From the NCBI GenBank assembly GCA_902799685.1, contig CADCBO010000017.1, positions 1 to 63,544 on the forward strand: DNA of 63,544 bases, in the 5' to 3' direction. Position 1 is the first letter of the stretch. The number at the start of each line of letters is the position of its first letter. Below the pieces are notes generated by a model, which was given only the letters and a program-made list of their open reading frames with translations, had not been told where the DNA came from and searched no databases. The stretch is from an uncultured Bacteroidales bacterium (GTDB taxonomy: Bacteria; Bacteroidota; Bacteroidia; Bacteroidales; Bacteroidaceae). The position numbers and the translations under genes are program-made. Of the stretch, positions 1 to 63,544 are shown in pieces.

Positions 1-1
1 C

Positions 2-1774
2 TCAGGCATCATCCGTGACGGCAGGGACCGCCCCGCAATGGAGTGGTTGCGCACCTACATGAAATCGGAGGCTGCCAGGACAGCCAAAAGTCCGTTCCCG
101 GGAATGAAGAAACAGATATCGCTTTACATCAAGCCGGGTGCAGGTGCCGCTATCATGGGAGAAACTATTCCCATTACAATCCGCGCCAGCCTGACAGACA
201 GCAAGAAGACCATAGACAACATAAAGTTCTACGTAAACAACAATCTGTACGCCACACTGACCCAGGCTCCGTATATAGTAGATTTTGTACCATCCACAAC
301 AGGCAAGCAGGAGTTTAAGGCTGTAGTTTATGACAGCGACGGCAACTCATACCAGCGTGTGGGCAGTGTAACCGCATACGAGCCGCGCGCTCCATACAAG
401 GCTGTGTCATTACCCGGAACCATTCAGGCCGAGAATTTTGACAAAGGCATAGAGGGAGTTGCATACCACGACAATGACAAGGAGAACCAGGGCAACGTTT
501 ACCGTAGCGACTGTGGCGTGGATATAGTAAGCGGAAACGCCGGATATGCCATAGGATATACCGTCAATGGAGAGTGGCTGGAATATACAGTAGATGTAAA
601 GAAAGCCGGTTTCTACAATTATGACGTAACCCTGTCATCACCGTCAGACGGCGCAGGCCTGATTCTTTCTGTCAATGAAAATAATAGTCTTACAGACTTG
701 ACAGACAGGATAGAAGCTCCCAACACCGGTGCCTGGGATACATACAAGACCATAAGCGGAAGGACCAAGGTAGCTCTCAAGGAGGGCATGCAGACTATCC
801 GTCTGACCATAAACGGCATATCTGGCAACAACTGCAACATAGACAAGATTGCCTTCAGACATGCCGAGATTGACAGCACGCTCAACCTGGTTGTAACATC
901 CGAAATGATGCCTACCACCATAAACACCAACACCAAGATACATTTCACTCCCCTGTATGCCGACAGGGAGGGTGCAATAAAGAATGTAAAGGTCTATGTG
1001 GACGGCATCCTGTACAAGACACTTACCAAGAAACCGTTTGAGGCCATATACAGACCTGCCGCCAAAGGCCAGTACGTCATTACCGCCATTGCCACCGATA
1101 CGCTTAAGAATGAATCGGAGATAACCGGAATGACGTTGAAAGCCAACAACAAGCGCGCTTCATATACCAGCAACGGCAAGCCTATCAACCTGCCGGGCAT
1201 ACTGCAGGTTGAGGACTTTGACAAAGGTGGTGACGGCACTACATTCCACGATTCTGATGAAACCGACCAGGGCAGAACCAACTACCGCAATGACAACGAG
1301 GGAGTGGATATAATAAAGGCCAACAGCGGAAATTATGTGTTAAGCTATACAGCCGTTGACGAATGGCTGGAATATTCCGTAAACGTTCAGAGCGGCGGCA
1401 CTTATTCTTTTGCCGCAACTGTAAGTTCAGGCGAAGATAACTCCGGATTCAGAATAAGCCTCATGAAAGACGGTCAGGAGATTACGCTTGCCAATATTGA
1501 CGTCCCCAATAATGGAAGGAGAAAATATTCTGCCATAAGCGGCGACCTGATTGAGGAGTTGGAGGAGGGTGAGCAGATATTGCGCATAACCATCACCGGA
1601 GCCAACTGCAACATAGACAATATTGAGTTTACCTGCACTACCGGGGTGAGCTATATCACCCCCGATGACATGAATGCCTCCGGCACCCGCTACAACCTGG
1701 GCGGAGTAAAAGTTAATGAGTACCAGAGAGGTATCACTATCATTAACGGTAAGAAGGTGTTGATGATGGAGTAA
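2..1774 (+). CDS. CBM6-containing secreted glycan-binding/hydrolase protein, 5' partial
   Basis: The frame is open to the left edge, so the N-terminus and any catalytic domain lie outside the window; an internal ATG is at 38. Numbered from that ATG: Ig-like segment about 28-112, first CBM6-type module about 121-275 (IQAENFD, EWLEYTV, NCNIDKI), second Ig-like segment about 283-370, second CBM6 module about 386-538 (LQVEDFD, EWLEYSV). The last 40 residues (TRYNLGG, IINGKKV) resemble the C-terminal tail common on secreted Bacteroidales proteins, possibly a sorting signal (inference). CBM6 modules bind xylan and related glycans, so the whole protein is probably a cell-surface or secreted polysaccharide-degrading enzyme. 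The gene at 61789-63543 is a paralog with the same layout. The catalytic family cannot be told from what is present. Confidence 0.85.
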   Translation, partial: SGIIRDGRDRPAMEWLRTYMKSEAARTAKSPFPGMKKQISLYIKPGAGAAIMGETIPITIRASLTDSKKTIDNIKFYVNNNLYATLTQAPYIVDFVPSTTGKQEFKAVVYDSDGNSYQRVGSVTAYEPRAPYKAVSLPGTIQAENFDKGIEGVAYHDNDKENQGNVYRSDCGVDIVSGNAGYAIGYTVNGEWLEYTVDVKKAGFYNYDVTLSSPSDGAGLILSVNENNSLTDLTDRIEAPNTGAWDTYKTISGRTKVALKEGMQTIRLTINGISGNNCNIDKIAFRHAEIDSTLNLVVTSEMMPTTINTNTKIHFTPLYADREGAIKNVKVYVDGILYKTLTKKPFEAIYRPAAKGQYVITAIATDTLKNESEITGMTLKANNKRASYTSNGKPINLPGILQVEDFDKGGDGTTFHDSDETDQGRTNYRNDNEGVDIIKANSGNYVLSYTAVDEWLEYSVNVQSGGTYSFAATVSSGEDNSGFRISLMKDGQEITLANIDVPNNGRRKYSAISGDLIEELEEGEQILRITITGANCNIDNIEFTCTTGVSYITPDDMNASGTRYNLGGVKVNEYQRGITIINGKKVLMME

Positions 1775-1794
1775 TGCAATGCTCTAACTATACA

Positions 1795-1828
1795 GAAACG
1801 GACTGACCTCACGGATCAGTCCGTTTTG
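1795..1828 (+). terminator. Rho-independent terminator after the left CBM6 gene
   Basis: Arms ACGGACTGA (1798-1806) and TCAGTCCGT (1816-1824) form a perfect 9-bp stem followed by a short T run. It lies 20 bp after the CBM6 stop codon. Confidence 0.75.
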
Positions 1829-1850
1829 TATATAGTGCAATTGATCTCTG

Positions 1851-2030
1851 AAAAAAACCGCACCGGTGATGTGATGAGAACTCCGGAAAATAAGTTTTGG
1901 GCGCCCGGCCTCCTTTGTAATCCACCGACCTGAGGTTACCCCTTGCGGGGCGTGGCCCGCCATTGGAAACCAGAGCTGTTCCCGGTTCTCTGTTTTTATT
2001 GATGAGTCTCCCGATCTAACCCGATGCGGT
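1851..2030 (-). ncRNA. ssrS: 6S RNA, Bacteroidales-1 type
   Basis: Read on the minus strand, this 180-nt segment starts about 7 nt after a TATCTTTG promoter box and ends in a run of seven T. Its two ends pair: ACCGCATCGG (2021-2030) with CCGGTGCGGT (1857-1866), ten pairs with one G-U. Next inside, GGAGACTC pairs with GAGTTCTC, then a large A/T-rich bubble, then GC-rich apical hairpins. That is the closing stem, central bubble and apical stem layout of 6S RNA, which traps the housekeeping RNA polymerase. The family known as Bacteroidales-1 RNA, proposed to be the Bacteroidales 6S RNA, is usually found next to the L20 gene, as here. No coding frame explains the segment. Not tested with a covariance model. 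Confidence 0.75.
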
Positions 2031-2036
2031 CAAGAG

Positions 2037-2044
2037 CAAAGATA
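2037..2044 (-). promoter_or_regulatory. -7 box of the 6S RNA promoter
   Basis: TATCTTTG on the minus strand matches the Bacteroidetes -7 consensus TAnnTTTG and lies 6 nt before the paired 5' end of the 6S RNA. No clear TTG -33 box is seen: the upstream positions are the A/T run of the rplT terminator. Confidence 0.6.
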
Positions 2045-2046
2045 AT

Positions 2047-2084
2047 AAAAAAAAGCGGGTGGAGAATACTCTACCCGCTTTTTT
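2047..2084 (-). terminator. Terminator of the infC-rpmI-rplT transcript
   Basis: AGCGGGT (2054-2060) pairs with ACCCGCT (2073-2079), extended by GAG/CTC around an AATA loop, with A and T runs on both sides. It sits 16 bp after the rplT stop codon. Confidence 0.85.
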
Positions 2085-2099
2085 AACGTATTAAGTTAA

Positions 2100-2444
2100 T
2101 TACTTTACCTTGGCAACGATAGCCTTGAAAGCCTCGGGGTTGTTCATAGCCAGGTCGGCCAGCACCTTACGGTTGATCTCGATACCTGCCTTATGGATGG
2201 CGCCCATGAGCTGTGAATAGTTCAGTCCCTCCAGACGTGCGGCAGCATTGATACGCTGTATCCACAGTGCGCGGAACTCTCTCTTCTTGTTCTTGCGGTC
2301 ACGGTAAGCATAGGTAAGACCCTTCTCCCAAGTATTCTTGGCAACGGTCCAGACGTTCTTCCTTGCACCAAAGTAACCTCTGGTAAGACCTAAAATTTTC
2401 TTTCTCTTTGCTCTTGAAGCAACGTGATTTACTGATCTCGGCAT
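2100..2444 (-). CDS. rplT: 50S ribosomal protein L20
   Basis: L20 binds 23S rRNA and is needed early in large-subunit assembly. From the ATG at 2444 the protein is 114 residues, the normal size, and begins [11 protein letters not shown] as in other Bacteroidetes; an 18-residue upstream extension is possible in frame but is low-quality leader sequence and was rejected. The body has the typical basic N-terminal helix (RAKRKKILG) and the conserved [11 protein letters not shown] block. It is last in the conserved infC-rpmI-rplT cluster, followed by a strong terminator and the 6S RNA. Confidence 0.97.
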
Positions 2445-2538
2445 AAGTTTCTTCTTTTTTTGAATGCCAGCGCCCTTACAGGTCTTTAATGCTGACAAAT
2501 CGGTTAATTCCTTTTTTGACTGATCTCTTAATCGGGGG

Positions 2539-2736
2539 TTATCTCATGCAGAGCAGAGACTTGACCTGCTTGGCGTTTGCCTGGTCCAGCAGAGTGAAAT
2601 GATCCAGATTTCTTTTACGCTTCTTGCTCTTCTTTGTGAGAATGTGGCTGTGATAAGCGTGTTTTCTCTTGATTTTGCCCGATCCGGTAAGAGCGAATCT
2701 TTTTTTGGAACCGGAATTAGTCTTTGATTTCAACAT
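2539..2736 (-). CDS. rpmI: 50S ribosomal protein L35
   Basis: A 65-residue, very basic protein with the L35 signature [10 protein letters not shown] near the N-terminus and the [14 protein letters not shown] block. It is a structural protein of the large ribosomal subunit and lies between infC and rplT in the usual order. The intergenic spaces of 64 and 94 bp fit a single transcript. Confidence 0.97.
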
Positions 2737-2800
2737 TGTTATTAATTATTTGTTTGTTATTATTACCGCATGGCACCATGCCGGAGCCACAGACGGTTTG

Positions 2801-3373
2801 TTATTCTTTCTTCTCTTCCTGCTTGGGAGCCTCAGCCTTCTTTGGTGCCCCACCCTTCTTGGGCGATATGAATATTGTCATACGCTTACCCTCAAGAATG
2901 GGTGCCTGCTCCTGCTTTCCGTACTCTTCAAGGTCTTTTGCAAAACGGGCCAGGATGGCCTCGCCCTGCTCCTTGAAAAGGATTGAACGGCCGCGAAAGA
3001 AGACGTATGCCTTTACCTTGTCACCGTTCTGCAGGAAACCTATGGCGTGCTTCAGCTTGAAGTTGTAGTCGTGATCATCGGTCTGAGGTCCGAAACGAAT
3101 CTCCTTGACGTCAATCTTGACCTGCTTGGCCTTGGCCTCCTTCTGCTTCTTTTTGAGCTGGTATATGAACTTGGAGAAATCAACGATCCTGCATACCGGA
3201 GGAACTGCATTAGGTGAAATCAGGACCAGATCCAGCTCCATGTCATCGGCTATTTTAAGTGCCTCACGCAGTGATACCACTCTTGGTTCAAAGCCTTCTC
3301 CGACTATGCGGACCTCACGGGCACGGATCTCATCATTTACCTGATACTGATCACTCAAATTGTCTTTCTTCAT
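2801..3373 (-). CDS. infC: Translation initiation factor IF-3
   Basis: A 190-residue IF-3 that keeps ribosomal subunits apart and checks start-codon pairing. The N-terminal domain (about 8-85) includes [14 protein letters not shown] and [12 protein letters not shown], followed by a lysine-rich linker helix and the C-terminal domain (about 88-175) with [18 protein letters not shown]. The tail (last 15 residues) is a Lys/Glu/Pro/Ala-rich extension typical of Bacteroidetes. The start here is an ordinary ATG, unlike the AUU start of enterobacteria. It is first of the infC-rpmI-rplT group. Confidence 0.97.
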
Positions 3374-3443
3374 TCAGAATCTTTTATGTTGTTTTTTCTC
3401 TTTATTCTATACCTATTTCAAAATATATTATTCCAAGCGGGCG

Positions 3444-3451
3444 CAAAATTA
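3444..3451 (-). promoter_or_regulatory. Putative -7 box for infC
   Basis: TAATTTTG on the minus strand matches TAnnTTTG and overlaps the end of thrS, which would give an infC leader of about 65 nt. No clear -33 TTG, so infC may also be transcribed from the thrS promoter. Confidence 0.45.
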
Positions 3452-5395
3452 CCATTTATTTATCATAGAATTGACTTCATCGGCGATTTTTTTACCGAAT
3501 TCGTCAATTTTCATGTTTCCAAGGTTCTCTGCACCCTGCTTGCGTACGTTAACTTCAGCATTTTCAGCCTCTTTCTCACCTACCACGAGCATGTACGGGA
3601 TGTGCTTGACCTCATTGTCGCGGATCTTACGGCCTATCTTCTCGTTGCGGTCATCTACAAAGCTGCGTACTTCATATTTGTCCTCAAGTTCCTTCTGTAC
3701 CTTGTGTGCATAATCATTGGCCTTCTCTGAGATAGGCAGTATAGCCACCTGGTCAGGTATGAGCCAGAGCGGGAACTTACCGGCGGTATGCTCAATCAGC
3801 ACGGCAACGAAACGTTCCATGGAGCCGAAAGGTGCGCGGTGTATCATGACCGGACGCTCCTTCTGGTTATCGGAAGCAATGTATTCAAGCTCGAATCTCT
3901 GCGGCAGGTTGTAATCAACCTGGATGGTACCCAACTGCCAACGGCGACCCAGGGCATCCTTTACCATAAAGTCCAGTTTGGGACCGTAGAATGCAGCCTC
4001 GCCGTACTCAACGGTAGCCTTAAGGCCCTTCTCCTCACATGCCTCAACAATGGCACGTTCGGCTTTTTCCCAAACCTCATCGCTACCCACATATTTCTCA
4101 TGGTCGTTGGGGTCACGCAGTGATATCTGTGCCTCAAAGTTGTCAAAGTTCAGGGCCTTGAAGATTATCTCTATGATCTCCATCACGCGGATGAATTCAC
4201 CCTTAACCTGGTCGGGACGGCAGAATATATGTGCATCGTCCTGGGTGAAGCTGCGTACACGGGTAAGTCCGTGCAGCTCGCCGCTCTGCTCATAACGGTA
4301 AACCGTACCGAACTCTGCTATGCGCAGGGGAAGGTCACGATATGAGCGGGGCTGTGACTTGAAAATGCAGCAGTGGTGGGGGCAGTTCATGGGCTTGAGC
4401 AGGTAGCACTCGCCTTCCTCGGGGGTAGTGATGGGCTGGAAACTATCTTTGCCGTAGTGATCCCAGTGACCAGAAGTAACATAAAGCTGCTTTGATCCGA
4501 TATGCGGGGTGATTACCTGCTGGTAACCGTAACGCTTCTGTATGCGTGACAGGAAATCCTGCAGTCTGAGACGCAGTGCTGTGCCTTTAGGCAGCCAGAT
4601 GGGCAGGCCCTTGCCTACCATATCGCTGAACATGAAAAGCTCCATCTCCTTGCCTATCTTGCGGTGGTCACGCTTCTTGGCCTCCTCAATAAGCTCAATA
4701 TACTCATCCAGCATCTTCTGCTTGGGGAATGAGATGCCGTAGATACGTGTCATCTGCGGACGCTTCTCGTCACCGCGCCAGTATGCGGCCGATGTAGCCA
4801 ACAGCTTGATAGCCTTGATGGCACCGGTGTCAACCAAGTGCGGTCCGCGGCAAAGGTCTGTGTAGTTACCCTGAGTGTATGTGGTGATGGTACCGTCCTC
4901 CAGGTCGGCTATGAGCTCGTTCTTGTAGCTCTGGCCGCGTGCGGCGAAGAACTTCAGTGCATCGGCCTTGGATATCTCCTCACGAACCAGCTTCTCCTTC
5001 TTCTGGACCAGTTCCTTCATCTTGGCCTCTATGGCGGGGAAATCACTCTCCTTGATGACCACACCTTCTGGAGGCATGATGTCATAGTAGAACCCCTTCT
5101 CGATTGCCGGACCTATGCCGAACTGTGTGCCGGGATAGAGTTCCTGCAGAGCCTCGGCCATAAGGTGAGCGCTTGTGTGCCAGTAGGCATGCTTAGCCTC
5201 GTCATCCTCCCACTTGTGAAGCTTGATGGTAGCATCGGTGGTTATAGGGCGGTTCAGCTCAGTTATCTGGTCGTTAACACTGCAAGCCAGCACCTCCTGT
5301 GCCAGACGCTGGCTGATGCTCTCAGCAATCTCATAACCAGTTACGCCGCTCTCATACTCGCGGACGGAACCGTCGGGAAACGTAATCTTTATCAT
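3449..5395 (-). CDS. thrS: Threonyl-tRNA synthetase
   Basis: Class II aminoacyl-tRNA synthetase that charges tRNA-Thr, 648 residues, full length. An N-terminal TGS domain (about 1-60) is followed by the editing domain with HTSAH and LCRGPHL, then the catalytic core with motif 2 around [14 protein letters not shown], the zinc-ligand region MNCPHHC, and the C-terminal anticodon-binding domain. The gene lies upstream of infC with a 75-bp gap, the thrS-infC-rpmI-rplT order found in many bacteria. No T-box leader is visible. Confidence 0.97.
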
Positions 5396-5425
5396 GTTGT
5401 CGTATTGTAATTTCTTTTAAGTCCG

Positions 5426-5433
5426 CAAAGGTA
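5426..5433 (-). promoter_or_regulatory. Putative -7 box for thrS
   Basis: TACCTTTG on the minus strand, 30 bp upstream of the thrS ATG, matches TAnnTTTG. The -33 position lacks a clean TTG at the ideal spacing. Confidence 0.5.
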
Positions 5434-5448
5434 TCAAATTCTTTTCAA

Positions 5449-7470
5449 TCAGTCACCTTTTGAAAAGCGCTTTATGATGTTGTATGCCGAATAAATGCCA
5501 AGTTCGCCGGCGCGGCTCAGGTCACTGAAGGCTTCGTCCATGCGGTCCAGAAGCACCAGTACCAGTCCTCGGTTGTACCAGGCCTCGGCAAGAGTCTCGT
5601 CAAGCTCTATGGCTTTGTCCAGATCGACAATTGCCGCATGAAGGTCATTGGTCATGGCGTAGAATGTCCCCCTGTTGTAGTACGCGAATGCGAATGAGGG
5701 CTCCAGCTCTATGGCGCGGGTCAGGTCCCTGATGACGAACTGATATCCGGGATCGGAAATATTCTCACGGATTAAGGAGTTGACCTGCTGCAGGTCCATA
5801 TCCTGCTCGGCGCGCCTTATCTGTATGGAACGTGCCCTTACCTGTGAACGGCAGAACCATACCGCCCAGTTGTCCGGATTAACAGAGACAGCGTTGTCCA
5901 AATCCTGCTCTGCATTGGTAAAGTCCTGAAGCAAGGCAAAATCTATGGCTCTGGCCAGCAGCAGGCAGTCTGCATTGCCGGGATTGTCCGACAGGTTCTG
6001 CGTACGCAAGCCTATGTCGGCAAACAGACGGTCTATCTGCCTCTGCTCAAGCTGGACATCATGGTTTTCAAGCACTATCTCCTGCATGAAGCAACCGGAT
6101 GCGGAGAGTTCATCCACCACCCTGCTCACATGCACCTTGCTTACTGTCTGTGTGTGGTCCCTGAAGAATGTAAGGCGGTATGGCTCCAGATACTGGACAT
6201 CGACGTTACGGTTCTGAACCTTACCTCGGTATTGGCTTGAGAATCCAGTGGAGTTTTCCAGATCCTCATCAACAATTATCTTACGGTAGTTGCGCACGTT
6301 CTTATCGGACTTGTCCCTGGTCTTGCCGTCATCTTCCTTGTCATCGTCAGCGTAACCCATGGCGTTGTTGAAACGACGGTTCTGTTCACGCAGCACTACC
6401 ATGGCATCCTGCTCGGCACCACGCAGATCACCCAGTTTCTCACGTACTTCACTGCGTATCTGGTAACCCTGTATAAACTGCGGATATTCTTCAAGGACCC
6501 TGGTCATGTCCTGCTCAGCGCCGCGGTAATCACCTGTGTTTTCACGTAGCATTCCGCGGTAGAATATGGCCAGCAGGTTATCGGGCTCAGCATCTATGAC
6601 CATGTCAAAGTCCTCTATTGCCCTGTTGTCATCACCTATCTGGGCACGCAGGTTACCACGGTTGTAATGACCCGTGACACTGGCCGGATCTATCATGATG
6701 GACATGTCATAATCAGATAACGCCCCGTTAAGGTTGTCACGGAAATAGCGCACCATTGCCCTGGTAATGTATGCACCGGAACTTGTAGGGTCAAGGTAAA
6801 TGGCGCGGTCCATATCCTGTTCAGCCTCCTCGTATCGTTCCAAGCGGGCAAGCATGACGCCGCGGTGATGCAGCATGTCGGCATCATACTTGTTGACGTC
6901 AAGAGCCTTGTTCACCCACTCCAGTGCTCCCGTGCTGTCGCCCTGTTCCCACAACAGATCGGAACGCATGGCCATGGCAGGCGCATACTTGGGCGATGAC
7001 GCCAGCAGGGTATCGGCAGCCTTAATGGCCTCGTCCTTCCTGTCACTGCGGGCCAGGCACAATATGAGATTGTGTCTCAAGGAAACGTTGTCGGGCTCAA
7101 GCCGCAGTCCGGCCCGGAAATCACTTATGGCATCATCATATTTAGCCTGATACACACGGGCCAGCCCGCGCACCTGATAACAGTTGACCACGAAAGGGTT
7201 ACGGCTCAAGGCATTGTTGCAATCCTGCTCGGCACCACGGTAGTCTTCAAGTGAAAGTTTGGCCACGGCCCTGTAAAAATATGGTTCCGCCAGATAGGGC
7301 TTGGCGTTGATGACTTGGTTGAAGTACTGGATGGAGAGTACGTAATCATCAAAATAAAGGGCGGTACGGCCCACCGACATCATACGGTCAGTGTTTATCT
7401 GAGCCCGCAATGGAGCACAAAGCACCAATAAGGCCGCAGCGCAGGCAATTACGATCCGCCCTATCCTCAT
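5449..7470 (-). CDS. Secreted tetratricopeptide-repeat protein
   Basis: A 673-residue protein with a signal peptide (RIVIACAAALLVLCAPLRAQ) and about a dozen TPR units, each with the usual A/G-Y spacing (for example YFYRAVAKLSLEDYRGAEQD, HHRGVMLARLERYEEAEQD). A central region (about 370-475) lacks repeats and includes a charged DDDKEDDGKTRDKSDK stretch. TPR arrays are protein-protein docking surfaces; the periplasmic location suggests a scaffold for an envelope complex. The repeated EQD ending of each helix is a striking within-protein pattern. It follows def by 3 bp at the end of the pgcA-to-TPR run; no enzyme domain is seen and the specific role is unknown. Confidence 0.85.
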   Translation of the reverse strand: MRIGRIVIACAAALLVLCAPLRAQINTDRMMSVGRTALYFDDYVLSIQYFNQVINAKPYLAEPYFYRAVAKLSLEDYRGAEQDCNNALSRNPFVVNCYQVRGLARVYQAKYDDAISDFRAGLRLEPDNVSLRHNLILCLARSDRKDEAIKAADTLLASSPKYAPAMAMRSDLLWEQGDSTGALEWVNKALDVNKYDADMLHHRGVMLARLERYEEAEQDMDRAIYLDPTSSGAYITRAMVRYFRDNLNGALSDYDMSIMIDPASVTGHYNRGNLRAQIGDDNRAIEDFDMVIDAEPDNLLAIFYRGMLRENTGDYRGAEQDMTRVLEEYPQFIQGYQIRSEVREKLGDLRGAEQDAMVVLREQNRRFNNAMGYADDDKEDDGKTRDKSDKNVRNYRKIIVDEDLENSTGFSSQYRGKVQNRNVDVQYLEPYRLTFFRDHTQTVSKVHVSRVVDELSASGCFMQEIVLENHDVQLEQRQIDRLFADIGLRTQNLSDNPGNADCLLLARAIDFALLQDFTNAEQDLDNAVSVNPDNWAVWFCRSQVRARSIQIRRAEQDMDLQQVNSLIRENISDPGYQFVIRDLTRAIELEPSFAFAYYNRGTFYAMTNDLHAAIVDLDKAIELDETLAEAWYNRGLVLVLLDRMDEAFSDLSRAGELGIYSAYNIIKRFSKGD

Positions 7471-7473
7471 ATA

Positions 7474-8031
7474 TTATCTGTGTGATACCTTCACCTTGTA
7501 GTCACAGTTGAACTTGCCGGCAGCTATCTGACTCAGGTTCTTCTTGTTCATCTGCCTGCGTAACGGTGACATGCGGTCTATGAAACATTTGCCGTCCAGA
7601 TGGTCTATCTCATGCTGGAGCACGCGGGCCGGGAATCCCTCAAACCACTCGTCGTGTTCCTGGAAATTCTCATCCTGCCAGCTTACGCGTACACGAGCCG
7701 GACGGTTCACCTTCTCATGTATGCCGGGAAAGCTCAGGCAACCCTCCTCATACGGAACCAGAGCGCCGTCAGTCTCCTCTATGTAGGGATTGATGTATGT
7801 GCGGAAATAGCCCTTGAACTCAGGCTGGTCATCGGACATGACATCCAGGTCAACCACGGCCAGGCGTATGGGCAATCCCACCTGCGGTGCCGCCAGCCCA
7901 ACTCCTTCGGCTTTCCTCAGCGTCTCGAACATATCCTGGATAAGCTGCTGCAAGCCCTCATAACTGCTGTCAATTTCCTCGGCCTCTTTCTTGAGAACCG
8001 TCTGTCCGTAAGTGTATATAGGTAAAATCAT
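7474..8031 (-). CDS. def: Peptide deformylase
   Basis: Removes the formyl group from the N-terminal methionine of new proteins. All three metal and active-site motifs are present: GLAAPQVG (45-52), EGCLS (96-100, metal ligand C98) and HEIDH (140-144, the two His metal ligands and catalytic Glu). At 185 residues it is full length. It overlaps ruvX by 4 bp, indicating translational coupling. Confidence 0.97.
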   Translation of the reverse strand: MILPIYTYGQTVLKKEAEEIDSSYEGLQQLIQDMFETLRKAEGVGLAAPQVGLPIRLAVVDLDVMSDDQPEFKGYFRTYINPYIEETDGALVPYEEGCLSFPGIHEKVNRPARVRVSWQDENFQEHDEWFEGFPARVLQHEIDHLDGKCFIDRMSPLRRQMNKKNLSQIAAGKFNCDYKVKVSHR

Positions 8032-8453
8032 AGTTCCTTGTATAGTTTTGAATCCATAAACGATTCCAGAATGATAGTTGCGCTCACCTCATCCACGAGC
8101 GCCTTGTTACGGCGTGCCATGCGTCCTATACCTGATTCCAGGATGGCCCGCTGTGCCATGACCGATGTAAAACGCTCGTCAAACATAAGCACTTTCCTGT
8201 CCGGGTACTGTTTCTTGAGTTTCTCCATAAACGGACGTATCTGCTTCATGCTGGCAGAGTCCTCACCGTTCATGTTTGTGGCATGGCCTACCACAATGAT
8301 ATCCACCTGTTCCCTGCCCATGTAATCCGCCAGGAAAGCGGGCAATTCATGCGTAGCCACCGTACCCAAACCGCCCGGAACAATCCTGAGCGGGTCTGTG
8401 ACCGCTATTCCGGTTCGTTTGGTGCCATAGTCAATGGCAAGAATCCTTCCCAA
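8028..8453 (-). CDS. ruvX: YqgF/RuvX-family nuclease (pre-16S rRNA / Holliday junction)
   Basis: A 141-residue RNase H-fold protein of the YqgF family, implicated in 16S rRNA 5' end maturation and annotated as a putative Holliday junction resolvase. It opens with LAIDYGTKRTGIAVTDPL, whose Asp is the first catalytic acid, and keeps MFDERFTS and the C-terminal LVDEVSATIILE with the remaining acidic residues. It lies 2 bp after the SPOR lipoprotein gene and overlaps def by 4 bp. Confidence 0.93.
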   Translation of the reverse strand: MGRILAIDYGTKRTGIAVTDPLRIVPGGLGTVATHELPAFLADYMGREQVDIIVVGHATNMNGEDSASMKQIRPFMEKLKKQYPDRKVLMFDERFTSVMAQRAILESGIGRMARRNKALVDEVSATIILESFMDSKLYKEL

Positions 8454-8455
8454 TG

Positions 8456-8938
8456 TTATTTCCTGTAAAGGATCCAGGCTGCCTGGAAATCCTGATTGTC
8501 CGGATATCTGGCTTTGAATTTGCTACGCTCGGCAACAGCCTCCTCCTTGGTATTGAAGGTGGCGCATACCACACGGTAGGTCTTTCCTGCCTCGTTAACC
8601 ACTACCACGGCCTTGTAACCGTCATTGACAAGACGATCACGCAGGGCATCGGCATTGGCCTTGAGCGAGAAGCTTCCGCACACTATGCTGTATGCCTTGA
8701 GTTCCTGGTCGCCCGATACCACCGTCACCTTCTCCTCACGGACCGATACATTTTCTACATCATCAGCCGCAGGAGCCTGTACGGTAGAAACCGGGGCCTC
8801 AACTACCGGCTTGGCCTCATCAGCACTTACCGCCTTCTCATAAGCCTCCTTATAGGCACTCTGACTGGTTTTGCAAGCGGAGAGTGAAAGCACCGCTCCG
8901 GCAATCAACAAACAACTTGTTATTTTCTTCATAATCAT
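8456..8938 (-). CDS. SPOR-domain lipoprotein
   Basis: The N-terminus has a lipoprotein signal peptide ending in LSLSAC; translation probably starts at the MKK two codons after the first ATG (8932). After an Ala/Val/Pro-rich linker, residues about 80-158 form a SPOR domain (YSIVCGSFSLKANADALRD, YRVVCATFNTKEEA), which binds denuded glycan strands of peptidoglycan, often at the division site. The protein is therefore likely a membrane-anchored peptidoglycan-binding protein. It is part of the packed minus-strand run between the nucleotidase gene and ruvX. Confidence 0.88.
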   Translation of the reverse strand: MIMKKITSCLLIAGAVLSLSACKTSQSAYKEAYEKAVSADEAKPVVEAPVSTVQAPAADDVENVSVREEKVTVVSGDQELKAYSIVCGSFSLKANADALRDRLVNDGYKAVVVVNEAGKTYRVVCATFNTKEEAVAERSKFKARYPDNQDFQAAWILYRK

Positions 8939-8955
8939 AATTTATATTGTGCGCA

Positions 8956-10716
8956 TCAGCGTACTTGATTCATAATATTGAAATTGACGGTATCATTAGC
9001 CAGGCATGCGCTGACTATATTCTCAGGTACAAGCTTCCATGTTGATACAGGCTTGACCTTAACCGCCATGTCCATCTCTTTCCTCAATGAGAGGTCTGTA
9101 ATCATGTAATACCTCAAATCGGCCGCAGATGAACCGTTCAGACGTTTCTGAATGTCAGTCAGCGTCATGCCGGTGGTTCTCAGCAAGGCAGATCCTGTAC
9201 TGGAGAAAAGTGCAGAACTGATGACAGTCCTGTAATATGAGTCAGGGTCAAACGGCTTACCGTCACTTAATGAGAGTATCCTTACGCGTTTTCCGTTAGG
9301 CTGGGTTACATCAATCACATAATCTATCCCTGCCGCCGTGATCAGGCTACTGATGGAACGCCTGGGAACCTTGTTCCCGTTTGAGGATTCACGGTACTTG
9401 AGCATGGCCTCCGACCCGCCCGATACCGTGTTGTAGAACATGTCGGCCGAATACTCAAGCAAGTCACGGACCTCACTGCCCTTCAACATGACCGATACCA
9501 TGGCATTGTCACCCTGGCACAGTGAAAACAGGTCACGCATGCTTATCTCCCTGGAACCGGCCTGAGGCACAGCAAAGAGCGGTGATGCCAGGGATATCTG
9601 AGCCCCGTTATACCCCAGTTGTATGGAATGGATATAGTCCATGATGGTTGAATTTCTCCAAAGGATTCCGTTTGCCTCCATCAGGACCGATGTGGTACCA
9701 ACTACTGAGTCTGCATAGTGTTTCACATCCTCATACCAGCCGGACAGCTTGTCCATGAAACCCTTGTCAGGTTCCTCGTCCGAAATATCCACCAATGAAC
9801 CCGAAGTATGGACCGACGGGGTCTCCTTATCATCGAATACCACATCTATGGTAGCCACTACAGCCCTGGACACTTTCTCACCGGGGTTAAGCAGCAGGAC
9901 GGAATCGCCGTTACAGTCAACCTCCTTAAGGCAGCGGGCCTGGTGGTCATGTCCATAGAGTATGACATTGAAACCCGGCACCTGGCTTATGAGCCTGCGC
10001 ACGGAATTTTCATATACTCCGATATCTTCCAGAACCCTGCCGTTCTGTAATCCTGTGTGAAGCAGTCCTATGACTACATCGGCATTCTTTTCTTCCTTGA
10101 GATAAGGAACCCAATGCCTGGCTGTTTCCACGACGTCACGTATATCCAGATCTCCCACACAGTCCGATGGCAATGCGTATTTGGCAATGGGAGTGGTCAA
10201 GCCCAACACGGCTATCCTCACGCCTCCCCTGTTGAGCATACGGTAAGGGGGCAGATAGTCGCCGGTTTCCTCAAAACAGGCATTGGCACCAAGTATAGGA
10301 TATTCCGCTCCGCGGAAAAAGCGCTCGTAGCTGGCTACACGCACGGCAAAATCATGGTTACCCATCACTGAGGCGTCGCATCCCAGGATGCTGAAAGCCT
10401 GTGCCGGCAGACTGGTCCTGTGCAACTGGGCCGTCACATCCTGATATACATCAACCGATCCCTGAAGATTATCGCCGGCATCCAGATAGACCACATGCTT
10501 GAACTCCTTGCGCTGACGGTTCAGGAAAGTGGAGAACTTGGCAAGGCTGCCTCTCCTCTCCTGGCCTGTCAGACAATCAGTGTCAAAGATCGAGCCATGG
10601 ACATCGGATGTGCCTACCAGACGGATCGACACGGTACCATGCCTTGGAGAGCAGCCCGCTGCAGCTATCAGCAACGAAGCCGGAATCAGGAAAAACCTAA
10701 CAAGTCTGCCTTTCAT
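8956..10716 (-). CDS. UshA-like 5'-nucleotidase / 2',3'-cyclic phosphodiesterase lipoprotein
   Basis: Two-domain metallophosphoesterase. The metal-binding domain has TSDVHG, LDAGDNLQGS, MGNHDFAV, GLLHTG and LYGHDHQ in the correct order; the C-terminal half is a 5'-nucleotidase substrate domain. The signal peptide ends in an AAAGC lipobox, so the enzyme is probably anchored in the periplasm or on the surface, releasing nucleosides and phosphate. The ATG at 10716 is chosen over one at 10734 because it gives an ATGA overlap with the GH43 stop and a better signal peptide. Substrate range cannot be told. Confidence 0.88.
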   Translation of the reverse strand: MKGRLVRFFLIPASLLIAAAGCSPRHGTVSIRLVGTSDVHGSIFDTDCLTGQERRGSLAKFSTFLNRQRKEFKHVVYLDAGDNLQGSVDVYQDVTAQLHRTSLPAQAFSILGCDASVMGNHDFAVRVASYERFFRGAEYPILGANACFEETGDYLPPYRMLNRGGVRIAVLGLTTPIAKYALPSDCVGDLDIRDVVETARHWVPYLKEEKNADVVIGLLHTGLQNGRVLEDIGVYENSVRRLISQVPGFNVILYGHDHQARCLKEVDCNGDSVLLLNPGEKVSRAVVATIDVVFDDKETPSVHTSGSLVDISDEEPDKGFMDKLSGWYEDVKHYADSVVGTTSVLMEANGILWRNSTIMDYIHSIQLGYNGAQISLASPLFAVPQAGSREISMRDLFSLCQGDNAMVSVMLKGSEVRDLLEYSADMFYNTVSGGSEAMLKYRESSNGNKVPRRSISSLITAAGIDYVIDVTQPNGKRVRILSLSDGKPFDPDSYYRTVISSALFSSTGSALLRTTGMTLTDIQKRLNGSSAADLRYYMITDLSLRKEMDMAVKVKPVSTWKLVPENIVSACLANDTVNFNIMNQVR

Positions 10717-12455
10717 TTTCTTATGAATGACCATGATTCAATACTCACATTACCTTTTGCTACAATAAACAACTTAGGCACTACGCCCTTGGCTATTGAC
10801 CACAGCGGAACTGTAATATCGGTATAACCTCTTGAATCAACCTCTGCCACTGTATAGTAAGTACCCCACTTGCCGGGATTCTTTGCAGTGACTGCAATAA
10901 GCCCGTTTCCAGATACCCTGGCCTTGAATCCTATGGCGCCATCGCCAAAATTCACGCGCGACAGGCACATCCACGAACCGTTTTCCATCTCGGCTGTGCA
11001 TTTGTAGGCGGAACCGGAGATTGCATATTTGGTGGTTACCTTGTCGGCCCAAGCCATGGTTGTGCCGGGAACCGTACGGTACGGGTCAAAATCCTTGAGC
11101 TGTTTGACTCCTTCCTGAGTGATTGACGATGCTGACAGATTCTGAATCCTGGCATTTACGGTATCCACACGGATTTCACTAATGCAGGTGCTTCTTAACT
11201 CCATTCCGTCGGTAATGTCCTTGTTATCGGCTCTCATGGCACTCTTTAGGGTGCGGGTATGGTAAAGGATGTAATACTTGCCCTGGAACTCCACTATGGC
11301 ATGGTGGTTGTTACCGCCACCGCCTCCCCAGGATGCACCACCCGGGTTGTCAAAGCACCTTCCCACATATTCAAACGGGCCGAGCGGATTATCCGACTTC
11401 ATATATGCGATATTGGCCACACCGGGTATATTGTTGCCGGTCCAGTTTGAACAATAGCTGTAAAGGTACTTGCCGCCCACCTTGTTGATTCCCGAATCCT
11501 CAAACAGATACGGAGGGTGGATGGTCTGCGGAGTACCCGCAATCGATGTCATGTTACTGCCCAGCTGAACGCACCTGGCAGTACCTGGATCGGCTTCCTT
11601 GCCGCCGGGCACGCCCCCACCGAAATAGAGATATGCCTTACCGTCATCATCTACCAGTACAGCAGGGTCAAAAAGCCATGTGACATCGCCGCAATTGGCG
11701 GTTCCGCGTGATATGAGCTGGTTCATTCCTGAAGGCTGTTTCCATGGTCCGTACGGAGAATCGGCAGTAAGCACGCCAATACCGCTGGCGTTATCGGCAA
11801 AATAGAGAAAATACTTTTCCTTGCCGCCTATGGTCTTGTGCGCGGCACATGGCGCCCACATGTTGTTGGCCCATTTGGCAGGCCCGGTACCGCCGCCCTT
11901 TCCGGCCACCGGTTGAGCCCCGTGGTCAGTCCAGTTGACCAGGTCATCGGACGATATCACGCTCACTTTCTTGCAGTCGGAGTAATCGCCGTCACCCACA
12001 GGCCTGCCGGTCTGTGAATTGTAGATATGGTCATCGGTCATATATACATATAGACGGTCGCCATCAACCATGCCGAACGGGTCGGCACCGAACTTGTGAG
12101 GCATGAGCGGATTGTGATGCTCAAACTTCTTGTAAGACACGGTCTTGACAGAGACCTTGCCGAATTCGGCCTTGAGTTCAGCGGGACTTCTCTTGTTTGT
12201 ACTCTGAATATCCGGCACTGACACTGTGACGCTGTCTATGTCATTGAGGACAAAAGAGTTCGTCTTGCTGCCAGAATGGATGTTCAGCGTAGTATCACCT
12301 GTCAGGAAGTCTATGCTGTCAATCTGTGCAAGGGAGAAATCGGACATGACACCGTCTTTCCATACCGACACGGAACGGAAGGACTGGCTGAAAAGTGCCG
12401 TGACCGGCAGACACGCTCCAACAACAAATGCTGCCAAACGTTTCATACCAATCAT
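10713..12455 (-). CDS. Glycoside hydrolase family 43 protein, arabinofuranosidase/xylosidase type
   Basis: A 580-residue secreted protein with signal peptide (AAFVVGACLPVTALFS). Residues about 25-100 are a short N-terminal domain of the kind that precedes many Bacteroidetes enzymes. The five-bladed propeller runs from about 112 to 430 with the three GH43 acids apparent: D125 (FGADPFG), D263 (WLFDPAVLVDDDG) and E319 (LFEDSGI). The last 130 residues form a beta-rich CBM6-like module. GH43 enzymes remove arabinose or xylose from xylan or arabinan. The gene overlaps pgcA by 4 bp and the nucleotidase gene by 4 bp. The linkage specificity is not predictable by eye. Confidence 0.88.
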   Translation of the reverse strand: MIGMKRLAAFVVGACLPVTALFSQSFRSVSVWKDGVMSDFSLAQIDSIDFLTGDTTLNIHSGSKTNSFVLNDIDSVTVSVPDIQSTNKRSPAELKAEFGKVSVKTVSYKKFEHHNPLMPHKFGADPFGMVDGDRLYVYMTDDHIYNSQTGRPVGDGDYSDCKKVSVISSDDLVNWTDHGAQPVAGKGGGTGPAKWANNMWAPCAAHKTIGGKEKYFLYFADNASGIGVLTADSPYGPWKQPSGMNQLISRGTANCGDVTWLFDPAVLVDDDGKAYLYFGGGVPGGKEADPGTARCVQLGSNMTSIAGTPQTIHPPYLFEDSGINKVGGKYLYSYCSNWTGNNIPGVANIAYMKSDNPLGPFEYVGRCFDNPGGASWGGGGGNNHHAIVEFQGKYYILYHTRTLKSAMRADNKDITDGMELRSTCISEIRVDTVNARIQNLSASSITQEGVKQLKDFDPYRTVPGTTMAWADKVTTKYAISGSAYKCTAEMENGSWMCLSRVNFGDGAIGFKARVSGNGLIAVTAKNPGKWGTYYTVAEVDSRGYTDITVPLWSIAKGVVPKLFIVAKGNVSIESWSFIRK

Positions 12456-14191
12456 ATTCCCAGGTCCTTCTTGAACGCCTCGATCTTCTTCATGGCCTGG
12501 GCCTGCACCTTGAGGTAATCCTTCTTGTCCGTCATAGGCAGTTTGGCCTCCATGTAGAACTTGATCTTGGGCTCCGTACCTGAAGGACGTACCGATATCT
12601 TGTCACCGGCGGCAGTAAAGTACTGCAGCACGTTTGAAGGCTCCGGCATAACCAGACTCGTAACCTTGCCGGCTGCATCGGTCTGCTTGAGCAGCTTGAA
12701 ATCCTTGACAAGAACCACCTTCTCACCTGCCAGGCTCTTGGGCGGGTTGGCGCGGAACTGCTCCATCATGGCCTTTATCTCATCGGCACCGCTCTTACCA
12801 GGTTTGACCACGCTTACGGCTGCCTCCTGTGAGAATCCGTACTCCTGATATGCATCCAGCAGCAGGTCCCAGAGAGTCTTGCCGTTCTCCTTAGCCCATG
12901 CAGCAATCTCAGCCATCAGCGAGCAGGCCGATACGGCATCCTTGTCACGTACAAAGTCCTCGGCCAGGAAACCGAAGCTCTCCTCACCACCACCGATGTA
13001 GTGCTTGCCCTTGGCGTTCTCATCGGCAATCACCTTGGCAATCCACTTGAAACCGGTGTAGCAGTCAAACATCTCAAGGTTGTTCTTCTCGGCGATGCGG
13101 CTGATAACCTCAGTTGTTACGATGGTCTTCACGATGTACTCCTTACCGGTCATCTTGCCCAGCTTGGTGTACTGTGTTATGATGTAGTAGAGGAAAATCA
13201 TTGCGGTCTGGTTACCGTTGAGCAGGGTAAGCTCACCTTTGTCATCACGGCAGGCCACGCCCAGACGGTCAGCATCAGGATCAGATGCCATAACAACATC
13301 CGCATTTAGCTTGCGGGCCAGGGCCAGAGCCATGGTCAGAGCCTCAGGATACTCGGGGTTGGGTGAAACCACTGTCGGGAAGTTGCCGTCCGGAACCATC
13401 TGCTCGGGAACACAGTTCACGTTGGTGAATCCCCACTGCTTGAGTGAACGCGGTATCATCACGCGGCCGCATCCGTGCAACGGAGTATAAACTATGCATA
13501 TATCCTTGTTGCGCTTTACCAGAGCGGGATCTATGCATATACCCTCAATTGCATCCAGATAGGGTTTGTCAACCTCCTCACCTATTATCTTGATCAGGTC
13601 CGGATTGCCCTTGAACTTGATATCGGCCACCTTAACCTTGGCAACCTCATCAATGATGCCTGTATCATGCGGAGCCAGCACCTGTGCACCATCCTCCCAG
13701 TATGCCTTGTAACCGTTGTACTCACGGGGGTTGTGGCTGGCGGTCACGTTCACGCCACTCTGGCAGCCCAGATAACGGATGGCAAACGATACCTCAGGCG
13801 TAGGACGCAGGTCATCGAACAGATATACCTTGATACCGTTGGCGCTGAATATGTTTGCTACGGTCTCGGCAAACAGGCGTCCGTTGTTACGGCAGTCATG
13901 TCCTACCACCACCGATATCTCCTTACGTTCCTTGAAGTTCCTGTTCAGATAGTTGGCCAGGCCCTGGGTAGCCATACCCACCGTGTAGATGTTCATACGG
14001 TTGGTTCCTGCGCCCATGATACCGCGCAGTCCGCCTGTACCAAATTCCAGATCCTTATAGAATGCGTCAATAAGGTCTGACTTGTCCTCTTTAGCCATGA
14101 GGGCCTTGACCTCCTCACGGGTCTTCTCATCGAATGAACCGCCCAGCCACTCCTGAGCCTTGGCAGTTACCAGTCCTAATAATTCGTCCAT
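12452..14191 (-). CDS. pgcA: Phosphoglucomutase / phosphomannomutase
   Basis: Interconverts hexose 1- and 6-phosphates, feeding sugar nucleotide synthesis and glycogen. The 579-residue protein carries the phosphoserine loop VTASHNPREYNGYK, the metal loop DPDADRLGVA, the sugar-binding GGGEESFGF and the phosphate-binding RPSGTEPKIKFY, in order. Length fits the large alpha-phosphohexomutase group (PgcA/PGM2 type). It heads the minus-strand run ending at the TPR gene. Confidence 0.93.
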   Translation of the reverse strand: MDELLGLVTAKAQEWLGGSFDEKTREEVKALMAKEDKSDLIDAFYKDLEFGTGGLRGIMGAGTNRMNIYTVGMATQGLANYLNRNFKERKEISVVVGHDCRNNGRLFAETVANIFSANGIKVYLFDDLRPTPEVSFAIRYLGCQSGVNVTASHNPREYNGYKAYWEDGAQVLAPHDTGIIDEVAKVKVADIKFKGNPDLIKIIGEEVDKPYLDAIEGICIDPALVKRNKDICIVYTPLHGCGRVMIPRSLKQWGFTNVNCVPEQMVPDGNFPTVVSPNPEYPEALTMALALARKLNADVVMASDPDADRLGVACRDDKGELTLLNGNQTAMIFLYYIITQYTKLGKMTGKEYIVKTIVTTEVISRIAEKNNLEMFDCYTGFKWIAKVIADENAKGKHYIGGGEESFGFLAEDFVRDKDAVSACSLMAEIAAWAKENGKTLWDLLLDAYQEYGFSQEAAVSVVKPGKSGADEIKAMMEQFRANPPKSLAGEKVVLVKDFKLLKQTDAAGKVTSLVMPEPSNVLQYFTAAGDKISVRPSGTEPKIKFYMEAKLPMTDKKDYLKVQAQAMKKIEAFKKDLGI

Positions 14192-14234
14192 ATATCTTTA
14201 CTAATAACGTTTATTTGTTTCTATACGTAATTAG

Positions 14235-14242
14235 CAAAGGTA
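14235..14242 (-). promoter_or_regulatory. Putative -7 box for the pgcA operon
   Basis: TACCTTTG on the minus strand, 44 bp upstream of the pgcA start, matches TAnnTTTG; the -33 box is not clear. Confidence 0.5.
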
Positions 14243-14246
14243 AGGA

Positions 14247-15218
14247 TTATTTTCCTAATATACGTCTTAAAAGGAAATAGAATTCAATTTGAAGGAAATA
14301 AAGCCTGAAAGAGTGGCACGGAATATATCCGGGTTTCATTTTCAGCCTCCCGGGAAGCAGGCTTCTATCAATGTCATTCCATGCTCTGCGGAACCTGTCC
14401 ATGGCCTCCTGCCGACCGGCTATTTCCCTGTTTCTCAACCATAATCCGCATATACCGGTCAGATTTATCCAGCGTTCCCTTTCAAACATGGCCAGAACCC
14501 TCCTGTCCTGTCCCGATTCCCGCAGCTGGCGGGCCATCGACGCATTAGCCTCCAGCAGGTCAAGCCTTAAGGCCGATATACCGTTGGTCATACTTTCAGC
14601 ATGCTGACGGTAATAATATACGCCATTGCACATCCTGACCGTTCCGGAATGCAGGTAATGCATCCTGGTAGTGTTGTCGTCGCTGAACAGGCGACATGAC
14701 GTATCATACGGGAAACGCCTGAACAGGTCCGTACGTGACACATACAGACCATGTATTGACCAGTCCAGACTGAGCTCGAACGCCTCCTGACCGCTCCACA
14801 CATCCTTATCTGTACGCATGGGATAAGGCCAACCGGATTCATCGTCAAAATAGACAAGGCTGAACAGCACGGAACCTGTATCCGCGTTGGCATCCAGCAC
14901 TGAGACAGCCCGTTCCAACGCTTCGGCCGACAAACGGTCATCGGCGTCAACCATGGTGATATAATCCCCGTCGGCAACCTCAATGCCCATGTTCCGGGCT
15001 ACAGCCTGACCGCTGTTAACACCGCATCTAAGCACTACGACACGACTGTCCCTTTGGGCATATTCCGAAAGTATGGCGGGTGTGGAGTCTGTCGAGGCAT
15101 CATCTATACAGACAATCTGTATATCATGAATTGTCTGTGCCAAAAGTGAGTCCAGGCACTCACGCAGATACTTTTGGGCATTATAGGCTGCCACCAGAAC
15201 CGTTACCCTGCTCATCAA
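14247..15218 (-). CDS. Family 2 glycosyltransferase
   Basis: A 323-residue GT-A fold enzyme that transfers a sugar from a nucleotide donor, probably to a surface polysaccharide. The N-terminus has VTVLVAAYNAQKYLRECLDS, then CIDDASTDST, SGQAVARNMG and the metal-binding MVDADDRLS. The C-terminal third is less conserved with a hydrophobic end (FRLYFLQIEFYFLLRR) suggesting membrane association. It overlaps the flippase gene by 4 bp. Donor and acceptor are unknown. Confidence 0.9.
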   Translation of the reverse strand: MMSRVTVLVAAYNAQKYLRECLDSLLAQTIHDIQIVCIDDASTDSTPAILSEYAQRDSRVVVLRCGVNSGQAVARNMGIEVADGDYITMVDADDRLSAEALERAVSVLDANADTGSVLFSLVYFDDESGWPYPMRTDKDVWSGQEAFELSLDWSIHGLYVSRTDLFRRFPYDTSCRLFSDDNTTRMHYLHSGTVRMCNGVYYYRQHAESMTNGISALRLDLLEANASMARQLRESGQDRRVLAMFERERWINLTGICGLWLRNREIAGRQEAMDRFRRAWNDIDRSLLPGRLKMKPGYIPCHSFRLYFLQIEFYFLLRRILGK

Positions 15219-16747
15219 TGTGTCTTTTTGCTGAACCTGTCACTTATAGACCTGATGAATGATGTGTGTTTCCTGAGATAATGGAACGAGACGGCTGTCG
15301 AAATGACAAGCAACGTCACTCCTGCCACCCAAAACAACACACCCGTCGCAAAGAATGATACGACCCATGTAGCTATTATCAAAGGCAGCTGGACCATGAA
15401 CACTTTCAACACCCTGCCGTACAACTTCACCCCGTATCTCCTGTGGCTGATGGTATAGACAATGACAAGGTCCGCCACCGCTATCAGCGCCAAGGCCAAC
15501 CCGGTCATGGTTATACCGCCCAACTTGAACAATCCCACTACCGATGCCACAAAGATGACATCGAAGATTATCTCCTGCAGCATGAATGTACGCGAATCGC
15601 CTTTGGCAAGCGAAACATATGCAAGCGGCTGGGTCATTGCCTTGAACGCCAGCCCTATCACGGCAAGCCGCGTCATAGGGACCGCCTCCTGAAACTTGGC
15701 AGTAAGAAGTATACTTACAATCAGCTCCAGAAACACTATGAAACCCGTTATCATAGGTGCCAGAAGCAGAAGGGCCACCTCGGCCTGACGGTTAGCCAGT
15801 TCATTGACTTTGTCCCGGTCTTGGTTTACGGCCGACAATCTGGGGAAATAATCGGACTCCATGGCCGAAAACACGAACATGCCCAGATATGATACAAGCA
15901 GATAGCCCGCACTGTAAATGCCAGTAACTTCCGCATTTCCGTATTTCATCAGATAATTGGCTATGATGGAGAAGGCTCCTGCACCGAAGAAAGACGTGAT
16001 GGTAAAGAAAACGCCCAGCCTGATCATTCCGAAACCTTTCCTCAATGTAGCTCCCGAAAAAGGAGTGACCCTGTATGGGAACGTCCGCAAAGAAAAGGCA
16101 CATGTCACAACCATTGATGCAAATGACACCAGCACAAGTGAAGGAGCGATACCTATCAGTCCCATTTTCCACAACAGAGGTACTGAAATGCAGAAAGTGG
16201 TAACGACTGTTATAAGCTGGCTGTTTGCCAGTTGACGAAGCATGCCGGTGCCTTTCATGATTGCCGTCTCACCACCGCTTATTGCACTGAAAGCCGCCAT
16301 GGGCGACAGCAGCATGAACGAGAGGGTATAACCCCGGTCACCGTCAAATGCCCAGTAGCTGAACAAAGGGGCAAGCAGCAGACAGAGCAACATGCCGGCC
16401 ACACCTGTAAGCAGCGCCCAGGTCCTTGTTATCAGAATGCTCTCCTCCAGCTCTCCATGAACCGTACTCTCCCTGCACTCCGATACGCTTTTTACCGCAC
16501 TGAAAGGTACTCCCAGGTCCGTAGTGCTCTTGACAAGGTTCAGGGTCCTGTTAAAGGACTCGTTTATTCCGAAACCGGTAGGTCCCAGTATCATGGAAAC
16601 AAGTTTGGTCCTGACTACGGTTACCAAAGTGACAATGCCCTGAACGCCACCGAACAATCCCGTGTATTTGATGATGCGGTCATAGGCATCGGAATGCTCC
16701 TGACCTCTCTGGACCGTCTCCCTGCTGTCTGTTTCCACGTTATCCAC
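15215..16747 (-). CDS. Polysaccharide flippase, Wzx/MATE-like
   Basis: A 510-residue integral membrane protein with about 14 hydrophobic segments, opening RIIKYTGLFGGVQGIVTLVT and VSMILGPTGFGINESFNR, typical of the polysaccharide biosynthesis (Wzx/RfbX) family. Such proteins move lipid-linked oligosaccharide repeat units across the inner membrane. It starts a two-gene unit with the adjacent glycosyltransferase and is divergent from three more glycosyltransferase genes, so it likely serves an O-antigen or capsule pathway encoded here. Confidence 0.88.
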   Translation of the reverse strand: MDNVETDSRETVQRGQEHSDAYDRIIKYTGLFGGVQGIVTLVTVVRTKLVSMILGPTGFGINESFNRTLNLVKSTTDLGVPFSAVKSVSECRESTVHGELEESILITRTWALLTGVAGMLLCLLLAPLFSYWAFDGDRGYTLSFMLLSPMAAFSAISGGETAIMKGTGMLRQLANSQLITVVTTFCISVPLLWKMGLIGIAPSLVLVSFASMVVTCAFSLRTFPYRVTPFSGATLRKGFGMIRLGVFFTITSFFGAGAFSIIANYLMKYGNAEVTGIYSAGYLLVSYLGMFVFSAMESDYFPRLSAVNQDRDKVNELANRQAEVALLLLAPMITGFIVFLELIVSILLTAKFQEAVPMTRLAVIGLAFKAMTQPLAYVSLAKGDSRTFMLQEIIFDVIFVASVVGLFKLGGITMTGLALALIAVADLVIVYTISHRRYGVKLYGRVLKVFMVQLPLIIATWVVSFFATGVLFWVAGVTLLVISTAVSFHYLRKHTSFIRSISDRFSKKTH

Positions 16748-16771
16748 GTTATCTAAACGTAATGATATCTA

Positions 16772-16779
16772 CAAAATTA
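16772..16779 (-). promoter_or_regulatory. Putative -7 box for the flippase operon
   Basis: TAATTTTG on the minus strand, 24 bp before the flippase ATG, matches TAnnTTTG. No good -33 box. Confidence 0.4.
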
Positions 16780-16827
16780 TATAAAAACAGTAATAAAGCA
16801 GCCCGTTTCACGTTTTTGAATAAGCAG

Positions 16828-17796
16828 ATGGCAAGATTATCAGTAATAATTCCCGTTTACAACACCCTATCCACCCTTGAAAGGTGCATCGGGAGTGTCC
16901 TGTCCCAGAACCTGACAGACATGGAAGTCATTCTGGTTGATGACGGTTCTACCGACGGCAGTTCCGACATGTGTGACAGGCTGGCATCGGCCCATGACTG
17001 CATCCGTGTGATACACCGCGAAAACGGAGGACTGAGTGCTGCCAGGAACACCGGTATAGATGCATCTTCCGGTACATGTCTGTCATTTATAGACAGTGAC
17101 GACGAGTTCTCCCCCAGCACCCTGTCGGCCAATCTGGAATGGCTGGAATCCAATCCCGGCACTGACCTGATTGAGTTTCCTGTCAATGTACATTACGGTT
17201 CATCTGATTCTTACGTCTTATCGTTCAAGCCCGAGACAGTTCAAGGCGAAGATGTTTTCAGGCATTGGGTTAACGACAACGGGTACGACCACTGCTATGC
17301 ATGGAACAAGATTTACAGGCGTAAGCTGTTTGATGATATCAGGTTTCCGCAGGGCGAATCATTCGAGGATGCCGCGGTATGCCCTAAGATAATAGGCAAA
17401 TGCCGGTCAATACGATATTCGGACAAGGGGTGTTACCTGTATTACCGCAATGAAGGCGGCATAACCAACCGCTACCGTTTCCGTAACCAGGAACCGCTAT
17501 TCAGGCATCACATCAATCTGTTAAGACAGATAACCGATGAGAACCACCAGGCAGCCGCAAGGATGCGGCTATGGAACAGGTGCTTGAACCTGCTTACAGA
17601 CTTGTATCGCTGTCAGGATGCCCGTAAGACCTATCTGATAGGAAAATCCTCTGTCCTGTCCGGACTTAAGCCGGGTTTTACTGCTATCTTCCGTTCCGGC
17701 CTGTCTTCCAGACAGAAACTTAAATCCATCTCAGCCTATGTGTTTGGAGTGCGGTTTGTCTGCTCTCTGCTGGGGAGAAAAAAATATCCCATATGA
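16828..17796 (+). CDS. Family 2 glycosyltransferase
   Basis: GT-A enzyme of 322 residues when started at the ATG in MARLSVIIPVYN (16828); a 22-residue upstream extension to 16762 is possible but looks like leader. Motifs are SVIIPVYN, VILVDDGSTDGS, NGGLSAARNTG and the metal-binding SFIDSDDEFS. The middle (YDHCYAWNKIYRRKLF) resembles capsule-type GT2 enzymes. It is divergent from the flippase and overlaps the next glycosyltransferase by 4 bp. Specificity unknown. Confidence 0.9.
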   Translation: MARLSVIIPVYNTLSTLERCIGSVLSQNLTDMEVILVDDGSTDGSSDMCDRLASAHDCIRVIHRENGGLSAARNTGIDASSGTCLSFIDSDDEFSPSTLSANLEWLESNPGTDLIEFPVNVHYGSSDSYVLSFKPETVQGEDVFRHWVNDNGYDHCYAWNKIYRRKLFDDIRFPQGESFEDAAVCPKIIGKCRSIRYSDKGCYLYYRNEGGITNRYRFRNQEPLFRHHINLLRQITDENHQAAARMRLWNRCLNLLTDLYRCQDARKTYLIGKSSVLSGLKPGFTAIFRSGLSSRQKLKSISAYVFGVRFVCSLLGRKKYPI

Positions 17797-18770
17797 TTTC
17801 CGTCATAATTCCATATTACGATCCCAATCAGGATACCGAGTCCGAGAGATTGCTCCACAGGGCCATACTGTCAGTGCGTGACAACCTGGACGGCTTGATT
17901 CCGTATGAGGTAATACTGGTCAATGACGGTTCTCCCTGTGATCCGGACATCAAGCCATTCTGCGGAATGCCGCTTCGCTATATCAGGCGCCCCCACGGTA
18001 TGCTGGGAGCTGCCAGAAATACAGGCATGGACAATGCAAGAGGTGACATCATGGCTTTTCTTGATGCCGATGACTGTTATTTCCCAGGCACTCTGGCCCC
18101 ATGCATCAAAGCCATGGAACAGAATGGAGCCGACCTGCTTGGATTCGGATTCAAGAGCATAAAAACAGCTGCCAAGATTGACTATAGGGTTTCCGGCACG
18201 CCTCACTTTTCCGCTCCATGTACAGGCAATCAGTACATGAGTAAAGGCAACCTGTTCAGCGGTGCATGGCAGTTCCTTATCCGCGCCGACCTGATAAGGA
18301 ACCACGGCCTCAGGTTTCAGGAGAACAGATATATTGAAGATGAAGAGTTTACGCCCCGGTTACTCTTCTTCAGCAAGAGAATGACATATACCGGACATCC
18401 CGTATATGCATATTATGTCCATCCCGGCACCATCATCACATCAGACTCACCACAAAAGACGGAACTCAAGTCAAGTCATACTGTTGTGGCCATACAGAGC
18501 CTTATGGAGTTCAGGGATGAGCACGCCACGGAACCGCATGAAGGACTTGACATTAAGATAAAGAGCCTGGCTATCGACCACATCAGAAGGACATTACGCC
18601 GCAAGGACTGGCACGACGCGCTGCCCCGACAGACCAAAGTTTTGCAACAGATGGGACTTTTCCCCTTACAGGCAGACGCCCTACCGGCCAAATCAAGACT
18701 GTTTGCCTCCCTATCACACAATCGTATAGGGCAATACCTGCTTCACATCATTGAAATGTTCTACAAATGA
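17793..18770 (+). CDS. Family 2 glycosyltransferase
   Basis: A 325-residue GT-A enzyme: ISVIIPYYDPN, EVILVNDGSPCDPD, GMLGAARNTGMDNARGD and AFLDADDCYFPG. Its middle part (GAWQFLIRADLIRNHGLRF, IEDEEFTPRLLFF) is the acceptor-side region common in this group. Coupled by 4-bp overlaps to the glycosyltransferase genes on both sides, forming a three-gene plus-strand unit for surface glycan assembly. Confidence 0.9.
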   Translation: MISVIIPYYDPNQDTESERLLHRAILSVRDNLDGLIPYEVILVNDGSPCDPDIKPFCGMPLRYIRRPHGMLGAARNTGMDNARGDIMAFLDADDCYFPGTLAPCIKAMEQNGADLLGFGFKSIKTAAKIDYRVSGTPHFSAPCTGNQYMSKGNLFSGAWQFLIRADLIRNHGLRFQENRYIEDEEFTPRLLFFSKRMTYTGHPVYAYYVHPGTIITSDSPQKTELKSSHTVVAIQSLMEFRDEHATEPHEGLDIKIKSLAIDHIRRTLRRKDWHDALPRQTKVLQQMGLFPLQADALPAKSRLFASLSHNRIGQYLLHIIEMFYK

Positions 18771-19888
18771 AGATACTGCTCTTAGGCGAATACAGCAACG
18801 TACACAACACCCTTGCCAGGGGACTGAGAGAGTTGGGACACACAGTTACCGTAGCAAGTGACGGTGACGGATGGAAAAACTACCCTCGCGACATAGACCT
18901 TCAGCGTAACCCGGACAGCAGGACAGGACGTATCTCATTCCTGTGGAGGCTGTTCAAGGCTCTTCCCCGGATGCGCGGCTATGATGTAGTCCAACTCATA
19001 AATCCCATGTTCGTTGAACTGAAGGCAGAACGTATATTACCCATCTACCGATACCTGCGCCGCCACAACAGAAAGGTTTTCATGGCCGCATATGGAATTG
19101 ACCATTACTGGGCCAGCGTCAATACGGATATAAGACCCCTGCGTTACAGCGATTTCAACTTCGGAGATCAAATCCGTACGGATGCAGAGGCCAAACGTTA
19201 CCGCGATGAATGGATAGGCACGCCCAAACAGGAACTCAATGAGGCGATAGCTCTGGATTGCGATGGCATTCCGGCAGACCTGTACGAATATTGGGCAACT
19301 TATAACGAGGTGAAACAACCGGGAAGGAACGGCATTGCCATCAGAGACAAGGTGCGTTTCATTCCGCTGCCCATAGTAATGCCGGAGACACCCCAGATCA
19401 GTTTTGACGGAGGTCCCGTAAGACTGTTCATAGGAATAAGCCGAGGACGTTCAGCGTACAAAGGCACAGATATAATGCTGCGTGCCGCCCAGTCACTTAA
19501 GGAAAAATATCCTGACCGTCTGGAAATAAGGATAGCCGAAGGGGTGCCTTTTGAAGAATATCAACGCATGATGGACGGAAGCGATGCCATATTGGACCAA
19601 CTTTACAGCTACACTCCGTCCATGAACTCACTTCTGGCCATGTCCAAAGGAATCATCGTGATTGGGGGCGGAGAACCGGAGAACTATGACATCCTAGGCG
19701 AGAAGGAACTACGCCCCATAATCAATGTCCAACCTGATGGACAGAGCGTATATGAGCAGTTGGAACAGCTCATTCTACATCCGGAGCGTATCCCGGAACT
19801 GAAACGCCAATCGGTAGAATATGTGCACCGCCACCATGACTATGTCAAAGTGGCGGCACAATATGAAAAGTTCTACAGGGAACTGTAA
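18767..19888 (+). CDS. GT-B fold glycosyltransferase, GT4-like
   Basis: A 373-residue protein starting MKILLLGEYSNVHNTLARGL, typical of GT-B enzymes. The C-terminal half has the donor-binding pattern YKGTDIMLRAAQSL, a variant region GVPFEEYQRMMDGSDAILDQ and SYTPSMNSLLAMSKGIIVIGGGEPEN, where GT4 enzymes have E-x7-E. The acidic pair in that motif is not standard here, so the family assignment is tentative. It ends the plus-strand glycosyltransferase unit and is convergent with the PlsC-type gene 3 bp away with no terminator between them. Confidence 0.78.
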   Translation: MKILLLGEYSNVHNTLARGLRELGHTVTVASDGDGWKNYPRDIDLQRNPDSRTGRISFLWRLFKALPRMRGYDVVQLINPMFVELKAERILPIYRYLRRHNRKVFMAAYGIDHYWASVNTDIRPLRYSDFNFGDQIRTDAEAKRYRDEWIGTPKQELNEAIALDCDGIPADLYEYWATYNEVKQPGRNGIAIRDKVRFIPLPIVMPETPQISFDGGPVRLFIGISRGRSAYKGTDIMLRAAQSLKEKYPDRLEIRIAEGVPFEEYQRMMDGSDAILDQLYSYTPSMNSLLAMSKGIIVIGGGEPENYDILGEKELRPIINVQPDGQSVYEQLEQLILHPERIPELKRQSVEYVHRHHDYVKVAAQYEKFYREL

Positions 19889-19891
19889 CAC

Positions 19892-21214
19892 TCAGATTTC
19901 GCCTATATCCGGAGCTTTCTTTTTCTTGAATTTCCACCTGATGTCAGAGCACAGCCGGCGGAAAAATAGCCCGTAGTCATAAAGATACTTGATCGAAGGC
20001 AAGGAAAGCAGCAGCAGAACCGCCGCAATCTTCCAGCTGAACAGCAGGAAATAGACCAAAGCCCACACAATGAGTGCCGGAATGGCCAAACCCACACGCA
20101 CTCCATATCTGGCCGTATTATAGAAAGCATCATCTTTGACACCTCTCATAACCAGCAGTATGGGTACCCACTTGATTGAGCCCGCTACCGCGCAGAATAC
20201 ATAGTACGGTAAACCGGCTAAAGCAACCAGGAATCTTAAGAAAAGAACCGCCCAGTTACGCTCATGTGCTATGGATTTCACTGATATGCCGTTCTGGATT
20301 CTCCATACGCGCAGTTCATCCACCTTCTTGAACAGGTCACGGGCTTTGTCCGGCTCATTCTCCCTAAGAGCCAACGCCTCTTTTACCGCCTGTTTGTCAA
20401 CCGCCTGGACTCCCAGCAGACCTTTGTATCTCTCACCCCCCACCGATTCCACTCGGGCCAGTGTTTTCCTGAAATAATCAGGATTGTCAGCCTTAAGCTT
20501 GACGTATTCCCATATGGCGTCATAATCTTCGTCATCGGGAATATATACAATCTGTTCGGCCAGTCTGGCGGTAAGCAGTTCACGCATCTTGAGCATGACC
20601 ACAGGCTGTGGCTCATCGGAATGCTCCTTTTTGAACTCCGATATGTTTAAAGGTTTTCCGAACCTTATAAGGACTTCGGTGCGGAACCGGAAATAGTCAC
20701 CGTATTCTATGCCTATGGGCAAAATATAGACAGGTCTGTCATCCTTGGACTGCTCTATTGCGGATTCAGCTATATGAAAGATGCCTTTACTCAGTTTAAG
20801 AAGCGAATGCTTGGGGCGGTGGGTGGCTTCGGGAAAAATCACGAAAGGCACACCGTCCATTATAACGCCGGTTGCCTGAGCAATGGCCTCATCATTATGT
20901 TTTACGGCGTTGATGCCGTCCCTGATACGGTAGATAGGCATCACACGCAGGAATGACAACGCCTTGCACGCCCATTTCTTCTTGAAGATATCCGCCCGGG
21001 CCACGAAAACCTTGCGGCCACGCGTTGATGAAAGCATGACCATAGGGTCCATGAGGGCATTCGTGTGATTTGACGCCCATATTACACTGCCGTCCCGGGG
21101 AATGTTTTCCAGACCCTCAACCTGAAATTTGCGATATGAGCTTCTGACCGACCAGTCAACAAGTTTTTTTAGGAATGTATATAAAGGATCACTGTCCTGG
21201 ATATGCTGTCTCAT
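19892..21214 (-). CDS. PlsC-like lysophospholipid acyltransferase
   Basis: A 440-residue membrane enzyme of the glycerol acyltransferase family. Block I is SNHTNALMD (H50), block III is FPEATHR, and the C-terminal 140 residues hold several hydrophobic segments (FLRFLVALAGLPYYVFCAVAG, AIPALIVWALVYFLLF). It probably adds acyl chains during phospholipid synthesis; the long form with a C-terminal membrane part is usual in Bacteroidetes. Overlaps the BASS transporter gene by 4 bp. Whether it acts on glycerol-3-phosphate, lysophosphatidate or another acceptor is not shown. Confidence 0.85.
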   Translation of the reverse strand: MRQHIQDSDPLYTFLKKLVDWSVRSSYRKFQVEGLENIPRDGSVIWASNHTNALMDPMVMLSSTRGRKVFVARADIFKKKWACKALSFLRVMPIYRIRDGINAVKHNDEAIAQATGVIMDGVPFVIFPEATHRPKHSLLKLSKGIFHIAESAIEQSKDDRPVYILPIGIEYGDYFRFRTEVLIRFGKPLNISEFKKEHSDEPQPVVMLKMRELLTARLAEQIVYIPDDEDYDAIWEYVKLKADNPDYFRKTLARVESVGGERYKGLLGVQAVDKQAVKEALALRENEPDKARDLFKKVDELRVWRIQNGISVKSIAHERNWAVLFLRFLVALAGLPYYVFCAVAGSIKWVPILLVMRGVKDDAFYNTARYGVRVGLAIPALIVWALVYFLLFSWKIAAVLLLLSLPSIKYLYDYGLFFRRLCSDIRWKFKKKKAPDIGEI

Positions 21215-22245
21215 TTCTTCTTATGCGAGAATTTTGAAAGGCCTGTCGTATCAAAAGCCGATAGCCGGAACGCCGTTCCGAGCAGAAGCCCCGATATGAT
21301 ATGCCATACGCCCCACCATGCTGTCACGAACACCATACCCCCCTTGGAAATCTCGGGCGGGAAAATACCGGTATTGAACAGCAGGAGCAATCCCAATCCT
21401 GAATTCTGGATTCCGGTCTCCAGAGTAACGGCACGCCTGTCCTTTACAGGGGTATTGCCAATCGAGGCTGCCGTATAACCGATACCGAAACCTATCAGAT
21501 TGTGTACAAATACTATGATGAAAATAAAACCTATATATTCCCTGAACAGGACAAAGTTCTGTGAAATCATCATTCCCGCCACGCCAATGAATATCACTAT
21601 CGATACATACCTCATTATCTCCTTTAAACGGGCGGAAACCTTGGGAGCAAACTTGACGGTTACAAGCCCTAAAAGAACCGGAATGCCTATTATCACTATA
21701 ACCGTCAAGGCAATCTGCATAGGCGGGACCTGCAGTGTCCGCAACACGTCACCTGCCGCGGCATCCATGTATTTGGTGTAAAGGCCGCCCCAGATAGCGT
21801 AGTTTATGGGAGTGAATATCGGTGCGCCAAGGGTGGTTATGGTGCTCATCAAAACTGACAGTTCGGCATTGCCCTTGGCGTATGAAGTCATGAAATTGGA
21901 CACCGCACCGCCCGGACACGAGGCCACGAGAATAAGGCCCATTGCCACCATAGGAGGCACAAAGTTGTGAAACAGTACGCAGAGCAGGAATGTTATGAGC
22001 GGAAGTATCAGCCACTGGCAGACCAGTCCTATGAACAGGGAACGCGGACGGTTGAACACGCCACGGAAGAACTGAGGTCTCAACCCCAAGGCCACGCCAT
22101 ACATGACAACGGCCATGAAAAGCATCAGCAGCCAGTTTCCCGTCCTGTTGAAGTTGATTGAAAGCGTATCAAGCTGTTGAAGACTCTGGTACATATCCGG
22201 TTGCAGTTCTTTCCCGTGATTATAAAATTCCTGCAAACTTAACAA
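21211..22245 (-). CDS. BASS-family (bile acid:sodium symporter-like) transporter 1
   Basis: A 344-residue membrane protein with about ten hydrophobic segments. The family hallmark is present as ASCPGGAVSNFMTSYAKGNAELSV with a following TITTLGAP break. Compared with the 281-residue copy at 26876 it has an N-terminal extension of about 40 residues and an extra segment. BASS proteins cotransport organic anions (bile acids, pantoate, pyruvate and others) with sodium; substrate cannot be predicted. It is the first gene of a pair with the acyltransferase. Confidence 0.85.
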   Translation of the reverse strand: MLSLQEFYNHGKELQPDMYQSLQQLDTLSINFNRTGNWLLMLFMAVVMYGVALGLRPQFFRGVFNRPRSLFIGLVCQWLILPLITFLLCVLFHNFVPPMVAMGLILVASCPGGAVSNFMTSYAKGNAELSVLMSTITTLGAPIFTPINYAIWGGLYTKYMDAAAGDVLRTLQVPPMQIALTVIVIIGIPVLLGLVTVKFAPKVSARLKEIMRYVSIVIFIGVAGMMISQNFVLFREYIGFIFIIVFVHNLIGFGIGYTAASIGNTPVKDRRAVTLETGIQNSGLGLLLLFNTGIFPPEISKGGMVFVTAWWGVWHIISGLLLGTAFRLSAFDTTGLSKFSHKKK

Positions 22246-22313
22246 TTATCCTCCAAACCGCCAAAATCACACGGATTGATTGTATCTTCGTACGGCCAAC
22301 ATAATAATTTGTA

Positions 22314-22787
22314 ATGAAAATTCTCCTGATAGTCATAGGCAAGACCGACCAGCAGTGGCTTGTAGAAGGCATAAACCAATATGCTGACCGGCTTAAGCAT
22401 TTCGGACAGTTCGAATTGCAGGTCATACCCGACATAAAGAACACCCGCAGCATGGATCCGCAGGTTCAGAAGGTTCGTGAAGGAGAACAGATACTCAAAC
22501 TGCTACAGCCGTCTGACGACGTGTGGCTTCTGGATGACAAAGGCCGTGAGATGACATCGCCGGAACTGGCGGGCTGGCTTGAAAAACGCATGGCCCAATC
22601 CACCAAACGCCTGGTCTTCATAATAGGAGGTCCTTACGGATTTCCACCCGATGTGTATGACCGTGTCCCAGGCCGTCTGTCGCTATCCCGGATGACATTC
22701 TCGCACCAGATGGTACGGCTTATTTTCGTGGAGCAACTTTACCGGGCGTTCAGTATTATCAACAACCTACCCTACCATCATGAATGA
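22314..22787 (+). CDS. rlmH: 23S rRNA (pseudouridine1915-N3)-methyltransferase
   Basis: A 157-residue SPOUT methyltransferase that modifies pseudouridine 1915 in helix 69 of 23S rRNA. Signature elements: DDKGREMTSPELAGWL, FIIGGPYGFPPDV (the SAM-binding knot) and LSLSRMTFSHQMVRLIFVEQLYRA at the C-terminus. Full length and single copy; divergent from the BASS gene and convergent with the DegT gene. Confidence 0.96.
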   Translation: MKILLIVIGKTDQQWLVEGINQYADRLKHFGQFELQVIPDIKNTRSMDPQVQKVREGEQILKLLQPSDDVWLLDDKGREMTSPELAGWLEKRMAQSTKRLVFIIGGPYGFPPDVYDRVPGRLSLSRMTFSHQMVRLIFVEQLYRAFSIINNLPYHHE

Positions 22788-22795
22788 AAAACGTG

Positions 22796-22818
22796 CAATT
22801 TGGGACTGTCCCCTTTTG
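22796..22818. repeat. REP-like palindrome, divergent copy
   Basis: CAATTTGGGACTGTCCCC followed by TTTTG, between the convergent rlmH and DegT genes. It shares the flanks and hairpin layout of the elements at 26844 and 27952 but with a GGGAC/GTCCC stem. In this position it could also end transcription from both sides. Confidence 0.6.
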
Positions 22819-22822
22819 AACA

Positions 22823-23926
22823 TCATCTGAAAGAGTTGACCGCTTTGATTACAGTCTCTGCATCCTGATCGGCGATTACCGGACTGATAGGAAGGCTAAG
22901 TTCCTGCGCATGGATGCGCTCGGTAACAGGCAAGTTGATATCGTTCCACTCACAGTAGCACTGCTGCTTGTGCGGGGGTATGGGATAATGGATCAAAGTC
23001 TGTATGCCGTCTGCCTGCAGGTGTTTCTGCAGTTCGTCCCTGCGCTCGCAGAATACGGGAAACTGATGCCAGACGTTTGACTGTACCGGAAGCTGTTGGG
23101 GCAAAGTAACCAGAGGATTGGTTATCCCCCCGATATAGCGTAATGCAATCCTTTTACGGACAGCATTGTCCTCATCCAGATGACGCAGCTTGACACGTAG
23201 CACCGCAGCCTGGATTTCATCCATCCTGCTGTTACGTCCACGGTAAGGGAATACATACTTTTGGCTTGAGCCGTAATTGGCTAACGTACGGATCGTATCG
23301 GCCAGAATGCCGTCATCGGTAGTCACAGCGCCTGCGTCACCCAGCGCACCCATGTTCTTGCCGGGATAGAAGCTGTGGCCCGCCGCATCGCCCAACGAAC
23401 CGGTCTTGCGTCCGTTCAGAGTCTCGCAGCCATGTGCCTGGGCATTGTCCTCTATCAGCTTGAGCCCGTGACGGCGGCATATTTCGGACATATTCCCCGA
23501 CCACGACAGCCGTCCATAAAGATGCACTGTCATCAGTGCCTTGGTACGGGGAGTAACCATACTCTCTATGATATCCTCATCTATCTCAAGAGTCTCCCAC
23601 TTAGGCTCCACCAATACGGGTTTCAATCCGTTTTCAGTAATGGCAAGGATAGAGGCGATATAGGTGTTGGCAGGAACCAGCACTTCATCACCGGGTTCCA
23701 TGATCCCCATCTCCATATAGGCATGCAGTATGAGCCACAGGGCATCAAGTCCGTTTGCACACGCCACACAGTTACGCGAGCCTATGTAATCGGCATACTC
23801 CCTTTCAAAAGCGCTCACCTCATTACCCAGCAGATACCAGCCGCTGTCAACGGCATCAAGCACCGCGCGGTGTATCTCATCGGAATATCTTTCCGTGACT
23901 TTCTTAAGCGGCAGGAACTCTATCAT
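22823..23926 (-). CDS. DegT/DnrJ/EryC1-family sugar aminotransferase, FdtB-like
   Basis: PLP-dependent aminotransferase of 367 residues that places an amino group on a keto sugar nucleotide. K190 ([16 protein letters not shown]) is the Schiff-base lysine and D160 (EDNAQAHG) the pyridine-nitrogen partner. The active-site order matches FdtB/QdtB (dTDP-3-keto-6-deoxyhexose aminotransferases). The gene starts 3 bp after the cupin-acyltransferase fusion, whose cupin half resembles FdtA/QdtA, so together they would convert dTDP-4-keto-6-deoxyglucose to a 3-amino-3,6-dideoxy sugar. The rmlA and rmlB genes needed upstream are not in the window. Confidence 0.9.
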
Positions 23927-23929
23927 AAC

Positions 23930-25300
23930 TCAAAACAGCATTTCATAAGTGTCATAGACCACGGCACGGGCGCCAAAACCCTCCTTCTGTGAAATAAGCC
24001 CTTCATTAAGATTATTGCCACCCACAAGCGTTGACGTTCCGTAATCCATGTAACTGCGTGACTTGAACACATCATCCATAAGTGTACCGAACAGCAGGTC
24101 CAAAGCCCCGAATGCCCTTCCCTCTTCCGATGATGCGATGTACTGGGTCTTGGCAACCGTACCGGTATCATATATCACGGTACCCGCCACGATCTTACCG
24201 GCATTCCTCACCACATACAGTTTGATTGAATCCGGGAAACGGCTTTGCAGAAGTCTTATCTCATCAAGGGTATGCACAGGTTTGGAGCCATATTTGCTAT
24301 GAAGCAACTCAGTCAGGATATCCCAGTATTCAGCAATATCCTTATCAAAATCCCCTTCATCCACGATGAGGCTGTTCTTTGTGGCTTTCTTATACCCACG
24401 CTTGCGCAGCGTACTCAACGGGATACGTTTTGACATATCGACTATGGAACTTATCTCACGTTTCTTTATGGTGGCGCCATTGCGTGACAGCGCATAGAGA
24501 TCCTCATCGGCAGGCAATGAGCTGTATATGCGCGGAACAGGCTTATATATCCACCTTACTGCGCCCAGATTCCTTTTCATCCAATCTATGGCACAGCTGA
24601 ACACTTCCAATGCATCCTCGGCGGTAAAACTTGCTCCTGTTATCAGTCCGCCGTATGTCAGGCCTCCGTGTGACTGGACTGTACTCTCATCCTTAAGCCA
24701 GTTGGCGGGAAGCAGGGCTATAAGCCTTCCTTTCTTGTAAAACATAAGCGAGCAATCAGTAAATCGGCCACTGTGATAATCCATATACCCCCTGTCAAAC
24801 AGGAATGTGCCGTTCTTGGAGCTTTTCACGAACCTGTTCCAAAGTTCCCTGTGGGCGGGAACATATTGAACCGTCACTACATTGTTACCGCTTAATTCCG
24901 GATAATCTGTCACATAATCCTCGGCGCGGAAAGTATGTGATGACAGCACCATTACCGATGAACCCGGTGCAAAGTCACTCAGTTCACACCAGATACCCGG
25001 AGGCAGCAGGATTCCTTTAGAGGCTGAATCCATAAGAACCTGAGCCCTGTCGGTTCCGTCATCAATCAGCAGCCTGAAACTGCCGGTTACAGGTATGAGT
25101 ACCTGCGACGCTTCTATGTGAGAGTGACCGCCGCGTGTCTTGTCTGCGGGTATTCCGTGCATCCAGAAAACGCGTTCTATGTGAAACGGAATATGATTTA
25201 CGCTTTCTGCAAAAGAGAGCGCTCCCCTGTCATCCTTAAACTCAGGGAAATCAATCATTCTGCAGCCGCGCGGCAGTTTGACAGTGTTATCTTGTGACAT
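23930..25300 (-). CDS. Fusion: FdtA-like sugar ketoisomerase cupin + FemAB/GNAT-like acyltransferase
   Basis: A 456-residue two-domain protein. Residues about 10-135 are an FdtA/WxcM-type cupin (DDRGALSFAES, FHIERVFWMHGIP, TRGGHSH with the catalytic-type His), which in relatives isomerises dTDP-4-keto to 3-keto sugars. Residues about 140-456 have a GNAT/FemAB-like double-domain pattern (HRELWNRFVKSSKNGTFLF; LYVVRNAGKIVAGTVIYD; LDLLFGTLMDD), as in acyltransferases acting on amino sugars. With the DegT gene directly downstream, isomerase, aminotransferase and N-acyltransferase steps of one amino-sugar pathway would be covered by two proteins. The acyl donor is unknown. Confidence 0.82.
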   Translation of the reverse strand: MSQDNTVKLPRGCRMIDFPEFKDDRGALSFAESVNHIPFHIERVFWMHGIPADKTRGGHSHIEASQVLIPVTGSFRLLIDDGTDRAQVLMDSASKGILLPPGIWCELSDFAPGSSVMVLSSHTFRAEDYVTDYPELSGNNVVTVQYVPAHRELWNRFVKSSKNGTFLFDRGYMDYHSGRFTDCSLMFYKKGRLIALLPANWLKDESTVQSHGGLTYGGLITGASFTAEDALEVFSCAIDWMKRNLGAVRWIYKPVPRIYSSLPADEDLYALSRNGATIKKREISSIVDMSKRIPLSTLRKRGYKKATKNSLIVDEGDFDKDIAEYWDILTELLHSKYGSKPVHTLDEIRLLQSRFPDSIKLYVVRNAGKIVAGTVIYDTGTVAKTQYIASSEEGRAFGALDLLFGTLMDDVFKSRSYMDYGTSTLVGGNNLNEGLISQKEGFGARAVVYDTYEMLF

Positions 25301-25386
25301 AGATAATGAATGCTGGCTTTTCTTTTTGTAAAGATAACGATTATTACGTGCGATTGTTGTTTTTTAAAAATTATTCGCCACAAAAC

Positions 25387-25417
25387 TTGCATGACTCAAA
25401 AACGTACATTACCTTTG
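25387..25417 (+). promoter_or_regulatory. Promoter of the tRNA-Ser/tRNA-Glu unit
   Basis: TTG at 25387-25389, 20-bp spacer, TACCTTTG at 25410-25417: a good match to the Bacteroidetes sigma factor consensus. The tRNA-Ser begins 36 bp downstream. Confidence 0.8.
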
Positions 25418-25452
25418 TGCCCGCTAAAGGATTCCGGACCTACGGTTCCCAG

Positions 25453-25539
25453 GGAAGTTTGGGTGAGTGGCTGAAACCAGCAGTTTGCTAAACTGCCGTA
25501 CGGGTAACCGTACCGGGGGTTCGAATCCCCCAGCTTCCG
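25453..25539 (+). tRNA. tRNA-Ser (anticodon GCT)
   Basis: 87 nt. Acceptor arms GGAAGTT (25453-25459) and AGCTTCC (25532-25538) pair over 7 bp with G as discriminator; anticodon stem GCAGT/ACTGC with anticodon GCT at 25487-25489; long variable arm (CGTACGGGTAACCGTACG) typical of serine tRNA; T loop TTCGAAT. CCA is not encoded. Reads AGC/AGU. Confidence 0.97.
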
Positions 25540-25570
25540 CCTCCTTTTGGCGGACATGACGTAACCGTAT

Positions 25571-25642
25571 GGCGCTTTCATCTAACGGTTAGGATACAAG
25601 ATTCTCAATCTTGGCATACGGGTTCGATTCCCGTAGGCGCTA
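25571..25642 (+). tRNA. tRNA-Glu (anticodon CTC)
   Basis: 72 nt. Anticodon stem CAAGA/TCTTG with anticodon CTC at 25604-25606; T arm ACGGG/CCCGT with loop TTCGATT. Acceptor arms GGCGCTT and AGGCGCT give seven pairs, but the first is G-U rather than the usual G-C. CCA is not encoded. This isoacceptor reads GAG only, so a second tRNA-Glu (TTC) is expected elsewhere. Confidence 0.95.
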
Positions 25643-25676
25643 CAAAAAGAGGCCCGCAAAACGGGCCTCTTTTTGT
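25643..25676 (+). terminator. Terminator of the tRNA unit
   Basis: AAAAAGAGGCCCG and CGGGCCTCTTTTT form a 13-bp stem around CAAAA, starting one base after the tRNA-Glu. Downstream, 25677-25801 contains nothing I can assign. Confidence 0.9.
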
Positions 25677-25801
25677 ACGCCTACACGACTTTTTTTTAGT
25701 TTGCTACGCAAACGCGCTCCATTTCATTACGCTTGGCGGCCCTCCGGGACCGCGGTCTCGCTCCAAGCATTCGCTCGCACCAATACGTATGTACCTGCGT
25801 A

Positions 25802-26818
25802 TTATATTTTCCTTCTTAGGCTTAGGCGGGAGGTTATTGGTTTCAGAAGGTATTTGTCTAGGAATAGAGAGAACAGTATTGAAAGTATCAGCGCTACAGC
25901 AACCTTTGATGTCAGGGACAGTTGGATACCGGCTCTTTCACTCATCAAGGCAAGGTATCGTATAACCAGCTGATGGATCATGTAGAACGTGAAGCTTGCA
26001 GAACCAAGCTTTTGCAGAACCGGACTGGCCAATAGACCTCCGGGATTAAGGCTTATGCTTACAAGCATTACAACAATTGCCGGCCAGAATATCCAGGCCA
26101 TAACAGAGTATTCCTCGGGAACAAAAATTGACAACGATACAAGAATCAGGAATGAAAGCGATGCAATGATTGCAGTCAATGCCTTATGGCCCTGCACATA
26201 ATCAACAACACTCTTTTTCCGTGCAAGACTCTGATACCACATTCCCGATAACAGCCCTATCGAGAAATCACATAGACGCACTATCGGATTGATGTACAGA
26301 ACCGCATTCCGCAACCTTTCAGGAGTAACCAAACACAGGATACAGTACACGGTTGCCGCTGTAATCAGGAATACCTTTCGATAGGCAGTTGATTCGAGCC
26401 ATCTGAAAACCACCGGAAAACAGGCAACCAGAAAAACCATGTCGCACAGGAACCATGAGACCGCGTTGTATGAAAAAAACACCTCCGGCAATGGAATCCA
26501 GCTTTGCAGCAACAGTAAATTCACTCCCAGTATCAGGACATCCTTACAACTTATTCCCACCAGTGAAATTGGAATGGCTATAAGCAAAGTAATCCAATGC
26601 AGGGGATAGAATCTGACAAGCCTCCCCTTTAAGAAATCCCCATAGCTGAAATCCTGAGACAGCACCTTCCGGCTATAACCCAATGTGTAGCAGAAACCGC
26701 TCAGGACAAAGAAACACGCCACGCCCATATCACCTCCGCCTGGATAGGACGGCAAGGCGTGATGAAAGAAAATCACCAGGATGAGGATGAATCTTAATGA
26801 CGTCAGCTCCTTGATCAT
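25802..26818 (-). CDS. OafA/YrhL-type membrane O-acyltransferase
   Basis: A 338-residue Acyl_transf_3 protein with about ten membrane segments. The N-terminus LTSLRFILILVIFFHHALPS carries the conserved R and H, followed by GVACFFVLSGFCYTLGY and KGRLVRFYPLHW, the family signatures. These enzymes O-acetylate (or otherwise acylate) surface sugars such as O-antigen. It lies at the edge of the glycan region but has its own promoter (26823-26853), so the link is by proximity. Substrate unknown. Confidence 0.88.
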   Translation of the reverse strand: MIKELTSLRFILILVIFFHHALPSYPGGGDMGVACFFVLSGFCYTLGYSRKVLSQDFSYGDFLKGRLVRFYPLHWITLLIAIPISLVGISCKDVLILGVNLLLLQSWIPLPEVFFSYNAVSWFLCDMVFLVACFPVVFRWLESTAYRKVFLITAATVYCILCLVTPERLRNAVLYINPIVRLCDFSIGLLSGMWYQSLARKKSVVDYVQGHKALTAIIASLSFLILVSLSIFVPEEYSVMAWIFWPAIVVMLVSISLNPGGLLASPVLQKLGSASFTFYMIHQLVIRYLALMSERAGIQLSLTSKVAVALILSILFSLFLDKYLLKPITSRLSLRRKI

Positions 26819-26822
26819 AGTG

Positions 26823-26853
26823 CAAAAATACGTTATTTCCCAAAATGATACAA
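26823..26853 (-). promoter_or_regulatory. Promoter of the OafA-type gene
   Basis: On the minus strand, TTG (26851-26853), 20-bp spacer, TATTTTTG (26823-26830). The -7 box ends 4 bp before the ATG, implying a leaderless or near-leaderless message. The TTG lies inside an arm of the 37-bp palindrome at 26844. Confidence 0.75.
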
Positions 26854-26880
26854 TTGGGGTCTGACCCCTTTTGTATCATT
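26844..26880. repeat. 37-bp REP-like palindrome, copy A
   Basis: Arms AATGATACAA (26844-26853) and TTGTATCATT (26871-26880) are perfect inverted repeats around a second inverted pair GGGGTC/GACCCC. It contains the TGA stop codon of the BASS gene at 26876 and the -33 box of the OafA-type gene. Confidence 0.85.
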
Positions 26881-27721
26881 TTTTGCGGATTGCAAAGACG
26901 TAGATCAGGAGGACTATGTTCATCATCAGCGAATAGAGTATGGCGGGAATTGCCATTACCTCATTGTGAAAAATGAACGGACTTGAAGCTATTGCTATGG
27001 CCTGAGCGGCATTCTGCATTCCTACTTCTATCACGACGGTGCGTCGGTGCTGCGCGCTGTTCCTGACCAGGCGCGAAAGAACCGAAGAGCAGGTAATTGC
27101 CACCAGAATCAGCACAGTGACGCATAAGCCCAATTGACCGATGTTCTTGAGGATAGTTTCATGATGCTGAATGTAGAAAACGGTGATGAGCACCATCAGC
27201 AGCGGGAACGCCAGCTTTGAAAGCACCTTGTCAGTTCCGGCTGCGGCTTTTGGCCAGATATAATGAATACCTATTCCCAACAACACAGGCAGCAGCATCA
27301 AAAGCAGGTTCTGCTTTATCAGATTACCCACGGGCAGGGTAATACCCACACTCTCGCCTATCATCCGCGTTGCCCAGCTCATGATTACCGGAATGGTAAA
27401 GAGAGTGATTACGCTGCTCAGTGCAGTAAGAATTACAGACAAAGCCACGTCACCTCCGGCCAGTCTGGAGAAAACGTTCGATGAACTTCCGCCCGGACAG
27501 CATGCAATAAGTATAAGTCCGATGAAAAATACCGGGGTCAGATTAAATGCCCATGCCAATCCGAGAGCAATAAGCGGCAACAGGACCAACTGTCCAAGCA
27601 ACGCCACGGCTATCGGCCAAGGATGTTTGAAAACCTTCCCGAAATCCTCAAACCGGAGCGTAAGCCCCAGATCAAACATCAGCAAGCACAAAATAGGCAG
27701 GACTATCCAGATCGTATTCAT
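26876..27721 (-). CDS. BASS-family transporter 2
   Basis: A 281-residue membrane protein with nine or ten hydrophobic segments. Hallmark ACCPGGSSSNVFSRLAGGDVAL (GG-x-S-S-N region) plus a short N-terminus typical of the compact BASS group. Sodium-coupled uptake of an organic anion is the family role; substrate unknown. It is a single gene between two palindromic elements (26844 and 27952), has its own -7 box (27744), and its stop codon lies within the palindrome arm. Confidence 0.85.
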   Translation of the reverse strand: MNTIWIVLPILCLLMFDLGLTLRFEDFGKVFKHPWPIAVALLGQLVLLPLIALGLAWAFNLTPVFFIGLILIACCPGGSSSNVFSRLAGGDVALSVILTALSSVITLFTIPVIMSWATRMIGESVGITLPVGNLIKQNLLLMLLPVLLGIGIHYIWPKAAAGTDKVLSKLAFPLLMVLITVFYIQHHETILKNIGQLGLCVTVLILVAITCSSVLSRLVRNSAQHRRTVVIEVGMQNAAQAIAIASSPFIFHNEVMAIPAILYSLMMNIVLLIYVFAIRKK

Positions 27722-27743
27722 TTTTCCTTCTTTTTTCAGACCG

Positions 27744-27751
27744 CAAAATTA
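27744..27751 (-). promoter_or_regulatory. Putative -7 box for BASS transporter 2
   Basis: TAATTTTG on the minus strand, 22 bp before the ATG; matches TAnnTTTG. The -33 region is T-rich without a proper TTG. Confidence 0.5.
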
Positions 27752-27776
27752 CAAAAAACTCGAGGAAGGTGCACGA

Positions 27777-27903
27777 AAACCTGAAGGGTATAGTCTCAGA
27801 AACCGTCGCCACCCTCGGCGCGTAAGAGGGAGGGGCCCGCGCCTAAGGCGTGGGAGGGAGAGCGCTTCAGCGCGAAGTTTCTGATACTATACCCTTCAGG
27901 TTT
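27777..27903. repeat. 127-bp inverted-repeat element (MITE-like)
   Basis: 27-bp arms at 27777-27803 and 27877-27903 are inverted copies with one mismatch (AAACCTGAAGGGTATAGT at the outer end). The 73-bp centre is GC-rich with smaller hairpins (GCGCTGAAGCGC, ACGCCTTAGGCG on the minus strand) and CTCCCTCC repeats. It codes for nothing evident and lies upstream of the BASS 2 gene. The two-level palindrome suggests a non-autonomous mobile repeat. Confidence 0.75.
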
Positions 27904-27951
27904 CCATAAAAATCGCGATGAGGATGACCCAACAGCCACCCTCATCAACCA

Positions 27952-27988
27952 AATGATACAAAAGGGGACAGACCCCAATTGTACTATT
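27952..27988. repeat. 37-bp REP-like palindrome, copy B
   Basis: Inverted copy of the element at 26844: AATGATACAA, then GGGG/CCCC core, then TTGTACTATT (one arm has diverged). It supplies the TAG stop codon of the CE15 gene at 27984-27986. Confidence 0.8.
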
Positions 27989-29243
27989 TAAAGTCGACTT
28001 GTGCCCAAGGAATCCACTTTTGGACTTCCTTGTCTTCGAGAACGTCGTTTACGTGAAGCACGTTGTTGGTATCAACATCCTTGCCCAGCAGGAACCTGTC
28101 AATGAACGCCTCAACCTCAGGGTACTGGCTCTGGGGGAGCTGGCAGTGACCGTGCTTGCCCTCGATTGAGAATCCCATGCGGTCCTCTATGCCGAACTTC
28201 TTCCAAACCTCACGTGCAGCAACGCATGATACGTAACCAGCCTCATCAGCCAGCCACTCATAATCAGTGTTACCCAATACCAAGAGGGCACGCGGGCAGA
28301 CCAGAGCGCAGAGTTCATGGTGGTCATAAGGAAGCTTTGATACATTCTCCTCCTTCCAGTCCCACATGGACTTCATGAACCAGTGCTCATCAGTAGCACC
28401 CAGGTTCTCAACCTTGCCAAGAGTCTGTGATACACGCCATGCGGCAGCACCGCCGCCACCCGGCTCCTGAGCGATGGTAAGAGCAATACGCTCATCCATG
28501 GCACCTGACCAAAGAGCCATCTTGCCTGCATATGAGCAACCGGTGATACCTATGTGCTTCATATCAATCTTGCTGGCAGCACCAACAATCTCCAGACCAT
28601 CAATCAAACGGCTTACGCCCCATGCCCACATTGAATAGGCACCGTTGTCAACCAGCTCGGGATACAGACGGTCAAACTCATAGTCGCCACGATCCTTCTT
28701 CTGACCGCCGCCACCAAAACCGCCCATCTGTGAGTAACTGTTTACCTGACGCTCGCTGAAGTTCATCTGGGCAATCTTGCGCTCACTGAAGAACTGACGC
28801 GGCAGGGCATTGTTTGATGCGCCTATCATCAACGGGAACGGACCGTCACCCTCGGGATAAGTTATATTAGCGGTTATTTCAAGAGTCTCACCGTTACGGG
28901 TAACCTTGACGGTCAGTTTATTGCCCTCCATAGTAGCCTCAACATCCTTTCTGTCAACCATTGGCTTTTCACCTATCTCATAATGCTGGAGTTCACGGAC
29001 AATCTCGGCACGACGTTTCTCCCAGTCCTTGAACTTCTTGACTTTTTTCTTTCCGTTGGAGAACTCAAACGGATTAGGCAGAGTTTCCAGGGTCTTTGCA
29101 TCACTTACTGACGGGAAAGCAGGTGCAGCATACTTGGCACCTGTAAACTCCTGGTCATAAACCAGCGGAATAGACTTCTGTGCCATTGCCGGACATACAG
29201 CCAGAACAGCTGCTACGGCAAACAATGTTTTGATACTCTTCAT
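27984..29243 (-). CDS. Glucuronoyl esterase-type carbohydrate esterase, CE15
   Basis: A 419-residue secreted alpha/beta hydrolase with signal peptide (TLFAVAAVLAVCPAMAQ). The catalytic set reads as S237 in GCSYAGK, E260 in AQEPGGGG and H366 in GKHGHCQLP, the CE15 arrangement. CE15 enzymes cut the ester between lignin and 4-O-methyl-glucuronic acid of xylan. That fits the GH43 and CBM6 proteins in the window. A Gly-rich insert at about 172-180 is unusual. Single gene with its own -7 box and a 3' end formed by a palindromic repeat. Confidence 0.85.
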   Translation of the reverse strand: MKSIKTLFAVAAVLAVCPAMAQKSIPLVYDQEFTGAKYAAPAFPSVSDAKTLETLPNPFEFSNGKKKVKKFKDWEKRRAEIVRELQHYEIGEKPMVDRKDVEATMEGNKLTVKVTRNGETLEITANITYPEGDGPFPLMIGASNNALPRQFFSERKIAQMNFSERQVNSYSQMGGFGGGGQKKDRGDYEFDRLYPELVDNGAYSMWAWGVSRLIDGLEIVGAASKIDMKHIGITGCSYAGKMALWSGAMDERIALTIAQEPGGGGAAAWRVSQTLGKVENLGATDEHWFMKSMWDWKEENVSKLPYDHHELCALVCPRALLVLGNTDYEWLADEAGYVSCVAAREVWKKFGIEDRMGFSIEGKHGHCQLPQSQYPEVEAFIDRFLLGKDVDTNNVLHVNDVLEDKEVQKWIPWAQVDFK

Positions 29244-29282
29244 ATTATCAGTTATTAGGTTAATGAATTCATTTCAAGTCCA

Positions 29283-29290
29283 CAAATATA
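29283..29290 (-). promoter_or_regulatory. Putative -7 box for the CE15 gene
   Basis: TATATTTG on the minus strand, 39 bp before the ATG, matches TAnnTTTG; no clear -33. Confidence 0.45.
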
Positions 29291-29387
29291 GGGGTTTATT
29301 TTAAGAATCTGTTTGAGCTTGATTTTAAAAAAAAACTTACCGCCACTTTTCATGTATCTGTTTAAACCTTGGAAATATCGGTATCAA

Positions 29388-30410
29388 TCAGAATCCGATG
29401 CGCAGTTTAACTGGAAGATGATCGGAATAACCGCCTTGATAGCGACGTCCGTTGTATGTGCGCAACGGTTTGTCACCACCGTAACTGTCATCATCGGCAA
29501 GTATGAACGGCAGGCGCATTATCTCTGCGCCAAGCAACTCCGTACAGCCTTTACCGTTCAAAAGCGATGCCGATACCACGAACTGGTCATACTTGTCCCA
29601 CTGTCCCTGATATTTGTAACTGCCATCGTCAAGCGGGTCCATAACAGTCACAAGCTCACGGTCTTCCAAACGCGCTCCCTTTGAATAAGGATGTGCTTTC
29701 AGTCCATCGCGCAGGGCCGTGGCATCGGGGCCGTCGTTAAGGTCACCCATTATGATTACATAAGGTTTTTTCCGCGCACGGAAAACACTGTCCACCGATT
29801 TCCTGACCACTTGGGCTGCACATATCCGGCGGGGCTCCGTCTCCTCCACCCCTCCGTTTCGGCTGGGCCAGTGACACACATAGATATCCAGGGTATCGGC
29901 ATTCTCCAATTGCCCTGTCACGTGAAGGATGTCACGGGTGGCACCGCCGCCATACGGGCGCAGGTTCACCCGAAGCGACTCCTCGGCAATCAGCTTGAAG
30001 AAACTGCGGCGGTAAAGCAGAGCCACGTCTATGCCGCGGCGGTCAGGAGAATCGGTCATAACAAACCTGTACCCGGCCTCACGCAAAGCCGAGCGGGCTG
30101 TCAGGTCATTCATGACAGTTTCGTTCTCCACCTCGCACAATCCCACCAGCGCGGGAGCCATATCGTCATCGGCGGAAACAATAACCTTGGAGAGTGCATC
30201 AAGCTTCTTCCAATATCGCTTCTGTGTCCAACGGTAGTCACCGCCGGGGGTAAAATCATCATCTTCCTTAAGGGGATCATCCTCCGGGTCAAACAGATTC
30301 TCGGTGTTGTAGAACATGACCGTTATGCCGTCACGCTGGGAGCATGAGGTCAAATGAAAAAAAGAGCAGACAATCAGGAAAAGGAACAAACGTTTCATTA
30401 TGGTTTTCAT
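29388..30410 (-). CDS. Endonuclease/exonuclease/phosphatase-family lipoprotein
   Basis: A 340-residue protein with a lipoprotein signal (LIVCSFFHLTSC; start may be the fifth codon, MKRLF). The EEP fold is shown by VMFYNTENLFDP, LVGLCEVEN (metal-binding Glu), DVALLYR, CHWPSRNGG, IIMGDLNDGPDATAL and the final YSDHLPVKLRI with the catalytic His. Members cut nucleic acids, phospholipids or phosphoinositides; the envelope location argues for extracellular nuclease or phosphatase activity. It is the second gene after the beta-helix lipoprotein (12-bp gap). Confidence 0.88.
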   Translation of the reverse strand: MKTIMKRLFLFLIVCSFFHLTSCSQRDGITVMFYNTENLFDPEDDPLKEDDDFTPGGDYRWTQKRYWKKLDALSKVIVSADDDMAPALVGLCEVENETVMNDLTARSALREAGYRFVMTDSPDRRGIDVALLYRRSFFKLIAEESLRVNLRPYGGGATRDILHVTGQLENADTLDIYVCHWPSRNGGVEETEPRRICAAQVVRKSVDSVFRARKKPYVIIMGDLNDGPDATALRDGLKAHPYSKGARLEDRELVTVMDPLDDGSYKYQGQWDKYDQFVVSASLLNGKGCTELLGAEIMRLPFILADDDSYGGDKPLRTYNGRRYQGGYSDHLPVKLRIGF

Positions 30411-30422
30411 TTTTCAGATAAT

Positions 30423-31865
30423 CTATTTGCCGGCAGTTGCGGGAACGAACTGATAGCATCCCGCATCAGCCCCGACTGGCGGCCTGGGTACACCGGCCAG
30501 GTCAACCGGCCATAAACGGGACAACGTATCGGCTATGCCACGCGCCCGCGAAAGTGAATCGAGCGCAAAAACGGAACCGTATCCCCTGACAGTGTGGTCC
30601 ACAAAGTTGGACGATGCGAACGCTTCCTGGTCCATGTTCTCAAACACCACATTACGGAAACGGACATCGGCAGTGTCCTTTACCATGAGCAGTGAGTTTT
30701 CCACACTGTACGGAGCGGTCTGGCTTACGGAATCTGCAAAATCGGCAATGAACTCCGATTCATGCCTGCCGGTGATTATGCAGTTGCGGAAACTTGCACC
30801 TGCAAACGGCACACTGTTCCCGTCACGACTGTCTGAAATACGCACTGCCTGCGAACCAATGCTCCACAGGCTGAACCCCGCTATGGTGCAGAACGTGAAT
30901 TCAGACCTTCCGCCAGCAATATCCACGCAACCGGTACCCGCATTGGTTATCTGTGAGTTGGCCACATCAATCCTGCAGCCGGTGGCCTCAATGCAGCTGC
31001 CACTCATATTGTGTACAACCGATGAATACAGGCTGAACTTGGTCTGTGCGGATGATGCGCTGTCCGCAATTATTCCAAACTCTCCGCTATGTATATCGCA
31101 ATGGCTGAATACGTTTCCGTAACTGCAGCCCCTTATCCTGATGCCGCCCCATTGGGCTGCGAGCAGGTCATATGCAACCGGAGGCGCAGTGTTCATTGCA
31201 TCCAGACGGTCACCGCGCATGATTATCACGCTGTCGGCACTGCCCTCTGCCATGACCCTGCCAGCCACATCCAGAACAGATTTACTGTGGAAATACAGTT
31301 TTGCACCCGGAGCAACAGTAAGGGTTGCCCCTTCCGCCACATAGAGGCTGTCATATACCAGATAAGGCAGAGTTGCATCCAGACGGGTGTCTGACTCAAT
31401 CTTCATGCCTTTAAGCACTACTGCATTCTGTCCGTAGGCAGAGAGTCTTACATGCTGCACCAAACCGCTCTCCAACACAAACCGTATGGAATCAAACGCA
31501 TTTAAAAGCCCTGTCTCATCCGATGCCGGGATATTCACTGCCACAAAGCAGAAAAGGCTGTCACCGGCAGGAATCTCAAGTCCTGTAATGACAGCACCGC
31601 CCTCACCATCCAGATTCATACGGAACGGACTGCCGGCACCGCCGCCCATGACCGCATCAAACCGTAGCCCGGCATCATTGGGATTATAGACCATGAATCC
31701 TGCCGATGCCGACGCTATGCCGGTAAATACGGTGTCAAGACGGACGGTATCGACCGAAAAATCCAGTGTATAACGGGTATCGGCGCTGAACTTCCAGTCA
31801 TCCTGACAGGAAAACAAAACCAGAAGAACCGTAATGAGGCCTAGAATCCGTGATGCTTTCATCAA
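30423..31865 (-). CDS. Parallel beta-helix lipoprotein
   Basis: A 480-residue protein with a lipoprotein signal (LGLITVLLVLFSC). After about 150 residues of beta-rich domain, residues 160-400 have short repeated strands typical of right-handed beta-helix proteins (SLYVAEGATLTVAPGAKLYF; GGIRIRGCSYGNVFSHCDI; SCIEATGCRIDVANSQITNAG). No pectate lyase catalytic set is obvious, so an adhesive or structural surface role is as likely as an enzyme. First gene of a two-gene unit with the EEP lipoprotein. Confidence 0.8.
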   Translation of the reverse strand: MMKASRILGLITVLLVLFSCQDDWKFSADTRYTLDFSVDTVRLDTVFTGIASASAGFMVYNPNDAGLRFDAVMGGGAGSPFRMNLDGEGGAVITGLEIPAGDSLFCFVAVNIPASDETGLLNAFDSIRFVLESGLVQHVRLSAYGQNAVVLKGMKIESDTRLDATLPYLVYDSLYVAEGATLTVAPGAKLYFHSKSVLDVAGRVMAEGSADSVIIMRGDRLDAMNTAPPVAYDLLAAQWGGIRIRGCSYGNVFSHCDIHSGEFGIIADSASSAQTKFSLYSSVVHNMSGSCIEATGCRIDVANSQITNAGTGCVDIAGGRSEFTFCTIAGFSLWSIGSQAVRISDSRDGNSVPFAGASFRNCIITGRHESEFIADFADSVSQTAPYSVENSLLMVKDTADVRFRNVVFENMDQEAFASSNFVDHTVRGYGSVFALDSLSRARGIADTLSRLWPVDLAGVPRPPVGADAGCYQFVPATAGK

Positions 31866-31940
31866 TGCTTAGCTTTCAGTTCGCTAAGTTAAAACGGAAA
31901 TACCGGATAAAAAAGTATCTGTCCTTAAGATTTGTTGCAC

Positions 31941-31948
31941 TATCTTTG
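31941..31948 (+). promoter_or_regulatory. Putative -7 box for the BASS 3 gene
   Basis: TATCTTTG ends 4 bp before the ATG at 31953, so transcription would begin about at the start codon. Confidence 0.5.
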
Positions 31949-31952
31949 CATC

Positions 31953-32942
31953 ATGAAGGAGAGGTTGCTGAAATTTCTCAAGGACTGGATGCTGGTCATT
32001 GGTATGATCTCAGGAGCGGGAGCATACCTGATCTACATGCAGTTTCCGTCCATTCATCCGGCCGGGCCTGTACTGGAAACAATCTGCCGCAAGGCACAGC
32101 CGGCACTGCTTTTCCTGATGCTCTTCATCAGTTTCAGCCGCATAGAACCCGGACAGTTGACATTCAGAAAGTGGCACTTACGCAACCTGCTCATTCAGGT
32201 CATAATATTCCTTGCGCTCTGCTTTACCGTGGTATGGGCCATGCACCGCGACACGCCGTCAGCCGCATGGATACTGCGTCACCGTATCCTCTTTGAATCG
32301 GCCATGCTCTGCATGATATGCCCCACTGCAACGGCCTGTGCCGTGGTTACAGGCAAACTGGGAGGCGATATGGCGCAGGTGGTCATGTACACCATAATGA
32401 TAAACCTGACCGTTTCAATAGTGGTTCCACTGACTGTTCCTTTGCTTTACCCGCAGGCAGGAATCAGCTTCATAGCCGCGTTCAGCAGGATCCTGGCCAA
32501 AGTGTTTCCCCTGCTCATACTTCCCTGCCTGACAGCATGGCTTGTCCGATGGTTCATGCCACGATTCCACAATTGGGTGGCTTCAAAAATGAATCTGAGC
32601 TTCTACCTGTGGAGCATATCGCTCACAATAGCGATACTTATGAGTACACGCGCCATTGTACACAGTGGATGCAGCCTGCTCACACTTGCGGGAGTGGCTG
32701 TTGTGTCAATGGCATGCTGCATAATCCAGTTTGCGGCAGGCAAGGCCACAGGACGCAGTACAGACAGCCGGATAGAGGCAAGCCAGGCATTCGGCCAAAA
32801 GAACACAGTGTTCGGAATCTGGATGGGATATACATTCTGGAACCCTCTGGTATCGGTAGCCGGAGGATTCTACACCATCTGGCACAACATTCACAATACC
32901 CGCCAGCTTTACAAAACCGCCCGGAAACAAATGGAAAAATGA
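31953..32942 (+). CDS. BASS-like membrane transporter 3
   Basis: A 329-residue integral membrane protein with about ten hydrophobic segments from the ATG in MKERLLKFLKDW; an ATG 21 bp upstream lies inside the promoter. It has the BASS-type layout with MICPTATACAVVTGKLGGDMAQVV in the place of the CPGG-SN hallmark, and a second crossover at VAGGFYTIWHN. The hallmark residues differ from the other two copies, so transport of a different substrate or a changed ion coupling is likely. ATGA overlap with the following hydrolase gene. Confidence 0.72.
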   Translation: MKERLLKFLKDWMLVIGMISGAGAYLIYMQFPSIHPAGPVLETICRKAQPALLFLMLFISFSRIEPGQLTFRKWHLRNLLIQVIIFLALCFTVVWAMHRDTPSAAWILRHRILFESAMLCMICPTATACAVVTGKLGGDMAQVVMYTIMINLTVSIVVPLTVPLLYPQAGISFIAAFSRILAKVFPLLILPCLTAWLVRWFMPRFHNWVASKMNLSFYLWSISLTIAILMSTRAIVHSGCSLLTLAGVAVVSMACCIIQFAAGKATGRSTDSRIEASQAFGQKNTVFGIWMGYTFWNPLVSVAGGFYTIWHNIHNTRQLYKTARKQMEK

Positions 32943-34147
32943 AAAGGTCAGAGAATATCATCAAGGTCCTGATGGCTGTTCTTGCCGTATCAGGATGTAT
33001 CAGGGACGACATACATGATGAGTATCCCATACCGGTCACAAATGAATGGTACCGGATTGTCACGACCGACACCATAAGCACAGCCCAAATGATCAGTTCC
33101 ATTTCAGGATCCTTTTCCATACCTTTAGGACCGGACATGGTACACACATCATTCCAGTATCACTCTGTAAACGGATCCGATACCGTTACACTGTCAGGTG
33201 CGGTCTGCTGGCCTGTAGGTATGGAAATCTGCTCCGCGATTTGGCTTGACAGCCACATTTTCAGCACTGGTTGGTACGAGTGTCCGTCACAGACCCCGCA
33301 GCCGGGAATGATAATCAGTTCATGCAATAACTACGTTTTCATTGGAGCGGACTACCAGGGTCAAGGACTTTCCCGGAACCTTCCGCACCCATATCTGAAC
33401 ACGGTGCTCAAGGCCAGTCAGAGCATAGACTGTTTCAAAGCCGCATTGACACTGATTAGGGATACGGGACCGACACTGGAACGTGACTATGACACATACA
33501 ATGTAGGTTATTCCCTGGGCGGAGCAGTCGCGATGGGTATAGCCCGGCAGGTAGAACTGAATCCGCAGCTCCAGTCAATCATGCATATAAGGAAAAGCTT
33601 CTGCGGCGGTGGTCCGTATGACCAGAATGCTCTGTTCCGGCATTTTCTTAAAACGCCTGATGAGAATCTTGACTACCCCATAGAATTCCTTTGCGCCGTA
33701 ATAAGTCTGCATAGGTCCTACAACTCATGTATCAGACAGTACAGCTATTCCAGCCTTTTTACGGACAAACTGTTAAACAGCGGTGTCATAGAGCAACTGG
33801 AAACCCATGAATACACCACTTCACAGATTAACAACATGCTGTCACGCTCCGGATGCACCTCATTAAGGGACATCCTGACGCCTCAGGTACTGAATCAGGA
33901 ATCAGAAGTGTATCGGGATATCATAGATGAGATTAAGAAACTTGACCTGACAACAGGATGGAGCCCAAGCATCCCCATACTTTTCCGGCACTCCAAAGCA
34001 GACACATATGTTCCCATAGAATGTATGGAGAGCGTACAGGCTAATATGCATGACAATCCGAACATCACATACCAGACAATTGAATCCGGATCGCACTTTG
34101 AGGAAGGAATAAGGTTCTACATTAGCTTCCTGGCCGGAGCGTATTGA
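32939..34147 (+). CDS. Alpha/beta-hydrolase lipoprotein
   Basis: A 402-residue protein starting MKRSENIIKVLMAVLAVSGC with a lipobox cysteine at 20. The hydrolase motif is GYSLGG (S192), with HSKADTYVP carrying the probable Asp and GSHFEEG the probable His. The size and the long region before the nucleophile resemble secreted lipase/esterase families acting on polar acyl or peptide substrates. The start is set by the ATGA overlap with the upstream transporter gene; a longer open frame further upstream is a shadow. Substrate unknown; coupling suggests it may release a molecule that the transporter imports. Confidence 0.8.
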   Translation: MKRSENIIKVLMAVLAVSGCIRDDIHDEYPIPVTNEWYRIVTTDTISTAQMISSISGSFSIPLGPDMVHTSFQYHSVNGSDTVTLSGAVCWPVGMEICSAIWLDSHIFSTGWYECPSQTPQPGMIISSCNNYVFIGADYQGQGLSRNLPHPYLNTVLKASQSIDCFKAALTLIRDTGPTLERDYDTYNVGYSLGGAVAMGIARQVELNPQLQSIMHIRKSFCGGGPYDQNALFRHFLKTPDENLDYPIEFLCAVISLHRSYNSCIRQYSYSSLFTDKLLNSGVIEQLETHEYTTSQINNMLSRSGCTSLRDILTPQVLNQESEVYRDIIDEIKKLDLTTGWSPSIPILFRHSKADTYVPIECMESVQANMHDNPNITYQTIESGSHFEEGIRFYISFLAGAY

Positions 34148-34156
34148 AGGTTTTTG

Positions 34157-34164
34157 TAACTTTG
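34157..34164 (+). promoter_or_regulatory. Putative -7 box for tilS
   Basis: TAACTTTG ends 7 bp before the tilS ATG and 10 bp after the hydrolase stop; matches TAnnTTTG. Confidence 0.5.
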
Positions 34165-34171
34165 CAGCAGG

Positions 34172-35512
34172 ATGACAGACGGTTTCTTACATAAAGTCAA
34201 GGAATTCATAGACAGCAACAGCCTGCTTAAGGATGGTGCACAGGTCATAGTGGGACTGAGCGGAGGAGCAGACAGCACAGCCTTGCTTATGGCTCTGTTG
34301 CGTCTGGGCTATCATCCACATGCAGTGCACTGCAACTTTCACCTGCGTGGAACCGAAAGCGATCGCGACCAGAAGTTTGTGACAGAGCTCTGCAACCGGC
34401 TGGGGGTGGAACTTTCCGTATGCAGTTATGATACACGCCTGTACGCTGCAGAGCACGGAATATCCATAGAGATGGCAGCCCGTGATCTCCGTTATGCCGA
34501 TTTCAGCCGAATCATGCAGGAATGTGACGCAAGCGCCGTCTGCATAGCCCATCATCGCGACGACTCTGTCGAGACTGTACTGCTCAACCTTATCCGAGGT
34601 ACCGGCATTAAGGGTCTGACCGGCATCAAGCCCCGCAACGGCTATATAATCCGTCCCCTGCTCTGCGTGTCAAGACAGGAAATAGAAGATTGGCTCAAAG
34701 GCATAGGCCAACCATATATTACAGACAGCACCAATATGGAGGCCTGTTACACCCGTAACAGGATAAGGCTGAAGCTGCTGCCTCTTATGCGCGACATAAA
34801 TCCAGACGCAGACAACGCGATAGCCACAACTGCCGCAAATCTTACGCAGGCGTATTCCGTTTACACGGATTACATTGAGAATGCAAGCAAGCTGATTGTC
34901 AAAGCTTCAGCCCAGGAGATGACAATTATTATTCCTGAACTCAAAAAGAGCGTTTCACCCAAGTCTGTACTGTTCGAGACTCTTTCGCCATTAGGGTTCA
35001 ACAGTTCCCAGATAGAGTCAATAGCCGGTTCCCTTGACGCACAGCCGGGGCTCCTGTTCCGTTCCGCCACGCATCAGTTGCTTAAAGACCGTGACTGCTT
35101 CCGGATTTTGCCCATAGACAAGCCTGACTCAGGTCCGATCTCAACAGATATAAGCAAAAGCACATCAGTCACCTTACCAGACGGCAGGATCATCAGCATT
35201 ACCCATGCACCCGCAGGAACGCCAATCCAGGCAGACCCGTCGGTAGCCACAATGGATGCGGCGCTTCTTACCTGCGGCCAGATTACTGTAAGGCGTTGGC
35301 AAGAAGGAGACTGGTTCATTCCGTTCGGCATGAAAGGCCGCAAGCTTGTCAGCGACTATCTTACCGATATCAAGACCAGTCAGGCTGAGCGCCGTGGACA
35401 ACTGGTTGTAACACATAATGATGACATCATATGGGTAGTTGGCCGCCGCAGCGACAACCGCTATCGCGTAACATCCCGAACGCTCAATCAGATCATACTC
35501 AAGTTAGAATGA
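34172..35512 (+). CDS. tilS: tRNA(Ile)-lysidine synthetase
   Basis: Converts C34 of tRNA-Ile(CAU) to lysidine so that it reads AUA. The 446-residue protein has the PP-loop VGLSGGADSTALL (SGGADST, 30-36) for ATP, VHCNFHLRG, and a CIAHHRDDSVETVLLNLIRGTGIKGLTG block that binds tRNA. The C-terminal substrate-binding domain ends in VRRWQEGDWFIPFGMKGRKLVSDY. Full length, essential in most bacteria. Confidence 0.96.
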   Translation: MTDGFLHKVKEFIDSNSLLKDGAQVIVGLSGGADSTALLMALLRLGYHPHAVHCNFHLRGTESDRDQKFVTELCNRLGVELSVCSYDTRLYAAEHGISIEMAARDLRYADFSRIMQECDASAVCIAHHRDDSVETVLLNLIRGTGIKGLTGIKPRNGYIIRPLLCVSRQEIEDWLKGIGQPYITDSTNMEACYTRNRIRLKLLPLMRDINPDADNAIATTAANLTQAYSVYTDYIENASKLIVKASAQEMTIIIPELKKSVSPKSVLFETLSPLGFNSSQIESIAGSLDAQPGLLFRSATHQLLKDRDCFRILPIDKPDSGPISTDISKSTSVTLPDGRIISITHAPAGTPIQADPSVATMDAALLTCGQITVRRWQEGDWFIPFGMKGRKLVSDYLTDIKTSQAERRGQLVVTHNDDIIWVVGRRSDNRYRVTSRTLNQIILKLE

Positions 35513-35526
35513 GCCGCTTTTTTGAT

Positions 35527-35534
35527 TACCTTCG
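35527..35534 (+). promoter_or_regulatory. Putative -7 box for the LytTR gene
   Basis: TACCTTCG (one mismatch to TAnnTTTG) ends 6 bp before the ATG at 35541. Confidence 0.35.
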
Positions 35535-35540
35535 CGTCCG

Positions 35541-36401
35541 ATGACAAAAAACGGCAACAATACTGTCCCCAAGCTGATGCTTCAAAAACGGTTCCTGCTG
35601 TGTACCGTTCTGTTCGTGTCACTCTTCTCCATGCTGTTCATGGTCATATACCAACCGTTTTCGGCCACCACATGGTTCGGGTTCGGTTCCATGAAGAAAG
35701 CAGGAGTGACCGCTCTGTTCTACCTTGTAGCAGTTCTTTCACTGGTTATCAGCAAGCTCCTGCTTGTAAAATACGGGAACGACCATATTGTAAGCACCAG
35801 GAGATTCCTGCTATGGCATTTAGCCGAGTTCTTTGTCATAGCCACGGAATACTATTTCTTCACGGTCTATTTCAAACTTGGACTCTCACGAGAACTGCCG
35901 CAGCTTCTCATACGCATCCCGTCTTGCGTGGCTCTGATTCTGGCCATACCCTACTCTATGGTATGGTTTTATGCGCAATACAAGGCCAAGAAAGAGGAAC
36001 TTGAGCTGTTCAAGGTTACCCACAAGCGTGAGGCCATGGAATCCGGCCGTCATCTCATCCGGTTCCGTGACAGCCAGGGCAAGCACAAGATGTCATTGAG
36101 TGAAGATTCAATCTACTACATAGAGTCACAGGACAATTACGTGCAGATATTCTATGACCTGGAAGGCAAGCTGTCCAGTTATCTGCTGCGTTGCAGCACA
36201 CAGAGGATTGAAGAGGACCTGGAATGCACTTCAGTTGTCCGTTGCCGCCGTTCCTTCCTGGTAAACACCACCAAGATAGTCCGTTACGGTAAAGAGCACG
36301 GCCATTTCACCATCACACTTGACCAGCCGTCAGGCAAGACGATAACCGTCACTCCCGCATACTACCGCACCATACTCTCAAAGCTTGACAAGCGCTCTTG
36401 A
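35541..36401 (+). CDS. Membrane-anchored LytTR-domain regulator
   Basis: A 286-residue protein with four predicted membrane segments in the first 150 residues (LCTVLFVSLFSMLFMVIYQP and others), a short linker with HKREAMESG, and a C-terminal LytTR DNA-binding domain at about 170-280 (LSEDSIYYIESQDNYVQIFY; VVRCRRSFLVNTTKIVRY). No response-regulator receiver or kinase domain is seen, so membrane sensing may act directly on DNA binding. Target genes are not evident; likely its own or a nearby one. Confidence 0.88.
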   Translation: MTKNGNNTVPKLMLQKRFLLCTVLFVSLFSMLFMVIYQPFSATTWFGFGSMKKAGVTALFYLVAVLSLVISKLLLVKYGNDHIVSTRRFLLWHLAEFFVIATEYYFFTVYFKLGLSRELPQLLIRIPSCVALILAIPYSMVWFYAQYKAKKEELELFKVTHKREAMESGRHLIRFRDSQGKHKMSLSEDSIYYIESQDNYVQIFYDLEGKLSSYLLRCSTQRIEEDLECTSVVRCRRSFLVNTTKIVRYGKEHGHFTITLDQPSGKTITVTPAYYRTILSKLDKRS

Positions 36402-36452
36402 CCAGACAGGATTTATCCTTACATTTATAATGCCTGTCACTTAAACGGGCAA

Positions 36453-37721
36453 CTATTTGCCGTCTTGACTTTTATCCTTGAAAATGAGTGCGAACAGTAT
36501 AGCCACAACCATCATGTAGGCAGCAAACACGAACCATGCCCGGCTCCAGTCAGGACGTACTGCATTGAACACGTAATGGTCCATGACAGACCCGGCACCT
36601 ATCATGCCTATGGTGGCGCCTACGCCGTTAGACATCATCATGAAGAGTCCCTGGGCACTGGCACGGATGCTTTTATCAACATTCTTCTCTACATACAGGG
36701 AACCGGCGATATTGTAGAAATCAAAAGCTACTCCATAAAGGATGCAACTCAGTATAAACAACAGCACGCCGGGCATATCGGGAGTACCTACACCCAACAG
36801 GCCGAACCTGAGCACCCATGCCGCCATTGACATGAGCAAAACCTTCTTCATACCGTAACGTTTCATACAGAACGGCACAAGCAGAAAACACAGAGTCTCG
36901 GATATCTGTGAAAGGGACAACAGGGCATTGGAATTCCTGACAGCGAACGTATCGGCAAACGCGGGATTTGACGAAAAAGAACCCAGGAACGTATTGGCAT
37001 AGCCGTTTGTTATCTGCAGCGCACTGCCCATGAGGATGCAGAACATAAAGAATACTGCCATATATCTTTTCCGGAACAGGCTGAATGCATTAAGCCCGAA
37101 CGCATCCCTGAGGCTTCTCTCCGCCCTGCCACCGGTTGGGCATTGCGGCAGGGTAAGTGCGTACTGGCATAGGATTATTGATAAAAATCCTGACAGAATC
37201 AGCTGAGTGAAAGAATCCTGCATACGCACCCCGTCAACAGAAATATAGTTAACGGCCAGCATGCTGCATATAAAACCAACAGTACCGAACAACCTGATGG
37301 GAGGATAATCCTTGACAGGATCTCCTCCGGTCCTGGCAATTATGCTATAAGATACGGAATTGGTAAGAGCTACAGTAGGCATAAAGAACACTATGCTTGA
37401 TGCATAGAGTGAATAAAGCGGCAAAAACTGCACCTGCCCTGCCCTAAGACAGTACATGCCGGCCGACAGCATAAGCAGTCCGGCCAATGCATGGCATAAT
37501 GACAACAGACGCTGAGCCTGGATATACCTGTCCGCCACAATTCCCACGAGTGCAGGCATGAACAGCGACACGATACCGTTTGTGGCAAAGAACCACTTTA
37601 TCTGGCTGCCCAGTCCCACACCGGCAAGATACCTTCCGATGGAGATGAGATAGGCACCCCAAACCGCATACTGCAGGAACACCAGGATAATAAGTCTTAA
37701 TCTTATACCTTTTCCTAACAT
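36453..37721 (-). CDS. NupG-like nucleoside MFS permease
   Basis: A 422-residue MFS protein with twelve membrane segments. The N-terminus LIILVFLQYAVWGAYLISIGRYL and FFATNGIVSLFMPALVGIVADRY match the nucleoside:H+ symporter (NupG/XapB) family. Such permeases import nucleosides with protons. The UshA-like 5'-nucleotidase earlier in the window could provide nucleosides, but the two are far apart. A -7 box lies upstream at 37741. Confidence 0.82.
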   Translation of the reverse strand: MLGKGIRLRLIILVFLQYAVWGAYLISIGRYLAGVGLGSQIKWFFATNGIVSLFMPALVGIVADRYIQAQRLLSLCHALAGLLMLSAGMYCLRAGQVQFLPLYSLYASSIVFFMPTVALTNSVSYSIIARTGGDPVKDYPPIRLFGTVGFICSMLAVNYISVDGVRMQDSFTQLILSGFLSIILCQYALTLPQCPTGGRAERSLRDAFGLNAFSLFRKRYMAVFFMFCILMGSALQITNGYANTFLGSFSSNPAFADTFAVRNSNALLSLSQISETLCFLLVPFCMKRYGMKKVLLMSMAAWVLRFGLLGVGTPDMPGVLLFILSCILYGVAFDFYNIAGSLYVEKNVDKSIRASAQGLFMMMSNGVGATIGMIGAGSVMDHYVFNAVRPDWSRAWFVFAAYMMVVAILFALIFKDKSQDGK

Positions 37722-37740
37722 ATTAACAACTTTTTAACCG

Positions 37741-37748
37741 CAAAAATA
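37741..37748 (-). promoter_or_regulatory. Putative -7 box for the NupG-like gene
   Basis: TATTTTTG on the minus strand, 19 bp before the ATG, matches TAnnTTTG. Confidence 0.5.
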
Positions 37749-37806
37749 CCATTTTATGGCCAATCCTGACTATCCTCAGAGTCATTTTTCATATCTACCG
37801 TAACAA

Positions 37807-37870
37807 GTTATCAACATAATCGCGGACAAATTTTCAACACCACAAAAAATAGTTATCAACATGTTGAAAA
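37807..37870. other. Cluster of DnaA-box-like 9-mers
   Basis: In an AT-rich gap between two divergent genes are TTATCAACA (37808-37816 and 37853-37861) and TTTTCAACA (37831-37839 and, reversed, 37862-37870). Consensus DnaA box is TTATCCACA; each differs by one or two bases. TCAACATGTTGA at 37856 is also a palindrome, so a repressor operator is an alternative. Confidence 0.4.
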
Positions 37871-37926
37871 CTACCCGTTTTTTTTGAAAAATTAATTTGG
37901 TTGTTATATTTATTTTTGTATCGACT

Positions 37927-39366
37927 ATGATTCAAAGGGTAGTTTACGCTTTCAAAAGGACTCGGCTCTTTAAGCCGTTATTGTTCCTCATATCGGTCTT
38001 CATAACCGGTAATGTGCTACCTGTCACCGCTCAAATCCCAGGTTATTCTAACAGACTCCTGCCCGTAGGAGACACAGTAGTAAAGCGTATATTACCCAAA
38101 CCGATGACCGAATGCATGTATGTGGCCACCGACTATACGGAGATCCACTTTGAGCTTGATAAAGCAAAACTGGACATATCATACATGGACAACGGACTCT
38201 CCTTCCTACATCTGGACCATGTCATTGACTCTATCGGAGCTGAGAACATAACTGCAATTGAGCTTATCTCCCAATCATCACCTGAAGGTACCCTGAAACA
38301 CAACGAATGGCTTACCGAACACCGTTCACAGGTCATGATGAAATACCTGAAACGGGTATTCCCTGAACTGGTTGACAAGATTACGGTCAACAAGATATCG
38401 GAGTCATGGGAGAACCTGTCGCAATATGTGGCACAGGACCCCAACATGACCCAGGATTCCAAGCAAAGGGTCCTGGACGTAATTGAATCCGATGAACTGA
38501 GCGTGGTTAAAAAGAAACAACTGCTCAAGAGCACGTTGGGCAACGATCCCAACGTCGGAGACATTTATGACTATCTTTTCAAATACTATTACCCTGTAAT
38601 CCGTAACTCCGGCATATACATACTCCACATGGTTGAGCCCGGGACACCTGTTGAAGAAATCGAGCCTCAGACACAACCTCAGACGCATGACACCATAACT
38701 GCTCTTACGGACACAATCCCCTACCAGCCGGAGGGACAGGCAACAACCCTGTTAAGGAAGCGTCCGATCATTGCAGTCAAGACAAACCTGGCTTACGATG
38801 CATTCTTTACAAAGGAACTGGGTTGGGCACCTATTTATAATATAGAAGCAGAATTGTACCCGACAGAGAACGGACATTGGTCATGGCTTCTGGAATATGA
38901 ATTCCCGTGGCATTCAATAGACAGCAAGCACCAGTATCTCCAGATACTCAATCTCCAGCTTGAGAGCCGCAGGTACTTCAAATATGCATCACACCATTCA
39001 GGCCACTACATATCAGCATACGCAGGCATAAACCTTTATGACATATGCTTTGACAGGGTTGCCGGCCATGGTTATCAGGGTGAAGGTTTAGGCGGTGGCC
39101 TGGGCTACGGATATGTTCTGCCATTAGGCAAGAAACCAGACACTCCATGGAAACTGGAACTGTTCATAAAAGGCGGATACTACGCCACATTCTATGACCC
39201 GTACGATGCAGGTTCACCGTATGCAGGAAAGTACTACTATGAATGGTATGACAACCCCAAACTGTTTATCAGGCGTAACATGCTGTTCCAGTGGTTCGGT
39301 CCTACGGGTGCCGGTATAACCATAAGCTACGACCTTTTCAAAAAGACCATCAAGTCCGAAAAGTAG
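37927..39366 (+). CDS. DUF3575-type outer membrane protein
   Basis: A 479-residue protein. The start chosen is the ATG of MIQRVVYAFKRT; the frame opens earlier only from TTG. A signal peptide (PLLFLISVFITGNVLPVTAQ) is followed by an OmpA-like middle (YTEIHFELDKAKLDISYMDN; SQSSPEGTLKHNEWLTEHR) and a C-terminal membrane-barrel-like part (KTNLAYDAFFTKELGWAPIYN; SYDLFKK) of the DUF3575 family. Members are common in Bacteroidales next to fimbrial genes, but no fimbrin is here. It is first of a run of three outer-membrane genes before cobW. Confidence 0.75.
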   Translation: MIQRVVYAFKRTRLFKPLLFLISVFITGNVLPVTAQIPGYSNRLLPVGDTVVKRILPKPMTECMYVATDYTEIHFELDKAKLDISYMDNGLSFLHLDHVIDSIGAENITAIELISQSSPEGTLKHNEWLTEHRSQVMMKYLKRVFPELVDKITVNKISESWENLSQYVAQDPNMTQDSKQRVLDVIESDELSVVKKKQLLKSTLGNDPNVGDIYDYLFKYYYPVIRNSGIYILHMVEPGTPVEEIEPQTQPQTHDTITALTDTIPYQPEGQATTLLRKRPIIAVKTNLAYDAFFTKELGWAPIYNIEAELYPTENGHWSWLLEYEFPWHSIDSKHQYLQILNLQLESRRYFKYASHHSGHYISAYAGINLYDICFDRVAGHGYQGEGLGGGLGYGYVLPLGKKPDTPWKLELFIKGGYYATFYDPYDAGSPYAGKYYYEWYDNPKLFIRRNMLFQWFGPTGAGITISYDLFKKTIKSEK

Positions 39367-39407
39367 GCCGCCACTACCGATTGACCCTTTAACAACCATA
39401 TTTCAAC

Positions 39408-40694
39408 ATGAGCAGATCTTACATATTACTTCTGTCACTGCTGTTGTCATGCCCGTGCTTGGCACAGAAAGATGAGATAATAAAGACAGGATGGAACTTC
39501 GGACCGTTACCCGTGATAGGGTTTGATTCCGATCTGGGTTTCCAGTACGGACTGTGCTGTGACATCTTCAATTTCGGCGACGGCTCAAACTACCCTGTTT
39601 ACGACTACAAGATCAATGTGGAGGCATCGACATACACCAAGGGCTCCAGCATACTGCGTACATACGGTGATTTCAAGACGCTTATACCGGACGGCAAGCT
39701 GTTTTTTGACATCACATATTTCAATGCACCCAAATTCGGATTCTACGGTTTCAACGGGTTCGCACAGGAATATGACCCTGACAAGATTGTCTGGTATCCC
39801 TCGGCCACACCTTCAAATAATGCCAAGTCCGGCTACAACCTGATGTCTAAAAACCAGTTTCGTGTCATGGCAAGCGTGAGCAAAGAAATAGCCGGCAACC
39901 TGAGCGCCGCGGCAGGTGTCGCATTCTATCATATCACGACTGACCGCCTGGGTATCAGTGACTATGAGGGACAATACACACTCTTTGATGAATACGTGAG
40001 CAAAGGTCTTATACGTCCAAACGAGAAAAACGGCGGCAATGTGACACAGTTCAGGGCCGGTCTTGTCTATGACACACGTGACCACGACAGTGACCCCACC
40101 AGTGGAGAGAACATTGAGGCCTCGCTGGTCTATAGCCCTGACCTTATTGACGGCAACGGATATAGCAACCTGGGGTTGTATCTCTGTATGAGCCAGTACA
40201 GGTCCATATTCTCTGACAGACTTACATTCGCCTACCGTTTCCTTGTCCAGTCCAACCTATGGGGTGAGATACCTTACTGGTTCACCAACAACATCAACAG
40301 CATGTTCTTCCGCAAGCTTTACACGGAGGCAATAGGCGGGAACGCCTCTGTAAGAGGTTTGAACCGAAACGGTGTTCTAGGACAAGGAATCGTCATGGTC
40401 AACGGTGAAATACGCTGGAGGATATATGATTTCAAGTTCATAAACCAGAACTGGCAGATAGCCGCCAATCCGTTCTTTGATGCCGGTCAGGTCATACAGT
40501 CATACCGCCTTGACGAGCAGAAGGCTGCCGGTCTTCATTCAGGGAATGACGATGGCATCCACTGTACCGCTGGAGCCGGTTTCAAGCTTGTAATGAACCA
40601 CAATATGGTTTTGTCATTCGAGGCAGCCAAGGCTCTTGACAAGAATGACGGCAACGGTCTCTGGACCAATATAGGATTCAACTATCTGTTCTGA
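39408..40694 (+). CDS. Omp85/surface-antigen-type outer membrane beta-barrel protein 1
   Basis: A 428-residue protein with signal peptide (YILLLSLLLSCPCLA) and a barrel of the Bac_surface_Ag type: alternating aromatic strands, the turn GGNASVRGLNRNGVLGQG, and a C-terminus ending in F (WTNIGFNYLF). No POTRA domains precede the barrel. Barrels of this group in Bacteroidetes are of unknown transport role. It is a tandem paralog of the next gene, with about 5 bp between them, and follows the DUF3575 gene by 41 bp. Confidence 0.82.
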   Translation: MSRSYILLLSLLLSCPCLAQKDEIIKTGWNFGPLPVIGFDSDLGFQYGLCCDIFNFGDGSNYPVYDYKINVEASTYTKGSSILRTYGDFKTLIPDGKLFFDITYFNAPKFGFYGFNGFAQEYDPDKIVWYPSATPSNNAKSGYNLMSKNQFRVMASVSKEIAGNLSAAAGVAFYHITTDRLGISDYEGQYTLFDEYVSKGLIRPNEKNGGNVTQFRAGLVYDTRDHDSDPTSGENIEASLVYSPDLIDGNGYSNLGLYLCMSQYRSIFSDRLTFAYRFLVQSNLWGEIPYWFTNNINSMFFRKLYTEAIGGNASVRGLNRNGVLGQGIVMVNGEIRWRIYDFKFINQNWQIAANPFFDAGQVIQSYRLDEQKAAGLHSGNDDGIHCTAGAGFKLVMNHNMVLSFEAAKALDKNDGNGLWTNIGFNYLF

Positions 40695-40699
40695 ACGAT

Positions 40700-41998
40700 A
40701 TGCCACGCCGTCTGCTTACCATCTCCATTCTCCTGTCCGTATTGTTCACTACAGGAATTGAAGGTGCAGACAAAGGCACGGCAAAAGACGGATGGTCTGT
40801 CACCCCCCTGCCTGCGGTGGGCTATGACTCTGATTTCGGTTTCATGGGCGGCGGATTCATTGACATAAACTACTATGGCGGTCTGTACCCCAACTACAGA
40901 CACCGTTTTTGTCTTGAGGCCCTGGTCTATTCCAAGCATGCAAGCTATTACATGTTTCAGTATGACTCCCGATATCTGATACCCGGCATAAGGACACAGG
41001 CCAAACTGTTCTTTGACAACAACCCTCTCTACTGGTTCTACGGTTTCAATGGTGCGGTACACGATTATGATGCGGACCTAAACATGAACCGTGACAAAGG
41101 GATTGCATACTACAGCTTGGACCGCAAGTTCCTGAACGGACGTCTGGAATTTGAAGGTGACCTTTCAACCCACCTTGACTGGTCTGCCGGTATCTCATAC
41201 TGGCATTATTGGATAAAGGAGCTTAACTGGAAAGGATACGACCCTGATTTCACTCTTTTCAGGGAATACCGGCAAGCCGGCCTTATCGATGATGACGAAG
41301 CTTCAGGAGGAAACGTTGCCGAGTTCCAGGTCGGTCTAAAATATGACACCCGCGATATTGAAGCAGCGCCAACCCGTGGTGTATTTGCCGACATGAACGC
41401 CGTCTATGCACCTGACCTTTTCCACACAGGACATGATTACCTCAAGCTGGCCGCACGCCTGCGTCAGTATATAAGCCTTGGAACTGAAAGACTGGTTCTG
41501 GCATACAGTCTGGCATATCAGGGTACTTTTGCAGGCAATCCGGCCTTTTACTCCCAACCGTCACTGACGTATTTCAAGCCATCGGACGGTTTGGGCGGAG
41601 CCACCACGCTGCGAGGCGTATTATACAACCGTGTGGTTGGCAGTGACTATCTGTGGGGAAACTTTGAACTGCGTACCAGAATTATGGATTTCACGTTTCT
41701 GAAACGGCGCGTATTCGCAGTCGTGACTCCATTCTTCGATGCCGGAATAATAACTCAGCCTTTCCGTTTTGACCGTCAGACACAAGCGTTCCATGCCAAT
41801 GACAATGTGTCAGCCATTCCCTATGACGATTACCGTTCATCAATGCTAAAAAAAGCCCGGGAACTCCACATGAGCTACGGAATCAGTGCTCAGGCTGTCA
41901 TTGACTACAACTTCATCCCTACGATAGTGTTTGGCATACCTTTTGATAAAAGAGACGGTGAATACGGTCTGTATATGACCCTTGACTATATTTTCTGA
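40700..41998 (+). CDS. Omp85/surface-antigen-type outer membrane beta-barrel protein 2
   Basis: A 432-residue paralog of the preceding gene with the same opening after the signal peptide (WSVTPLPAVGYDSDFGFMGGG), the shared strand pattern (GGNVAEFQVGLKYDTRD) and the turn GGATTLRGVLYNRVVG in place of the VRG motif. It ends MTLDYIF with a terminal Phe, as barrel proteins do. The pair probably arose by tandem duplication. The cobW gene begins 15 bp later, so the group may be one transcription unit. Confidence 0.82.
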   Translation: MPRRLLTISILLSVLFTTGIEGADKGTAKDGWSVTPLPAVGYDSDFGFMGGGFIDINYYGGLYPNYRHRFCLEALVYSKHASYYMFQYDSRYLIPGIRTQAKLFFDNNPLYWFYGFNGAVHDYDADLNMNRDKGIAYYSLDRKFLNGRLEFEGDLSTHLDWSAGISYWHYWIKELNWKGYDPDFTLFREYRQAGLIDDDEASGGNVAEFQVGLKYDTRDIEAAPTRGVFADMNAVYAPDLFHTGHDYLKLAARLRQYISLGTERLVLAYSLAYQGTFAGNPAFYSQPSLTYFKPSDGLGGATTLRGVLYNRVVGSDYLWGNFELRTRIMDFTFLKRRVFAVVTPFFDAGIITQPFRFDRQTQAFHANDNVSAIPYDDYRSSMLKKARELHMSYGISAQAVIDYNFIPTIVFGIPFDKRDGEYGLYMTLDYIF

Positions 41999-42013
41999 CT
42001 TTATTATACATAT

Positions 42014-43282
42014 ATGACAGACAAGACTCCGGTCCTGCTGCTCACCGGTTATCTGGGCAGCGGTAAGACAACCCTTCTGAACCGCATCCTGAGCAACAGC
42101 AAAGGAATAAAGTTTGCTGTAATAGTAAATGACATAGGTGAGGTAAACATCGACGCCAGCCTGATACAGCAGGGAGGCGTGGTAGGCATGAACGATGACA
42201 GTCTGGTAGCCCTGCAAAACGGTTGCATCTGCTGCACCCTAAAGATGGACCTTGTGGAGCAGCTGCACCAGATAATAGCAATGCACCGTTTTGACTACAT
42301 AGTCATCGAGGCCAGCGGTATCTGCGAGCCCGGCCCCATAGCACAGACTATAGAATCCATCCCCCGCATGGATCCCAAATACACAAAAGACGGAATACCC
42401 CAGCTGGACTGCATAGTAACTGTCGTAGATGCCCTGCGCATACGCGACGAATTCGGCTGCGGCGATGACCTGGTAAAGAAGAATATTGGCGAGGAAGACC
42501 TGGAGAACCTGGTAATCCAGCAGATCGAGTTCTGTAACATCGTACTGCTGAACAAGGCATCGGAAGTAAGCGCCCAGGAGTTGCTCCGTATCCGCAAGGT
42601 TGTCCGCGCACTTCAGCCACGCGCACGCATACTTGAGTGTGACTACGGTAACATTGAACTGGAGAACATCCTCAATACCGGCATGTTTGACTTTGAACGT
42701 GTTGCCACCAGCGCCACCTGGATCCAGGAAATCGAAAAGCGCGGTGATGAGTTGGAGCACCAGGATGACGATGATGATGAGCATGAGCATCATCACCATC
42801 ACGATGATGACGATGATGATGACGACGAACATGAAGAGCATCATCACGAACATCATCATGACCATGAACACCATCATCACCATCACCACGATCACGAAGG
42901 CGGTGAGGTTGAGGAGTACGGAATAGGCACATACGTCTATTACGCCCGCCGTCCCATGGACCTGAACCGTTTTGACTGGTTCGTATCAAAGAAATGGCCC
43001 AAGGGCGTGATCCGCACCAAAGGAATGTGCTACTTCACCGATGAGTTCGATATCTGCTACCTCTTTGAGCAGGCCGGAAAGCAAATGAGCCTTAAGAACG
43101 CCGGACAGTGGTACGCCACCATGCCCGAGAACCAGCTGGCCAACATGCTGCGTTCCGACCCCACCCTTGCAGCCGATTGGGACGAAACATACGGAGACCG
43201 GATGCAAAAACTGGTATTCATCGGCCAGAACCTGGACAAAGCATACATCAAAAAAGAGTTAGACGCTTGTCTGGTGGATTAA
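42014..43282 (+). CDS. CobW/COG0523-family metallochaperone GTPase with His/Asp-rich segment
   Basis: A 422-residue G3E GTPase: P-loop GYLGSGKTT (12-20), CICC (71-74) as the metal-binding C-x-C-C, IEASGICEPGP, and N-K-A-S near 180. Residues 249-295 are almost purely His, Asp and Glu (over 20 His), a probable metal store. The C-terminal CobW_C domain follows. COG0523 proteins deliver zinc or other metals to clients, often in zinc limitation. Two outer-membrane barrels lie directly upstream, so an envelope link to metal uptake is possible but unproven. No Zur-like operator was recognised. Confidence 0.9.
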   Translation: MTDKTPVLLLTGYLGSGKTTLLNRILSNSKGIKFAVIVNDIGEVNIDASLIQQGGVVGMNDDSLVALQNGCICCTLKMDLVEQLHQIIAMHRFDYIVIEASGICEPGPIAQTIESIPRMDPKYTKDGIPQLDCIVTVVDALRIRDEFGCGDDLVKKNIGEEDLENLVIQQIEFCNIVLLNKASEVSAQELLRIRKVVRALQPRARILECDYGNIELENILNTGMFDFERVATSATWIQEIEKRGDELEHQDDDDDEHEHHHHHDDDDDDDDEHEEHHHEHHHDHEHHHHHHHDHEGGEVEEYGIGTYVYYARRPMDLNRFDWFVSKKWPKGVIRTKGMCYFTDEFDICYLFEQAGKQMSLKNAGQWYATMPENQLANMLRSDPTLAADWDETYGDRMQKLVFIGQNLDKAYIKKELDACLVD

Positions 43283-43295
43283 TACCCGCGACATT

Positions 43296-43328
43296 AAAAA
43301 AGGTTCGGAAAGTTTCCGAACCTTTTTT
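43296..43328. terminator. Bidirectional terminator after cobW
   Basis: AAAAAAGGTTCGGAAA and TTTCCGAACCTTTTTT are a perfect 16-bp inverted repeat around one G. It serves cobW (plus) and may also stop the convergent GGGtGRT transcript. Confidence 0.9.
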
Positions 43329-43403
43329 ACAATTCTCAATTTTCCGCTCGGCCCGAAGGGACGCTTTCACAAAGCGAAGCGACTGAAAGAATTTTCAATT
43401 CTC
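43329..43403. repeat. AATTGAGAATTG-type repeat with an inserted 45-bp core
   Basis: Ends are ACAATTCTCAATTTTC and AATTTTCAATTCTCAC, the same A/T motif (as reverse complement) that opens the 106-bp his repeats. A 45-bp core interrupts it, and AATTTTC is present on both sides of the core, like a target-site duplication. Confidence 0.55.
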
Positions 43404-44430
43404 ACTTCTTTGCAGCGAGAGCTTGAGCTACGTCAACGGCGCAAGCAACTGAGCAACCTACCATCGGGTTGTTACCGATACCCAGGAATCCCATCATCTC
43501 AACGTGTGCGGGAACTGAAGACGAACCTGCAAACTGAGCGTCAGAGTGCATACGACCCATGGTGTCGGTCATACCGTATGAAGCGGGACCTGCGGCCATG
43601 TTATCGGGATGCAGGGTACGGCCTGTACCACCACCTGAAGCTACTGAGAAGTAAGGCTTGCCAGCCAGGACACGCTCCTTCTTGTAAGTACCTGCCACGG
43701 GGTGCTGGAAACGTGTGGGATTGGTTGAATTACCTGTAATAGATACGTCAACACCCTCCTTCCACATGATAGCTACGCCCTCACGAACGTCGTCGGCACC
43801 ATAGCACCTAACCTTGGCACGGGGACCGTCGCTGTAAGGAATGGTCTTAACGACCTTGAGCTTACCTGTGTAGTAGTCAAACTTGGTCTGAACGTATGTG
43901 AAACCGTTGATACGGCTGATGATCTGTGCGGCATCCTTGCCCAGACCGTTCAGGATAACGCGCAGGGGCTGCTTGCGAACCTTATCGGCCTTGGCGGCAA
44001 TCTTGATGGCACCCTCGGCGGCAGCGAAACTCTCGTGACCGGCCAGGAATGCAAAGCACTGTGTCTTCTCAGAGAGCAGACGGGCAGCCAGGTTACCGTG
44101 ACCGAGACCAACCTTACGGTCATCGGCAACAGAACCGGGAATGCAGAAACTCTGAAGACCGATACCGATGTTCTCGGCAGCCTTTACGGCGCTCTTGTCA
44201 CCGGTCTTCTCACCCTCCTTGAGAGCGATGGCGCAACCTACAACGTAAGCCCACTTGGCGTTCTCAAAGCAGATAGGCTGAGTCTCCTCACAAGCCTTGT
44301 AAGGATCTATGCCGTAGCTGTCACAAATCTTGTTAGCCTCTTCAATTGAGGAGATTCCATGCTCGTTAAGAGCAGCGAGGATCTGCTTCATGCGGCGATC
44401 CTGTGATTCGAACTTGACTTCTCTGATCAT
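43402..44430 (-). CDS. GGGtGRT protein
   Basis: A 342-residue member of the GGGtGRT family, named for its GGGTGRT motif (266-272 here). Other conserved parts are KAYVVGCAIAL-like AYVVGCAIALKEGE, GLGHGNLAARLL, HESFAAAEG and MVGCSVACAVDV near the C-terminus with paired cysteines. The family occurs in anaerobic bacteria next to a NifU-like protein and is thought to work with it in iron-sulfur chemistry; the reaction is not known to me. It follows the disrupted partner gene by 12 bp in an apparent two-gene operon. Confidence 0.88.
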   Translation of the reverse strand: MIREVKFESQDRRMKQILAALNEHGISSIEEANKICDSYGIDPYKACEETQPICFENAKWAYVVGCAIALKEGEKTGDKSAVKAAENIGIGLQSFCIPGSVADDRKVGLGHGNLAARLLSEKTQCFAFLAGHESFAAAEGAIKIAAKADKVRKQPLRVILNGLGKDAAQIISRINGFTYVQTKFDYYTGKLKVVKTIPYSDGPRAKVRCYGADDVREGVAIMWKEGVDVSITGNSTNPTRFQHPVAGTYKKERVLAGKPYFSVASGGGTGRTLHPDNMAAGPASYGMTDTMGRMHSDAQFAGSSSVPAHVEMMGFLGIGNNPMVGCSVACAVDVAQALAAKK

Positions 44431-44442
44431 AGTAGTATCTCC

Positions 44443-45032
44443 TTATTCTTTACGGGGGTCAATAAACTTAACTGCACCGGCCTCCTTGGTGAAGCGTCCG
44501 TAGGTTGAAGTAACCTTCTTCAGAGCCTCGTTGGCATCGGTACCCTTCTTGATCTCATCCATGAGCTTACCGAAGTTGATGAACTCATATCCGCAAACCT
44601 GATCGTCCTTATCCAGAGCGATGCGGTTTACATAACCCTCGGCCATCTCAAGGTAGCGGACACCCTTGGCCTTGGTGCCGTACATGGTACCTACCTGGCT
44701 GCGCAGACCCTTACCAAGGTCTTCCAGACCGGCACCTACAATCAGACCACCCTCTGAGAAAGCGCTCTGTGAACGGCCGTAAACGATCTGCAGGAACAGC
44801 TCGCGCATGGCGGTGTTGATAGCGTCGCATACCAGGTCAGTGTTCAGATGTTGAGTGACAGTTTGCATGCACCCTGCTGAGGAGCGCACCAACCAATACC
44901 GTGGGTATAGCCTGAGATATCCTTGATCTCCTTGGCCTTGATCCACTTACCCTCTTCCGGAATGGGAGCGGGACCGTGCTTGGGACCTTTCTGGACCACG
45001 CACATGTTTTCAACTTCTTTTGAGTAAATCAT
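44443..45032 (-). pseudogene. NifU-like partner of GGGtGRT, broken by internal deletion/frameshift
   Basis: Two parts in different frames. The N-terminal part starts at the ATG at 45032 (MIYSKEVENMCVVQKGP) and reads to a stop at 44844 after CAPQQGACKLSLN. The C-terminal part (HLNTDLVCDAINTAMRELF to the stop at 44443) is in another frame. Intact relatives I remember have about 38 more residues between them, including a GCSGMTH cysteine motif that is missing here. So about 115 bp has been lost, with a frame change. Either a true mutation or an assembly error. The open frame that extends upstream of 45032 is just the tandem repeat translated. Confidence 0.78.
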
Positions 45033-45128
45033 AAATGGAATATGGTTTTTTATGATGATTTTCTTATCAGCCGCGAATTTACTCAAAAAACAGACCACAT
45101 TATTATATTTGGTCAAAAATAAAACAGA

Positions 45129-45280
45129 ATCTTTGACCTTCGGTCCAAGATAAGCTGCGCCTCGGGATAAAAAATAAACAAGTTTCTTTTTTCTCCTCTC
45201 GGATATATCTTTGACCTTCGGTCCAAGATAAGCTGCGCCTCGGGATAAAAAATAAACAAGTTTCTTTTTTCTCCTCTCGG
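45129..45280. repeat. Tandem 78-bp repeat with promoter boxes
   Basis: Two 74-bp identical copies (45129-45202 and 45207-45280) with a 4-bp joint. Each begins ATCTTTGACCTTCGGTCC and ends CTCCTCTCGG. A TATCTTTG -7 box is formed at the joint (45206-45213) and again after copy 2 (45288-45295). Confidence 0.9.
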
Positions 45281-45287
45281 CTTGCAT

Positions 45288-45295
45288 TATCTTTG
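45288..45295 (+). promoter_or_regulatory. Putative -7 box for the NigD-like gene
   Basis: TATCTTTG, 25 bp before the ATG at 45321. The sequence CTCTCGGCTTGCATTATCTTTG around it is a recurring promoter in Bacteroidales. The -33 spacing is imperfect. Confidence 0.55.
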
Positions 45296-45320
45296 CCAAA
45301 ACAAACAAAAGACTTGAATT

Positions 45321-46148
45321 ATGAAAAGCAAGACCTTTTTCTCTTCATTGGTAGCATTACTGTATGCAGGAATGATATTATCTTCCTGCGAGCCGCTTGA
45401 GCCGTCAACATATACTGAAAGTTTTTACCGTATTGCTTCCGTCCGCTACAAGGACGGCAAGGCATCGCTCCTTATTGACTACACGGGAGAGACATACTAT
45501 TTCAGCAATTTCTCCACCCAGGCCGACATGAACAGATTCAATCTAAAGGACGGCGACCGCGTGATAGCGGGAATGACTGTATCGGCCGTAGGCAATATTG
45601 CCAATAACAAACTTACCCTTGATGAGGTGTCAAAGTTTGCAAAGAATGCCGTTGCCCAGTCGCGTCCGTCAGACACGCTTAATTACAAGTTTCAGTTTGA
45701 CGTACTCAACATCATAAAGATCCAATACCCCAAGATATGGTCACAAGGGCACCTTGTCAATATGGCCCCCACTTATGAGGTCTCTTCACAGGGTAAGAGT
45801 GTCCAATTCCACCTGTATCCCTTGGGAGCCAGCAATGACACCCTGACCATGAAGCTGTTCGCCGACATTCCCGATACAGTGTCTTCCCAGAATATTTTCT
45901 ATGAGCAGAAACTTCTGTGCTATGACATATCGACAATGAGAGATTCGGTATCCGATCCTGCAGAATACGCATATCGCGACAGTCTGCTGACCCTTCTCGC
46001 TAACGCCGGAAAAGATTCCATCACGGTCCAGATTCTTGCTGCCGATACACTGCGTCAGATATGGAACACCTCAAACGGAATCAAAGAAAGAAAATATTTC
46101 CCCATACCAAGGGCTGCCGTTTCAGTCTCCATCCCGTTTGATTTCTGA
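45321..46148 (+). CDS. NigD-like lipoprotein
   Basis: A 275-residue protein with lipoprotein signal (LYAGMILSSC). The body is beta-rich with ESFYRIASVRYKDGKASLLIDYTGETYYFSNF and GDRVIAGMTVSAVGNI, resembling NigD-type proteins of Bacteroidales, whose function is unknown. About 2/3 of the chain is not clearly conserved. Its start is 6 bp before smpB with which it may share a transcript. Confidence 0.65.
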   Translation: MKSKTFFSSLVALLYAGMILSSCEPLEPSTYTESFYRIASVRYKDGKASLLIDYTGETYYFSNFSTQADMNRFNLKDGDRVIAGMTVSAVGNIANNKLTLDEVSKFAKNAVAQSRPSDTLNYKFQFDVLNIIKIQYPKIWSQGHLVNMAPTYEVSSQGKSVQFHLYPLGASNDTLTMKLFADIPDTVSSQNIFYEQKLLCYDISTMRDSVSDPAEYAYRDSLLTLLANAGKDSITVQILAADTLRQIWNTSNGIKERKYFPIPRAAVSVSIPFDF

Positions 46149-46154
46149 TTACCG

Positions 46155-46619
46155 ATGGCCAAGCGCACCGCTTCAAAAAGCGTCAACATAAAGAACAAAC
46201 GTGCCACGTTTGACTATGAACTGATTGAAACATGGACTGCCGGAATTGTGCTCACCGGTACGGAAATCAAATCAATACGTGATTCCAAGGCCAGTCTGGC
46301 CGACACCTACTGCACCTTCATAAACGGCGAACTGTGGGTAAAGGGAATGCATGTGGCGCAATATTTCTACGGCTCATACAACAACCATGAGGCCAAGCGT
46401 GACCGCAAGCTTCTGCTTACCAGGAAGGAACTGCGCAAACTTGCCGCCGAAAGCAAGAACCCAGGCTTTACCATCATCCCCACCCGACTCTTTATAAATG
46501 ACACGGGCCTGGCTAAACTGGTAATAGCTCTTGCCAAAGGCAAGCACCAGTATGACAAACGCCAATCCATTAAGGAGAATGAGGACAAGAAGGCTATCGC
46601 CAAAGCCTTTTTGAATTGA
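46155..46619 (+). CDS. smpB: SsrA-binding protein SmpB
   Basis: Binds tmRNA and brings it to stalled ribosomes. The 154-residue protein begins [37 protein letters not shown], the SmpB hallmark, and ends in a basic tail ([20 protein letters not shown]). It follows the NigD-like gene by 6 bp. The stop codon lies in an inverted repeat shared with the convergent kinase gene. Confidence 0.96.
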
Positions 46620-46631
46620 GAATACTCAATT
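46614..46631. terminator. Short hairpin containing both stop codons of smpB and the FGGY kinase
   Basis: AATTGAG (46614-46620), AATA loop, CTCAATT (46625-46631). TGA of smpB (46617-46619) and of the minus-strand kinase (46626-46628) are both in the arms. It lacks a T run, so termination is uncertain. Confidence 0.5.
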
Positions 46632-48116
46632 ATGCTTGGCGCTGAGCATAACAGCATGCACGGCCTGCAGCCACCCCTGGCGATTGCGGATACGTTCCTC
46701 CGGCTTCATCTCCGGCAGACAGATCTCACTGATCTTGCGTAGCTCCTTTATTTCCTGTACGGATGTGTAGATACCGCAAGCGCAGCAGTTCAGTATTGCG
46801 GAACCTAAGCCGGAAGCTTCCTCCAGTCCAAGCCTCTTGACCGGGAATCCCAGGATATCAGCCTGAAACTGCATCAGGAAGTCATTCTTGGCAGACTCAC
46901 CGTCTATGCAGAGTTCACGAAGCGGTGTAGAGAGGTCGCGCATGGCCAGTTCCACCACATCGGCAACCTGATATGCTATTGATTCAAGAGCGGCCCTTAC
47001 AACATGGGCACGGGTAGTCTGCATGGTCAACCCGGTTATCATTGCCTTGGCATCAGGTACCCACCAGGGAGAACCCAATCCGTTGAATGCCGGCACAAAA
47101 TAGACACCGCCGTTGTTGGGCACGCTCTGCGCAAGAGTCTGAGTGTCTTCGTTCGAATCCACCAGACGAAGGTTATCGGTAATCCAGTCAAGGACTGCTC
47201 CCGATGAATGCACATGTCCTTCAAGAACGTAATAGTTATGGTCAAACAGAGAGAATCCTACAGAACAGACCATACCATTTGGTGCCGGAACGGGACTCTC
47301 GCCAATATTGAACATTACCGATGAGCCGGTACCATAGGTAGCCTTGCCCTCACCAGGCTCAAAACAGAGTTGTCCTACCAGGGCACCGTGCGAATTTCCC
47401 AACACACCGGCTATCTGAACAGGATGAGGCAGAAGGCCCTCCAGATCAGTCTCGCCAAACACGCTGTCCGATGGCTTTGTCTCCGGCAGCATACTTGCCG
47501 GAATGGTAAACACCCTCAGGATATCAGGATCCCACTCCAAAGTATTGATATTGAACAACAGTGTACGTGAAGCATTGGAATAGTCAGTTACATGCTCCTT
47601 GCCACCGGTAAGTTTCCATATGAGCCATGTATCAATAGTGCCAAGCAGGATATCGCCATTCTCGGCACGCTCCCTTACGCTTGGTATGTTGTCCAATATC
47701 CATTTCACACCGCTGGCAGAAAAATAGGTGTCCGGGAGAAGTCCGGTACGCTCCTTAATTGTAGCCTCGTAACCCTTGTCTATCAGTTCCTGGCAGAATG
47801 CTGCGCCACGGCGACACTGCCACAAAACGGCCGGATAGACAGGCTTACCTGTATTCCTGTCCCATACCACAACCGTCTCACGCTGGTTTACCAGCGAAAT
47901 GGAGAATGTTGCGTCAGCGTCCTTAGGAAGGTCCAGCTGCTTTATTGCAGCTACGGTATTGTCATATATCTCCTCTGCATCAGCTTCAGCCCAGTCTTCC
48001 TTGGGATGGTTAACCTTATGGGGAATTATCCTGTGATCGATCAGATTAAGCTTGTCGTCAAACAACAGCGCCTTTGATGATGAAGTGCGCTGGTCTATAG
48101 TTATGATATACCTCAT
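46626..48116 (-). CDS. FGGY carbohydrate kinase, glycerol kinase-like but divergent
   Basis: A 496-residue protein that aligns along its length with glycerol kinase (NQRETVVVWDRNTGKP; DTWLIWKLTGGKEHVTDYSNASRT; VVPAFNGLG-like YFVPAFNGLGSPWW; NDFLMQFQADILGFPV). R79, E80 and Y131 match sugar-binding residues, but the position of the catalytic Asp (D245 in E. coli GlpK) is N241, and the neighbouring Gln is S242. The ATP loop is DQRTSSSKA instead of DQGTTSSRA. So it may phosphorylate another substrate or be impaired. Coupled by 4-bp overlap to the lytic transglycosylase gene. Confidence 0.8.
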   Translation of the reverse strand: MRYIITIDQRTSSSKALLFDDKLNLIDHRIIPHKVNHPKEDWAEADAEEIYDNTVAAIKQLDLPKDADATFSISLVNQRETVVVWDRNTGKPVYPAVLWQCRRGAAFCQELIDKGYEATIKERTGLLPDTYFSASGVKWILDNIPSVRERAENGDILLGTIDTWLIWKLTGGKEHVTDYSNASRTLLFNINTLEWDPDILRVFTIPASMLPETKPSDSVFGETDLEGLLPHPVQIAGVLGNSHGALVGQLCFEPGEGKATYGTGSSVMFNIGESPVPAPNGMVCSVGFSLFDHNYYVLEGHVHSSGAVLDWITDNLRLVDSNEDTQTLAQSVPNNGGVYFVPAFNGLGSPWWVPDAKAMITGLTMQTTRAHVVRAALESIAYQVADVVELAMRDLSTPLRELCIDGESAKNDFLMQFQADILGFPVKRLGLEEASGLGSAILNCCACGIYTSVQEIKELRKISEICLPEMKPEERIRNRQGWLQAVHAVMLSAKHN

Positions 48117-48829
48117 TTATTCTTATTGTTATCTGCTAATTTCTCAAAAGCCCGGAACAGAAGGTCCTGACTCTTGTATTCATTGTATTTTCGGGTAACA
48201 CATCTGACATAGTTCAACGTCTCGGTTGCATCGAAAAAACCATACCGGCAAATGCTGTCGGTATAGACATCCGGGTCGGACAACGAAACCAGAACAGGTG
48301 TAAGACTGCTCCAGCTGTAACGGTTCACACCTTGTTTGCGTGCTACCCTCATTGCGTCAAATATATGGTTTGAACCGCCGTTGTAACTGCCCAGGATATA
48401 GTTTATCCTCTCTTTCTCATTAATGAAAGTGAACAGACTGTTCAACTGGCCGATATAATTAACCGCCACCATCACATCCAGTTCAACATTCTGTGCCATT
48501 GTGTCGGGAACACCCATCTTGGCCAAGGTGTGACGGTATGTGGACGGCATTATCTGCATAAGCCCCTGCGCCCCCCGGTATGAATGTGCCGCAGTGTCAA
48601 ACTTGGACTCCACGTAGGCAATGGCAGCCAGCATTTTCCAGTCACATACGCTGTCTGCATAGAGACGGAAAAGGGAATCATAAGGGGAAATGTAAAGGAA
48701 CTGCTCTTGGAACGGAGCTTCCTCAACAGGTGCTTCAGGCTGATGATTGCCACACCTTGTCCTGGAAAGGAAAAGTATCAATAGCAAGGCTGCGGCAAGA
48801 AGCAGGACTGTAAGTTTCCTTGCATTCAT
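48113..48829 (-). CDS. Membrane-anchored lytic transglycosylase, MltF/Slt-type
   Basis: Cleaves peptidoglycan glycan strands to form anhydromuropeptides. From the ATG at 48829 (MNARKLTVLLLAAALLLILF, membrane anchor) the protein is 238 residues; ATGs at 48859 and 48949 are open, but the latter lies upstream of the promoter at 48905-48935. Catalytic Glu is in AIAYVESKFDTA (E74 from 48829), followed by SYRGAQGLMQIMPST and NYILGSYNGG, the SLT motifs. First gene of a two-gene unit with the FGGY kinase. Confidence 0.9.
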   Translation of the reverse strand: MNARKLTVLLLAAALLLILFLSRTRCGNHQPEAPVEEAPFQEQFLYISPYDSLFRLYADSVCDWKMLAAIAYVESKFDTAAHSYRGAQGLMQIMPSTYRHTLAKMGVPDTMAQNVELDVMVAVNYIGQLNSLFTFINEKERINYILGSYNGGSNHIFDAMRVARKQGVNRYSWSSLTPVLVSLSDPDVYTDSICRYGFFDATETLNYVRCVTRKYNEYKSQDLLFRAFEKLADNNKNK

Positions 48830-48904
48830 TTCTGGCCCGTTGTATTTTGTCTCTACCATTGCAAACGTCGCGTCATCGGGCGACAAAAGTGTTCTTTCAG
48901 GCTG

Positions 48905-48935
48905 CAAATTTACTGCATTATTATCAATCTTCCAA
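48905..48935 (-). promoter_or_regulatory. Promoter of the lytic transglycosylase gene
   Basis: Minus strand: TTG (48933-48935), 20-bp spacer, TAAATTTG (48905-48912). Transcription should begin near 48899, which rules out the start at 48949. Confidence 0.75.
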
Positions 48936-49007
48936 AATACAAACTGCAATTAGTTTATTTTCACCTATTTATAAAATTAATAAAATTCAAAAAAACACGC
49001 CCAATTG

Positions 49008-49038
49008 TTGCATATACAAAACAAAGAGAGTATTTTTG
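49008..49038 (+). promoter_or_regulatory. Promoter of the histidine operon
   Basis: TTG (49008-49010), 20-bp spacer, TATTTTTG (49031-49038). The start should be near 49044, just 2-4 nt before the leader peptide ATG. Confidence 0.82.
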
Positions 49039-49046
49039 CAGTCGAA

Positions 49047-49094
49047 ATGAATAGAACAGCAACATATCACCATCACCATACCTGCAGATCCTAA
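49047..49094 (+). CDS. hisL: Histidine operon leader peptide
   Basis: A 15-codon reading frame: MNRTATYHHHHTCRS followed by TAA. Four consecutive His codons (CAC CAT CAC CAT) are the control codons. When charged tRNA-His is scarce, a ribosome would stall here and shift the RNA fold downstream. Its position between the promoter and an attenuator-type hairpin, ahead of hisG, is the classic layout. Confidence 0.85.
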   Translation: MNRTATYHHHHTCRS

Positions 49095-49095
49095 T

Positions 49096-49159
49096 CGGTA
49101 GGCTATGAATGGCGTATATTTATACAAGAGGCTTGCCGATACACGGTGAGCCTCTTTTT
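49096..49159 (+). promoter_or_regulatory. his attenuator: antiterminator and terminator
   Basis: Terminator: AAGAGGCT (49126-49133) pairs with AGCCTCTT (49149-49156), extended inside by CCG/CGG, followed by a T run (49155-49159). Antiterminator: CGGTAGGC (49096-49103) pairs over 8 bp (two G-U) with GCTTGCCG (49131-49138), which overlaps the terminator stem. The two folds are exclusive. A weaker 5' hairpin can form between TACC (49079-49082) and GGTA (49097-49100). Ribosome stalling at the His codons would release the antiterminator arm and allow hisG transcription. Confidence 0.8.
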
Positions 49160-49185
49160 GTTGAAATGATTAAAAACAAAATAAA

Positions 49186-50037
49186 ATGTTGAGAATAGCA
49201 GTACAATCCAAAGGGCGCCTCTATGACGAGACAATGGCGCTGCTCCAGGAGTCAGGCATCAGCCTAGGAGTATCCAAGAGAACTCTTCTGGTCCAGGCCG
49301 GAAACTTCCCCGTCGAGGTCCTGTTCCTGCGTGACGATGACATACCCCAGTCTGTGGCCGGCGGTGTGGCCGATGTAGGCATTGTAGGTGAAAACGAGTT
49401 TGTGGAGCGTGCCGAAAAGGCCGATGTTATCAAGCGTCTGGGATTCAGCCGTTGCCGCCTGTCGCTTGCTATACCCAAAGCTGTTGAATATCCTGGCGTT
49501 GAGTGGTTCAACGGCAAGAAGATAGCCACCTCCTACCCCGGAATCCTCAAAGCATTTCTCAAGCAGAAAGGCATAAAGGCTGAGACTCACGTAATTACAG
49601 GCTCAGTAGAAATCGCCCCCGGAATAGGTCTGGCCGATGCGATATTTGACATTGTAAGTTCAGGCTCCACGCTGGTAAGCAACAACCTTCGCGAAGTTGA
49701 CGTTGTGATGCAATCCGAAGCACTTCTTATTGGCAACCCCAAAATGGATTCGGAAAAGAAAGCCATACTTGAGGAGCTGCTGTTCCGCTTTGATGCAGTC
49801 AAGGCCGCCCAGGGCAAGAAATACATAATGATGAACGTACCTGATGACCGTATGAGTGAGGTCCTGGCCGAGCTCCCCGGCATCAAGAGCCCCACAGTGA
49901 TGCCACTGGCAACCAAGGGCTGGAGTTCAGTTCACACTGTACTGGATGAGAAACGTTTCTGGGAAATCATAGGCAAGCTCAAGGCTGCCGGTGCTGAAGG
50001 CATATTAGTTCTTCCCATTGAAAAGATGATTCTCTAA
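49186..50037 (+). CDS. hisG: ATP phosphoribosyltransferase, long form
   Basis: First step of histidine synthesis: ATP + PRPP to phosphoribosyl-ATP. The 283-residue protein is the long, HisZ-independent type with a C-terminal regulatory domain (about 205-283). Visible motifs: LRIAVQSKGRLYDETMALL, RDDDIPQSVAGGVADVGIVGENEF and the PRPP-binding DAIFDIVSSGSTLVSNNL. Feedback inhibition by histidine is expected for the long form. It is directly behind the attenuator and followed by the first 106-bp repeat. Confidence 0.96.
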   Translation: MLRIAVQSKGRLYDETMALLQESGISLGVSKRTLLVQAGNFPVEVLFLRDDDIPQSVAGGVADVGIVGENEFVERAEKADVIKRLGFSRCRLSLAIPKAVEYPGVEWFNGKKIATSYPGILKAFLKQKGIKAETHVITGSVEIAPGIGLADAIFDIVSSGSTLVSNNLREVDVVMQSEALLIGNPKMDSEKKAILEELLFRFDAVKAAQGKKYIMMNVPDDRMSEVLAELPGIKSPTVMPLATKGWSSVHTVLDEKRFWEIIGKLKAAGAEGILVLPIEKMIL

Positions 50038-50038
50038 T

Positions 50039-50144
50039 AATTGAGAATTGAAAATTGAGAATTCTTGGAGCAGCGAGAGGAGAGAAAGTTTACTTTCTAT
50101 CCCGAGTCGCGACAAGAATCATGGAACGAAGTGACATAATTGAG
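50039..50144. repeat. 106-bp his-operon repeat, copy 1
   Basis: One base differs from copy 2 at 51396-51501 (position 29 bp past the ATTCTTGG motif: G versus T in the AGAAAGTTTAC region). It starts and ends with AATTGAG and contains ATTCTTG/CAAGAAT arms plus a small AGAAAG/CTTTCT hairpin. It provides the TTG start of hisD at its right end. Confidence 0.92.
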
Positions 50145-51408
50145 CAAGGCTGAGTGGAAGCAGTTGTTGAGCCGTCCCGCGCTGAGCGTGGAGGGTCTCT
50201 ACGAGCGTGTCCAGGCTGTGCTTGACACTGTGCGCAAAGGCGGTGACCAAGCACTAAAGGATTATGAGCTGCAATTTGACAAGGTACAGCTTCACTCACT
50301 GGCAGTAAGTCAGGCCGAGCTTGATGAAGCCGCAGCACTTGTACCGTTGGAATTGCGTGATGCAATTGACCGCGCCGCCGTGAACATCCGCAAGTTCCAC
50401 ACCGCACAGCTACCATCACTGAGCAAGGTTGAGACTACTCCGGGCGTAACCTGCTGGCAGAAAGCAGTACCCATCACAAAGGTAGGTCTTTACATCCCCG
50501 GCGGCACAGCTCCTCTATTCTCGACCGTCCTGATGCTTGCCATCCCCGCCCGTACCGCAGGCTGCACGGAGATTGTTCTATGCACTCCTCCCGGACGTGA
50601 CGGAAAGGTCAACCCCGCCATACTCTACGCCGCACAAGTGGCTGGCGTAAACCGCTTCTTCAAACTGGGCGGATCACAGGCAATTGCCGCCTTGGCATAC
50701 GGCACCGAGAGTGTACCCAAGGTATCCAAGATATTCGGCCCCGGAAACCCATACGTTACCGCTGCCAAGCAGATAGTTTCACTCAAGGATGTGGCAATAG
50801 ATATGCCCGCCGGCCCGTCGGAAGTTGAGGTTATAGCCGATGCACAGGCCAATCCCGCTTTCGTGGCAGCCGATTTGCTTTCACAGGCCGAGCACGGACG
50901 CGACAGCCAGGTGCTGCTGGTTACCACATCTGCAGACCTCATTAACAAGGTTCAGGCCGAGGTTGACCGCCAGGTTGCCCTGCTTCCCCGCAACGAGATT
51001 GCAGAGGCTGCACTCGGCAACAGTCGTATGCTTCTGCTCAAGAACGATGATGAGATCATTGAGATGACCAATGAGTATGCTCCAGAGCACCTGATTATCC
51101 AGACTCAGAACGCCTCTGAACTTGCCGAGCGCGTAGTCAACGCAGGCAGCGTGTTCATCGGCCCATGGTCACCAGAGAGTGCAGGCGATTATGCATCTGG
51201 TACCAACCACACTCTGCCCACAAGCGGCTATGCCAAGGCGTATTCAGGCGTAAACATTGACAGTTTCATGCGCAAGATAACATTCCAGGAGCTCTCACGC
51301 GAGGGTCTCAAAGCACTTGGTCCCGTAATCGAGACTATGGCTGCCGGCGAGTATCTGGATGCACACAAGAACGCAGTAAGCATCCGCCTTGTGGAAATTG
51401 AGAATTGA
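50140..51408 (+). CDS. hisD: Histidinol dehydrogenase
   Basis: Last two steps of histidine synthesis (histidinol to histidine, NAD-dependent). Conserved parts include GLYIPGGTAPLFSTVLMLAIPA, GGSQAIAALAYGTESVPKV, DMPAGPSEV and QAEHGRDSQ with catalytic Glu/His region. No ATG is available: a TAA stop immediately precedes TTG at 50140, so TTG is the start. The first codons lie in the repeat; relatives have about seven more N-terminal residues before SKxEW, apparently lost. The last residues IEN and the TGA stop come from copy 2 of the repeat. Confidence 0.93.
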   Translation: MSKAEWKQLLSRPALSVEGLYERVQAVLDTVRKGGDQALKDYELQFDKVQLHSLAVSQAELDEAAALVPLELRDAIDRAAVNIRKFHTAQLPSLSKVETTPGVTCWQKAVPITKVGLYIPGGTAPLFSTVLMLAIPARTAGCTEIVLCTPPGRDGKVNPAILYAAQVAGVNRFFKLGGSQAIAALAYGTESVPKVSKIFGPGNPYVTAAKQIVSLKDVAIDMPAGPSEVEVIADAQANPAFVAADLLSQAEHGRDSQVLLVTTSADLINKVQAEVDRQVALLPRNEIAEAALGNSRMLLLKNDDEIIEMTNEYAPEHLIIQTQNASELAERVVNAGSVFIGPWSPESAGDYASGTNHTLPTSGYAKAYSGVNIDSFMRKITFQELSREGLKALGPVIETMAAGEYLDAHKNAVSIRLVEIEN

Positions 51409-51501
51409 AAATTGAGAATTCTTGGAGCAGCGAGAGGAGAGAAATTTTACTTTCTATCCCGAGTCGCGACAAGAATCATGGAACGAAGTGACATAATTGA
51501 G
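51396..51501. repeat. 106-bp his-operon repeat, copy 2
   Basis: Same length and orientation as copy 1 with 105/106 identity. It supplies the hisD stop codon (51406-51408) and ends 2 bp before the hisC ATG. A 9-codon ATG frame in it (MERSDIIEI) ends in TGA that overlaps the hisC ATG (ATGA). Confidence 0.92.
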
Positions 51502-51503
51502 AT

Positions 51504-52538
51504 ATGAAAAAGCTTGAAGAGCTGGTTAGACCCAATATATGGTCGTTGAGTCCGTACACATCGGCCCGTGACGAATATCAGGGCAAGGATGCCAAGGTGT
51601 TCCTGGATGCCAATGAGAACCCCTACAACGACCCGGTGAACCGTTACCCTGACCCGTTGCAGCGCGAGCTCAAGCAGCGCATATCGGTAATCAAGGGCGT
51701 TCCTGCAGACAGCATTTTCTTTGGCAACGGCAGCGATGAGGCCATTGACCTGATGTACCGCATATTCTGCCGCCCGGGTATAGACAATGCCGTAGCCATC
51801 GAGCCCACCTACGGAATGTACGGAGTGTGTGCCGATATCAACGACGTGGAGTACCGCCGTGTGCTTATGGATGAGAACTTCCAGCCCGATGCTGACAAAC
51901 TGCTTGCAGCCGTTGACGCCAACACAAAGCTGATATTCTTCTGTTCACCCAACAACCCCAGCGGCAACAACATTGACCGCAGTGTCATTGACAAAGTACT
52001 TGACAGTTTTGACGGTATTGTAATTGTTGATGAGGCCTACATTGACTTTGCAGGCGTACCCTCATATCTCAGGCAGTTGGAGTCCCGCCCCAATCTGATC
52101 GTACTACAGACCTTCTCCAAAGCATGGGGAATGGCCGGAATCCGTTTAGGAATGGCGTTCGCGCAGCCGGAGATAATAGGTATAATGAACAAAGTCAAAT
52201 ACCCATATAACATAAACATGCTCACGCAGCAGCGCGCCATAGAAGAGGTGATGCAGCATGACCGGGTAAAGAATTGGGTTGATTCCATCCTGAAAGAGCG
52301 CACCCGCCTGATGGATGAATTCAGAAAACTGAATTGCACCATTAAGGTCTATCCGTCCGATGCCAATTTCTTCCTGGCACGCGTAAAGGATGCCACCGCC
52401 ACCTACAACTACCTTGTTGACTGTGGAATCATAGTCCGCAACCGCAGCAAGATAGCTCTGTGCGGCAACAGCCTACGCGTAACGATAGGCACTGCCCCTG
52501 AAAACAATGCCCTTCTTGACGCACTGAAGAAAGTGTAA
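51504..52538 (+). CDS. hisC: Histidinol-phosphate aminotransferase
   Basis: Class II aminotransferase, 344 residues, full length. Active-site residues: N151 (SPNNPSG), D177 and Y179 (VDEAYIDF), K206 ([14 protein letters not shown]). N-terminus [18 protein letters not shown] and [10 protein letters not shown] are HisC signatures. The ATG is 2 bp after the repeat. It is followed by a toxin-antitoxin pair and then hisB. Confidence 0.96.
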
Positions 52539-52574
52539 TAATTCCATATTTCAACATTTTAAGCGCAAAAATTA

Positions 52575-52603
52575 TTGTATTTCAAAATATAATAATACAT
52601 TTG
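52575..52603 (+). promoter_or_regulatory. Promoter of the higBA pair
   Basis: TTG (52575-52577), 18-bp spacer, TACATTTG (52596-52603), ending 8 bp before the HigB ATG. It lies directly after hisC, so the pair can be expressed on its own. Confidence 0.65.
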
Positions 52604-52611
52604 CGGTCAGT

Positions 52612-52911
52612 ATGAGAATTGTATCACATAGGCGATTGGTTGAGTTCTATAGTTCAGAAGGGCACAAAGACTCACAAGCGGCATTGGAAAGATGGTATGA
52701 TATCGCCGAAAATGCACAGTGGCATAATCTGTCAGAGATAAAAGTAGATTTCCCATCAACAGATTATGTAGGCAATCAGCATTACGTGTTCAATATCAAA
52801 GGCAACAAATACCGTCTTGTGGTAGTTGTCAAATTTACTATCAGCCACATTTTCATACGTTTTGTGGGAACACATGACGAATATGAAAAAATCGACGTTT
52901 CAACAATATAA
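52612..52911 (+). CDS. higB: HigB-type mRNA interferase toxin
   Basis: A 99-residue RelE-fold toxin of the HigB family: MRIVSHRRLVEFYSSEGH, KDSQAALERWYDIAENAQWHN, VFNIKGNKYRLVVVVKFTISHIFIRFVGTHDEYE. Such toxins cut mRNA at the ribosome unless bound by the antitoxin. It precedes the antitoxin gene as in other HigBA pairs, has its own promoter and is inserted between hisC and hisB. Confidence 0.9.
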   Translation: MRIVSHRRLVEFYSSEGHKDSQAALERWYDIAENAQWHNLSEIKVDFPSTDYVGNQHYVFNIKGNKYRLVVVVKFTISHIFIRFVGTHDEYEKIDVSTI

Positions 52912-52930
52912 TATAAAAAGGATAAGTCAT

Positions 52931-53293
52931 ATGAAGAATATCACCAAAGAACAATATGAATTCGCGCAAGCCAGAATAGAGGAACTTCTTCCGCTTGTTG
53001 ACGACAACACTCCAGCCAATGACCGTAATGCCGTAGAACTTACTATGGTATCGGATGTTGTAATAGAATATGAGAAAGAGCACTATCCTATAAGTAAGCC
53101 CAGTATATCACAACTCATCCAGACCTCATTGGATGAAAAGAACATGAGCCAGAAACAGCTTGCCACAGAGATAGGTGTAAGCCCTTCACGTATAAGTGAT
53201 TATGTATCCGGCCGCGCAGAACCTACGCTCAAGATAGCCCGTATGCTATGTTCTATACTCAACATTCCTCCTTCTGTAATGTTAGGTTTCTAA
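52931..53293 (+). CDS. higA: HigA-type antitoxin, XRE/HTH
   Basis: A 120-residue protein: N-terminal half (about 1-70) is a toxin-binding region (TKEQYEFAQARIEELLPLVDD), C-terminal half is an XRE helix-turn-helix (MSQKQLATEIGVSPSRISDYVSGRAEPTLKIARML). It should neutralise HigB and repress the shared promoter. Start at 52931 is preferred over 52826, which lies inside higB. Confidence 0.9.
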   Translation: MKNITKEQYEFAQARIEELLPLVDDNTPANDRNAVELTMVSDVVIEYEKEHYPISKPSISQLIQTSLDEKNMSQKQLATEIGVSPSRISDYVSGRAEPTLKIARMLCSILNIPPSVMLGF

Positions 53294-53350
53294 GTACAGA
53301 TTATTCATGTAATATCAGGAATTAACCAACTTCGCATCGTTAACAAAAAA

Positions 53351-54466
53351 ATGAAAAAGAGAGTCCTATTCATTGACCGCGACGGAACAATCATAGTTGA
53401 GCCGTCCGACGAACAGCTTGACAGCTTTGAAAAGCTTGAGTTCGTGCCTGGAGTATTCAAAAGCCTGTCATTCCTTAAGGAACACACAGACTTTGAGTTC
53501 GTAATGGCCAGCAACCAGGACGGTTTGGGCACCCCGTCATACCCTGAAAAGGACTTCTACCCCACTCACAACTTCATTCTCAATACATTGAAAGGTGAAG
53601 GAGTATCATTCGATGACATACTCATAGACCCGCATTTTCCGGAAGACAATGCCCCCACGCGTAAGCCTGGTACCGGCATGTTCGGCAAATATATGACCGA
53701 TGAGTACGACCTCAACACCAGCTACGTAATAGGTGACCGCGCTACAGACGTGGAGCTGGCCCGCAACCTTGGTTGCCGTGCCGTCCTGCTACAGGACAGC
53801 GCTGATTCCCTGCCCGCTGATTTGCAAGCCGTATGTGCCTTTGCCAGCCGTAACTGGTGGAAGGTTGCTGAATTCATCTTTGCAGGCGAGCGCCGTGCAT
53901 CAGCCCACCGCGCCACAAAAGAGACTGACATACTGGTTGAGCTCAACATAGACGGCTCAGGCAAATGCGACATCAGCACCGGCCTTGGATTCTTTGACCA
54001 CATGCTGGAGCAGATTGGCCGTCACGGAGGTATGGACCTGACCATCAAGGTAAAGGGTGACCTGAATGTCGATGAACACCACACAATTGAGGATACAGGT
54101 ATCGTGCTGGGAGAGTGCATACGCAAGGCTCTGGGCGACAAGCGCGGCATAGAACGCTACGGCTACGCCCTACCCATGGACGACTGCATGGCTCAGGTAG
54201 TCCTTGACTTTGGAGGCCGCAGCTGGCTTGTCTGGAACGCTGAGTTCCATAGGGAGAAGGTTGGTGACATGCCCACTGAGATGTTCCTGCATTTCTTCAA
54301 ATCACTCTCTGACGCCGCCGCCATGAACCTCAACATTCAGGCCCAGGGTGACAACGAGCATCACAAGATCGAGGCCATCTTCAAAGCCTTTGCCCGCGCC
54401 CTGAAAGCCGCCGTCCGCCGCGACATCCGGAACTACAGTCTTCCTTCTTCGAAGGGAGTCCTATAG
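53351..54466 (+). CDS. hisB: Bifunctional histidinol-phosphatase / imidazoleglycerol-phosphate dehydratase
   Basis: Two steps of histidine synthesis in one protein of 371 residues. N-terminal HAD phosphatase (about 1-165) has [13 protein letters not shown] (D9, D11) and RKPGTGMF; C-terminal dehydratase (about 175-371) has [17 protein letters not shown]-like [17 protein letters not shown], the metal-binding [10 protein letters not shown] and [20 protein letters not shown]. The fusion is the enterobacterial/Bacteroidetes form. It follows higA by 57 bp and ends the operon; a large hairpin terminator is at 54501. Confidence 0.96.
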
Positions 54467-54498
54467 TCCCAATCCTCCTTTTATTTTGCTACGTAAAA

Positions 54499-54550
54499 GC
54501 GCGTTGCAGAAACGTTGCAATAAAATGCAACGGGTTTGCAACGCTTTTTT
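54499..54550 (+). terminator. Terminator of the his operon
   Basis: Nested hairpin: GCGTTGCA (54501-54508) with TGCAACGC (54537-54544), inside it CGTTGCA with TGCAACG, followed by TTTTTT. Confidence 0.9.
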
Positions 54551-54579
54551 CTTGGTGCGCAGGCGGCCGATGCTGATAT

Positions 54580-56055
54580 TTGCAGCAAAAACCAAACGAT
54601 ATGAAACGATTTGTATTGATTTTTGCCACGGTGGCATTGCTCATGAACTCAGAGGCATGGGCAGGTAAGAAAAAGGATGTGATAAGTAAGGAGCCGGGCT
54701 CCGTAACATTCCGTGTGGATCTGGATTTGCCCAAGCCGGAGAATCTGTACTGGGCATACCCTGGCCGCAGCAATATCAGCAGTATCCTTAGGGACAAAGG
54801 AATAAACAGTGATGATGAAAGGGTCATAGCATCCAGTTATGCCAATGATACCCTGTGCGGCTTTATGAACAACCCCTTCTTTAAGGGAATGATTGATGCC
54901 TTTTCCAATCATCGGCCGGTGGTTCTTACGCCCGATGTCATCTGGATACTGATAAGTCAGGGATTTGCACATTATATAAATGACAATCCTGAAGAAATGC
55001 GCCATCTTATAGTGGAGCATGAGGATAAGATGAGTCTTATTGTTGAGTCCAGCGTGGACATTCTCACACAGCCGGTTGATTGGGACAGTATAATAGGTGT
55101 GTTTGCGGATCAAATCCGGGCAAATACGCTGAACGGAATAGCAGATCTCATGGAGGCCGATTTCACTACCACGGGTGTCACTGAACGCACCGTATCAAGG
55201 GCTACTCTAATGGAGGGCGTCAAGGCTTATTTTGAATACATCATAATGTATGCGGCCTGCGGAATTCCGGACATAACCCTTAAAGGCACCCCTGATGATT
55301 GGCAGAAGGTCCTGGACAAGACGCTCCGCCTGAGGGAATACGGATTGGGATGGTGGGTTGATGATCTGGAGCCGATACTCAAGGAGTTCATCAATGCATC
55401 AAAGGGCCGTCCCGACCGTAAGTTCTGGATGAATATAGTCAAGAAATACCGTCCGGGCGATGTCCGTGGTGGAGGCTGCAGCATGGATACTCCCACCAAG
55501 TTTGACGGTTGGTTCCTTAAGTTCCTGCCTTTTGACAAGAATGGCCGTACGCCTGAGAAGGTGACTGCCGGCCATAACATGCTGCCTGAGATGGTGAGAA
55601 CTGAATTCAAGTATATCAAGGTGGATCCTTTTACCGGAGAACAAGTAACTACCGAGATGGAACTGTGGTCAGGCATAGCAGGCATGGAACAGAACCCTGA
55701 GACATACGCATTCACTCCCAAACTGGGCTGGTTCGTGCGTGTGGCCAAGACCGAGGAACAGCTGATAGAAGAGATTATGGATAAGTCAGAAAACGGTTAT
55801 GACGGCCTGTATATCAGGGTAAAGCAGGTGCCTGAGATATTCCGTAAGATACACCGTCTTGACAATCTGCATCTGGTATTCATGGGCAAGGTTGTTATAC
55901 CTGAATGGATGGATAAGATGAAAATAGGTTCATTCGCTATAGAGGGTGACATGACGGTTGATGAGGCCAAGGCCCTGCACGAGCGTTTTCCAAAATGCCA
56001 GATAAGGACTACTAAGAAGGGATGGTTGGACTTTGACAGAATGGAACAAAAATGA
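54580..56055 (+). CDS. Secreted DUF4419 protein
   Basis: A 491-residue protein with signal peptide (FVLIFATVALLMNSEAWAG). The middle (VVLTPDVIWILISQGFAHYINDNPEEMRHLIV; FADQIRANTL) matches DUF4419, a domain without known function found in fungi and Bacteroidales. The C-terminal third (TPKLGWFVRVAKTEEQ; LDNLHLVFMGKVVIPEW) is also conserved. 4-bp overlap with the next gene couples it to a FISUMP/Ig protein; both are exported. Confidence 0.8.
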   Translation: MQQKPNDMKRFVLIFATVALLMNSEAWAGKKKDVISKEPGSVTFRVDLDLPKPENLYWAYPGRSNISSILRDKGINSDDERVIASSYANDTLCGFMNNPFFKGMIDAFSNHRPVVLTPDVIWILISQGFAHYINDNPEEMRHLIVEHEDKMSLIVESSVDILTQPVDWDSIIGVFADQIRANTLNGIADLMEADFTTTGVTERTVSRATLMEGVKAYFEYIIMYAACGIPDITLKGTPDDWQKVLDKTLRLREYGLGWWVDDLEPILKEFINASKGRPDRKFWMNIVKKYRPGDVRGGGCSMDTPTKFDGWFLKFLPFDKNGRTPEKVTAGHNMLPEMVRTEFKYIKVDPFTGEQVTTEMELWSGIAGMEQNPETYAFTPKLGWFVRVAKTEEQLIEEIMDKSENGYDGLYIRVKQVPEIFRKIHRLDNLHLVFMGKVVIPEWMDKMKIGSFAIEGDMTVDEAKALHERFPKCQIRTTKKGWLDFDRMEQK

Positions 56056-58220
56056 AACGCACCTTATTATTATTGCTGTGCGGTATTGCAGTCAGTGCCG
56101 CCGCAAAGAATACACGTGACAGGCATGAAAGTGTTGACCTGGGCCTGTCGGTCCGATGGGCAACCACGAACGTAGGTGCACGCAAACCATATGATTACGG
56201 CACATACTATGCCTGGGCCGAGGTGGAGAGCAAGGAATTCTTCAGTTCAGGCAACTACAAATACGGAAACGGGAATTCATATACCAAATATGAGTCCAGG
56301 GAGTTTTGTCCCACGTATGATGGCCGGAAAGTTCTTGCGCCCGGCGATGATGCAGCAGCCGTAAATTGGGGTAACGGCTGGCGTATGCCCACCAAAAAGG
56401 AGATGGAGGAGCTGATAGCGTACTGCACCTGGGAGTGGACCACCGTCAACGGCGTATATGGCGCCAAGGTTTACTCAAAGGCCGATGGAATTGAGGACCA
56501 GTACATATTTCTGCCTGCATCGGGAAGCATGGATGGCAATGAGCCGCTTGAAAGGGGCAATAATGTTCAGTTCTGGACTTCAAGCCTGAATGGGGCAAGC
56601 GCCTACAACTGCGAGATGTTCAAGGTTGATGATACCAAGGATATTCCGCTCAACATGTTTTCAAACAGATGTCTGGGTATGACTATACGTCCTGTCCGCA
56701 GCCTTGAGGAGAACGACCTGAAATCCATCAGCCTTGGCGGTGATATTGATATGGCTGTAGGCGGAATGAAAATCATGAAGGTCATTACCGCTCCGCAGCA
56801 TCCCGTGGGAGGTGGATTATTTAGCTGGGAGACATCGGACCCTGCGGTTGCAACGGTTTCAGAAACCGGTGTGGTTACTGCAATGTGTGCCGGTTCCTGC
56901 TGCGTGACGGCGCGTTTGGGCCAGTTGGAAGCAGTATGCAGGATAAACGTGACATTTGTAGAGCCTGAAGCCGTGGATCTGGGACTGAGCGTGCTGTGGT
57001 CATCGGTCAATGTGGGCGCTTTAACCCCGTATGAGCTGGGAGGTTTGTTCCATAAGGGGGAGACGGCACCGTTTGAGTGGCTGCTGGAGAAGGGGTGGAG
57101 GCTTCCCACATATACTGAATATGAGGAACTGCAGCATGAGACCCGTTCCAACTGGAGATATAATGTAAAAATGGCTGACAGCCTGGGAATGGAGTGTTTA
57201 TTCGGCTGGAGATTCAGCGAGATGCAAGGATATGAGGACCGGAATATTGTGACTTTTATGGATCTTGAGGATCTTACGGATGTGTTTGGAGAAGACTTTG
57301 AATATTCATATTATTTCCGGATGACCGCCGATGGATCAGAGCCGGGTGATTTTGAATACGACATGAAGCGTAGTCCGTTGTTGCCGGTAAGACTGGTGCG
57401 CGATTACCGCCCAGGCGATATGACCGTAGAGCCTTCCATTATGATCTTTGATGAAAATGTTTGCCTGGAGCCGGGTGAGGCCCGTGTTGAATACGCATTG
57501 GCTCAGCCGGGTATGGTGGCTGACAACACTATGATAGAATGGGTATCGTCCGATGCCCGTGTGGCAACTGTGACGGATGGCGTGATTACAGCTGTATCGG
57601 CCGGAAAGTGCAGCATTACGGCATCATACGGGGGTGCAAGTGCATCCTGCAATGTTACGGTTGTCAAGCCGGGATCGGGCCAATCGGACTATCAGTATGT
57701 TGATCTGGGACTGAGCGTAAAGTGGGCAACCGTCAATGTGGGATCTACAGCGGAGAATGTTTACGGTGACACGCATCAGTGGGGTAAGCCTGTAATTGAT
57801 ATTCACGAATATGTAAACCGCCAAAGATACGATATTGATGCTGATACGGCCGATGTGGCATCATTCAATTGGGGTGGTGATTGGCGTCTCCCTTCAAGGC
57901 AGGAGATGCAGGAGCTTATTGACAGTTGTGATTGGGCGATGGATGAATCCGGCGGCATAAAAGGCTGGAGAGTCACCAGTCGCAAAGAGGGTTTCACTGA
58001 CCGGAGCATTTTCCTGCCTTACAGAAACAGCTACGCCAATTATATGTGCGGTGACATTGCAATGGATTGGAGCAAGGAATACACAAGGTGTGCGTCACTG
58101 TACATTACTGAGAGTGCTACGAGTGTCAGTGATGGCAGTGGCAAAAGAAAGAAAGTGCACTACCTGATTCAAGAACCCAACCGCACAAACTCCTACTACG
58201 TCCGCCCGGTGCATCCATAA
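56052..58220 (+). CDS. FISUMP-type protein with Big_2 Ig-like domains
   Basis: A 722-residue secreted protein with signal peptide (TLLLLLCGIAVSAAA). Three modules of the Fibrobacter succinogenes major-paralogue kind (VDLGLSVRWATTNVGA..YYAWAE; VDLGLSVLWSSVNVGA; VDLGLSVKWATVNVGS) are separated by two Big_2-type Ig-like domains (SWETSDPAVATVSETGVVTA; WVSSDARVATVTDGVITA). Module starts are near 26, 315 and 560. Such proteins are surface-associated and probably bind something outside the cell. It is coupled to the DUF4419 gene. Confidence 0.85.
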   Translation: MKRTLLLLLCGIAVSAAAKNTRDRHESVDLGLSVRWATTNVGARKPYDYGTYYAWAEVESKEFFSSGNYKYGNGNSYTKYESREFCPTYDGRKVLAPGDDAAAVNWGNGWRMPTKKEMEELIAYCTWEWTTVNGVYGAKVYSKADGIEDQYIFLPASGSMDGNEPLERGNNVQFWTSSLNGASAYNCEMFKVDDTKDIPLNMFSNRCLGMTIRPVRSLEENDLKSISLGGDIDMAVGGMKIMKVITAPQHPVGGGLFSWETSDPAVATVSETGVVTAMCAGSCCVTARLGQLEAVCRINVTFVEPEAVDLGLSVLWSSVNVGALTPYELGGLFHKGETAPFEWLLEKGWRLPTYTEYEELQHETRSNWRYNVKMADSLGMECLFGWRFSEMQGYEDRNIVTFMDLEDLTDVFGEDFEYSYYFRMTADGSEPGDFEYDMKRSPLLPVRLVRDYRPGDMTVEPSIMIFDENVCLEPGEARVEYALAQPGMVADNTMIEWVSSDARVATVTDGVITAVSAGKCSITASYGGASASCNVTVVKPGSGQSDYQYVDLGLSVKWATVNVGSTAENVYGDTHQWGKPVIDIHEYVNRQRYDIDADTADVASFNWGGDWRLPSRQEMQELIDSCDWAMDESGGIKGWRVTSRKEGFTDRSIFLPYRNSYANYMCGDIAMDWSKEYTRCASLYITESATSVSDGSGKRKKVHYLIQEPNRTNSYYVRPVHP

Positions 58221-58240
58221 AAAAAGTTGTACTTTTTTCT

Positions 58241-58248
58241 TACTTTTG
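58241..58248 (+). promoter_or_regulatory. Putative -7 box for fbp
   Basis: TACTTTTG matches TAnnTTTG; the nearest TTG is only 11 bp upstream, so the -33 is unclear. Confidence 0.45.
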
Positions 58249-58264
58249 CATAAAAATCAGGACT

Positions 58265-60226
58265 ATGGAGCGAAGCATAGAATATCTGCAGTTGCTGGCC
58301 AAGAGTTTTCCCTCTATCGCGGCGGCATCGACTGAGATCATAAACCTTGAGGCAATACTTAACCTGCCCAAGGGAACCGAACATTTTGTGACCGATATTC
58401 ACGGTGAGTATGATGCGTTTGATTACGTATTGCGCTCCGCATCGGGCGTGATACAGCAGAAGATAGAGGCGGTGTTCGGCGATGACCTAAGCGTGGAGGA
58501 TAAGCGCAGCCTGAGCGCTCTTATCAGTTACCCGGAGGCAAAACTGCGTGTTATCAAGGCCGAGAGCAGCAACCTTGACGAGTGGTACAAAGTCACTCTG
58601 ATGCAGATGATTGCGGTACTCACCCGCGTATCGTCACGCTATACCCGTTCCAAGGTGCGCAAGGCCCTGCCCAAAGACTACGCATACATTATTGAGGAGC
58701 TGATGCATGAGACCCGCGGCACTTTCCTCTCCAAGCATAATTACGTACAAGCCATTGTAGATACCATCATATCAACCGGCCGTGCAAGCCATTTCATAAT
58801 TGCCATTGCCGATGTCACACGTAATCTTGTCATAGACCAGCTGCATATAATAGGTGATATATATGACCGCGGCCCGGGCGCGCACCGCATAATGGATATG
58901 CTCTGCAATTACCGCGACTTTGACATTCAGTGGGGCAATCATGATGTTGTCTGGATGGGAGCTGCCACCGGCAGTGAGGCCTGTGTGGCCAACGTAATCC
59001 GCAACAGCATAAAATACGCCGATATGAGCACTCTTGAAGACGGCTACGGCATAAACCTGCTGCCGCTTGCAACTTTTGCAATGGAAACGTATGCCGATGA
59101 TGACTGCGCACTGTTCCGTCCTGTCAAATCAGACCAGACACCGGCCGAGGACATTCCGCAGATACGCCTTCTGTCACAGATGCACAAGGCAATAGCCATA
59201 ATCCAATTCAAGATTGAGGCTGCGGTCATAGCGCGTCATCCGGAATTCAGGATGGAGCACCGCAACCTGCTTGACAAGATTGATTTCAAGAAAGGCACAG
59301 TTATATGTAACGGTAAGGAGTACAAGCTGCTTGATACCAACCTCCCTACTGTTGACCCATCCCATCCGTTCAGGCTTACACCTGCCGAACAGAACGTAAT
59401 ATCACGCCTGGTACACAGTTTCACAAACAGCAAAGCGTTGGCACGCCACATGGAGTGCCTCTTTGCACACGGCTCACTGTACCTGGTTCACAACAACAAC
59501 CTGCTCTACCACGGCAGCGTACCGCTTAATGATGACGGCACGTTTGCATCATTGGAGATTCAAGGTGTGGAGTACAAAGGCCGTGAACTATTTGATACAA
59601 TTGAGAAGCTGGTGCGTACCGCATATTTCTCCACAAGTGATGATGAACTGAAAGATTACGGCAAAGACCTGTTCTGGTACCTGTGGTGCGGCCCGGTATC
59701 ACCTCCTTTCGACAAGAAGAGCATGGCCACTTTTGAGCGTTATTTCATAGCTGACCCAACTACCCACGTTGAGGAGAAGGGCAACTATTACCGCCTTAAA
59801 AACCGTCGTGACATCTGCGAGATGATACTGCAGGAGTTCGGTATCACCGATATGGAGCACGCCCACATCATAAACGGACATATTCCCGTAAAGGCTGCAA
59901 GTGGAGAGAGCCCCATCAAGGCTGAAGGCCGCCTGCTGGTTATTGACGGCGGATTCTCAAAGGTCTATCACCAGCAGACAGGCATAGCCGGCTACACACT
60001 GATCTACAACTCTCACGGAATGCGCCTGGTGCAGCACCGTCCGTTCGAGTCTATTCACCAATCAGTTGCCCAGGGCATGGATGTCATCGCCGCGACCCAG
60101 GTTGTGGAATATACCGATAAGCAGATTCTGGTACGCGATACGGACAAGGGCAAGCGCCTTATGGCCCGCGTAGAAGACCTCAAAGCCTTGCTTCAGGCCT
60201 ATCGTACCGGCCTTATCCGCAACTGA
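58265..60226 (+). CDS. fbp: Fructose-1,6-bisphosphatase, class III
   Basis: Gluconeogenic enzyme, 653 residues, the normal length for the class III (metallophosphatase-type) enzyme. Metal motifs: FVTDIHGEYDAF, IIGDIYDRGPGAHRIMD, WGNHDVVWMGA and IINGHIPVK. A TACTTTTG -7 box at 58241-58248 lies 16 bp before the ATG. It converges on pepD with a shared terminator. Confidence 0.96.
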   Translation: MERSIEYLQLLAKSFPSIAAASTEIINLEAILNLPKGTEHFVTDIHGEYDAFDYVLRSASGVIQQKIEAVFGDDLSVEDKRSLSALISYPEAKLRVIKAESSNLDEWYKVTLMQMIAVLTRVSSRYTRSKVRKALPKDYAYIIEELMHETRGTFLSKHNYVQAIVDTIISTGRASHFIIAIADVTRNLVIDQLHIIGDIYDRGPGAHRIMDMLCNYRDFDIQWGNHDVVWMGAATGSEACVANVIRNSIKYADMSTLEDGYGINLLPLATFAMETYADDDCALFRPVKSDQTPAEDIPQIRLLSQMHKAIAIIQFKIEAAVIARHPEFRMEHRNLLDKIDFKKGTVICNGKEYKLLDTNLPTVDPSHPFRLTPAEQNVISRLVHSFTNSKALARHMECLFAHGSLYLVHNNNLLYHGSVPLNDDGTFASLEIQGVEYKGRELFDTIEKLVRTAYFSTSDDELKDYGKDLFWYLWCGPVSPPFDKKSMATFERYFIADPTTHVEEKGNYYRLKNRRDICEMILQEFGITDMEHAHIINGHIPVKAASGESPIKAEGRLLVIDGGFSKVYHQQTGIAGYTLIYNSHGMRLVQHRPFESIHQSVAQGMDVIAATQVVEYTDKQILVRDTDKGKRLMARVEDLKALLQAYRTGLIRN

Positions 60227-60231
60227 CAGAC

Positions 60232-60272
60232 AATAAACCCCGGAAGCCTTTAGAAAACTTCCGGGGTTTATT
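60232..60272. terminator. Bidirectional terminator between fbp and pepD
   Basis: AATAAACCCCGGAAG and CTTCCGGGGTTTATT form a perfect 15-bp stem with an 11-nt loop between the convergent genes. Confidence 0.92.
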
Positions 60273-60299
60273 TCACTTATAGGTTATCCTGTTTTATGC

Positions 60300-61781
60300 T
60301 CATTTGGCAGGAATCGCTGCAAGAACAGCCTTAAGGTAATCCCAGACTTTCTGAACCGACGGGATGTAGCAGCGCTCATCGGGTGAATGGGGGCTCATGA
60401 GTGTGGGGCCGAATGATACCATATCCCAGTGGGGATATGCTCCGCTCAGGATACCGCACTCCAGGCCGGCATGAATAGCCATAACCTTGGGCTCGGTGCC
60501 GAACATCTTCTTGTACTCTGTCTTCATTACGTGCAGAATGGGAGATGCGGCGTTTGGTGCCCAGCCCGAATAACCTCCAGCAAGTTCAACCTTGCAACCG
60601 GCAAGATCACCAAGGCTTTGCATACGCAGTGCCAACAGTTCCTTGGCGGTATCAACTGAGCTGCGCAGCAGGTTCACGATAAAGAACTCACCCTTGTAAA
60701 TCTTGACCATGGCCATGTTGTTCGATGTCTCCACCAGGCCCGGCATCTGGTCGCTCATGCGCTCCACGCCATCGGGGCATGCCAGGATGGTCTCAATGAA
60801 ACGCAGGGCTGTACCCTCCTCCACATAGAGGCACTCATCGGGATCACAGGTCTCACCCGGAGCGCACTTATATGGCTCAAATACGTAGTTGCAGCCCGGA
60901 TCAGTGGCGGCATACTCTGCCTTAACCTCGGCAAACACATCGGCCACAACCTTCTTGGCAATTTCCAGCTTGGCGGGATCAACATAAACGGTTGCAAAGC
61001 ACTCACGCGGTATAGCGTTGCGCAGGGTGCCACCCTCCATGTCTATCAGCTTGACATCGGCCTTGGTGAGCAGGGCGTACATAACGCGTGCGCCCACCTT
61101 GTTGGCGTTGGCACGACACAGGATGATATCCATACCTGAGTGACCACCCTGGAAGCCCTTTACAGCAAGGCTGTAGCAGAGCCAGCCCTTGGGCTCCGGC
61201 TTACGGTCATACTTGCCCAGAATTGATACATCCAGGCCACCTGCACAACCGATATAGAGCTCACCCTCGGTCTCTGAGTCAAGATTGAGCAGGATATCGC
61301 CCTTGAGAACACCCGGCTTAAGGAGATTTGCACCGGTCATACCAGTCTCCTCATCGTATGTAACCAGCAGCTCCAGCGGACCGTGCTTGATATCCTTTGA
61401 TTCCAGCACTGACAGAGCCAGAGCTACGCCCAGACCGTTATCGGCACCAAGAGTGGTACCTTTAGCCTTGAGCCACTCACCATCAACCCAGGTCTCAATG
61501 GGATCCTTTTCAAAGTCATGCTTCACATCGGCGTTCTTCTGCGGAACCATATCCATGTGTCCCTGCATGATAACGCCCTTAAGGTTCTCCATACCCGGAG
61601 TGGCGGGCTTACGCATGATCACATTGCCGGTCTCGTCGGCAAAAGCCTCTATGTTACGCTGTTTTGCCCAGTCCAGAAGCCATGCACGGATCTTCTCCTC
61701 ATGCTTGGACGGACGCGGCTGACGGGTAATCCCGTAAAAGTTATCCCATACGATTTTGGGCTGTAAGTCTTTGATAGTCAT
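60300..61781 (-). CDS. pepD: Xaa-His dipeptidase (aminoacyl-histidine dipeptidase)
   Basis: M20-family metallopeptidase, 493 residues. Metal ligands: H75 and D77 (GHMDMVPQ), D114 (GADNGLGVA), catalytic/metal EE at 144-145 (DEETGMTGAN) and late His (FGPTLMSPHSPDE). It hydrolyses dipeptides such as carnosine-type X-His. Its 3' end has a shared terminator with fbp; the CBM6 gene ends upstream only 8 bp away, on the same strand. Confidence 0.94.
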   Translation of the reverse strand: MTIKDLQPKIVWDNFYGITRQPRPSKHEEKIRAWLLDWAKQRNIEAFADETGNVIMRKPATPGMENLKGVIMQGHMDMVPQKNADVKHDFEKDPIETWVDGEWLKAKGTTLGADNGLGVALALSVLESKDIKHGPLELLVTYDEETGMTGANLLKPGVLKGDILLNLDSETEGELYIGCAGGLDVSILGKYDRKPEPKGWLCYSLAVKGFQGGHSGMDIILCRANANKVGARVMYALLTKADVKLIDMEGGTLRNAIPRECFATVYVDPAKLEIAKKVVADVFAEVKAEYAATDPGCNYVFEPYKCAPGETCDPDECLYVEEGTALRFIETILACPDGVERMSDQMPGLVETSNNMAMVKIYKGEFFIVNLLRSSVDTAKELLALRMQSLGDLAGCKVELAGGYSGWAPNAASPILHVMKTEYKKMFGTEPKVMAIHAGLECGILSGAYPHWDMVSFGPTLMSPHSPDERCYIPSVQKVWDYLKAVLAAIPAK

Positions 61782-61788
61782 ATTCTCT

Positions 61789-63543
61789 TTACTTTAATTG
61801 GTTATTCAGTATCTTCTTGCCGTTTATTATGACGATGCCTTTATAGTCATCGCCTACTATGGAACCGCCCAGATTGTAGCGGGTACCATTGGCGTTCCTG
61901 TCATCGGGAGTGATGTAACTTACCGCATTCGGGTCAAGGGTAAGTTCAATCCTGTCTATATTGCAGTACGCACCGTCTATGGTAACGCGAAGTATCTGGA
62001 GCCCTGCATCAAGATAACCCAGGTCACCTGTTACAGACTGATAGTTGCTCCAGCTGTTATCGCCTGTCTGCGGAATATTGACCTTGCAGATATTGTTTAC
62101 GCCGTTGTTCACTATGCCAATCTGGAATCCGCTGTTCGATACGCCCGAACTTGCTACCACAGAATACTTGTAATTACCTGCAGAAAGTACATTGACGGTA
62201 TATTCAAGCCACTCGCCATCGGCGGTATTGCCTATCACTATTCCGCCGTTACGGGCCTTAAGGTCAACGCCACCGTTGTCTGTACGGTAATCGGCATCGC
62301 CCTCGTCGTCGGAGTCCGAATCGTGGAAAGCCACTCCTTCGCCGCCCCTGTCAAAATCCTCTATCTGGATGGTTCCCGGAATCACAATCGCACTGCCGCT
62401 GAACGGCTCACTCACCTTAAGGCTGTAAGTTACTATGTCGGATTGACCGCCGACAACGTCGGTGGCAACGGCCTGAAAGGAATAGTTTCCTCTCCTGGAA
62501 GGTTTGAACACATACTCATAAGGCGCCTGAGTGAAAGTCTTGAGCAATGTGGCTCCCTGATACAGCTTTACGTTGGCAATTGAAACCACATCGTCATTTA
62601 CATCCACTCTTATTGTGGTGTTTCCGTTCACAATGACAGGATCGGAACTAATGCTCAACTTTATATTCTCATTGTAATCTATCCTGTCCAGCACTATCTT
62701 GTCTATGTTGCAGTTGCTGCCGGTTATGCTCAGACGTATTATGTTCCTGCCCTCATTGAGAGCTGCCTTGAAACGGCCGGTGATAGTGGTATATGTACTC
62801 CAGTCGCTGCTTCCCGTCTGAGGCACCGATATGGTTCCTGTCAGATCCGTAAGGTTATCATTATCATTCAGTGAAATACTGAATGATGAACCTGTGGTGC
62901 CCGATGATGCGTATGCCGTGTAAGTATAAACGCCGGCCTCCTTAACATTCACCGTATATTCAAGCCATTCGCCGTTTGAGGTATAGCCAATGGCGTGACC
63001 GCCATTGCCTGTCACAATATCTACTCCTGTACCGTCAGAACGGTAACTGTTGCCATCACCGTCGGCGTTGGCATCAGAATCATGATATGCTATGCCCTCG
63101 GGGCCTTCGTCAAAATCTTCGGCCTGTATGGTACCCGGCAGCTCTATCGTCTTATGGGGCATACGCGGATTATAGGCTGTAAAACCGGACAGACGTTCGT
63201 ATGTGGTACCGTCATCGGCATAAACCACAGCCCTCAGGTTGTACTTGCCGGTTGTTACAGGTACGTATTCCGTCACATAGGGTGATTCGGTCAATGTGGC
63301 TATCAGGTCATCGTTGACATACAGCTCAATATAGTCTATTGACTTGGTCCTCATGCTTGCCCTTACTGTGATAGGCACCAATTCACCCTTGGTTACGGTT
63401 ATGGATGCCGGCTTGACATAGACCGATGCCTCCTTCTTCATTCCGGGGAACGGACTTTTGGCTGTCCTGGCAGCCTCCGATTTCATGTAGGTGCGCAACC
63501 ACTCCATTGCGGGGCGGTCCCTGCCGTCACGGATGATGCCTGA
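61789..63543 (-). CDS. CBM6-containing secreted glycan-binding/hydrolase protein, 5' partial
   Basis: Paralog of the left-edge gene, again truncated at the contig end with the frame open. From the in-frame ATG at 63507: Ig-like segment (about 28-112), CBM6 module (IQAEDFDEG, EWLEYTVNV, NCNIDKIVL), second Ig-like segment (about 290-370), second CBM6 (IQIEDFDRGG, EWLEYTVNV, YCNIDRIEL) and a C-terminal tail with YITPDDRNANGTRYNLGG and INGKKI. The first 33 residues match the left copy exactly at DNA level, then diverge. The catalytic domain, if any, is outside the window. Confidence 0.85.
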   Translation of the reverse strand, partial: SGIIRDGRDRPAMEWLRTYMKSEAARTAKSPFPGMKKEASVYVKPASITVTKGELVPITVRASMRTKSIDYIELYVNDDLIATLTESPYVTEYVPVTTGKYNLRAVVYADDGTTYERLSGFTAYNPRMPHKTIELPGTIQAEDFDEGPEGIAYHDSDANADGDGNSYRSDGTGVDIVTGNGGHAIGYTSNGEWLEYTVNVKEAGVYTYTAYASSGTTGSSFSISLNDNDNLTDLTGTISVPQTGSSDWSTYTTITGRFKAALNEGRNIIRLSITGSNCNIDKIVLDRIDYNENIKLSISSDPVIVNGNTTIRVDVNDDVVSIANVKLYQGATLLKTFTQAPYEYVFKPSRRGNYSFQAVATDVVGGQSDIVTYSLKVSEPFSGSAIVIPGTIQIEDFDRGGEGVAFHDSDSDDEGDADYRTDNGGVDLKARNGGIVIGNTADGEWLEYTVNVLSAGNYKYSVVASSGVSNSGFQIGIVNNGVNNICKVNIPQTGDNSWSNYQSVTGDLGYLDAGLQILRVTIDGAYCNIDRIELTLDPNAVSYITPDDRNANGTRYNLGGSIVGDDYKGIVIINGKKILNNQLK

Positions 63544-63544
63544 G

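Follow-up and report, generated by a model that had tools for sequence, protein, structure and literature searches.

We analyzed a stretch of 63,544 nucleotides, hereafter the window, from an uncultured Bacteroidales bacterium (GCA_902799685.1, contig CADCBO010000017.1, positions 1-63,544, forward strand). The assembly is a draft of 37 contigs with a completeness of 86%, and it is probably of metagenome origin. In the window, two copies of a 106-nt repeat lie at the seams between hisG, hisD and hisC (Table 1). As the original prediction had described, the copies are on the same strand, differ only at position 50 (G or T), and are both bounded by AATTGAG. It was also right about how the repeats reach into the genes. 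There is no ATG for hisD, and a TTG codon (50140-50142) at the end of copy 1 immediately follows an in-frame TAA (50137-50139). Copy 2 supplies the final codons of hisD (ATT GAG AAT) and its TGA stop (51406-51408). Both copies contain a short frame that begins with ATG (the mini-frame), and the stop of this frame in copy 2 overlaps the start of hisC, which is two bases 3' of the repeat.

Table 1. Features of the hisG-hisD-hisC region, with positions in the window
Feature	Position	Strand	Remarks
hisG	49186..50037	+	family model
Repeat copy 1	50039..50144	+	hisG/hisD spacer; 106 nt
Heptamer array, copy 1	50039..50063	+	AATTGAG AATTGAA AATTGAG AATT
Hairpin H1, copy 1	50061..50119	+	outer stem ATTCTTG/CAAGAAT; conserved GGAGCAGCGAGAG/CCGAGTCGCGAC, including two tandem G.A steps; apical stem variable
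Hairpin H2, copy 1	50120..50137	+	CATGGAACGAAGTGACAT, loop CGAAG; ATG of the mini-frame inside
Mini-frame, copy 1	50121..50153	+	overlaps the hisD start
Terminal AATTGAG, copy 1	50138..50144	+	holds TTG, the sole possible hisD start
hisD	50140..51408	+	family model; starts with the TTG of copy 1 and ends within copy 2
Repeat copy 2	51396..51501	+	hisD/hisC seam; 105/106 identity with copy 1
Heptamer array, copy 2	51396..51420	+	hisD stop inside
Hairpin H1, copy 2	51418..51476	+	
Hairpin H2, copy 2	51477..51494	+	
Mini-frame, copy 2	51478..51507	+	MERSDIIEI*; stop overlaps the hisC ATG
Terminal AATTGAG, copy 2	51495..51501	+	
hisC	51504..52538	+	family model

Upstream of hisG, there is a likely his attenuator (49047-49094 and 49126-49156). 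By eye, it has a frame, MNRTATYHHHHTCRS, with four His codons in a row, which is followed by a terminator-like hairpin of 13 pairs and a run of T. It had no match in Rfam at the gathering threshold. Neither copy of the repeat contains a terminator-like site (GC hairpin and T-run), which together with the likely leader fits a single transcript across both copies. We would expect transcription to continue through both copies, and hisD and hisC might be translated by re-initiation or independently. Re-initiation at overlapping stop and start codons has been described (in the available part of PMC6728339). Two weak promoter-like matches touch the repeats: a sense match where copy 1 begins, and an antisense match in copy 2. 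In total, there are 5 promoter-like matches, which is no excess over shuffled sequences (4.1), and the consensus used does not cover promoters of Bacteroidota. Between hisC and hisB (52612-53293), the window also encodes a HigB-type toxin (PF09907) and an HTH antitoxin. We found no similar protein by tblastn (1e-4) in 80 hisD loci, not all of which reach hisB.

The original prediction held that the usual six or seven N-terminal residues of HisD seem to be missing, and relatives agree. We considered the 30 closest hisD loci (L011-L040) and read their junctions by eye; all except L033 could be scored. Because an ATG is present about seven codons upstream of the window protein's beginning in 29 of these 30 loci, about seven residues were truly lost. 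A short HisD without the repeat was seen in 0 of the 29 scored loci. There is no other hisD match in the host genome, and the products of the 19 closest loci (L011-L029) have 90-94% identity to this one, so hisD is very probably in use. In the best of the solved HisD structures, the alignment begins at residue 3, 4 or 5 of the window's protein (it begins later in the others), so the shortened end should be compatible with a working enzyme.

The relatives also suggest how the two junctions were filled. The core of the repeat (its two-hairpin part, see below) is absent from all 29 scored hisG-hisD junctions. By eye, hisG and hisD overlap at ATGA in 12 of these, are separated by a palindrome of the GGGGTC or GGGGAC type in 9 (L012-L014, L016-L017, L025, and L028-L030), have only an AATTGA array in 2, and have other spacers in 6. 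Copy 1 probably entered at the hisG stop and removed about 21-23 nt, including the hisD ATG, which would leave the TTG in the end of the repeat. The hisG gene ends with TAA and then one T, which would fit a former TAATG overlap. The flanks of copy 2 (...CTTGTGGA and ATATGAAAAAG) fit an ATGA overlap as in several relatives, so the insertion between hisD and hisC looks clean; copy 2 probably entered between ...GTGGA(A) and the ATATGA of hisC. In two loci (L033 and L142), we found no in-frame stop that separates the hisG match from hisD, and hisD lies in an open frame of 674 amino acids. This could be a hisG-hisD fusion or a frame error.

The repeat is not confined to the his operon: a search of relatives, as the original prediction had proposed, found further copies as well as hisG-hisD junctions that are free of it. 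In the host genome, the 106-mer has 54 matches. Nine of these, with lengths of 79-106 nt and identities of 80-100%, span the core; the other 45 cover just the first 25 nt or so, which is the array. A covariance model, which we built from 38 copies, finds 10-11 copies in this genome. The 84-nt core is present in 19 of the 37 genomes from the genus, including the host, with at most 19 matches per genome. In our sample of the family, the covariance model has matches in 142 of 251 genomes and in 20 of 30 genera (E ≤ 0.01, host included); 17 candidates were scored per genome, so the copy numbers are lower bounds. In the larger samples, the filters for scoring were stricter. The model has matches in 24 of 247 genomes from the order (E ≤ 0.001, host included), and in the sample of the phylum it found the host genome and 0 of 246 others (E ≤ 0.001). 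By eye, sub-families appear to be uniform within a genome, unlike between genomes. Overall, the repeat belongs to a real, widespread, and strongly structured family that has inserted twice in this his operon.

The unit of the family is a core of about 84 nt, with two hairpins (H1 and H2), that is embedded in an array with a 7-nt period (AATTGAR in the host). The outer stem of H1 varies pairwise (ATTCTTG/CAAGAAT, ATTTTTG/CAAAAAT, ACTTTTG/CAAAAGT, or ATTATTG/CAATAAT). The zone GGAGCAGYGAGAG / CCGAGTCGCGAC of H1 is conserved. It contains two tandem G.A/A.G steps, which are not standard-paired in 38 of 38 aligned sequences, and a simple expression finds both strands of this G.A motif in 142 of 159 copies. 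The apical stem of H1 is variable; in 122 of 159 copies, the loop at its apex reads CTTG, TTTA, or CTCG. H2 is small, often with a CGAAG loop, and is less regular than H1 (65-71% vs. 77-79% of cells pair).

This two-hairpin unit is maintained by selection on base pairing. Among 38 sequences from the genus, both partners have changed in 20 of 36 pairs; there are 90 such cells, vs. 26.5 in shuffles, and 0 of 500 shuffles reached the observed value. (A first alignment, of H1 alone, was rejected as its gaps were badly placed.) Outside the genus, for 93 matches in 76 loci, both sides have changed in 26 of 35 pairs, with 424 such cells vs. 108, in an alignment that was fitted to the model. One copy on its own folds better than most shuffled sequences (z of about -2.1 as DNA and about -2.5 as RNA), and the folding and covariation fit RNA and single-stranded DNA alike. 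The region of the window has no match in Rfam at the gathering threshold. With relaxed thresholds, for this region and 17 loci, the matches were limited to tRNA and RNase P in other parts of the loci, along with sub-threshold matches.

In the host genome, a three-unit AATTGAR motif has 70 matches on each strand (counting overlaps), vs. 0 for a backward control. Runs of at least 10 matches at a lag of 7 nt occur in 26 of 154 flanks from the genus and, in other genera, in 19 of 163, compared with none of the shuffles; around the core, a lag of 14 is next, and the remaining lags have 0 to 2. The unit of the array varies (by eye): it is AATTGAR here and AAATCGT/AAATAGT, AAACTGT, AAAATGA, AATAATG, or ATATTGA elsewhere. 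In the host's array, TGA occurs in each of the three frames. Arrays also exist without a core, and many of these form inverted pairs that enclose terminator-like hairpins. In ten loci (L220-L222, L224, L228, L232, and L235-L238), an AATTGAR array and an inverted array surround terminator-like modules and ACGCAGGT/TGCGT modules. Such pairs probably represent composite 3'-end repeats.

We collapsed the 77 copies from the genus to 50 independent sites, and we determined their contexts from the higher-ranked matches with a simple ORF caller that considers only ATG starts. Between co-directional genes, 26 sites are sense and 7 are antisense (p = 0.0013). Of the other sites, 5 are inside called ORFs, 1 is at an edge, and 11 were classed as converging, a class that wrongly includes both window copies because the caller chose an antisense ORF (hisD and hisC are co-directional). 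At 33 of the 50 sites, the end of a sense gene lies no more than 60 nt upstream, and an antisense gene ends nearby on the opposite side at 12 of 50. The stop codon of the upstream gene lies within an AATTGA unit in 14 of 51 cases and inside H1 in another 6, or 20 of 51 together. So in the window's genus, the element is a short intergenic palindrome close to the 3' ends of genes, as expected for REPs. In other genera (82 copies at 70 sites), the bias is weaker, with 27 sense and 13 antisense (p = 0.04), and preferences for position and orientation vary between genera. Some sub-families are found in the leader of the gene that follows. In some genera, a sense start codon is 20-54 nt downstream of the end of H1 (e.g., in L302-L304, L317-L318, and L320-L322). 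In L249 (1501-1680) and L342, the element lies just upstream of tRNA genes, and a promoter-like sequence is found farther upstream, so this placement should be in the leader of the tRNA. In L250, an antisense copy is within a called open frame and appears, by eye, to be located at the N-terminus of a lipoprotein-like gene.

Besides the his operon, we compared a second junction, upstream of a gene for which 21 of the 37 genomes from the genus have matches. The 18 closest loci differ in their upstream gene, of which there are two. Of these loci, 4 are filled, 1 has array units only, 12 are empty, and 1 has a different upstream region. One filled locus has two tandem cores, and another has two cores and a core-deleted unit. 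In one pair of filled and empty genomes (G019 and G035), the core directly follows TATGA, without a duplication (by eye). At 13 of the 50 sites in the genus, there is more than one copy or species at the same junction. With empty relatives and many copies elsewhere, the original idea of a small element that inserted between operon genes has held up.

On this evidence, we think that both repeats represent a structured, non-coding family of Bacteroidales that is dispersed and mobile and resembles MITEs or REPs. We give this reading a probability of roughly 75%. Empty and filled relatives indicate that the element enters intergenic seams, including those where stop and start codons are close or overlap. 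Since the array has TGA in three frames and the 3' end of the unit can have a usable start, insertion may cost the neighboring genes their terminal codons only; this is seen for stops and would be expected for starts as well. The element is probably either non-autonomous, with its folded single strand being mobilized in trans, or spread by recombination between units of the array.

Alternatively, the element could be mainly a cis-acting element of the mRNA, for stability, processing, or translation, with its spread being secondary. This is the strongest competing explanation, but we consider it clearly less probable. It would account for the bias towards the sense orientation in the genus, the strong covariation, and the recurring apical loops, as well as for the copies of H1 shortly ahead of sense starts in some genera and for those copies that are retained at a shared junction across several species. 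On the other hand, we noticed no common function among the neighboring genes (which we did not classify systematically), the preference for the sense strand is weak in other genera, and some antisense copies are within called ORFs. Also, the uniform sub-families within genomes resemble recent spread.

The original prediction suggested a more specific role: ribosomes from the upstream gene would translate the mini-frame (MERSDIIE) before starting again on the gene that follows, and the element would be retained for that. The overlaps of the mini-frames with the starts of hisC and hisD are what this predicts, and re-coupling of translation is possible for these two genes. For a general function, it finds no support: an ATG directly follows H1 in 65 of 77 copies from the genus, but in only 21 of 82 copies elsewhere. 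Even in the genus, among 36 copies with a called sense gene downstream, the mini-frame stops near the gene's start in 10 cases and runs in frame into the gene in 6 (16 of 36, some perhaps by chance in such short spacers), while it ends earlier in 19 and later in 1. (These 36 do not include the window's copies, whose right-hand neighbors were misjudged by the ATG-only caller.) The peptide follows from the sequence of H2, and the mini-frame is probably a by-product of it. It is the hairpin rather than the mini-frame that is conserved, and we doubt that re-coupling explains why the element is retained.

If the element is mobile, a Y1 transposase (TnpA or RAYT) is a candidate for moving it, as for a satellite of REP type or IS200/IS605 type. 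Its imperfect hairpin, its intergenic and orientation-specific placement at the 3' ends of genes, and the presence of Y1 transposases in 23 of the 37 genomes from the genus would fit, and RAYTs with atypical flanking structures have been described in Bacteroidetes (in the available part of PMC6006769). However, the core is absent from 31 Y1 loci from the genus and from 13 from other genera (0 of 44; about 1.5 kb on each side where the contig allows). For 27 of the 31 loci from the genus, we could read the gene, and most of these are flanked by GGGGAC or GGGGTC palindromes, as is mostly the case for the RAYT-like genes in L009, L010, and L151-L178. Also, a Y1 match is lacking from 6 of 13 element-rich genomes outside the genus, the majority of which are incomplete assemblies. 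Given the absence of the core from the 44 loci and the other palindromes beside RAYTs of the genus, we rejected RAYTs as the mobilizer, and a satellite of a Y1 transposase seems improbable. The RAYTs' palindromes resemble the spacers in the his operons of relatives, which suggests that the his junctions accept several kinds of repeats.

We also looked for duplications of the target site. Flanking repeats of at least 7 nt occur for 37 of 155 copies, vs. 9.8 upon random re-pairing of the flanks, largely because arrays are shared on both sides. The variable base agrees between the left and right array units in 29 of 45 cases (p = 0.12). A duplication of ATGA was considered for L116, L205, and L119; L119 was dropped, as its right-hand ATGA is likely the native start, judging by eye from an empty relative. 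In a genome from another family of the order (G474; loci L348, L352, and L354), the unit ends with ...TAATG or ...AAATG. In some copies, the following gene has its start codon right at this end, and units are in tandem in L348 and L354. We considered the 3' AATG in this genome as a duplication as well, but it accompanies most copies whatever the target, so it is probably part of the unit. More speculatively, the element might represent a new class, a folded single-stranded hairpin (DNA or RNA) that targets stop/start junctions and brings its own stop and start signals, which would let operons survive the insertion. Its repeated entry and loss would then build the genome-specific heptamer arrays of Bacteroidales and account for their origin; we think this is unlikely.

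Finally, although a 37-contig draft that is 86% complete and probably from a metagenome is prone to errors at repeats, an assembly artefact is very improbable: the order hisG-hisD-hisC is as in relatives, both junctions are within one contig, the lost start of hisD is unique sequence that the collapse of a repeat would not remove, and the repeat is found at other junctions in independent genomes.

How does a mobile, structured family compare to known repeats? MITEs and ERIC-like repeats are short, non-coding, and dispersed between genes, and so is this element; unlike a MITE of a DDE transposon, it lacks terminal inverted repeats, as the 106-nt unit ends with direct copies of AATTGAG and the ends of the core are not inverted matches (by eye). 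STRRs of cyanobacteria are intergenic arrays of heptamers. Direct repeats of 7 nt in intergenic DNA, as in STRRs or LSSRs, are found in the surrounding array and not in the core. Arrays of TAACTGA from Beggiatoaceae and a few Bacteroidetes are intergenic, have stops in all frames, and lie near start codons or overlap the ends of upstream ORFs (available part of PMC4679880). The array in the host shares the 7-nt unit, the intergenic location, the stops in three frames, and the placement near starts or across the ends of upstream ORFs; but unlike TAACTGA arrays or STRRs, it encloses a structured element, and its unit changes from genome to genome.

As far as the available parts of PMC3733652 and PMC6006769 describe them, REPs are small imperfect palindromes, intergenic and mainly 3' of genes, that can provide the stop codon of the upstream ORF. 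The element shares the location at gene ends and the supply of stops with REPs and BIMEs (the GTAG and CGTC families in PMC3733652, and the Bacteroidetes RAYT subclasses in PMC6006769). It differs from them in its longer two-hairpin unit, its setting in heptamer arrays, its conserved internal G.A motif, and its absence from the flanks of Y1 genes in the 44 loci. BrickBuilt MITEs of Porphyromonas are named in the available part of PMC5771137, and the likeness to these is by description, not by sequence. The candidate structured RNAs of Bacteroidetes, in the available part of PMC2864571, share conserved covarying hairpins and a restriction to Bacteroidales. The lack of Rfam matches sets the element apart from these; Bacteroides-2 and GUCCY-hairpin, which have no Rfam entry, are outside this comparison. 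Bacteroides and Porphyromonas are absent from the main text of a survey of stem-loops (PMC2267715). We found no earlier description of the hairpin element in Rfam or in the literature, which was covered largely without subscription papers, and searches of the literature with the strings of the array and core gave unrelated papers only. In other words, small dispersed hairpin repeats at the seams of genes are known, and we did not find a description of a two-hairpin family that is set in arrays and has no RAYT partner.

If our reading is correct, then most of the sampled genera in one family of bacteria harbor a structured repeat that is unnamed in the sources we searched. Because the element can alter the ends of biosynthesis genes, automatic calls of start codons near it would often be wrong. 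Its filled and empty junctions would be natural pairs for testing how operons tolerate insertions. And heptamer arrays would be tied to a specific structured element.
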